This document shows, piece by piece, positions 1-33,939 of a stretch of DNA of 33,939 nucleotides. Each line of letters starts with the position of its first letter. Positions within the stretch are counted from its first letter, which is position 1. Source of the stretch: Chlorobiaceae bacterium (GTDB lineage: Bacteria; Bacteroidota; Chlorobiia; Chlorobiales; Chlorobiaceae); NCBI GenBank assembly GCA_013334925.1, contig JAAXWP010000031.1:1-33939 (forward strand). Reading direction: 5' to 3'. The translations under genes were made by a program, and so were the position numbers. The notes beneath the pieces were generated by a model. It saw nothing but the letters and a program-made list of their open reading frames with translations. It was not told where the DNA came from and did no database searches.

Positions 1-2
1 GA

Positions 3-1427
3 AGGTATTTCACGGTCATGAGGTGCAATCATTGCGAAGAGCCTCCCTGCGTCGATATCTGCCCTGTCGAGGCATTGCACAGACGCGATGATGGCATCGT
101 CGATTTCGATGCCCGCCGCTGTATCGGTTGCAAGGCCTGCGGTCAGGCATGCCCGTACGGTGCGCTGTATATCGATCCGGAGACTAAAACCTCGGCGAAG
201 TGCAATTACTGCGCACACCGTAAGGAGGTTGGCCTGAAGCCGGCCTGTGTCGCCATCTGTCCACAGCAGGCTATCGTGTCCGGTGACCTCGATGATCCGT
301 CGAGTGCCGTCGCTGCCCTGGTTGCAACCGAACAGACCATGGTTCGAAAATCAGAAAAGGGGACGAAACCGAATCTGTTCTATATCAACGGTGACGGGGC
401 CTCCCTTGATCCGCTCCAGGCGCCGCCGGCACAGGCCTATCACTGGAGTACCCAGTCGAGAGGCGTCGGCCATTTCGCCAAATACAACCTCGATGGCGAA
501 ATGTCCCACCATGGTGCACCGGCACCCCAGCCACCGCAGGCGATCAAAGGCTCCGCGACCTCTGCGCGCCGTGTTTATGACGCACCTTCGAAAGGGTCGG
601 TCTGGGGATGGGAAGTTCCTGCCTATGTCTGGGCAAAAGCCGTTTCAGCCGGCTCGTTCCTGATGCTTTTCACCCTGTCCGCGCTTTTGGGCCTCTCAGT
701 TCCCGATTCACTGCAATGGGCTGCCTGGGGAATCTCCCTGCTCTTCCTCTCGCTGACCGGGGGATTGCTGGTCAAGGACCTCGACCGTCCCGATCGCTTC
801 GTTTCCGTCATGCTCCGCCCGCAGTTCAGCTCCTGGCTCGTCAAGGGCGGTTATACGATCACCGGGTACGGAGCGCTGCTTGCGCTCTGGGGCGCGGGCA
901 AATTCCTGGGCATTCAGCCTGTGGAAGCACTCGGTCTCTGGGGTGGAGCACTTCTTGCCCTTGTGACGGCTATCTATACGGCCTTCCTGTTCGGATCGGC
1001 CAAGGGACGCGATTTCTGGCAGAGTCCACTGCTCTCGCTGCACATGCTGCTGAACTCGATGATTGCAGGCGGCTCTGCCGTTGCCGTTCTCGGTTTTGTC
1101 ACCGGAATGGATGGAGCAGTTTCAGGTGCTGTCAGGTTGCTTCTCGCGGTGAGCTTCGCATTGCACCTCGTGGTGATGGGGCTCGAGCTGTATGGCAAAC
1201 ACCCCTCGCTGTCATCTGAGAGGGCCGCTGAGATCATCAGGCATGGAGCCCTCAAACAGCAGTTCTGGACCGGCAGTGTCGTCATCGGTAACCTTCTTCC
1301 GCTTCTTGCCGCGATCGTTTCGCCAGAACCGGCACTTCTCGCTGTCGCTGCCCTGCTGGGCCTCGCCGGCGTCTTCTATACCGAAAAGGTGTGGGTCCTT
1401 GCCCCGCAGTCCGTTCCGTTAAGCTAA
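3..1427 (+). CDS. Fused iron-sulfur/NrfD membrane subunit of a SoeABC/PSRLC3-like molybdoenzyme (5' partial)
   Basis: This is the electron-transfer and membrane-anchor part of a complex iron-sulfur molybdoenzyme, expected to pass electrons from the neighbouring Mo subunit to the quinone pool. Ferredoxin-type cysteine clusters are visible at nt 24-70 (CNHCEEPPC..CP), 120-165 (CIGCKACGQACP) and 201-265 (CNYC..CVAICP). A linker follows, then about eight hydrophobic segments from nt 606 to 1410, as in NrfD/PsrC. The frame is open back to the window edge and the first cysteine quartet normally found upstream is absent, so the ATG at 18 is probably internal and the gene starts outside the window. 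B and C subunits are usually separate genes; here they are one polypeptide, as I recall for green sulfur bacterial PSRLC3. It lies 21 nt upstream of the catalytic subunit gene and is probably cotranscribed. Sulfite as substrate is inferred from the context. Confidence 0.85.
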   Translation, partial: RYFTVMRCNHCEEPPCVDICPVEALHRRDDGIVDFDARRCIGCKACGQACPYGALYIDPETKTSAKCNYCAHRKEVGLKPACVAICPQQAIVSGDLDDPSSAVAALVATEQTMVRKSEKGTKPNLFYINGDGASLDPLQAPPAQAYHWSTQSRGVGHFAKYNLDGEMSHHGAPAPQPPQAIKGSATSARRVYDAPSKGSVWGWEVPAYVWAKAVSAGSFLMLFTLSALLGLSVPDSLQWAAWGISLLFLSLTGGLLVKDLDRPDRFVSVMLRPQFSSWLVKGGYTITGYGALLALWGAGKFLGIQPVEALGLWGGALLALVTAIYTAFLFGSAKGRDFWQSPLLSLHMLLNSMIAGGSAVAVLGFVTGMDGAVSGAVRLLLAVSFALHLVVMGLELYGKHPSLSSERAAEIIRHGALKQQFWTGSVVIGNLLPLLAAIVSPEPALLAVAALLGLAGVFYTEKVWVLAPQSVPLS

Positions 1428-1448
1428 CCGAGCAATATCGTTACGCAT

Positions 1449-4307
1449 ATGAGCTACCAGCATAAACCATCTGTCATAGAGACCGTCGCCGAAAAACTGA
1501 AGATCATTCCCGACCTTCACGGGAGCGAAAGCCAGGGGAACGGCGGACAAAGCACGACACAGACAGCCTGTCCTCCTCCGGAGAAGTGGGACCACTGGGT
1601 CGAACTCGATTCGAAGAGCTGGCCTGTCCGCAAAGAGAAAGCCTACATGCTCGTTCCGACGGCATGTTTCAACTGCGAAGCCGGGTGCGGCCTCCTTGCC
1701 TATGTCGACAAGGAGACCATGACCATGCGCAAGCTGGTTGGCAACCCTTACCATCCTGCCAGCCGTGGGCGCAACTGCGCCAAAGGGCCTGCCACGCTCA
1801 ACCAGGTCGAGGACCAGGATCGTGTGCTCTACCCGATGAAGCGGGTCGGTGCCCGAGGAGCTGGACAGTGGGAAAGGGTCTCCTGGGACAGCGTGCTCGA
1901 CGATATCGCTTCACGGATGCGCAAGGCTATCAGTGAGGGGCGCAACAACGAGATCTCCTACCACGTTGGTCGTCCAGGTCATGAAGGGTTCATGGAGTGG
2001 GTGCTCAGGGCCTGGAACGTCGACGGCCACAACAGCCACACCAACATCTGCTCTTCAGGCGCAAGGTTCGGCTATGCGATCTGGCAGGTCTTCGACCGCC
2101 CTTCGCCCGACCACGCCAATGCAAAGTTCATCCTGCTCATCAGCGCACATCTCGAGTCCGGGCACTATTTCAATCCGCATGCCCAGCGAATCATCGAGGC
2201 ACGCATGAAGGGCGCCAAACTCGCCGTTCTCGATCCGAGGCTTTCGAACACGGCCAGCATGTCCGACTACTGGATGCCGAGCTATCCCGGCACCGAACCG
2301 GCAGTGCTCCTTGCGATGGCCAAGGTGATCATCGACGAAGGCCTTTACAACCGTGAATACCTTGAGAACTGGGTCAACTGGCAGGCTTACCTGCAGGCCG
2401 AGTATCCCGGAACGCCGGTGCTGTTCGAAAACTTTATCGAGGCGCTGAAAAAGGAGTATGCGGCGTATACGCCTGAACATGCAGAAAAGGAGAGCGGCGT
2501 ACCTGCGGCTACCATCATCGAGGTTGCCCGCAAGATCGGCGAAGCGGGGACACAGTTCTCCACCCATGTCTGGCGCAGCGCGAGCAGTGCGAACCTCGGC
2601 GGGTGGCAGGTTTCCCGTACCCTGCACTTCCTGAACGTCCTGACCGGCAGCGTCGGTACGGTCGGAGGTACCGCTCCGAGCGCCTGGAACAAGTTCAAGC
2701 CGCATGTCCATGCCGAGCCGAAGCCCCAGACCTACTGGAACGAGCTGCATCTGCCGAACGAGTATCCGCTCGCCCACTTCGAGATGAGCTTCCTCCTGCC
2801 GCATTTCCTCAAGGAGGGGCGAGGCAAGCTCGATGTCTATTTTACCAGGGTGTTCAACCCGGTCTGGACCTATCCGGACGGTTTCTCCTGGATCGAGGCG
2901 CTCGAAGACGAATCGAAGATCGGCCTCCATGCAGCGCTCACGCCGACCTGGAGCGAAACGGCCTACTTCGCCGACTACGTGCTTCCGATGGGCCACTCTC
3001 CGGAGCGTCACGATATCATCAGCTACGAGACCCATGCCGGCAAATGGATCGCTTTCCGCCAGCCGGTGCTTCGCGTGGCCAAAAAGAAGATGGGTGAAAA
3101 GATCGACTACACCTGGCAGGCCAATGTCGGTGAGGTATGGGAAGAGGACGAGTTCTGGATCGAACTGACCTGGCGCATCGATCCGGACGGCAGCATGGGC
3201 ATCAGGCAGTATTGCGAGTCGCCCTACCGTCCCGGTCAGAAGATCACGATCGACGAGTATTACCAGTACATCTTCGAGCGGGTACCGAAGCTTCCGGAGG
3301 CTGCCGCTGCCGAGGGCCTGAATCCGCTGGAATACATGCAGAAGTATGGAGCGTTCGAAGTCGAAAGCAAAGTCTACGACGTCCATGAGAAATCGATTCC
3401 TGCCGGTGATCTCGACGGCTCGTCCGCCGATCCTGCTACCGGTCTGCTGAAGAAGAACGGCAAGGCTGTCGGGGTCGAAGTGAAGGGCAAGGCGTGCACC
3501 GGTTTCCCGACTCCGTCGAAGAAGCAGGAGTTCTACTCCCAGACCATGGTCGACTGGAAGTGGCCCGAGTACACCAAGCCTGGCTACATCAAGAGCCATA
3601 TCCACCAGGATACCATGGACCACAAGAAGGGCGAGTTCGTGCTGGTTCCGACCTTCCGTCTTCCGGTGCTGATTCACTCCCGATCCGGTAACGCCAAATG
3701 GCTTGCCGAGATCGCCAACCGCAATCCGGTCTGGATCAGCGCCTCCGATGCCGCTTCGCTTGGGATCAAAAATGGTGACCTGATCAGGGTGAACACCGAG
3801 ATCGGTTATTTCATCAACAGGGCATGGGTCACCGAAGGTATCCGCCCTGGAGTCGTAGCCTGCTCGCACCATATCGGCCGCTGGCGCCGCGAACAGGATC
3901 CCGACTGCAACCGCTGGTCGACCAACAAGGTCAACATCTCGCGTGAAGGCAAGGGCAAGTGGAAGATGCGCGTGGAAGAGAGCATCACGCCGTTCGAAAG
4001 CGGAGATCCGGATACCTCAAGGATTTTCTGGTCGGATGGCGGCGTGCATCAGAATATCACCTTCCCGGTTCATCCCGATCCGATCAGCGGCATGCACTGC
4101 TGGCACCAGAAGGTCCGGGTTGAAAAGGCGCATGATGGGGACCAGTACGGCGACGTTTTTGTCGATACCGATCGTTCGTTCGCCGTGTACAAGGAGTGGC
4201 TCGCCATGACCAGGCCCGCACCCGGACCGGGCGGCTTGCGTCGTCCACTCTGGCTGAACCGCCCGTTCAGACCGGATGAGTCTACCTTCTATATCGGGAA
4301 AGAGTGA
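1449..4307 (+). CDS. soeA: Molybdopterin oxidoreductase catalytic subunit, SoeA/PSRLC3 type (probable sulfite dehydrogenase)
   Basis: This is a 952-aa catalytic subunit of the DMSO-reductase superfamily. The N-terminal [4Fe-4S] site is C73-x2-C76-x3-C80-x29-C110. A Mo-bisMGD fold follows, with a possible Mo ligand C201 in TNICSSG, and the C-terminal molybdopterin-dinucleotide-binding barrel covers roughly residues 730-900. The N-terminus (MSYQHKPSVIETV) has no twin-arginine signal. The enzyme should therefore face the cytoplasm, as SoeABC of Allochromatium does and unlike periplasmic polysulfide or thiosulfate reductases. Cytoplasmic sulfite oxidation to sulfate is the favoured role, because an anion permease of the TauE/SafE family and a DsrE2 protein follow. 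Other substrates of the family (polysulfide, tetrathionate) cannot be excluded from sequence alone. The start ATG has no strong Shine-Dalgarno sequence, but it follows the upstream gene by only 21 nt. Confidence 0.82.
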   Translation: MSYQHKPSVIETVAEKLKIIPDLHGSESQGNGGQSTTQTACPPPEKWDHWVELDSKSWPVRKEKAYMLVPTACFNCEAGCGLLAYVDKETMTMRKLVGNPYHPASRGRNCAKGPATLNQVEDQDRVLYPMKRVGARGAGQWERVSWDSVLDDIASRMRKAISEGRNNEISYHVGRPGHEGFMEWVLRAWNVDGHNSHTNICSSGARFGYAIWQVFDRPSPDHANAKFILLISAHLESGHYFNPHAQRIIEARMKGAKLAVLDPRLSNTASMSDYWMPSYPGTEPAVLLAMAKVIIDEGLYNREYLENWVNWQAYLQAEYPGTPVLFENFIEALKKEYAAYTPEHAEKESGVPAATIIEVARKIGEAGTQFSTHVWRSASSANLGGWQVSRTLHFLNVLTGSVGTVGGTAPSAWNKFKPHVHAEPKPQTYWNELHLPNEYPLAHFEMSFLLPHFLKEGRGKLDVYFTRVFNPVWTYPDGFSWIEALEDESKIGLHAALTPTWSETAYFADYVLPMGHSPERHDIISYETHAGKWIAFRQPVLRVAKKKMGEKIDYTWQANVGEVWEEDEFWIELTWRIDPDGSMGIRQYCESPYRPGQKITIDEYYQYIFERVPKLPEAAAAEGLNPLEYMQKYGAFEVESKVYDVHEKSIPAGDLDGSSADPATGLLKKNGKAVGVEVKGKACTGFPTPSKKQEFYSQTMVDWKWPEYTKPGYIKSHIHQDTMDHKKGEFVLVPTFRLPVLIHSRSGNAKWLAEIANRNPVWISASDAASLGIKNGDLIRVNTEIGYFINRAWVTEGIRPGVVACSHHIGRWRREQDPDCNRWSTNKVNISREGKGKWKMRVEESITPFESGDPDTSRIFWSDGGVHQNITFPVHPDPISGMHCWHQKVRVEKAHDGDQYGDVFVDTDRSFAVYKEWLAMTRPAPGPGGLRRPLWLNRPFRPDESTFYIGKE

Positions 4308-4337
4308 GTCCCAACTTATCGCCATTGTTGTGTTTCT

Positions 4338-5297
4338 ATGAAAATTTCAGAATTGGGCCGCCGGTTCATGCCGGCGGCGGCTGCCGCAACGGGACTCGTC
4401 CTGATGCTGCTGCAGGCGGCGCCGCTTTTTGCCGCAGTTCCGGAGAGTGGAGCGGGTATGGCCTGGTGGGGATGGGTACTTATCCTGTTTCTGTTTTCGT
4501 TTCTGCTCGGAATTGTGGCTGTACTTGCCGGCGTGGGAGGCGGCGTGCTCTTCGTGCCCATTGTCAGCAGTTTTTTTCCGTTTCACATCGACTACGTTCG
4601 CGGTGCCGGCCTCCTGGTCGCTCTTGCAGGGGCGCTATCGGCCGGACCTCCGCTTCTGAGAAAAGGGATGGCTGATCTGAAGCTCGGGCTTCCCATGGCG
4701 CTGGTCGGTTCGGTAAGTTCGATCGCCGGAGCTATGGTCGGGCTCGCCATGCCGGCAAAAAACGTCCAGCTCCTGCTTGGCATCGTGATCCTGGGGATTA
4801 CTGCAGTCATGCTCATGTCAGGAAAATCGGGTTACCCTGAAGTCAGGGAGTCTGATCCGCTTTCAAGGCTTCTCGGGATTTCCGGCAGTTACTACGAGGA
4901 GTTCGGCAAGCACGAAGTGTCCTGGAAGGTGCATCGGACGCCCATCGGATTGCTCCTGTTTTTTTTCATCGGCTTCATCGGAGGTATGTTCGGCCTCGGG
5001 GCCGGATTCGCCAACGTTCCGGTTTTCAACCTGCTCATGGGAGTCCCCCTGAAGGTCGCCGTGGCTACCAGCGGGCTCGTGCTTTCGATCAACGGTTCAG
5101 CTGCAGCCTGGGTCTACATGTTCAATGGAGCCGTACTTCCGATTATCGCGGTGCCCGCTGTTGGCGGCATGATGCTCGGCTCGAAGATCGGGGCGAAACT
5201 GCTGCCGAAGGTCAATACCAGGACAATCCGGATGATCGTTATCACGATCCTGGCGCTTTCGGGATGTCGTTCACTGCTTAAAGGATTCGGAATATGA
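4338..5297 (+). CDS. TauE/SafE-family anion (sulfite/sulfonate) permease
   Basis: This is a 319-aa polytopic membrane protein of the TauE/SafE (DUF81) family. Two family repeats are visible: GIVAVLAGVGGGVLFVPIV near residues 55-75 and GGMFGLGAGFANVPVFNLL near 215-235, each a glycine-rich helix followed by a VP motif. About eight to nine hydrophobic segments are present and the first may act as a signal anchor. Family members export sulfite, sulfoacetate or related anions. Its place 30 nt behind the molybdoenzyme catalytic subunit suggests it moves sulfite or sulfate across the inner membrane. It overlaps the next gene by four bases (ATGA at 5294-5297), which indicates translational coupling. 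Direction and exact substrate are inferred. Confidence 0.88.
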   Translation: MKISELGRRFMPAAAAATGLVLMLLQAAPLFAAVPESGAGMAWWGWVLILFLFSFLLGIVAVLAGVGGGVLFVPIVSSFFPFHIDYVRGAGLLVALAGALSAGPPLLRKGMADLKLGLPMALVGSVSSIAGAMVGLAMPAKNVQLLLGIVILGITAVMLMSGKSGYPEVRESDPLSRLLGISGSYYEEFGKHEVSWKVHRTPIGLLLFFFIGFIGGMFGLGAGFANVPVFNLLMGVPLKVAVATSGLVLSINGSAAAWVYMFNGAVLPIIAVPAVGGMMLGSKIGAKLLPKVNTRTIRMIVITILALSGCRSLLKGFGI

Positions 5298-5728
5298 TCG
5301 AAACGAACAATGGCAAGGTTTATGCCGACAAGGTGCAGCTGGCCTATGCCAGCACCCTTGAAATCGTGTCTCATGCTATTATCATCGTGATGGCGCTGGG
5401 CTTTGTGCTCTATGTTCTCCAGCTGCTTCCGCTCACGGTACCGGTTGAGACTGTTGCCGCCAACTGGCACCTGAATGCCACGAAGCTTCAGATGAAGATC
5501 CATCATCATTGCGGGTGGAGCTGTTTCACGGATCTTCAGACGTTTCTGCACGGTGACGCGATCAGCTATGCATCGGTGATTTTTCTTTCCATGGCGACCC
5601 TGCTGTGCCTCTCGACGGCCTTTATCGCGTTTTTCAGAGAGAAGAACCAGATCTTTGCAGGTATCACCATGCTGCAGGTGCTGGTGCTGCTTGTCGCCGC
5701 CAGCGGAATATTTACCTCCGGCCACTGA
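5294..5728 (+). CDS. DUF1634-like inner-membrane protein, TauE/SafE partner
   Basis: This is a 144-aa protein with three clear hydrophobic segments (around residues 25-48, 92-115 and 120-140), consistent with DUF1634 membrane proteins. Genes of that family commonly sit next to TauE/SafE permeases, and here the start codon overlaps the permease stop (ATGA). Between the first and second segments is a short histidine-rich stretch (KIHHHCGW) with two nearby cysteines, which could bind metal or haem, although that is only a suggestion. Its biochemical role is unknown; partnership with the permease is inferred from the overlap and from family context. Confidence 0.7.
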   Translation: MIETNNGKVYADKVQLAYASTLEIVSHAIIIVMALGFVLYVLQLLPLTVPVETVAANWHLNATKLQMKIHHHCGWSCFTDLQTFLHGDAISYASVIFLSMATLLCLSTAFIAFFREKNQIFAGITMLQVLVLLVAASGIFTSGH

Positions 5729-5791
5729 ACGGCCTGACTTTACCCTTTTTACTGTACGTTTTCCATCAACCCACAATCGGAGATCGATACT

Positions 5792-6301
5792 ATGTCCGAT
5801 ACCAAGAAGCTCGCTATCATTGCGTCCAAGGGTACCCTCGACTGGGCTTACCCGCCCTTCATTCTGGCTTCCACTGCTGCGGCAATGGATATGGAGGCCG
5901 TTGTATTCTTCACCTTTTATGGTCTTCCACTTCTCAAAAAAGAGATCGATGCCAAGGTGACTCCGGTAGGAAATCCTGCCATGCCCATGAAGATGCCGTT
6001 CGGCAGCAAGGAGTTCCAGTCGATCAACTGGCAGATTCCGAACCTCATTTCCGGTAACGTGCCTGGCTTTGAAACGCTGGCGACCTCTCTCATGAAGGAG
6101 ACGTTCAAGAAAAAAGGTGTGGCTACGGTCGAGTTGCTCAGGGAGATGTGTCTTGAAAGCGGCGTGAAGTTCATCGCCTGCCAGATGACCATGGAGGTCT
6201 TCGGTTTCCACAAGAACGAGTTCATCGACGGCGTCGATTACGGCGGTGCGGCCACCTTCCTCGAGTATGCTGCAGACGCGAATATCTCGCTCTTCATCTG
6301 A
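5792..6301 (+). CDS. DsrE2-like sulfur-transfer protein
   Basis: This is a 169-aa protein of the DsrE/DsrF-like superfamily, closest by eye to the DsrE2 subgroup found with TusA and rhodanese in sulfur oxidisers. The C-terminal half carries ELLREMCLESGVKFIACQMTMEVFG, written here as two adjacent motifs: C120 in EMCLESG and C130 in FIACQMTMEVFG. C130 is the position that carries persulfide in related proteins. An N-terminal hydrophobic segment (about residues 15-45, PPFILASTAAAMDMEAVVFF) fits the reported membrane association of DsrE2 proteins. It follows the molybdoenzyme/permease genes on the same strand with a 63-nt gap. A role in handling cytoplasmic sulfane sulfur or sulfite is inferred. 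The conserved family name is secure; the partner is not. Confidence 0.8.
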   Translation: MSDTKKLAIIASKGTLDWAYPPFILASTAAAMDMEAVVFFTFYGLPLLKKEIDAKVTPVGNPAMPMKMPFGSKEFQSINWQIPNLISGNVPGFETLATSLMKETFKKKGVATVELLREMCLESGVKFIACQMTMEVFGFHKNEFIDGVDYGGAATFLEYAADANISLFI

Positions 6302-6332
6302 ACGGCTTGTTCATTACGACAGGAGGTACCAA

Positions 6333-7130
6333 ATGAAAATAGCGGTCAGTGGTAAGGGAGGAGTCGGCAAAACGACAGTCAGCTCCCTGATCGTACGGGA
6401 ACTCGTGCATCGTGGCCGGCGTGTGCTGGCCATCGACGCTGATCCTAATGGCGGGTTGGCGGAAGCACTGGGATATGACCGGCATCGCCTTGGTCCGATT
6501 GTTCCTCTGATCGAGCGACGCTCGCTGATTGAAGAACGGACCGGAGCAGCACCGGGTCAGTCTGGCGGTTATTTTGTCCTGAATCCGCAAGTTGACGATT
6601 TTATGGCCCGATTTTCCATCGAGGTGAACGGTGTGCCGGTCATGGTCATGGGGGGGCTCAAAGAAGCGCTGACCGGGTGCTACTGCTCCGAAAACGCAGT
6701 TCTGCGTTCTTTTCTGCGACATCTTATGGTAGAACGCGACGAATGGGTTCTTCTCGACATGGAGGCCGGGTTCGAACACCTGACTCGGGGAACCGCTCAG
6801 TCGGTTGATCTTTTGCTGATTGTCGTGGAGCCGGGGGAGCGATCGATCAACACGGCAAAAAAACTGAATGACCTGGCCAATCTTGCCGGCATTCCTGAAA
6901 CCTATTTCATTGCCAACAAGCTTCATGACGATCGGGAGTTCGCCCTTGTGTCGGAGCGGCTGGACAAATCACGTATCCTTCTCAGGATGCCATACGATCA
7001 CGAGGCTGTCCAGGCTGATCTTGCCGGCGAAGTTCCTTATGCATCATGCCCTAAGCTTGTCGGACTTGTCGCAGGCCTGGTCGATCAACTTGAGTCCATT
7101 GTCGGCCAGGGAGAAAAAAAACGACATTAA
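6333..7130 (+). CDS. cooC: CooC-type nickel-insertion ATPase for carbon monoxide dehydrogenase
   Basis: This is a 265-aa SIMIBI-class P-loop ATPase (MinD/CooC family). The deviant Walker A motif GKGGVGKTT is at residues 7-15, and ADP/ATP-binding DADPNGGLAEALG follows. A CxC pair (C116-Y-C118) sits at the position of the nickel-binding C112-x-C114 of Carboxydothermus CooC1. The start at 6333 is chosen because AGGAGG lies at 6321-6326; the frame is open further upstream, but that would overlap the previous gene and shift the P-loop away from the N-terminus. In the family it delivers Ni to the C-cluster of CooS. It is the first gene of the CooS-related set, separated from the transporter genes by a 305-nt regulatory-looking gap. 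Retention of the CxC pair is notable because the CooS here lacks one C-cluster ligand. Confidence 0.88.
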   Translation: MKIAVSGKGGVGKTTVSSLIVRELVHRGRRVLAIDADPNGGLAEALGYDRHRLGPIVPLIERRSLIEERTGAAPGQSGGYFVLNPQVDDFMARFSIEVNGVPVMVMGGLKEALTGCYCSENAVLRSFLRHLMVERDEWVLLDMEAGFEHLTRGTAQSVDLLLIVVEPGERSINTAKKLNDLANLAGIPETYFIANKLHDDREFALVSERLDKSRILLRMPYDHEAVQADLAGEVPYASCPKLVGLVAGLVDQLESIVGQGEKKRH

Positions 7131-7150
7131 CGTATTTTTTTTGTTTTCGT

Positions 7151-7165
7151 TAGTAACAATTGTTA
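7151..7165. promoter_or_regulatory. First copy of the TAACAATTGTTA palindrome (candidate operator)
   Basis: TAGTAACAATTGTTA occurs here just behind cooC. Its 12-bp core TAACAATTGTTA is a perfect palindrome, repeated exactly inside the longer palindrome at 7304-7331. The centres are 158 bp apart, close to fifteen helical turns. A repeated palindrome in an AT-rich gap ahead of an operon suggests binding of a dimeric regulator. The regulator is unknown. Confidence 0.45.
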
Positions 7166-7303
7166 AATTAATACTGAATGATCACGCAGTTGTTTTTTGT
7201 GCTCATTTGCATGACGTGCTCAACCTGAATCCCCCGTTCCCATCAGGTATTTAACCTAACCATTTGCATCGTTTGCACGCCAGTGCTGCGACTTTTTTTA
7301 TTC

Positions 7304-7331
7304 CCGCATAGTAACAATTGTTACTATGCGG
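7304..7331. promoter_or_regulatory. 28-bp perfect palindrome upstream of the transporter operon
   Basis: A perfect 28-bp inverted repeat is centred between 7317 and 7318, with inner 18 bases TAGTAACAATTGTTACTA. It lies 104 nt upstream of the substrate-binding-protein start codon. Its core is identical to the site at 7151-7165, which favours an operator over a simple hairpin. No T-tract follows on the + strand, so it does not look like an intrinsic terminator for cooC. The binding protein is not identifiable from the window. Confidence 0.55.
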
Positions 7332-7435
7332 AGCCATGAACGTTCAGCTTGCTGGCTGAAATTCGTCCCGCTGCTCTCTATATCGTCATTTTTTCAAGCT
7401 ATCTCTACATTCATCAAGCAAATAAGGAGGCTGCC

Positions 7436-8671
7436 ATGAGCCAGGAAAACAGTTCGGTATCACGCAGGGATTTCCTGAAAAAGTCGGCATTAGGGGTTGG
7501 CGCTGTTCTTGGCGGCAGCTCGCTGTTCATGGGTTGTTCAAAAAGCGCTGACCACGGAGGCTCGGCATCGATCAATGCCGGGAGCAGAAAAGTGACCAGT
7601 TGCTATCTGCCGATCACTGATGCGACGCCAATCATTCTCGCCCACGAAATGGGCTTTTACAAAGAACTTGGTATCGAGTCCGAGCGACCGGTTCTTATCA
7701 GAGGATGGGCGCCGATGGCAGAAGCCTTCATGGCTGGCCGTTTCAATCTGACGCACCTGCTGGCGCCGATCCCTATTTACATGCGTTACAGCAAGGGCTT
7801 TCCGGTAAAGATTGTCGCCTGGGATCATATCAACGGTTCGGCCATTACCGTCGGCAAGGATAGCGGGATCAGGTCGTATGCCGATCTTGGGGGTAAGCAG
7901 ATCGCTATTCCCTACTGGTACTCTATGCACAACATCATTCTTCAGATGATTGCCCGCGAGCACGGAATCGAACCGGTGATACAGAGCAAAACTGCGCCCC
8001 TCAGCAACAAGCAGGTCAACCTTTTCGTTATGGCTCCGCCGGATATGCCGACGGCCATCGCATCAAACGCTATCGACGGGTACGTCGTTGCCGAGCCGTT
8101 CAATGCTGCTGGAGAGGTTCTGGCAAACGGTCGTATCGTGCGCTTTACCGGAGATATCTGGAAAAATCACCCCTGCTGCGTCGCGGTGATGAATGAAAAG
8201 GATCTGGCCGACCAGGCATGGTCGCACAAGGTGATTCAGGCTCTGGTTAAGGCTGAGCTCTGGGCGTTGAACAATGTCGAGCAGGCGGCACATATTCTGT
8301 CCAAGGACGGAGCGAAATATCTTCCGCTTCCTGAAAAGATCGTGCAGAGAGCCATGATGAAGTATGATCTCGAGACGTACGGCCCATCGGGTACCGGCGC
8401 GATTAAGCATCCGGAATGGAATACCCGAAGGATTGCTTACGAACCGTATCAGTTTGAATCGGCAACCCGGAAAATCGTGGAAATGATGAAGCTGACCAGG
8501 ATGGATGGTGATACCTCGTTCCTGAACGCGCTGGATCCGGGTAAGGTGCATTCGGAACTCATGTACACTTCGGGGGTGGAAGCGGCAGCAACAGCTCTTG
8601 GCGGTCTGGCGCAGTTCGTCGGCGTCGACCCGAAAGCGCCTACAGTCAGGGAAGAGATCATCAGCATCTGA
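7436..8671 (+). CDS. NrtA/CmpA/SsuA-like substrate-binding lipoprotein of an ABC transporter
   Basis: This is a 411-aa periplasmic binding protein. The start at 7436 follows AAGGAGG at 7424-7430. The N-terminus contains a twin-arginine motif (R10-R11 in SRRDFLKKS), a hydrophobic stretch and then a lipobox-like FMGC with C34. It may therefore be exported folded by Tat and anchored as a lipoprotein. The mature part (CYLPITDATPIILAHEMGFYKELGI, split here as CYLPITDATPII and HEMGFYKELGI; GWAPMAEAFMAGRFNLTHLLAP) resembles the nitrate/bicarbonate-binding NrtA/CmpA branch more than classical sulfonate binders. The ligand cannot be read from sequence; a small oxyanion or carbon-nitrogen compound is plausible. 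Permease and two ATPase genes follow. No nitrate reductase or RuBisCO gene is in the window. Confidence 0.82.
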   Translation: MSQENSSVSRRDFLKKSALGVGAVLGGSSLFMGCSKSADHGGSASINAGSRKVTSCYLPITDATPIILAHEMGFYKELGIESERPVLIRGWAPMAEAFMAGRFNLTHLLAPIPIYMRYSKGFPVKIVAWDHINGSAITVGKDSGIRSYADLGGKQIAIPYWYSMHNIILQMIAREHGIEPVIQSKTAPLSNKQVNLFVMAPPDMPTAIASNAIDGYVVAEPFNAAGEVLANGRIVRFTGDIWKNHPCCVAVMNEKDLADQAWSHKVIQALVKAELWALNNVEQAAHILSKDGAKYLPLPEKIVQRAMMKYDLETYGPSGTGAIKHPEWNTRRIAYEPYQFESATRKIVEMMKLTRMDGDTSFLNALDPGKVHSELMYTSGVEAAATALGGLAQFVGVDPKAPTVREEIISI

Positions 8672-8789
8672 GATTTTTCTACCGTCATTTCCTTCGGATC
8701 GCAGGTATTCCGGCTGGCAGGTTCCCTGCCGGCTGAGAGTCCTGTGTCCGTCAGAAGCCATTTTGGTAACCAGCTATCGGAAATTGTCT

Positions 8790-9581
8790 ATGTCAAATCA
8801 AAACGGCGGCAAAGCCGCAGGGTTTCAGGGGAAGCTTGTGGACAGGGCGTTCAACGTGCTTGGAGTGCTTCTGTTTCTTGCAGTATGGCAGTCTGCGAGT
8901 ATGCTCAACCTGTTCGGTCCGGACTTCAGTGCATCGTTTTCACCGGTCGCCGCATTTTCGGCACTGGGTGAAATGATCAGTAGCGGTGAATTGCTGCATC
9001 ACTCCATTCCGAGTATCCGAAGGGTACTGACCAGCCTTTTTCTGGCCATTATCGTCGCCTTGCCCATCGGAGTGCTGGTCGGATATTTCAAGCGGGTTGA
9101 GCAGCTCACCTACGTGGTGTTCCAGTTCATGCGCATGATCTCGCCGCTTGCCTGGATGCCCATTGCCATAATCATTTTCGGGGTGGGTGATGTTTCGGTG
9201 ACGTTCCTGCTTTGGCTGGTCGCCATCTGGCCACTCATCCTGAACACCTCCCACGGAGCCGGAAGAGTCAGTCCGCTCTGGGTGAACATGTCAAGGACCA
9301 TGGGCGCCGGTGACTCAGGTATTCTGCGCAAGGTGATCATTCCTGCTGCTGTGCCGGATATGCTGACGGGGCTGAGGCTTGCAGTCGGGGTAAGCTGGAT
9401 CATTCTTGTTCCTGCCGAGATGCTCGGCGTTCCTGACGGACTTGGTTACTTCATTCTCGATACCAGGGACCGATTCAGATATGATCAGCTTATGGCCACC
9501 ATCATGGTTATCGGTGCTATCGGTTATCTGCTCGACTCGGGCAACAGGTGGTTGATCAGGAAATTTGCATGGAAAATATGA
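8790..9581 (+). CDS. ABC transporter permease, NrtB/SsuC/TauC family
   Basis: This is a 263-aa inner-membrane permease of the nitrate/sulfonate/taurine class. Start 8790 (MSNQNGGKAAG) is chosen because it immediately precedes the amphipathic N-terminus and first membrane helix; the frame is open upstream into the binding-protein 3' end, but that part has no membrane character. About six hydrophobic segments are visible. The EAA-type cytoplasmic loop that contacts the ATPases lies around residues 165-190 (MSRTMGAGDSGILRKVIIPAAVPDMLTGL, key residues G-A-G-D and I-P-A-A-P). Only one permease gene is present, so the transporter probably has a permease homodimer even though two different ATPases follow. 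The next gene begins 11 nt after the stop. Confidence 0.86.
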   Translation: MSNQNGGKAAGFQGKLVDRAFNVLGVLLFLAVWQSASMLNLFGPDFSASFSPVAAFSALGEMISSGELLHHSIPSIRRVLTSLFLAIIVALPIGVLVGYFKRVEQLTYVVFQFMRMISPLAWMPIAIIIFGVGDVSVTFLLWLVAIWPLILNTSHGAGRVSPLWVNMSRTMGAGDSGILRKVIIPAAVPDMLTGLRLAVGVSWIILVPAEMLGVPDGLGYFILDTRDRFRYDQLMATIMVIGAIGYLLDSGNRWLIRKFAWKI

Positions 9582-9592
9582 GGGGAGGCAAC

Positions 9593-10405
9593 ATGAGTGA
9601 CAACAAGGAGATTCTCATCAGCGTACGGGATGTTTCAAAAAGCTATCCCAAGGATCGGGGAGCGGTTCAGGTGCTCCGAAAATGCACCTTTGATGTCATG
9701 AAAAACGAGTTCCTGGTCATTGTCGGGCCGACCGGATGCGGCAAGTCCACACTCCTGAAACTGATCGCAGGACTTGAGTTTCCTACGAGCGGCACCATTT
9801 TGCTGGAAGGTGAACCAGTGAAAGGGCCAGGTGCCGACCGTGGCATGATTTTCCAGGAGTACGCCCTGCTGCCATGGCGGACGGTGCTGAAGAATGTGGA
9901 GCTCGGCTTTGAGTTTCAGGGGCAGGATATGGATGAACGACGACGACAGGCCGAAGCGATGCGTTACCTGGAAATGGTCGGCCTTGGGTATGCTGCAAAC
10001 AAGCATCCCGTTGAACTCTCGGGAGGTATGAAACGCAGGGCATCTCTGGCCATGATCCTGGCTGTCAGGCCGAAAATCCTGTTGATGGATGGTGCATTCA
10101 ACGCTCTGGACTCGAAAACCAAAATGACCATGCATCAGGAGATTACCAACATCTGGGAAGTTGAGAAAAATACGGTTGTATTTGTGACCTCCGATCTGGA
10201 TGAGGCGGTAAAGCTTGCCGACCGGATTATCGTACTGGGCAGGAACGGCGAGATCGATGCTGTTCTGCGGAACGAACTTCCCCGCCCGAGGCTCGGCAGT
10301 TCGGCGCGGGATATCGATTTCCACCATCGCTTCGTGGCTTTCAGGGAGATGGTCATGAACGTGATCAAGAAAGATGCCGGAATGCGCACCTGTCCGGTTG
10401 CCTGA
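9593..10405 (+). CDS. ABC transporter ATP-binding protein with degenerate catalytic site
   Basis: This is a 270-aa ATPase of the NrtD/SsuB/TauB family. The start at 9593 follows a GGGGAGG ribosome-binding site. Walker A is intact (GPTGCGKST, K51), as are the Q-loop (FQEYALLPW) and signature (LSGGM). The Walker B glutamate is replaced by glycine (LLMDGAFNALD, G167) and the H-loop histidine by serine (FVTSDLDEA, S200). In canonical family members these positions are E and H and are required for ATP hydrolysis. The partner ATPase encoded next keeps both. The pair therefore probably forms a heterodimer with one degenerate site. The protein should still bind ATP. A local sequencing error is unlikely to explain two separate changes. 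Confidence 0.88.
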   Translation: MSDNKEILISVRDVSKSYPKDRGAVQVLRKCTFDVMKNEFLVIVGPTGCGKSTLLKLIAGLEFPTSGTILLEGEPVKGPGADRGMIFQEYALLPWRTVLKNVELGFEFQGQDMDERRRQAEAMRYLEMVGLGYAANKHPVELSGGMKRRASLAMILAVRPKILLMDGAFNALDSKTKMTMHQEITNIWEVEKNTVVFVTSDLDEAVKLADRIIVLGRNGEIDAVLRNELPRPRLGSSARDIDFHHRFVAFREMVMNVIKKDAGMRTCPVA

Positions 10406-10440
10406 CGATTCAGGCGGGTAACGAAAAAAACGGGAACATC

Positions 10441-11250
10441 ATGAACGATATGGCCAAAACAGGAAAACTCCTGCTGGAGTTAAAAGATGTCTGTAAAACC
10501 TTCAGGAAGGACGGGGCTGAATTCAGGGTGCTCGAAGGGGTCAATCTCCGGATTGACGAAGGCGAATTTGTCTGTATTCTGGGGCCAACCGGCTGCGGCA
10601 AATCCGTGACCCTGCAGATCGTTGCCGGTCTGCTCGATCAATCATCCGGCAGCGTGATCCTTGATGGAAAAGAGGAGCGTGGCCCTGGCCCGCACAAAGG
10701 AATGGTTTTTCAGGAGTATGCTTTGCTGCCCTGGCGGAATGTGATCGAAAATGTGGAGATCGGTCTCGAACTGAAAGGGGTGTCGAAAAAAGAGCGGCGC
10801 AGAATCGCTATGGAGTATCTCGAGATTGTCGGGCTGAAAGGTTCGGAACGAAGTATGGTGCATGAGATCTCGGGTGGAATGCGTCAGCGGGCCGCCATTG
10901 CGCGGGCTCTTGCAAACCATCCGAAGATCCTGCTCATGGATGAGCCGTTTGAGGCACTTGATGCCCTGACCAAGGAGGAGATGCAGATTCAGATTCTCAA
11001 GGCATGGGAAAAAACGAAGACGACAATCTTCTTCGTGACGCATGACGTCGACGAGGCGATTTTCCTTTCCGACAAAATCTGTGTCATGGATATCAATCCC
11101 GGAAGGGTGAAGAAGATTATCGATAATCGTCTGCCCAGGCCAAGACATGAAAATGTATGCCGAACAGACAAGGCGTTCGGAGAGATGCGGGATCAGATCA
11201 TCCAGCTCTATTCTTCATTGAAGGACGATGAGCTCGATCTGGTTTTTTAG
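10441..11250 (+). CDS. ABC transporter ATP-binding protein, NrtD/SsuB family (canonical)
   Basis: This is a 269-aa nucleotide-binding domain with Walker A GPTGCGKS, Q-loop FQEYALLPW, signature ISGGMRQR, Walker B LLMDEPFEALD (E168) and H-loop FFVTHDVDEA (H201), so all catalytic residues are present. It is clearly a paralogue of the preceding ATPase, matching it along the whole length, which points to tandem duplication followed by loss of catalysis in the first copy. The ATG at 10441 and the one at 10450 are both possible starts. It energises uptake through the single upstream permease. The diheme cytochrome gene follows after 43 nt on the same strand. Confidence 0.9.
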   Translation: MNDMAKTGKLLLELKDVCKTFRKDGAEFRVLEGVNLRIDEGEFVCILGPTGCGKSVTLQIVAGLLDQSSGSVILDGKEERGPGPHKGMVFQEYALLPWRNVIENVEIGLELKGVSKKERRRIAMEYLEIVGLKGSERSMVHEISGGMRQRAAIARALANHPKILLMDEPFEALDALTKEEMQIQILKAWEKTKTTIFFVTHDVDEAIFLSDKICVMDINPGRVKKIIDNRLPRPRHENVCRTDKAFGEMRDQIIQLYSSLKDDELDLVF

Positions 11251-11293
11251 GCGAGTGGTTCTATGGGCCTTTTAACGGAAAATCAACTGGATC

Positions 11294-12061
11294 ATGGAAA
11301 ACAAGAGACCTTCGCTAAGTCGACCGGCCCGGGCAGGAATCGCATCTGTTATCCTGTTTTCCGGGCTTATAACAGGGTGCAAGGGAACACCCTCTGAAAA
11401 AACGGTGGTTTCGAGCGTGAATACGCCTTCCGCTGAAACATTGAAAAAAGACCGGCCGACGAATGACCGTGCCGTCGATGGTCTTCGTCTCTACCTCGGA
11501 TACTGTTTTATCTGTCATGGCCAGGCCGGATGGGGTGACGGTCCTTATGCGAAGACTCTTTCGGTCAGGCCGGCAAACCTTGCCGATCCCGATTATTTCG
11601 CCGGAAAGAGTGACCGTGAGCTTCATGACGTGATCAGCAGGGGTGGTGTCTCTCACGGTAAATCGATCCATATGCGCCCACTGGGCATGCAGCTCAGCTA
11701 CGACCAGATCGAGGACATCGTAGCGTACATCAGGGTGCTTAACAAGGGTGTCCCCGTCGAACTGGAGAAAAAAACCGGCTTGACGGCCACGGACATCTAT
11801 GCGATGTCCTGCATCATGTGCCATGGTCGGGAGGGTAACGGTGACGGCGAGATCGCCCGCAAACTCGGCATTGTCATCAGGCCGCTGGGTGGTAGTGAGG
11901 TGCAGGCAATGAGCGACGCAGAGCTCAGAAAGATCATCTCCGACGGAATAGACGATCCGGGCCGGCCAGGCGCCCGTTATATGCCCACGTGGCACGAGAG
12001 CCTTACCGGTGCTCAGATCGACGAGCTGGTCAGGTATGTCCGGTCTCTGAAAAGACCATGA
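11294..12061 (+). CDS. Diheme c-type cytochrome, predicted lipoprotein
   Basis: This is a 255-aa extracytoplasmic electron carrier. The N-terminus has a basic start, a hydrophobic stretch (SVILFSGLIT) and a lipobox ending LITGC with C29, so it should be lipid-anchored on the periplasmic side. Two cytochrome c domains of similar layout follow: CFICH at residues 71-75 and CIMCH at 173-177, each followed by a G(N/W)GDG motif and later methionines (MRPLGM, MPTW) that could be axial ligands. It lies between the transporter ATPase and the CooS homologue, 19 nt before cooS. The CooS protein is expected to be cytoplasmic, so direct electron exchange is not obvious. The cytochrome may instead serve the imported compound or a membrane intermediary. 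Confidence 0.87.
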   Translation: MENKRPSLSRPARAGIASVILFSGLITGCKGTPSEKTVVSSVNTPSAETLKKDRPTNDRAVDGLRLYLGYCFICHGQAGWGDGPYAKTLSVRPANLADPDYFAGKSDRELHDVISRGGVSHGKSIHMRPLGMQLSYDQIEDIVAYIRVLNKGVPVELEKKTGLTATDIYAMSCIMCHGREGNGDGEIARKLGIVIRPLGGSEVQAMSDAELRKIISDGIDDPGRPGARYMPTWHESLTGAQIDELVRYVRSLKRP

Positions 12062-12080
12062 AATCAACAGGAGTAAGTTT

Positions 12081-14198
12081 ATGTCGGAAGAAAAAAAGTA
12101 TCGGTACGAAGACGAACTGACCAGTTCGCGGCAGGCTCCGGACTACCGGCCTGGCATGTCACTCACCGAACGCATCAGACTTGTCCACAAGCTCAACTAC
12201 AGCAAGGATGAGGTCATCAGGCATACTGCCAACAAAGCGGTGGCCGAGATGGTCGGGCATATGGACAAAGCAGGTATCGGGAACACCTTTGACCGTTTCA
12301 TGCAGCAACATCCCCAGTGCGGGTTCGGTCTGACCGGCGCCTGTTGCGCCTTCTGTTCCTATGGCCCTTGCCGGGTCAACGAGAAACATCCCTTCTCCAT
12401 CTGCGGCAAGGATGTCGACCTGATTGTCGCAGGGAATGCTCTTCGAAGACTTGCTGCCGGCATGTCTGCCCATGGAGCCCATGCCCGCGAGGTCTTCATC
12501 GCGTTGAAAGCGGCGGGCGATGGCTCCGCTCCTATTCCTGTCAAGTTCCCTGAAAAGGCCCTGGCGGTTGCCAGGACGCTTGGGCTCAACACCGAAGCGA
12601 AGCGGGTTGAAGAGATATGCGTCGAAATTGCCGACCGTTTCATCGACGATCTGCAGCGCTCACTGCCGAAACAACACGATACGCTCTTTTCTCTTGCTCC
12701 GAAAGAGCGTTCCGCTCTCTGGGAAAAGCTCGGTATCATCCCGATCAGCGCATACCACGAGTGCTTTGAGGTGAACAACCTTACCAGTCATGGTACCGAT
12801 TCAGATTTCGAAAGCCATATGCAGGCCTTCCTGCGTTCGGTTCTGGCATATGCCTATACTACCGTGGTATCGACTTCTCTGGCCACCGACATTGTCTATG
12901 GGCTTCCCCGACGTTCGAAGCTGAACGTCAACCTTGGCAGCATCAGGAAGGATAACTGCATCAATATCGGAATCAACGGTCACGCACCCATGGTCGCCTT
13001 TGCCATCTGCGATATCGTCGGCACACCGAAGGTTATGGAAAAGGTGAAGGCCGCTGGTGCAGAGGAGATCAAACTCTATGGCATGTGCTGTACCGGCGGT
13101 GAGTTTGTCGAGCGAGACCTCGGCATACCCCTCGTGGCCATGGCCTCTTCCGCCGAAATGGCCGTGGCGACCGGCGCTTTCGAGGCGATCGTGGTGGACC
13201 AGCAGGACGTTCTGCCCGGTATGATGCCCGTCGCGCGCCGTTTCCACACCAAGGTGATCACCACATCTCCATCTGGTCGAAAAGAGGGGGCGATCGTGCT
13301 CGAGCTGGATTACTACCTCAGGAATCTCGACCGGATTTATGATCTGGCAGAACAGATCCTCGACATTGCCATCGACAACTACCGCAACCGCGACCCGGAA
13401 AAGGTTCATGTTCCTGACATCAGAGCCAAGGTCGAGTTAGGCTTCAGTGTCGAGGAGGTTGCCCGTCTTCTGGAGGGATCGATGCCTGAAAAAAAGATTC
13501 ACGGTCTTGCCCGTCTTCTGAAGGAGGGAAAGATCCGGGGGATTGCCAATTTTGGCTCCTGCGGAAATATTCGGGGTGCGGTTTTCGAGCGCAACCAGGT
13601 CATCATTGCGCGACAGCTCATCAAGAACGATGTGCTGGTCACTGCGCACGGGTGCTCCGGCATGGGTCTTCTTTTCGCCGGCCTGGCTCATCCGGATGCC
13701 TCGAAACTCTGTGGGCCACGGCTTCGCGAAGTGGTTGAGCATCTCGATATTCCTCCCGTGCTGCATGTCGGGGCCTGTACCGACAGTACCAGGGCGAGCC
13801 AGATCATGGCCTATACGGCAAACGCGGCAGGGTTGGCAAACCCGTCAATGCCTTTCGCCATGGTGGCTGCCGACCCGGCTGCAGAAAAAACCATGGGGGC
13901 GCGGTATGCATTTATACTGAATGGCATCGAAACTTACTCCTGCGTACAGGACAATACCATTGCCTCCGATCGCTTTCTCGATTATGTCGGTAACCGGTTG
14001 CGATCGATGGTTGGTGCTGCGATGAACTGGAATCCCGATCCCTATCGCACTTCCGAAGATATCCTGCGGATGCTCGACAGGAAGCGTCAGGCCAACGGAT
14101 GGCCGGTATGGGATTACACCATCGGTACGAAGGAGGAGATCGAGGATCAGATTCCGGACACGATTGATATGGGCAGCCAGTTCTGCGGAAATCGTTGA
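12081..14198 (+). CDS. cooS: CooS-family carbon monoxide dehydrogenase homologue with substituted C-cluster ligand
   Basis: This is a 705-aa homologue of the anaerobic Ni-Fe carbon monoxide dehydrogenase subunit, preceded by AGGAG. Aligned by eye to Carboxydothermus CODH-II: D-cluster cysteines C80 and C88 and B-cluster cysteines C89, C92, C97 and C108 are all present. C-cluster positions are H301 (for H261), C337 (C295), D376 (C333), C494 (C446), C525 (C476) and C566 (C526), so one cysteine ligand is replaced by aspartate. The active-site lysine is kept (K603 for K563). Of the histidine tunnel, H131 and H134 are kept, but H99 and H102 become E137 and I140. The N-terminus is about 40 residues longer than CODH-II. 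Enzymes lacking one canonical C-cluster cysteine, such as CooS-V, hold an Fe/S/O hybrid cluster and do not turn over CO. Real CO oxidation is therefore doubtful here. Confidence 0.9.
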   Translation: MSEEKKYRYEDELTSSRQAPDYRPGMSLTERIRLVHKLNYSKDEVIRHTANKAVAEMVGHMDKAGIGNTFDRFMQQHPQCGFGLTGACCAFCSYGPCRVNEKHPFSICGKDVDLIVAGNALRRLAAGMSAHGAHAREVFIALKAAGDGSAPIPVKFPEKALAVARTLGLNTEAKRVEEICVEIADRFIDDLQRSLPKQHDTLFSLAPKERSALWEKLGIIPISAYHECFEVNNLTSHGTDSDFESHMQAFLRSVLAYAYTTVVSTSLATDIVYGLPRRSKLNVNLGSIRKDNCINIGINGHAPMVAFAICDIVGTPKVMEKVKAAGAEEIKLYGMCCTGGEFVERDLGIPLVAMASSAEMAVATGAFEAIVVDQQDVLPGMMPVARRFHTKVITTSPSGRKEGAIVLELDYYLRNLDRIYDLAEQILDIAIDNYRNRDPEKVHVPDIRAKVELGFSVEEVARLLEGSMPEKKIHGLARLLKEGKIRGIANFGSCGNIRGAVFERNQVIIARQLIKNDVLVTAHGCSGMGLLFAGLAHPDASKLCGPRLREVVEHLDIPPVLHVGACTDSTRASQIMAYTANAAGLANPSMPFAMVAADPAAEKTMGARYAFILNGIETYSCVQDNTIASDRFLDYVGNRLRSMVGAAMNWNPDPYRTSEDILRMLDRKRQANGWPVWDYTIGTKEEIEDQIPDTIDMGSQFCGNR

Positions 14199-14208
14199 AC
14201 CAAACATT

Positions 14209-14853
14209 ATGAATATGATTGCACCTGGAGAAGATGGTGCCAGATCCCATTGGGAGAGCATCTACAATGCTTCATCGTGTGAACGCCTGAGCTGGTACCA
14301 GGAGAACCCGGAGGATTCGCTGCGATTGATACAGGAGTCGGGTGTTTTGCCTGATGCGGCTGTCATCGATGCCGGAGGCGGAGCGTCCAGCCTGGCCTCA
14401 TGCCTGCTGACACTCGGTTTTCAGGATGTGTCAGTGCTCGATTTTTCCGAAGAGGCGATGGCACAGGCCCGCAAACGTATGGATACCCGGGCTGAGCAGG
14501 TCTCATGGATCAGGGGCGACATCCGGTCGTTCCGGACTGACAGGTCATTCATGTTGTGGCATGACCGCGCTGTATTCCATTTCATGGCTGGTGAGGAAGA
14601 CCGCAGACGCTATCTTGATACCCTTGACGCCTGTCTTGATCCAGACGGGCTTGCCATTATCGGTACGTTCGCACTGACCGGACCCTCGAAATGCAGTCGA
14701 CTCAACGTTGAACAGTATGATGCCGAGCGCATTGCCGGAGTCTTCGCTCCTCGATTCGAAATACTCTCTACCATGGGCTCTACCCATCATACGCCATCGG
14801 GCGCCAGCCAGGATTTTATGTTTTTTACCTTTCGTCGTAAACGTAAAAGTTGA
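14209..14853 (+). CDS. Class I SAM-dependent methyltransferase
   Basis: This is a 214-aa Rossmann-fold methyltransferase. Motif I, which binds SAM, is visible as VIDAGGGASSLA near residues 46-57. An acidic residue follows in motif II (VLDFSEEAM), and motif IV is close to MLWHDRAVFHFM. The start codon is uncertain: ATGs at 14209 and 14215 follow the cooS stop directly, while 14164 would overlap cooS. It is probably the last gene of the CooS operon. The substrate cannot be read from the sequence; related proteins include thiopurine/thiol and small-molecule methyltransferases. Methylation of a product or toxic by-product of the CooS/transporter pathway is possible but speculative. Confidence 0.78.
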   Translation: MNMIAPGEDGARSHWESIYNASSCERLSWYQENPEDSLRLIQESGVLPDAAVIDAGGGASSLASCLLTLGFQDVSVLDFSEEAMAQARKRMDTRAEQVSWIRGDIRSFRTDRSFMLWHDRAVFHFMAGEEDRRRYLDTLDACLDPDGLAIIGTFALTGPSKCSRLNVEQYDAERIAGVFAPRFEILSTMGSTHHTPSGASQDFMFFTFRRKRKS

Positions 14854-14893
14854 GTCGCGAAGGCCTGGTATGGTGTAGGTATGTTTCTGTGCG

Positions 14894-14958
14894 AAAACAA
14901 ATTAATTGCTTTTATCAAGACCATTGCACATTATCAGTGCGACAAAATAATTTGTTTT
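14894..14958. repeat. AT-rich inverted repeat behind the CooS operon
   Basis: Arms AAAACAAATTA (14894-14904) and TAATTTGTTTT (14948-14958) are exact reverse complements separated by 43 nt. The right arm ends in a short T-run. It lies about 40 nt past the methyltransferase stop, so it could act as a weak transcript end or as a protected 3' structure. The stem has few GC pairs, which makes a strong intrinsic terminator unlikely. Confidence 0.35.
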
Positions 14959-15084
14959 TGAAATATCAATCATATGGTTATATAGTATTATGGCGCATGT
15001 TGTTGGGTGCCCTCCGTTTCATTCGGAATACACGGGGATATGGATGTCGGTGACTTCGTCAACCGTTGGTGAAAACAACCATGT

Positions 15085-15098
15085 TGACAGCGCTGTCA
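15085..15098. promoter_or_regulatory. 14-bp perfect palindrome TGACAGCGCTGTCA
   Basis: The sequence TGACAGCGCTGTCA is a perfect dyad in the middle of the gene-poor stretch. Length and symmetry fit a dimeric repressor or activator site, but no promoter or adjacent start codon supports this, and a chance palindrome remains possible. Confidence 0.25.
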
Positions 15099-15369
15099 TG
15101 GAAAGAGCTGATAACCGGGGAGAAAGCATGGAGCCTGAAGAGTGTTCACCATTTTTTTACCGTTGCCGTTTAAAGCCGTCGCGTAGATCGGATGGCGGCA
15201 AGGAAAGTAGCCCGGAGACTCCTGCTGCCCGTCGCTGCAGTGAAGAGCGTGGTCGGGAGTGCGCTGTCAGATCTTCCGACACGTCCGGGGAGGATCGCGA
15301 AACGCGCAATGCCGTGGAGGTATGAAATTGACCGGGAAAAACTTTCCCTTGTGATGAGGCTCTGGACGG

Positions 15370-15402
15370 CAGGCTTTCCCGGCAGATGGCCAGGAAAGCC
15401 TG
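15370..15402. terminator. Stem-loop behind the acetate transporter gene
   Basis: CAGGCTTTCC (15370-15379) and GGAAAGCCTG (15393-15402) form a perfect 10-bp stem with a 13-nt loop, beginning about 15 nt past the stop of the minus-strand acetate transporter gene. No clear T-tract follows on that strand, so it may be a weak terminator or 3'-end stabiliser. Confidence 0.4.
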
Positions 15403-15416
15403 ATATGTCTTGATGA

Positions 15417-15962
15417 TCAGATCCCGAGGGAGTGCAGTAGCAGCGGCAGGGCGCAAACGCCGATTGCGACATTCAGCGCACCGCAGATTTTGGTGATGAT
15501 CGCATTCGGTTTGTACCAGGTGAACGGCAGGAGGATGGTCAGGCCGTTGATGAGCAGCAGCACGGTGCCGAGGGGCCAGATCTTGCCAAGCATGAACGCC
15601 TTGTAGCTGAAGAGAGCGGTCATGAAGAAGATTCCGAGAAAGAAGTGGGCGTAAACTTTCTTGTCGCCGGGATTGTAGAAATGAAGAGCTACGACAACCC
15701 AGAACAGGCCATAGGTGGCGAAGATTGTCCCGACGTACACGCGAGCTTCTGGAGGCATACCCACATCGAACAGGTAGAGGCTGACGGCCGTGAAAATCTG
15801 GGCAACACCGCCGAACCACAAGGCAATATGCGCAAGACTTCTGCCGAGTTTCCCGTGATCGGTTTCGCTGTTCAGCCCGAATCCGAGCTGCTCAAGGCCA
15901 AATACCCACACAGTCACGACCAGACCGAATACTCCGATTGCTTCCGGATTGACAACATTCAT
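15417..15962 (-). CDS. satP: Acetate uptake transporter, SatP/YaaH (GPR1/FUN34) family
   Basis: This is a 181-aa membrane protein of the AceTr family that carries acetate and succinate across the inner membrane. It begins MNVVNPEAIGVFGLV, matching the family NPxPLGL signature, and has six hydrophobic segments. Start 15962 is chosen because AGGAG lies eight bases upstream on this strand; the upstream open frame lacks membrane character. Photoassimilation of acetate together with CO2 is well known in green sulfur bacteria, so a role in acetate supply is reasonable. It stands alone on its strand, divergent from the MFS gene with a 274-nt gap between them. Confidence 0.88.
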   Translation of the reverse strand: MNVVNPEAIGVFGLVVTVWVFGLEQLGFGLNSETDHGKLGRSLAHIALWFGGVAQIFTAVSLYLFDVGMPPEARVYVGTIFATYGLFWVVVALHFYNPGDKKVYAHFFLGIFFMTALFSYKAFMLGKIWPLGTVLLLINGLTILLPFTWYKPNAIITKICGALNVAIGVCALPLLLHSLGI

Positions 15963-16236
15963 CGGAAGAGCTCCTTTCTCTTTTGTGTTGGAAAAATGGA
16001 ATGAAAAGCCGGTCTCCGGGCGTCCATGCCGCCTGGGCAGGTGTGAATTCCGAAAACCGAGCCCAAAGTTACCGTTAATAATCGTCAATTCGTATTTGTT
16101 TATATGACGTTCCGGATGTATAGGGGGTTTAACTCACGAGCGACGCGTTTTTCCGGGCCCCTTATGAAATCCGTCCGTTTTTTATACTTTGTCTGCTGCA
16201 ATGCTATCCGGTGACCTGAAATGACGATGTAACGCA

Positions 16237-17553
16237 ATGAGCGCAGCAGCAGAAGACCCCTCTACGGTAAACTCCGACAATCCAGAAAATCAAGCCCCTT
16301 CCGGACTGAAATCACGGTTGTTATCGGCCTTTCCTGCATTTGCCAGCCGAAATTTCCGACTCTATTTCACCGGCCAGATCATCTCCATGATCGGCACCTG
16401 GCTGCAGATGGTCGCCCAGGGCTGGCTCGTGCTCGAAATGACCGGTTCCGCATACTGGGTGGGCGTCGCTGCGGCCACATCGACTCTTCCTACCCTGTTT
16501 CTTTCGCTGATCGGCGGCGTGATCGTGGATCGTTATCCGAGGAAAACGATCCTGCTCTGGACGCAATCGCTGTCCATGATTCTGGCCTTTGTTCTCGGTA
16601 CGGTTACGCTGACCCACATCGTGACCATCCCGATCATTCTGACGCTGGCATTCATGCTTGGTTGTGTCGGTTCAGTGGCGACCCCGGCCATTCAGGCCTT
16701 CCTGAGTGAAATGGTCGATCGCAACCAGCTCCACTCGGCAGTAGCCCTGAATGCCTCGATTTTCAATGCTTCAAGAGTTATCGGGCCGGCCATTGCAGGC
16801 CTCATGATCTCCTGGATCGGGACGGGCGGCGCTTTCGTGGCCAATGGTCTGAGTTATGTGGCCGTAATTATCGCCCTGCTGGCCATAAGCACAACGGCGG
16901 CAGCCCCGAGGGCGGCGAACGAGCATCCCCTGCAGTCGATCCGTGACGGAATTGCCTATACCTGGAAGCACCCCCTGCTGCGAGCGATCGTGCTGTTCGT
17001 TTCGGCGGTATCGATTTTCGGCTGGTCGTTCATGGCGATGCTGCCGGTGGTCGCCAAGCAGCGCTTTGGTCTCGGCGCCTCGGGTATGGGCATCCTGTTT
17101 TCGGCCTTCGGGCTCGGCTCGCTTACGGCAACCTTCTTTGTCTCGATGTCGAGTGGCAGGATAAGCCCTGAAAAGATGATTATCGGGGGAATCCTTACGT
17201 TTTCGCTTTCCCTGGTTGCCTTTACCTTTGCGCCGGGAGTCCTGCCCGGACTCGGGTTTCTGTTCATCTCCGGCCTTGGGATGCTCTCGGCTTTCGCCAC
17301 CATGACCGCGACGGTGCAGCGTCTTGTCGAGGATCGTTACCGTGGCCGGGTCATGAGTATTTACCTGATGGTGCTGATGGGGCTGATGCCGGTAGGTAAT
17401 TTCCTGATCGGGATTATTTCCGAGCATTTCGGGACCTCTGCTGCCATTCGGGCCAGCACGCTGGTGACTCTTGTCGCCACAGGCGTGCTCATCGCCTCCC
17501 GCCCTGGCATTTACCGTGCGTGGGATCTCTATCGCAGCAGGATGGAGCACTGA
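16237..17553 (+). CDS. MFS exporter, EntS/DUF894-like
   Basis: This is a 438-aa major facilitator superfamily transporter of the EntS-like group. The N-terminal part contains FRLYFTGQIISMIGTWLQMV (about residues 36-55) and the typical A-motif between helices 2 and 3 (GGVIVDRYPRKTIL, residues 93-106). About twelve hydrophobic segments are visible, with a central loop around residues 220-240. This group exports siderophores, drugs and other small molecules. The start at 16237 lacks a strong ribosome-binding site, but no better start exists close to the first helix. The msrB gene follows by 48 nt and may be in the same transcript. The substrate is unknown. Confidence 0.85.
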   Translation: MSAAAEDPSTVNSDNPENQAPSGLKSRLLSAFPAFASRNFRLYFTGQIISMIGTWLQMVAQGWLVLEMTGSAYWVGVAAATSTLPTLFLSLIGGVIVDRYPRKTILLWTQSLSMILAFVLGTVTLTHIVTIPIILTLAFMLGCVGSVATPAIQAFLSEMVDRNQLHSAVALNASIFNASRVIGPAIAGLMISWIGTGGAFVANGLSYVAVIIALLAISTTAAAPRAANEHPLQSIRDGIAYTWKHPLLRAIVLFVSAVSIFGWSFMAMLPVVAKQRFGLGASGMGILFSAFGLGSLTATFFVSMSSGRISPEKMIIGGILTFSLSLVAFTFAPGVLPGLGFLFISGLGMLSAFATMTATVQRLVEDRYRGRVMSIYLMVLMGLMPVGNFLIGIISEHFGTSAAIRASTLVTLVATGVLIASRPGIYRAWDLYRSRMEH

Positions 17554-17601
17554 GGGAACCGTTTTTGCTTCATGCTGGTTGTGGGGAGAAAGACAGATCT
17601 C

Positions 17602-18162
17602 ATGACGCGACCGTTGCTCATCTCACTGATGCTGATGCTGGTATGCTCTTCATGCCAGGCTCGTGTACCGTTACCCGAATCACGAACTTCCGCACCCATG
17701 CACGACACAAACCGACCGGTGAATCCCTACTACTCGAGAACCGATACCACGAAGCTCGATGTGCCTGATTCCATCTGGAAGCGGGTGTTGCCGCCCGATC
17801 TTTACGAAGTGGCGCGCCATGGCGCGACCGAGCAGGCATTTATCGGAAAATACTGGGATTACGAGGGAAAAGGGACCTATTACTGCGCAGCATGCGGCAA
17901 CCGCCTTTTTCGCTCCGACGCCAAATTCGCCAGTACCTGTGGCTGGCCCAGCTTTTTTGAGCCTGCCCGACCGGGAAGTGTCGTCTACAGGGAGGACCGC
18001 TCTTACGGCATGGTTCGTACCGAGGTGCTCTGCGGTCGTTGCGGTGCCCATCTCGGCCATGTGTTCGATGATGGTCCTCCGCCAACAGGAAAACGCTTCT
18101 GCATGAATTCGATCTCACTCGAGTTCGAACCGGACAGACCGGAAACGAAAAAGCCGCAGTGA
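17602..18162 (+). CDS. msrB: Peptide-methionine (R)-S-oxide reductase, exported
   Basis: This is a 186-aa MsrB that reduces methionine-R-sulfoxide in damaged proteins. The zinc-binding pairs CAAC (in YYCAACGNRLF) and CGRC (in LCGRCGAHLGH) are present, and the catalytic cysteine is C167 in RFCMNSISL. The N-terminus (MTRPLLISLMLMLVCSSCQA) is a signal peptide with two possible lipobox cysteines, so the enzyme probably works in the periplasm, possibly lipid-anchored, and repairs exported proteins such as cytochromes. The start at 17602 is preferred because it gives a standard signal sequence; an ATG at 17572 is in frame. The stop codon lies in the loop of a strong terminator. Confidence 0.93.
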   Translation: MTRPLLISLMLMLVCSSCQARVPLPESRTSAPMHDTNRPVNPYYSRTDTTKLDVPDSIWKRVLPPDLYEVARHGATEQAFIGKYWDYEGKGTYYCAACGNRLFRSDAKFASTCGWPSFFEPARPGSVVYREDRSYGMVRTEVLCGRCGAHLGHVFDDGPPPTGKRFCMNSISLEFEPDRPETKKPQ

Positions 18163-18180
18163 CCCTGCGGCTTTTTCGTT
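18144..18180. terminator. Bidirectional intrinsic terminator between msrB and emrB
   Basis: A perfect 16-bp stem (arms 18144-18159 and 18165-18180, GC core GCCGCAG/CTGCGGC flanked by A5/T5) encloses a 5-nt loop. The A/T runs give a T-tract on both strands, so it can end both the + strand msrB transcript and the - strand efflux operon, whose last gene stops at 18208. The msrB stop codon is inside the hairpin. Confidence 0.92.
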
Positions 18181-18207
18181 CGGATTTCTTGTCGATATGC
18201 GGCTGGC

Positions 18208-19833
18208 TCAGTGAACTCCGGACATGTCGGCTTTCTCGTTTTTGTCCACCCTGATCAGGAGCAGCAGCGGCAGGCAGATCAGGAACAGCAGGGCGATCAG
18301 CTTGAAGGCGTCCATATAGGCAAGATGGTAGCTCTGCGTCGTCACGGTATATTCGAGCGCTTTCATGGCCATCTGCTGAGCATCGACCGGGGAGCTGGTC
18401 GTCGTGCCCAGTGCCTGCTGGACTCCGCTGATTCTCGTCACTGCCGCAGGATCGTAAGGCGACAGGTGGGTCAGGATTTCCGAACGGTGCATCGCCACCC
18501 GTTTGGCGATGTAGGTGTTGGTGATGGCGATGCCGAACGAACCTCCGAGCTGGCGCACCATGTTGTTCAGGCCTGTCGCCTGGCCGATATCCTTGCCATG
18601 CAGTCCGCTGACGGCGAGCATGGTGACCGGGATGAAGATGAATCCGAGTGCGAGACCTCTGAGCAGCAGGATCCAGAAGAAATTCGATGCGCCCGACTGC
18701 ATCGTCTGCATGCCCAGCTCCCAGCAGAACAGAAAGAAGGCCGTCATGCCGAACGCCATGAGCGCTTTCGGTGATGCCCCTTTCTGCAGAGCGATGCCGA
18801 GGGGCAGTGAGATCACGCCGGTCAGCATGGCGCTGGGAAAGAGCACCAGGCCGGTCAGGAGGGCCGTAAAGCCAAGGAGCCGCTGAACGAACACCGGAAA
18901 GACGAACAGTGACCCGTACAGGCCATAGCCGACAATGAAAGTCAGCACGGCTCCGATGGCCAGGTTCTTGCTTCGGCCAAGCACCGAAAGATCAACGGCC
19001 GGGTGTTCGGTATGCAGTTCATGCCAGACGAAAGCTGCGAGCGATACGACGGCAATGATCGTGAACCAGGTGATATAGCTGGTTTCGAACCAGTCCTTCG
19101 ACTCACCGCGTTCGAGGATGAACTGCAGCGACCCGATTCCCACGCTCAGGAGGGCGATGCCTGCCCAGTCGATCTTCTCGACCGTGTGCTGCACTTTCGG
19201 CTCCTTGACGAAGGTCAGTGAAGCCCAGGCGGCCAGGAGTCCTACCGGGATGTTGACGAAAAAGCACCACTCCCAGGAGAAGTAATCGACCAGCCAGCCG
19301 CCGAGCAGCGGGCCGATCGTCGGACCGAGCACCAGGCCCATCGAGAAGATGCCCGTAGCGGCACCACGCTCTTCCGGCTTGAAGGTTTCATACAGAATGG
19401 CCTGGGATGTCGGCAGGAGCGCACCACCGCCGATACCCTGGATGAAACGGAACAGCACCAGCATCCAGATATTCGTCGAGATTCCGCACAACAGCGAAGC
19501 TGCGGTGAAGAGCAGGATCGAGCCGACGAAATAGTTTCGCCGCCCCAGAAGCTGGCCGAGGAATCCCGAAAGCGGAATGATGATGACGTTGGCGATCGCA
19601 TAGCTCGTGACCACCCAGGAGACATCCTCGATGCTTGCCCCCAGATTGCCGCTGATATGGTTCAGTGCAACGTTGACGATGGTCGTGTCGATGAGTTCGA
19701 GCATTGCCGCGACGATCACCGTGGCGGTGATGATCACTTTGCGGATGCCGGTCTCATAGTTATGCGCCGGCAACTGGTGCGCCGCATCGGCGACCAGTGC
19801 TGTGGCGGTATTTGCAGTCTGTTCTGAATTCAT
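18208..19833 (-). CDS. emrB: EmrB/QacA-type drug:H+ antiporter (DHA2 family)
   Basis: This is a 541-aa MFS protein of the DHA2 family with about fourteen hydrophobic segments. Family features include LIDTTIVNVALNHISGNLG (residues 45-63, motif D1) and the motif A/C-type stretch FSMGLVLGPTIGPLLGG (residues 161-178). It is the inner-membrane pump of a tripartite system, last in a four-gene operon after tolC, uspA and the membrane fusion protein. With EmrA and TolC it should expel hydrophobic compounds or anions across both membranes. The start has no clear ribosome-binding site; it lies 58 nt after the fusion-protein stop. Confidence 0.9.
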   Translation of the reverse strand: MNSEQTANTATALVADAAHQLPAHNYETGIRKVIITATVIVAAMLELIDTTIVNVALNHISGNLGASIEDVSWVVTSYAIANVIIIPLSGFLGQLLGRRNYFVGSILLFTAASLLCGISTNIWMLVLFRFIQGIGGGALLPTSQAILYETFKPEERGAATGIFSMGLVLGPTIGPLLGGWLVDYFSWEWCFFVNIPVGLLAAWASLTFVKEPKVQHTVEKIDWAGIALLSVGIGSLQFILERGESKDWFETSYITWFTIIAVVSLAAFVWHELHTEHPAVDLSVLGRSKNLAIGAVLTFIVGYGLYGSLFVFPVFVQRLLGFTALLTGLVLFPSAMLTGVISLPLGIALQKGASPKALMAFGMTAFFLFCWELGMQTMQSGASNFFWILLLRGLALGFIFIPVTMLAVSGLHGKDIGQATGLNNMVRQLGGSFGIAITNTYIAKRVAMHRSEILTHLSPYDPAAVTRISGVQQALGTTTSSPVDAQQMAMKALEYTVTTQSYHLAYMDAFKLIALLFLICLPLLLLIRVDKNEKADMSGVH

Positions 19834-19891
19834 GAGACGGAATGATAAGTATCAGGCACGGTGGCGGGCAGATGATCGCGTTGCGAAGCCA

Positions 19892-20881
19892 TTATTTCAC
19901 TTTCACTTCGGCGATGACATTCATGCCGGCGGCCAGAGGTGCATCGGGTTTCTGATCGAAGACGATTTTCACCGGGACCCGCTGCGTCACCTTCACGAAA
20001 TTGCCGCTGGCGTTGTCCGGAGGCAGCAGCGTGAATTTTGCTCCGGTTCCTGCCGAGATCGATTCGACATGCCCCTTGAACTCCTTTCCGGGGAAAGCAT
20101 CGACGGTGATGATCACCGGCTGACCGGGGCGCATGTGCTCGAGCTGCGTCTCCTTGAAGTTTGCTACAACCCAGAGATCGCTGCTGCCGACAATGGCGAT
20201 GAGCTGCTGGCCCGGGGCGACATACTGGCCGGGCTGCACGTTCTTTTTCGAGATACGTCCAGCTGCCGGAGCGGTGATTTCCGCCCATGAGAGCTGCAGT
20301 TCTGCGTTTTTCAGTTCAGCCTCTTTGAGCTTGACCTGGGCGAGTGACGCCTCGTACTGGTCACCTGCAGCGGCCCTCTGGGCAACCGACGCGGTCGCGC
20401 CTGCCTGAGCGGCATCGAGTTCCGACTTCGAGATCACATCCTTCTGCTGCAGGTTACGGCTTCTCCGGAGGTCGGCTTCGAGTTTTGTCGCTGAAGCTGA
20501 AGCAGCGGTGATCGATGCTTTGGCAGCCGACACTGCAGCCTTCGCTGACATCAGGGCCGCTTCTGCCATGTCGCGGCGGATCTGGTAATCCGAGGGGTCG
20601 ATTCTGATCAGCACATCGCCTTTGGCAACCCGCTGGTTGTCCCTGACCGTCACTTCGACCACCTTGCCGGGAACACGAGGAATGACCGGATAGATGTCGC
20701 CCTCGATCTGTGCATTGTCCGTTTCGACATAACTGAAGGAGCGGAAAACTTTTATGCCTCCCCAGACAAGGCCGATGACCGCAAGGATGCCGAATATGAC
20801 CATGCGGATGCGTGATGCCGGTGTTCCGGCTGCGCCCTGTCCTTTTGCTGCTTCAGGAGTATTTTTCTGCGTTTCTGACAT
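19892..20881 (-). CDS. emrA: HlyD/EmrA membrane fusion protein
   Basis: This is a 329-aa periplasmic adaptor. A cytoplasmic N-terminal tail (MSETQKNTPEAAK) is followed by one membrane helix (residues 27-46, MVIFGILAVIGLVWGGIKVF). The biotinyl-lipoyl-like domain comes next (VETDNAQIEGDIYPVIPRVPGKV, split around residues 52-74), with a long alanine-rich coiled coil (about 95-180) and a beta-barrel half (AAGRISKKNVQPGQYV). It bridges EmrB with the TolC channel encoded upstream. The YVETDNAQI motif is typical of the EmrA branch. The gene sits between uspA (22-nt gap) and emrB in the same operon. Confidence 0.92.
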   Translation of the reverse strand: MSETQKNTPEAAKGQGAAGTPASRIRMVIFGILAVIGLVWGGIKVFRSFSYVETDNAQIEGDIYPVIPRVPGKVVEVTVRDNQRVAKGDVLIRIDPSDYQIRRDMAEAALMSAKAAVSAAKASITAASASATKLEADLRRSRNLQQKDVISKSELDAAQAGATASVAQRAAAGDQYEASLAQVKLKEAELKNAELQLSWAEITAPAAGRISKKNVQPGQYVAPGQQLIAIVGSSDLWVVANFKETQLEHMRPGQPVIITVDAFPGKEFKGHVESISAGTGAKFTLLPPDNASGNFVKVTQRVPVKIVFDQKPDAPLAAGMNVIAEVKVK

Positions 20882-20903
20882 GTATGATCTGACGTTGACG
20901 TTT

Positions 20904-21359
20904 TTACAAAGCTGCTGAAGTTACATAGGTGGCCTCCGCGGATTCGGGGGCCTTGAAAACCAGTACCGGGCATGGCGCGTGTCGCATGACCGTTTCGGTC
21001 GTACTTCCAACCAGAAGCCGGTGGATATTGTTCTCCCCGTGCGAGCCCATGACGATCATATCGATGTTGTGCGTTTTCGCATAGTCGATGATCGCGTCGG
21101 CCGGTGATCCGTATTCGACAGCGAAACGGACCGAGCAGTTATAGGATGATAACATATCCGAGTAGCGCGAAAAATGATGGAGGTGCTCCCTGAGGAGCAC
21201 TCCACGGTCGATACTTCCCTTGCTGCCGATATGCAGGATGACCAGTTCGGTACCTCTCGAGTGGCGCTCGGCGGCATGGATCAGAGCCCGTTCGGATGCG
21301 GCAGAGAAATCTACAGGACAGAGAATGGTTCTGAGGTTTCTGTGTTTGTTGTCGGTCAT
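20904..21359 (-). CDS. Universal stress protein, UspA family
   Basis: This is a 151-aa single-domain Usp. It begins with the beta-strand motif RTILCPVDFSAASERAL (residues 9-25), and the nucleotide-binding motif is near the C-terminus as MGSHGENNIHRLLVGSTTE (about residues 106-124, pattern G-x2-G-x9-G-S/T). That pattern marks ATP-binding Usp proteins. It sits between the TolC and EmrA genes, spaced 14 and 22 nt, which is unusual for an efflux operon and suggests coexpression under the sigma-54 promoter upstream of tolC. A regulatory or stress-sensing role for the pump is possible but inferred. Confidence 0.9.
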   Translation of the reverse strand: MTDNKHRNLRTILCPVDFSAASERALIHAAERHSRGTELVILHIGSKGSIDRGVLLREHLHHFSRYSDMLSSYNCSVRFAVEYGSPADAIIDYAKTHNIDMIVMGSHGENNIHRLLVGSTTETVMRHAPCPVLVFKAPESAEATYVTSAAL

Positions 21360-21373
21360 GCTCCTAACCCTGG

Positions 21374-22720
21374 TTATTTTTCGATCAGGTCGCCTGATGC
21401 GCGCCTGACCGCGTAAGCGTTGAGGACATATTCATATCGTGCCTGGAGGTTTGCCAGTTCGGCATTGGCCAGCCTCGCTTCTGCGTCGAGCAGGTCAAGC
21501 GTCGTACCGAGACCGTTCTGATACCGGATTCTGGCATGTTTTGCCGCCAGGTCGGCCTGAGAGACCTGCAGGGTCGTCGTTCCGATCTTCTCCTCACTGG
21601 TTTTCAGGTCGTTGATCGATTGGCGGACCTCGGCGCGCACCATCTCTTCGGTATCGATACGCTCCTGTTCGGCGGCATGCATCATGGCAGAGGCCTCCTT
21701 TGTCGAAGCGCTGGTCCGGAAGCCGGTGAAGATCGGAACCTGAAGCTGCACGCCCGCCGCGACGTTGGTGCGCATCTCGTTGATATCCGGCTGGTAGCCA
21801 TTGGTGGTTCCCCATGATGCCGAACCGACGATTTTGGGCAGGCCCTCCTTGGCAGACAGCGATTTCCTGTAAGTTGCCGCCTTGTGGTTTTCACGTGCGA
21901 TCATGATCTCCGGACGCTGTTCCAGTGCATTGGCAGCCAGTCTTGTGGCATCCATATCGGTTCTGGTGATGTCGAAGGAGCCTTTAAGATCGAGCGTTGA
22001 GCTTTCCGTCAGACCGCAGAGTCGACGCAGGTTGATCCTCTGATTGTCCAGCTCGGTCTGCAGGTCGATCTTGCGATTGTTGGCATCGGCCAGCCGCACC
22101 TGGGTCGTCAGCAGGTCGTAGCGCGTGGCGACGCCCTCCTGATAGCGCTTCTGCATATGGTCGAGGTTCTGCTGGAGTGCGGCAATCTCCTTGTCCTTCA
22201 CTTTGACAGCCTCCTGCAGGAACAGAACCGAATAGAAAGAGCGAACGGTGGCGAGCGACAGGTCTCGCAGGGTCATGTCGCGTTTATGGGTGGCGGCTTC
22301 ACGGCCAGACTTGGCCATATCGACGGTTCTGCCGCTTCTGCCGAAGTCGAACAGGAGCATTTCGGCGGTGATTCTGGCGTCGTAATTGTCGTTGGGCATG
22401 AACTTCATCGGAACGCCGCCGAACGATATTTCCGAGACAGGGTCGATGTACTGGTATCCAGCCTTGGCGGAAATCTGCGGGAACCACGCGCTGCGCGCCT
22501 GGGTGACTCTCGCCGATGCGGCCTTGACCTCATCGGTGGCCTGCAGTGCTCTGGGATTGTGTTCCCTGGTCAGACGCATAGCTTCGTCGAGCGTCAGGGA
22601 TGATGGTGTTGCTGTGGTCGTGGTTGTTGCCGCTGTTCCCTCTGCCGCCAGGCAAGGCCGTCCTGTTCCGAGACTGGTGGCGAGAAGGATCAGTGGTACA
22701 GAAATGTTACGATTTTTCAT
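21374..22720 (-). CDS. TolC-family outer membrane efflux protein
   Basis: This is a 448-aa outer-membrane channel. A signal peptide (MKNRNISVPLILLATSLG..LAAEG) is followed by the repeated TolC/OEP pattern of long amphipathic helices, with NPRALQATDEVKAASARVTQA in the first half (about residues 55-75) and a matching QADLAAKHARIRYQNGLGTT segment in the second. Start 22720 is chosen over the upstream in-frame codon (22789) because a sigma-54 promoter lies at 22757-22771, downstream of that alternative, and because 22720 gives a proper signal peptide. It is the first gene of the efflux operon. Confidence 0.9.
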   Translation of the reverse strand: MKNRNISVPLILLATSLGTGRPCLAAEGTAATTTTTATPSSLTLDEAMRLTREHNPRALQATDEVKAASARVTQARSAWFPQISAKAGYQYIDPVSEISFGGVPMKFMPNDNYDARITAEMLLFDFGRSGRTVDMAKSGREAATHKRDMTLRDLSLATVRSFYSVLFLQEAVKVKDKEIAALQQNLDHMQKRYQEGVATRYDLLTTQVRLADANNRKIDLQTELDNQRINLRRLCGLTESSTLDLKGSFDITRTDMDATRLAANALEQRPEIMIARENHKAATYRKSLSAKEGLPKIVGSASWGTTNGYQPDINEMRTNVAAGVQLQVPIFTGFRTSASTKEASAMMHAAEQERIDTEEMVRAEVRQSINDLKTSEEKIGTTTLQVSQADLAAKHARIRYQNGLGTTLDLLDAEARLANAELANLQARYEYVLNAYAVRRASGDLIEK

Positions 22721-22756
22721 GGTCTTCAAATAGTTGATATCCAATACCTGTAATTG

Positions 22757-22771
22757 GCAATAACCATGCCA
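22757..22771 (-). promoter_or_regulatory. Sigma-54 (-24/-12) promoter of the tolC-uspA-emrAB operon
   Basis: On the minus strand the sequence reads TGGCATGGTTATTGC, matching the consensus TGGCAYGRNNNTTGC at every defined position with the correct GG-to-GC spacing. Transcription would begin about 12 nt downstream (near 22745), roughly 25 nt before the tolC ATG at 22720. The adjacent divergent gene encodes a sigma-54 activator, which strongly supports the call. Confidence 0.88.
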
Positions 22772-22855
22772 GAAAATGATTTTTGTCAATGTTCAGCTAA
22801 ACCCTTGTGCAGTAAGCCTTTCCATAATCGGAAACAAGTTGGCTCATTTTGTTGT

Positions 22856-22905
22856 TTCTGAATAAATCAGAATATTCTGTTTGTTTGGTTCCGAAAATTT
22901 CAGAA
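22856..22905. promoter_or_regulatory. Candidate upstream activating sequence: clustered TTCTG/CAGAA palindromes
   Basis: TTCTGA (22856-22861) and TCAGAA (22867-22872) form a 6-bp inverted repeat with 5-nt spacing. The second arm overlaps a perfect 12-bp palindrome CAGAATATTCTG (22868-22879), and a further TCAGAA half-site is at 22900-22905. The cluster is about 100 bp upstream of the sigma-54 promoter and just before the activator gene, which fits an enhancer site for that activator and possible autoregulation. Confidence 0.6.
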
Positions 22906-22913
22906 ATGCCTCC

Positions 22914-25022
<2,109 letters not shown>

Positions 25023-25163
25023 GCTCGCATTGCTGTTTCCGTCATCATGCGGATTTCTTACATTTAACGTATTGGAATGTCGTTCTGCGTCCTTTCATGT
25101 TCCCTCCCCCGCTTCCGTGTTTTCGATTGTGTTCCGTCCCACAACCATTAATCGTGAAGCCTC

Positions 25164-25982
25164 ATGAACAACAAATTCGCTCGACTTTTCGCAACCCTGC
25201 TTGTCCCTGGTTTGCTGCTCTCCGCGTGCAAAGGGAAGGAGAGTTCGAACTCCCCGGCCGGCAGCGCAGTCGAACAGACGAAAGCGCCGGTGATCGGACC
25301 GTTTGAAGGCGTCATGTACATGAGTACCACGGTGCCTGGCGCCGGGACGAGCGAAATGAAGCTTTACATCGGAAAGAAGGGGGTCCGCACCGAAAGCTCT
25401 ACAGGAATCGATGGACAGTCAGGTGCGTTGAAAATGACGGTGATCTCTCCTGCCGAAACTCCGGACAAGATCTATATGATCAACGATGCCGCCGGTACCT
25501 GTATGGAGTTCGATATTTCAAAGGCACTCCATAAAGATGTCAACGCCGATCCGTTCAAGGATGCGAAGATCGAGAACCTGGGCAGCGAGAAAGTGAATGG
25601 ATACAACTGTACCCATGTCCGCATCACCCGCCCCGGACAGGAGGGCACGATGGAGATCTGGGTAACCAAAGAGATGCTTGACTACTTCACCTACGTGCGC
25701 ATGCAGGGGTCGCGTGACCACTCGATGCCGAAGCTGGCCGCACGGCTCAAGGATGCCGGTCTTGACGGTTTTCCGGTTAAAACCCGGATCAACCCTTCGG
25801 GAATTGTGACCGAACTGACCAGAATCGAGCGCACCTCTCTTGATGACAAGCTGTTCCAGGTGCCCTCCAACTGCACGAAGATGGAGGTTCCGACCGTTGC
25901 ACCCGGTGGCGCCATGTCGAAAGAGAAGATTAAGGAGATGCAGGAGTTCGCCCGCAAGATGCAGCAGCAGATGAAGCAGTGA
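25164..25982 (+). CDS. DUF4412-like lipoprotein
   Basis: This is a 272-aa exported protein. The signal peptide ends in the lipobox LLSAC (C20 or nearby), followed by a short linker and a beta-rich domain with features of DUF4412 proteins: FEGVMYMSTT at the start of the domain, KLYIGKKGVRTES, a methionine-containing core (KIYMINDAAGTCMEFD) and TRIERTSLDDKLFQVPSNCTKM near the end. Function is unknown; such proteins are often annotated as outer-membrane or periplasmic lipoproteins, distantly like LolA/LppX folds. The C-terminal tail (KEKIKEMQEFARKMQQQMKQ) is a short charged helix. It follows the activator gene by 141 nt and appears to be a separate unit. Confidence 0.8.
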   Translation: MNNKFARLFATLLVPGLLLSACKGKESSNSPAGSAVEQTKAPVIGPFEGVMYMSTTVPGAGTSEMKLYIGKKGVRTESSTGIDGQSGALKMTVISPAETPDKIYMINDAAGTCMEFDISKALHKDVNADPFKDAKIENLGSEKVNGYNCTHVRITRPGQEGTMEIWVTKEMLDYFTYVRMQGSRDHSMPKLAARLKDAGLDGFPVKTRINPSGIVTELTRIERTSLDDKLFQVPSNCTKMEVPTVAPGGAMSKEKIKEMQEFARKMQQQMKQ

Positions 25983-26038
25983 AACGTTGATTATTACTCC
26001 GGCGACTGAAGGACGCAAAAGTATTCCGGGCCCAGTCT

Positions 26039-26124
26039 GTCATCCTGAGCGAAGAGAAGGATCCATCTTCAATTGCTGCAATATTTTATGGATTTTTCTC
26101 CCGACTGGTCGGGATCGGAATGAC
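26039..26124. repeat. Candidate dispersed intergenic repeat with imperfect inverted ends
   Basis: The stretch begins GTCATCCTGAGCGAAGAGAA and ends GATCGGAATGAC, so the termini GTCATcC/GgAATGAC are imperfect inverted repeats. Intergenic elements with a TCATCCTGAGCGAAG start are common in several bacterial genomes and I recall them in this group, but only one copy is in the window. No coding capacity is seen. Confidence 0.45.
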
Positions 26125-26188
26125 AACCGATAACAAACCAGATTGACACGTTTAATTGCCGGAGTGATAAGTAACGGCAGAAGATGAA

Positions 26189-26214
26189 AAATCCCCCGGG
26201 CAGCCGGGGGATTT
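26189..26214. terminator. Intrinsic terminator behind the aminotransferase gene
   Basis: AAATCCCCCGG (26189-26199) and CCGGGGGATTT (26204-26214) form a perfect 11-bp stem with a 4-nt loop. On the minus strand a TTTTT run follows the stem, so it should end the aminotransferase transcript (stop at 26261). The + strand side also has a short T-rich tail. Confidence 0.88.
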
Positions 26215-26260
26215 CTGTTTATCGTACCTTGATCGGTCAACGGTCGTTCTGCATTCCGTT

Positions 26261-27454
26261 TTATCCGCAGACGGCGCGGATGGCCGCGGCGATGATCGGA
26301 ATGCCCCGTTCGATCTCTTCCGGGGTGTTGTTGCAGTAGGAGAGACGCATGGTGTTGTTGCGCGTGCCTTCGGGGTCGAAGGTGCTGCCGGTGACGAAGA
26401 CCGCCCCGCCCTGGATTGCGTGTTTGAGGATCTCGGTGGCGTCCGCTCCTTCCGGCAGGGTGAGCCAGATGTAGAACCCGCCTTTCGGTTCGGTCCAGCG
26501 GACGTATGCGGGCAGGTTGCTTCGCAACGCTTCAACCATGCAGGCGGCGCGCCGCTTGTACTCTTCACGCACCGACGCGACATAGGTATCGATCCTGCCC
26601 GAGCGGATGAACGCATCGGCGATGACCTGGGTGAAGCTTGGCGAACAGGCGTCGGCAGACTGCTTGATCAGTTCGCACTTTTCGAAGATCGCTTCCGGCG
26701 CGAGCAGCCAGCCGAGGCGCAGGCCCGGACCGAGGATCTTGGAGAAAGAGCCGGTGTAACAGACATCGATGCCCTCGGGGTCCATCGCCTTGATGGGCTG
26801 CAGGGCTTCGCGGTGCTCGTCGCTGAACCAGAGGTCGCCGTAGGCATCGTCTTCGAGAAGAGGGATGTCCCGTCCCTTCAGGACGTCGATAAGTTCGCGC
26901 TTGCGTCCGGTGCTGTAGAGCATGCCTGCCGGATTGTGGAAGTACGGGGTGATGTACAGGAACTTGGCAGGGTCCGGCTTCTCCACCTCCTGGCGGAGCA
27001 TGCCGATGTCGATTCCCGCCTCGTCCACCGGCAGCGAAACAATGTCGGCTCCACAGGCGCGGAACGCCGCAATGGCACCGATGAAGCAGGGATACTCGGT
27101 CAGGACGCGGTCGCCCGGATCGACGAAGGCTCGGGCGAAGATGCTCAGTGCCTGCTGCGAACCGGTGGTGATCATGAGCCGGTTTTTCTTTACCGGCAGT
27201 CCTTTGCGTTCCAGAAATCCTCCAAGCGATTCGAGCAGGGAGGGCAGGCCGGGGGTTGGCCCGTACTGGAAAGCCGCCTGCTTGGTCTTCGTGTCGAGGT
27301 TCCGGAACAGTTCCTCCACCTCACCGACCGGAAACAGTTCATTGCCGGGCATGCCACCGGCGAAAGAGATGATGTCTGGTCTCGAGGCAAGGCTCATGAG
27401 CTCCCTGATGGCTGAAGAACGGAGGGCTGAAACGGATGAGGAAAAACGTGGCAT
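26261..27454 (-). CDS. PLP-dependent class I/II aminotransferase (2-aminoadipate/aromatic type)
   Basis: This is a 397-aa fold-type I aminotransferase resembling LysN-like and MocR-core enzymes. Visible features are ISFAGGMPGNELFP at the N-terminus, TTGSQQALSIFARAF (cofactor phosphate contact), YITPYFHNPAGMLYS (substrate/PLP asparagine), LLEDDAYGDLWF (PLP aspartate) and the Schiff-base lysine in YTGSFSKILGPGLRLGWL. Start 27454 (MPRFSSSVSALRSS) is preferred; the open frame continues upstream through a palindromic repeat, which should not be coding. These enzymes transfer amino groups between glutamate and branched, aromatic or 2-aminoadipate acids. Beside the indolepyruvate oxidoreductase set, an aromatic-amino-acid role is plausible. 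A repeat-containing 168-nt gap separates it from that set. Confidence 0.88.
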   Translation of the reverse strand: MPRFSSSVSALRSSAIRELMSLASRPDIISFAGGMPGNELFPVGEVEELFRNLDTKTKQAAFQYGPTPGLPSLLESLGGFLERKGLPVKKNRLMITTGSQQALSIFARAFVDPGDRVLTEYPCFIGAIAAFRACGADIVSLPVDEAGIDIGMLRQEVEKPDPAKFLYITPYFHNPAGMLYSTGRKRELIDVLKGRDIPLLEDDAYGDLWFSDEHREALQPIKAMDPEGIDVCYTGSFSKILGPGLRLGWLLAPEAIFEKCELIKQSADACSPSFTQVIADAFIRSGRIDTYVASVREEYKRRAACMVEALRSNLPAYVRWTEPKGGFYIWLTLPEGADATEILKHAIQGGAVFVTGSTFDPEGTRNNTMRLSYCNNTPEEIERGIPIIAAAIRAVCG

Positions 27455-27478
27455 TGGTCTTTGTTGGACTTTCCCTGC

Positions 27479-27498
27479 CCCCGGGCTTAAGCCCGGGG
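27479..27498. repeat. GC-rich palindromic repeat, copy 1
   Basis: CCCCGGGCTTAAGCCCGGGG is a perfect 20-bp palindrome just upstream of the aminotransferase start. A nearly identical copy lies 118 bp away at 27597-27616. It may be a REP-like dispersed element or may form a hairpin that separates the two transcription units. Confidence 0.75.
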
Positions 27499-27596
27499 CA
27501 ATGTTGAGAGATTTTATTCCGATATCCATGGGGTGATCCCATATTCAGGAGGGATTCATCCCGACGGACATTTGCATCTTGCATTTTCCTGTGTAG

Positions 27597-27616
27597 CCCC
27601 GGGCTTCAGCCCGGGG
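27597..27616. repeat. GC-rich palindromic repeat, copy 2
   Basis: CCCCGGGCTTCAGCCCGGGG differs from copy 1 by one central base. It ends six bases before the stop of the ACT-domain gene, so on the minus strand it is immediately downstream of that gene and could act as a transcript end or 3' stabiliser. No T-tract follows. Confidence 0.75.
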
Positions 27617-27622
27617 ACTGCG

Positions 27623-28051
27623 TCATACTTGATACACATCTCCCGCCTTCAGCAACTCCATCTTGTGCAGCTGCAGCACCTCGATGGCCTTCTGCGGCGT
27701 ATCGGTCCTGATGACCGCGGTCGCCTGGCCGTCACCCGACGCGAAGGCGTACATATACTCGATCGAAATGCCGTTGTCCGTCAGGATCTGCAGGGCCTTG
27801 TGCAGGCTGCCCGGCTTGTTGGGCATGATCATGCCGATGACGTCGGTGATCTTCACGGCGAATCCGTTCTCCTTCAGCACCGTTTCGGCCAGCTCCGGCT
27901 TGCCGGTAATCACGCGCAGGATGCCGAAATCGGTCGTGTCGGCGATGCTGAAGGCCGAAATGTTGATGTCGTTGTCGGCCAGGATGCCGGTCAGTTCGGT
28001 CAGTCGTCCGGCACGGTTTTCGAGAAACACCGAGAGTTGTTTGATGATCAT
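27623..28051 (-). CDS. Tandem ACT-domain amino-acid-binding protein
   Basis: This is a 142-aa protein composed of two ACT domains (about residues 1-68 and 70-142): KQLSVFLENRAGRLTELTGILAD, split as FLENRAGRLTELTGILAD, and the second repeat MIMPNKPGSLHKALQILTDN. ACT domains bind amino acids and regulate metabolic enzymes. Start 28051 is fixed by a strong AGGAGG at 28056-28061; the open frame further upstream runs over the ligase gene and is not real. Proteins of this type commonly accompany PaaK-like ligase and indolepyruvate oxidoreductase genes. It may sense phenylalanine, tryptophan or a related acid. Confidence 0.9.
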   Translation of the reverse strand: MIIKQLSVFLENRAGRLTELTGILADNDINISAFSIADTTDFGILRVITGKPELAETVLKENGFAVKITDVIGMIMPNKPGSLHKALQILTDNGISIEYMYAFASGDGQATAVIRTDTPQKAIEVLQLHKMELLKAGDVYQV

Positions 28052-28065
28052 GGTGCCTCCTTGAG

Positions 28066-29367
28066 TTAGTTGAGTTTGCGTTTGTCGACGACTCGCTGTG
28101 CCTTGCCCTGGCTGCGCTCGATCGTGCCGGGCTCGACAAGCCTCACGCTTGCGTGCAGGCCGAGGATGCTGGTCAGGTTGCCACTGATGCGCTTGCGGAG
28201 TCCTTCGAGCTCCTTGACCTCGTCGGAGAAGAACTGGTCTTCGACCTCGACCTGGATCTCGAGGGTGTCGAGGTTGTTGTGGCGATCGACCACGAGCAGG
28301 TAGTGTGGTTTGGTTTCGCTCATCTCGAGCAGCACCGATTCGACCTGCGACGGGAAGACGTTCACGCCGCGGATGATGAGCATGTCGTCCGAACGGCCGA
28401 CGCACTTCTCCATGCGCACCATCGTGCGTCCGCAATCGCAGCGCTCGACATGCAGCCTGGTGAGGTCGCGCGTGCGGTAGCGCAGGAGCGGCAGGGCCTC
28501 CTTGGTGACCGTGGTGAAGACCAGTTCGCCGAGCTCGCCGTACGGCAGCACCTCGCCGGTTTCAGGATTGATGATCTCCGGGATGAAGTGGTCCTCGAAG
28601 ACGTGCATGCCGTGCTGGAACCCGCACTCCATGGAGACGCCCGGGCCGATCACCTCGGACAGTCCGTAGATGTCGTAGGCCTTGATTCCGAGGAGCTGCT
28701 GGATCTGCGAGCGCATCTCTTCGGTCCATGGTTCGGCGCCGAAGATACCCGCTTTGAGCTTGATCTTCGAGCGGTCGAGCTTCTCCTCCATGATGGCCTC
28801 GCCGAGGTAGGCTGCGTAGGATGGCGTGCAGGCGATGGCGGTCGAGCCGAAATCCTCCAGCAGCTGGAGCTGCTTCTTGGTGTTGCCGCCGGAGATCGGG
28901 ATGACCGATGCGCCGACCTTTTCGGCGCCGTAGTGCAGGCCGAGGCCGCCGGTGAAGAGTCCGTAACCGTATGCGACCTGGATGATGTCGTGCTTCGTGA
29001 CGCCGGCCATCGTGAGCGAACGGGCGACCACTTCGGACCACATCAGGATGTCGTTGTGCGTATATCCGACCACGGTCGATTTGCCGGTAGTGCCGCTCGA
29101 CGCATGGAACCGCACGATATCCTGCTGGGGTACGGCGAACAGCCCGAACGGGTAGTTGTCGCGCAGGTCCTGCTTGGTGGTGAAGGGCAGCTTCTGCAGG
29201 TCTTCGACGGTACGGATGTCTCCCGGCTCGATGCCCATCTCCTGCAGCTTGTTGCGGTAAAAGGGAACGTTGAAGTAGATCCGTTCGACCATTTGGCGAA
29301 GGCGTTCGCCCTGCAGCGATGCCAGCTGGTCGCGCCCCATGCATTCGTGATGCTCGTTCCAGATCAT
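28066..29367 (-). CDS. paaK: Phenylacetate-CoA ligase family (AMP-forming)
   Basis: This is a 433-aa adenylate-forming ligase of the PaaK family that activates arylacetates (phenylacetate, indoleacetate) to CoA thioesters with ATP. The P-loop-like motif [14 protein letters not shown] is near residues 88-101, the adenylate-binding [10 protein letters not shown] near 234-243, and the hinge/C-terminal motif [20 protein letters not shown] follows near 327-346. Length is normal for the family. It lies 11 nt downstream of iorB on the minus strand and 14 nt upstream of the ACT gene, clearly one operon. In this setting it links arylacetates with the indolepyruvate oxidoreductase reaction. Confidence 0.93.
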
Positions 29368-29378
29368 GGATGGTGAAG

Positions 29379-29954
29379 TTAGGTGTTGGAAAGCTGCAGT
29401 CCCTTGCGGAACGCCCTGATATTGATGTCGACGACCTCCTGGCCCTTGGCGCCGAAAAGCGCCTCGATGCCCGCCTCGAGTTTTGACGGTGCGATGCCGG
29501 TGAATGGCGCGCCCGCACCAAGCATGACCATGTTCGAGGCCCTTGCGCTTCCGGCTTCTTTGGCCAGGTCGGAAGCATGGACCAGTACCGGACGATCGGT
29601 CCTGCCCAGTTCAGCTTCTATCTCCTCCATCGGTGGATAGCCGGTCATGTTCACGAACGGTTCGAGCGAGGTGACCACGCGTCCCGTGGGGGCGAGGTAT
29701 GGCAGGTATCGAAGGGCTTCGAGCGGTTCGACCGACAGGATGAGGTCGGCGGTGCCGAGTCCGATGAGGTCGGCGAAGATCTCCTGGTCCGAGATGCGGA
29801 GGTGCGACTGTACGGCGCCGCCACGCTGGCTCATGCCGTGCACCTCTGCCTGGCGGATGTTGAGTCCCTCATGGAGAGCCGCCCAGTCGATGACCGCGGC
29901 GATGCTGAGAATTCCCTGTCCGCCGACACCGGCGAGAATGATGTTTTTCTGCAT
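29379..29954 (-). CDS. iorB: Indolepyruvate ferredoxin oxidoreductase, beta subunit
   Basis: This is a 191-aa gamma-type domain subunit of the 2-oxoacid:ferredoxin oxidoreductase superfamily. It starts with the family motif [18 protein letters not shown] (residues 5-22), followed by [18 protein letters not shown] (residues 38-55). With IorA it oxidatively decarboxylates arylpyruvates to arylacetyl-CoA, using ferredoxin, and can run in reverse when reduced ferredoxin is abundant, as in green sulfur bacteria. It follows iorA by seven nucleotides, so the two are translationally close. Confidence 0.94.
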
Positions 29955-29961
29955 GTCTGTT

Positions 29962-31566
29962 TTACTGCCCTGTGGCCGCGGCGCGGCGTTTCTTCTTTGC
30001 TGCCGTCTCGATGCACTCGCGCTGGGCGATGACGATCGAAACTCCGTCGTACGCGAACTCCTCGCGCAGCACGGCCACGTTTTCGTCGAGATGCTGGCGC
30101 AGCGGTACGATAGTTCTGATGTGCGCCTCTTCGACGCCGAGGCCGATGCAGATCTTCACCAGTTTAGAGCCTGTTGCCGACGAGCACTGCCCGCCCGTCA
30201 TGGCGGTCGTGTCGTTATCCGCGATGATCACCGTGATCGGCGTCTTGTCGTTGATCGCGTCGAGCAGGCCGGTCATGCCGGAGTGGGCGAAGGTCGAATC
30301 GCCGATGACGCATACGGCTGGCCTCAGTCCTGCATCTGCGGCACCCTTGGCCATGGTGATGGATGCGCCCATGTCCACGCAGGTATGGATCGCGTTGTAG
30401 GGAGCCAGGGCTCCGAGCGTGTAGCAGCCGATATCCGAAAAGACATGGTGATCGGCATTTTCCCTGATGGCGATGTTGATCGCGTCGAACATGTCGCGGT
30501 GTCCGCAACCCTTGCAGAGCTCCGGTGGCCGTCCCACGACGATCTCCGGCATGGCGGGCGTCTCCGGCAGCTTCGCGCCGAGCGCAGCAGCCACCAGGTC
30601 GGTGGTCAGTTCGCCGTCACGCGGCAGAACCCCGTCCAGTCGCCCAAGAACCTTCGACGAGCCGAAATAGCCACGGAACAGCTCTTCGTAGACCGGATAC
30701 CCCTCCTCGACGACGAGCACCTCGGAGCAGGCCTCGAACAGTTCGTTCACCATTGTCCGAGGCAGCGGATACTGGCCGATCTTCAGCACCCGGCAGTCGA
30801 TGCCGTGCGCTTTTCTGGCCTCCATCGCATAATTGTATCCGATACCGAATGCGATGACTCCAAGAGGTCCGTGTCCCTCGACAGGCCGGTTCAGAAACGA
30901 CGAATCCGACAGCTCTTCAAGCTTCGGCTGGAGGTCGAGCAGATGTCGGTATTGTACCCTGGCGTTGTGCGGCATGAGCACGTACCTGTTGGGCGCGTAC
31001 TCGGCGTGGAGCGGGTTCTGTTCAACCGGGGCTTTCCTCTCGACACCGGCGCGGGAGTGTGACAGGCGAGTCGTCATCCGGACGATGACCGGCAGGCGCA
31101 CGGATTCGGAGAGCTCGAACGCATGGAGTATGGCGTCGTACAGCTCCTGCTGGGAGGCGGGTTCGAGCACCGGCACCATCGCGAAGCGCCCGTAAAAACG
31201 GCTGTCCTGCTCGTTTTGCGACGAGTGCATCGAGGGGTCGTCGGCCACGGCGAGCACCAGGCCTCCGTTGACGCCGGTGATGGCGGAGTTGATGAACGCG
31301 TCAGCGGCAACGTTCAACCCCACGTGTTTCATGCACACAAGGCTTCGCTTGCCGGCATAGGCCATGCCGAGCGCGGCTTCGTAGGCGGTTTTTTCATTTG
31401 CCGACCATGAGGAGCGTACACCACCTGCGCGGGCCTCCTTCGATCGCTGGATGTATTCGGTGATTTCGGTGGACGGTGTGCCGGGATAGGCATAGACGCC
31501 GGAGATGCCGGCGTCGAGGGCGCCCTGGGCGACAGCCTCCGCACCGAGAAGCAGTTGTCGGTTCAT
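29962..31566 (-). CDS. iorA: Indolepyruvate ferredoxin oxidoreductase, alpha subunit, without the usual C-terminal ferredoxin domain
   Basis: This is a 534-aa subunit. The pyrimidine-binding domain begins LLGAEAVAQGALDAGISGVYAYPGTPSTE (split around residues 6-34), and the TPP-binding domain contains CKGCGHRDMFDAI (about 348-360) and GDSTFAHSGMTGL with DNDTTAMTGGQ (about 420-460). Typical archaeal IorA proteins are about 100 residues longer and end with a domain holding two [4Fe-4S] clusters; here the protein ends IVIAQRECIETAAKKKRRAAATGQ, just after the TPP domain, with no CxxCxxCxxxCP motif. Electrons must therefore leave TPP by another route, perhaps a separate ferredoxin. First gene of the aryl-CoA operon. 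Confidence 0.92.
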   Translation of the reverse strand: MNRQLLLGAEAVAQGALDAGISGVYAYPGTPSTEITEYIQRSKEARAGGVRSSWSANEKTAYEAALGMAYAGKRSLVCMKHVGLNVAADAFINSAITGVNGGLVLAVADDPSMHSSQNEQDSRFYGRFAMVPVLEPASQQELYDAILHAFELSESVRLPVIVRMTTRLSHSRAGVERKAPVEQNPLHAEYAPNRYVLMPHNARVQYRHLLDLQPKLEELSDSSFLNRPVEGHGPLGVIAFGIGYNYAMEARKAHGIDCRVLKIGQYPLPRTMVNELFEACSEVLVVEEGYPVYEELFRGYFGSSKVLGRLDGVLPRDGELTTDLVAAALGAKLPETPAMPEIVVGRPPELCKGCGHRDMFDAINIAIRENADHHVFSDIGCYTLGALAPYNAIHTCVDMGASITMAKGAADAGLRPAVCVIGDSTFAHSGMTGLLDAINDKTPITVIIADNDTTAMTGGQCSSATGSKLVKICIGLGVEEAHIRTIVPLRQHLDENVAVLREEFAYDGVSIVIAQRECIETAAKKKRRAAATGQ

Positions 31567-31819
31567 TAGCGGTATTTACAGATGCTCAGATGCGCTCTTT
31601 CACGGAAAAGCCCGTAAGAGCGGCTGATGGTTAAAGATCAGAAAATTTTTCTTCCAAATTGAGTGAAAAAATCGACCCGTTTCTCCTCTCAGTCGACACT
31701 TTCTTTTTCATCCCTGATTTCCGATATGTAACTTTAAAATATAAAGTCTCCCGCCCGCAGTATCCTGTCGTTCACGATATACCAGCACGCAGTTTCACAT
31801 CAGACCAAAGGAGGATGTT

Positions 31820-32569
31820 ATGCCTGCGACCATTCATGTCAGTGACCTCTGTCCCTGCGACGTGTTGCTGTATCACGGGGATTCCGCCATTTCGCACCTG
31901 ATCCAGTGGTTCAGCGGCTCGGAGTACAGCCACACCTCGATCTATGACGGAGCGATGGTGCTCGAAGCTGTTGCAGACGGAGTGAAAAAACACACGGTTG
32001 ACGAGTCGGTGTCGAGCACGGTCTACGTCGATGTCTGGCGGCTCAAAAAAGAGGGTCACCTGATCGGCAGCCCGGATCTTCCGGCAACGCCGGTGCTCGA
32101 TATCATTGCGACCTATGCCGCCGAAGGCGCCCGCTACGCCTACGAAGAGTTGCTCATGCTGGCGTTTCTCTGCACGACCCGTCGCGTGCCTCTGCCATTT
32201 CTTCGCTGGGCGCTCGACAAAGCGGCGGCACTTCTCGAAGAGCTGATCGACGAAAACAGGGAGCCGATGATCTGTTCTGAGCTGGTGTTCCGCTGTTTTT
32301 CGGAAGCCGGAGAGGACTATTATCCGCGAATACGTGGGGTGGACCTTCGTGCCAGGCTCGAGACCATGCATATGCCCGGCCGGTCGATACGTTCGATGTC
32401 ACCAGCGGATCGCGAGGTGGCCAATTTCCTTAAAAAGTATGCGGACGCCAAGAAGCTCGGGTCCCGAGACGAGCTGCTCATGGCCGCTCGTGAAGCCGAT
32501 CCGAACTTCGTGACGCCCCGTGACCTCAAGAAGAGCCCCGATCTCAGCTTTATCGGGCGTCTTGGCTGA
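31820..32569 (+). CDS. YiiX/YebB-like permuted papain-fold hydrolase
   Basis: This is a 249-aa protein of the permuted NlpC/P60 (YiiX/YaeF) group, preceded by a strong AAAGGAGG. The circularly permuted catalytic order is visible: histidine first (H38 in EYSHTSIYDG), nucleophile cysteine later (C152 in MICSELVFRCF). An N-terminal DVLLYHGDSAISHLIQWF segment is typical. Such enzymes cleave amide or thioester bonds in peptidoglycan or lipids; the true substrate is unknown. No signal peptide is seen, so it appears cytoplasmic. The gene converges with the ArsA-type ATPase, the stop codons being two bases apart. Confidence 0.82.
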   Translation: MPATIHVSDLCPCDVLLYHGDSAISHLIQWFSGSEYSHTSIYDGAMVLEAVADGVKKHTVDESVSSTVYVDVWRLKKEGHLIGSPDLPATPVLDIIATYAAEGARYAYEELLMLAFLCTTRRVPLPFLRWALDKAAALLEELIDENREPMICSELVFRCFSEAGEDYYPRIRGVDLRARLETMHMPGRSIRSMSPADREVANFLKKYADAKKLGSRDELLMAAREADPNFVTPRDLKKSPDLSFIGRLG

Positions 32570-32571
32570 AG

Positions 32572-33780
32572 TCAGGCCGTCGGCTGGGGGACACTCTCCT
32601 TCTTCCTGAACTCGATGACGAGCCACTTTCCTTCATAACCGGCATGGGTGACCCTCATGCCGGCGAGGAATACCGGCAGCACCACCCCTTTCTGATAATT
32701 GCCGATCCGGACGGTCATCGAATCGCCGATCTGGGTGACGTTCGCCTCCATGCGGTTGTCCGACACGAACGGCAGGCGGAGCTTCATCAGGTAGTGACCT
32801 TCTCCGGCTTTGGTGATCTCCACGTGCTCTTCGTGATAGAAGATGTCGAGCGGATTTTTTGAGCCGTAGACGGTATCGCCGACCTTCCTGAGCATATCGA
32901 GTCCGAGGACTTCGGTCCTGAAAAGGGGCACTTTTGTGATCGGTATTGGCGCGAACGAGGTTTCGATCTGCTCGATGTACTTCTTCTGGATCTCTTTCCA
33001 GCCGCTGAAATACTGACCGTCCACATCGTCCATGTAGACCCTGTTGATGACGATCTGGTCCACAGTGATATTGTACAGGTTCAGGTAGGTGAGCGCCCGC
33101 ATCGACTCCTTGATCACCATCTTCTCTGGGTTCATGACGAGGCGCACGGTTGTCTTGGAGCCGTCCGAGAGCAGACCGATAATGCCGTCGATTGAAGAGA
33201 AGAGGTTGTCGACCTGGTCGTATACCTCGGTTTCCGGTACGAAGTCGTGCAGCTTGCCGATGCGTTTGGAGAGCGGCCGGATCACCGGTTTGACCACGTA
33301 CTTCTCAAGGTTGCGCATCAGCTTGAGCATCCAGCCGAAGGTCTCGGGAATGGAGAGCAGGCGAAGGGTTTCTCCGGTCGGAGCGCAGTCCACCACCAGG
33401 AGGTCGTACTCATTGGACTCGTTGTAGCGCTTGATATAGGAGAGCGAAAAGAGTTCTTCCATGCCGGGCAGGACACCCATCTCTTCGACATAAATTCCCT
33501 GTATGCCCTGCACTTCCATGAGATGGGCGAAATGTTCCCGGACGATCTCCCAGTTGAGGGACAGGTCACCGTAGACGCTTACCTCCTGGCCCCAGAGATT
33601 TTCTGCGATCTTGACGGGCGATGGCCCCAGTTCGATGTCGAACGAGTCTCCGAGGCTGTGGGCGGGATCGGTCGAGATCACCAGTGTTTTGTACCCCATA
33701 GCGGCCGACTTGACGGCGGTTGCCGCCGCAATGGAGGTTTTGCCGACGCCTCCTTTGCCTGTGAATACAATGTTCCTCAT
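32572..33780 (-). CDS. ArsA/Get3-family ATPase with C-terminal HSP20-like domain
   Basis: This is a 402-aa SIMIBI ATPase. The deviant Walker [10 protein letters not shown] is at residues 7-15, switch I is [10 protein letters not shown] and switch II/A-loop is [13 protein letters not shown]. The C-terminal about 85 residues (from [12 protein letters not shown] to VIEFRKK) form a small-heat-shock-like beta domain of the ArsA_HSP20 type. Start 33780 is fixed by GGGAGG four to nine bases upstream; the open frame before it lacks homology. No arsB or arsenate reductase gene is near, so arsenite export is not indicated; Get3-like handling of membrane proteins or another client is possible. Several such ATPases are known from green sulfur bacteria. 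Function is uncertain. Confidence 0.88.
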
Positions 33781-33939
33781 GACGCCTCCCGGTGTTAGGG
33801 GGATGATGGTTTCGGAACTCTTTGTGATCGCCACCTATTCTAAACCCATAACGAGTGCTGAAAATTCTAAAAAGTCTCCTTGTGGATTTGCATTCATATG
33901 AGCGTATGCTTATAATAGAATATATGGAGTTTTCATGTA
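33781..33939. other. AT-rich upstream region of the ArsA-type gene
   Basis: This 159-nt end of the window contains the GGGAGG ribosome-binding site of the ArsA-type gene and an AT-rich stretch towards the right edge (ATAATAGAATATATGG), which may contain a promoter for either strand. No gene is visible. Confidence 0.4.

Follow-up and report, generated by a model that had tools for sequence, protein, structure and literature searches.

The closest described relatives of the protein studied here are the clade B CODH-like proteins. Their signature is an aspartate or glutamate at the second C-cluster cysteine in groups B-1 to B-3, accompanied by a type II D-cluster, retained acid-base residues and genes for a NitT/TauT ABC transporter; group B-4 retains the cysteine (Inoue et al. 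2019, PMC6344411). No clade B member has been characterized (PMC13056359). These proteins are widespread and occur in bacteria of the gut, the rumen, the mouth and sediments; the literature consulted takes them for putative CO enzymes or nickel users, or describes transporter-associated proteins with a function that is non-canonical or degenerated. An operon of coral-associated Prosthecochloris that combines cooS, cooC, a cytochrome c gene and NitT/TauT genes has been interpreted as serving CO oxidation, and the description of it does not mention a missing C-cluster ligand (PMC10158934). Another CODH scaffold that lacks one C-cluster cysteine is CooS-V of C. hydrogenoformans (clade D-1, PDB 7b7q). 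It carries glutamate in place of Cys295, and the equivalent of CODH-II Cys333 is retained as Cys338, one of the residues that bind the hybrid cluster (PMC9311411). Hybrid cluster proteins (HCPs) keep this cysteine too, Cys261 of Mm HCP corresponding to CODH-II Cys333 (PMC10502027).

The stretch of DNA that we analyzed, hereafter the window, comprises 33,939 nucleotides from a member of the Chlorobiaceae and contains a cooS gene within a conserved operon (Table 1). In phmmer comparisons the segment VVDQQDVLP of the window CooS aligns on VDYQCIMP/VDVQCIMP of solved CODHs, and a multiple alignment including CODH-II (reference sequence identical to PDB 5fle) places D376 at C333. Both agree with the earlier note that this position is occupied by aspartate and not by cysteine. 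The substitution is already known, as it is the published clade B signature. Alignment with CODH-II also bears out the note's claim that the other five C-cluster ligands (H301, C337, C494, C525 and C566, equivalent to H261, C295, C446, C476 and C526), the D-cluster cysteines C80 and C88, the B-cluster cysteines C89, C92, C97 and C108, and the catalytic lysine K603 (K563) are kept; the second acid-base residue, H131 (H93), is kept as well. The D-cluster motif, C80-X7-C88-C89, is of type II (C-X7-13-CC). Fold, B and D clusters and five of six ligands are thus shared with CODH-II and DvCODH, but the C-cluster ligand set of a working Ni,Fe-CODH is incomplete. Against TIGR01702, the NCBIfam equivalog for the anaerobic CODH catalytic subunit, the protein scores 440.1 bits across the whole profile, below the curated cut-off of 478. 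In D. vulgaris, Cys340 binds one cubane iron and neither the nickel nor the pendant iron (PMC6168284); judged by position, it is the same residue as CODH-II Cys333. Our literature search found no direct study of Cys333 or its Rhodospirillum equivalent. The predicted CooS model (pLDDT 88.5, pTM 0.91) superposes with TM-scores, by target length, of 0.94–0.95 on working CODHs and 0.93 on CooS-V 7b7q, values so similar that fold alone does not discriminate between them.

Table 1. Features of the cooS operon and its upstream neighbours in the window.
Feature	Position	Strand	Basis
Fer4/NrfD and molybdopterin oxidoreductase subunits, polysulfide/thiosulfate-reductase-like complex (upstream neighbours)	18..4307	+	
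TauE/SafE family permease (upstream neighbour)	4338..5297	+	
DsrE2 sulfur carrier (upstream neighbour)	5792..6301	+	NCBIfam NF047629, 218.3 bits, above cut-off of 210
cooC, nickel-insertion ATPase; P-loop GKGGVGKT, metal motif C116-Y-C118 (6678-6686)	6333..7130	+	solved relative 3kje
NitT/TauT-type substrate-binding protein, Tat signal SRRDFLKK	7436..8671	+	Pfam NMT1_2, NCBIfam TAT_signal_seq
ABC permease (BPD_transp_1)	8790..9581	+	start chosen by comparison with L029
ABC ATPase 1, likely start MSDNKE	9593..10405	+	
ABC ATPase 2	10441..11250	+	
Dihaem c-type cytochrome, probable lipoprotein; CFICH 11504-11518, CIMCH 11810-11824	11294..12061	+	
cooS, clade B CODH-like protein, 705 aa	12081..14198	+	ORF with ATG start, phmmer, alignment, trees
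Tyr257 codon (= CODH-II Asp219, invariant Asp in E/F CODHs compared)	12849..12851	+	alignment comparison
Asp376 codon (= CODH-II Cys333, cubane-iron ligand)	13206..13208	+	phmmer and multiple alignment; ligand role from PMC6168284
Ala607 codon (= CODH-II Ile567, invariant Ile in E/F CODHs compared)	13899..13901	+	alignment comparison
Class I SAM methyltransferase	14209..14853	+	directly 3' of cooS in 7 type-1 loci

The changes are not confined to the ligand. Relative to E/F CODHs, Asp219 (CODH-II numbering) is replaced by Tyr or Phe and Ile567 by Ala (Gln in B-4) throughout clade B, with further changes at positions 94, 474, 525 and 564. We take Asp219 and Ile567 to flank the CODH-II substrate site, a role that rests on conservation and general knowledge; our literature search found no studies of Asp219 or Ile567 variants, and the PDB includes the CODH-II variants I567A/L/T, K563A and C295D. 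Both residues are replaced in clades C and D too. As B-4 proteins are already altered at 219, 564 and 567 yet retain all six ligands, the pocket changed before the ligand did.

Trees that included working E/F CODHs, clades C and D, CooS-V, the R. flavefaciens CODH and B-4, the last assigned by residue pattern, recovered the window lineage, the other Asp proteins and B-4 as a single clade B (support 100/100). The window CooS falls in a Chlorobiaceae-only lineage whose sister group comprises all the remaining clade B proteins with Asp (99/96), with B-4 outside, and this arrangement persists after the ligand and pocket columns are masked. Grouping B-4 with either Asp lineage was rejected (AU p 0.031 and 0.0086) and the Cys333 column needs two changes on the tree, one of them to Glu in a single locus (L054); an aspartate that arose twice is therefore an unneeded assumption. 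With its tree position, D376, type II D-cluster, H131 and K603, and ABC genes (7436-11250), the window CooS has every feature by which Inoue et al. (2019) describe clade B. It shares the residue signature and NitT/TauT genes with groups B-1 to B-3, represented by the R. flavefaciens CODH, but is about 40% identical to them, has Tyr instead of Phe at 219, Thr instead of Gly at 564 and His/Ala at 474/525, lacks a His-rich end, and is encoded with its own two-ATPase importer, CooC and a dihaem cytochrome c. With B-4 it has in common Tyr219, Thr564, mostly Gly94 and an adjacent ABC importer; unlike the window, B-4 has Cys333, Gln567 and cysK directly upstream, and no CooC in the loci examined.

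Aspartate occupies the Cys333 column in the window and in the aligned Chlorobiaceae relatives of both subtypes, and among the best 80 relatives in GTDB genomes L054, with Glu, is the sole exception. This conservation rules out chance or a sequencing error. Pairwise dN/dS between the window cooS and six Chlorobiaceae orthologues is 0.03–0.05 (about 0.04); the gene is under strong purifying selection and is not a pseudogene. The earlier note was accordingly right to read the substitution as selective change in a phototroph, and not as decay. The source genome (2.73 Mb) encodes a single CODH-like protein and an HCP. Among 98 Chlorobiales genomes, 11 have a cooS of the window type (type 1; 83–90% identity) and seven have another type (40–42%), which groups with Geobacteraceae; the two types never co-occur in one genome. 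In the Chlorobaculum parvum MAG HyVt-633 (G003), cooS appears broken in two close to the 3' end, as a frameshift would cause (L024 429-2636, the same locus as L012).

The order CooC, Tat-type binding protein, permease, two ATPases, dihaem cytochrome c and CooS is shared by the Chlorobiaceae loci L026–L030 and the complete genome G002. All of these except L027 have the methyltransferase as the next gene; the cytochrome gene lies immediately 5' of cooS in eight loci. As far as its published description allows a comparison, the coral Prosthecochloris operon has the same gene content (PMC10158934). The best solved relative of the window CooC is C. hydrogenoformans CooC (3kje, E=1.5e-44), with the CYC motif aligned, and this motif is kept in all CooC-bearing clade B loci. 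Within the 98 Chlorobiales genomes, cooC occurs in 8 of the 11 with type-1 cooS and in none of the other 87. No gene for CooF, hydrogenase or ACS was found in the operon. NitT/TauT ABC genes adjoin cooS in most clade B loci, but the importer of the window lineage is distant from most of them: its binding protein, whose nearest solved relatives are 3un6, NrtA, NrtC and CmpC, scores about 70–140 bits against theirs and about 760–830 within the lineage. The upstream DsrE2, TauE and molybdopterin/NrfD genes are present in the window, L026, L028 and L030 and absent in L029 and L170; DsrE2 was not detected in the upstream region of L027.

Apart from the ABC genes, which came first, clustering of the genes that neighbour clade B cooS returned MetY, CysK, CysE, cysteine desulfurase, a ThiF-like protein and a family 2 encapsulin. 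Sulfur assimilation genes (CysK, MetY/B, CysE, cysteine desulfurase or encapsulin) lie within 8 kb of cooS in 36 of 78 clade B loci outside the window lineage (8/8 for B-4, 28/70 for the other Asp proteins) and in 0 of 19 E/F CODH loci. For these counts the B-4 and control loci were drawn from a single phylum sample, and loci of the same lineage cannot be treated as independent. In all eight B-4 loci cysK is immediately 5' of cooS. One locus (L033) reads metY, cysK, cysE, cooS, ABC genes and a cystathionine synthase family gene, with others interspersed, and a Chlorobiaceae locus of the other type (L035) reads cysK, encapsulin, encapsulin-cargo cysteine desulfurase, cooS and ABC genes. In the latter, a MAG, the family 2 encapsulin shell and its cargo desulfurase are immediately 5' of cooS (L035:6545-9977); encapsulin-like genes are present in L089 and L101 as well. 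A sacrificial sulfur transferase of LarE type, a family of nickel-pincer cofactor biosynthesis, adjoins the cooS-ABC genes in L044, L052 (14496-15320), L076 and L097.

In Clostridium luticellarii (L067) a SAM riboswitch at 3581-3681 precedes cooS-ABC by ~210 nt with no intervening gene, and in L164 another heads metB/Y-metY-cysK-cooS-ABC. In L171 and L172 a T-box heads cysE-cysK-cooS; its specifier, GAA-UGC, is read by us as Cys. Two kinds of RNA element, signalling a shortage of methionine or cysteine, thus control cooS in different lineages. The SAM riboswitch model had no match in the E/F control loci. In the window lineage, 0 of 10 loci have a cys/met gene or riboswitch near cooS, and none was found near the window operon itself. 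We came across no link to sulfur genes or riboswitches in Inoue et al. (2019), a 2026 context study or the encapsulin paper. Katayama 2024 records cysK next to cooS in Megasphaera, as a minor arrangement with no function given; as far as we could find, that clade B gene neighbours and riboswitches point to sulfur is unreported.

Taken together, these observations suggest that clade B CooS is probably an importer-coupled, anaerobic sulfur-acquisition enzyme. The O2-dependent TauD/SsuD route is closed in anaerobes, and another enzyme is therefore needed; clade B CooS would be the anaerobic counterpart of Tau/Ssu sulfur scavenging. The NitT/TauT importer would deliver a small sulfur-bearing anion or organosulfur compound, and the D and B clusters would charge a C-cluster-like site in which Asp376 replaces cysteine on one cubane iron, giving a Ni-Fe-S cluster with one carboxylate ligand. 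We expect this cluster to contain nickel because the operon supplies CooC with its nickel motif. The loss of Asp219 and Ile567 in all of clade B would leave an altered, probably roomier site that does not metabolize CO, and reductive cleavage of the substrate may release free sulfide for CysK or MetY. A sulfur-bearing substrate appears most likely because of the clade-wide gene context and riboswitches; the R. rubrum CODH reportedly reduces COS.

For the window CooS itself, we put at about even the chance that it is a clade B enzyme with an Asp-ligated Ni-Fe-S site, fed by an importer, acting on something other than CO, and most likely on a sulfur compound. Because no cys or met genes adjoin cooS in its lineage, a part for it in the clade's sulfur role is something we infer, as with the nickel content, substrate and reaction. 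The DsrE2, TauE and polysulfide-reductase-like genes upstream, and the position of the protein as the sole CODH of its genome, speak in favour of such a role; the absence of those upstream genes in L029 and L170, the distant importer and controls from one phylum speak against it. Green sulfur bacteria normally have sulfide; this availability and the distinct importer make a dissimilatory or detoxifying use of sulfur possible in the window lineage. Cys and met genes could also accompany cooS since Fe-S proteins need cysteine. Only tentatively do we extend the proposal to clade B as a whole as O2-independent, importer-fed enzymes that liberate sulfur and do not act on CO, turned on at low SAM or cysteine and splitting S–O or C–S bonds at an Asp-ligated Ni-Fe-S cluster, with the Chlorobiaceae as an early branch that retained the nickel insertase.

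The earlier note had likened the protein to CooS-V, an enzyme with an Fe/S/O hybrid cluster that reacts slowly with hydroxylamine; on this reading the window CooS might also act in nitrosative or redox stress. In both proteins a carboxylate replaces one C-cluster cysteine, the replacement of Asp219 and Ile567 extends to clades C and D, and the model superposes well on 7b7q. However, ordinary CODHs superpose as well, and the residue differs: CooS-V and clade D-1 change Cys295 to Glu and keep Cys333, HCPs likewise have Glu and Cys at these sites, and the window CooS has C337 and D376. CooS-V also has Tyr in place of the acid-base His and a different D-cluster type, whereas the equivalents of His93 and Lys563 are kept here, CooC is present and the genome already encodes an HCP. 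Alignment and clade trees, the check proposed in that note, thus uphold a deviant CODH scaffold but place it in clade B, not clade D; orthology to CooS-V is ruled out by ligand pattern and trees, and we consider even a functional resemblance unlikely. The CXC motif of the operon-encoded CooC favours a nickel cluster over one of the CooS-V type. Near clade D lies another ligand variant, the second of two CODH-like proteins encoded by the Sporobacter termitidis MAG bin60 (L064:13344-15242), in which Asp replaces the equivalent of Cys295 (GSMDTG) and the acid-base His is Tyr.

Inoue et al. (2019) proposed that the enzyme obtains its nickel, free or in a complex, through the ABC importer. CooC in the window operon, the extensions rich in His that other clade B proteins carry (L067, L171, L172) and a binding protein nearest to 3un6, which those authors called metal-binding, are in line with this. 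The binding protein resembles NrtA and CmpC too, which are components for nitrate and bicarbonate, and nickel handling leaves the SAM riboswitch and T-box control and the cysK, metY, cysE and encapsulin-desulfurase neighbours unexplained; we regard it as improbable. A working CODH whose cubane tolerates an Asp ligand, passing electrons from CO to ferredoxin or a cytochrome, would be consistent with CooC, the intact B and D motifs, the retained His and Lys and the CooS annotation, and a phototroph could use the CO2 derived from CO. Yet the protein lacks one ligand cysteine as well as two residues of the pocket that do not vary among the E/F CODHs compared, its operon has no CooF, hydrogenase or ACS genes, CO needs no importer, and relatives are under sulfur-type regulation. 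This is quite improbable, and the note's suggestion of a deviant enzyme holds so far, in that the window CooS is unlikely to be an ordinary CODH. A role in sensing redox state or a metabolite, with no turnover of a substrate, has been put forward for other non-CO clades (PMC13056359) but is very improbable here given the retained acid-base residues, five ligands and cluster-assembly factor; the importer and adjoining pathway genes suit an enzyme better.

The preferred reading, a sulfur-acquisition role under SAM or cysteine control, offers a concrete pathway that makes clade B function testable, and the comparison with B-4 supplies the order of change, pocket first and ligand later. In green sulfur bacteria and in gut metagenomes, a cooS of this type should not be taken as a sign that CO is oxidized. 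The aspartate is real and belongs to a known substitution, the CooS-V reading does not fit, and the function of the clade can now be framed as a question about sulfur.
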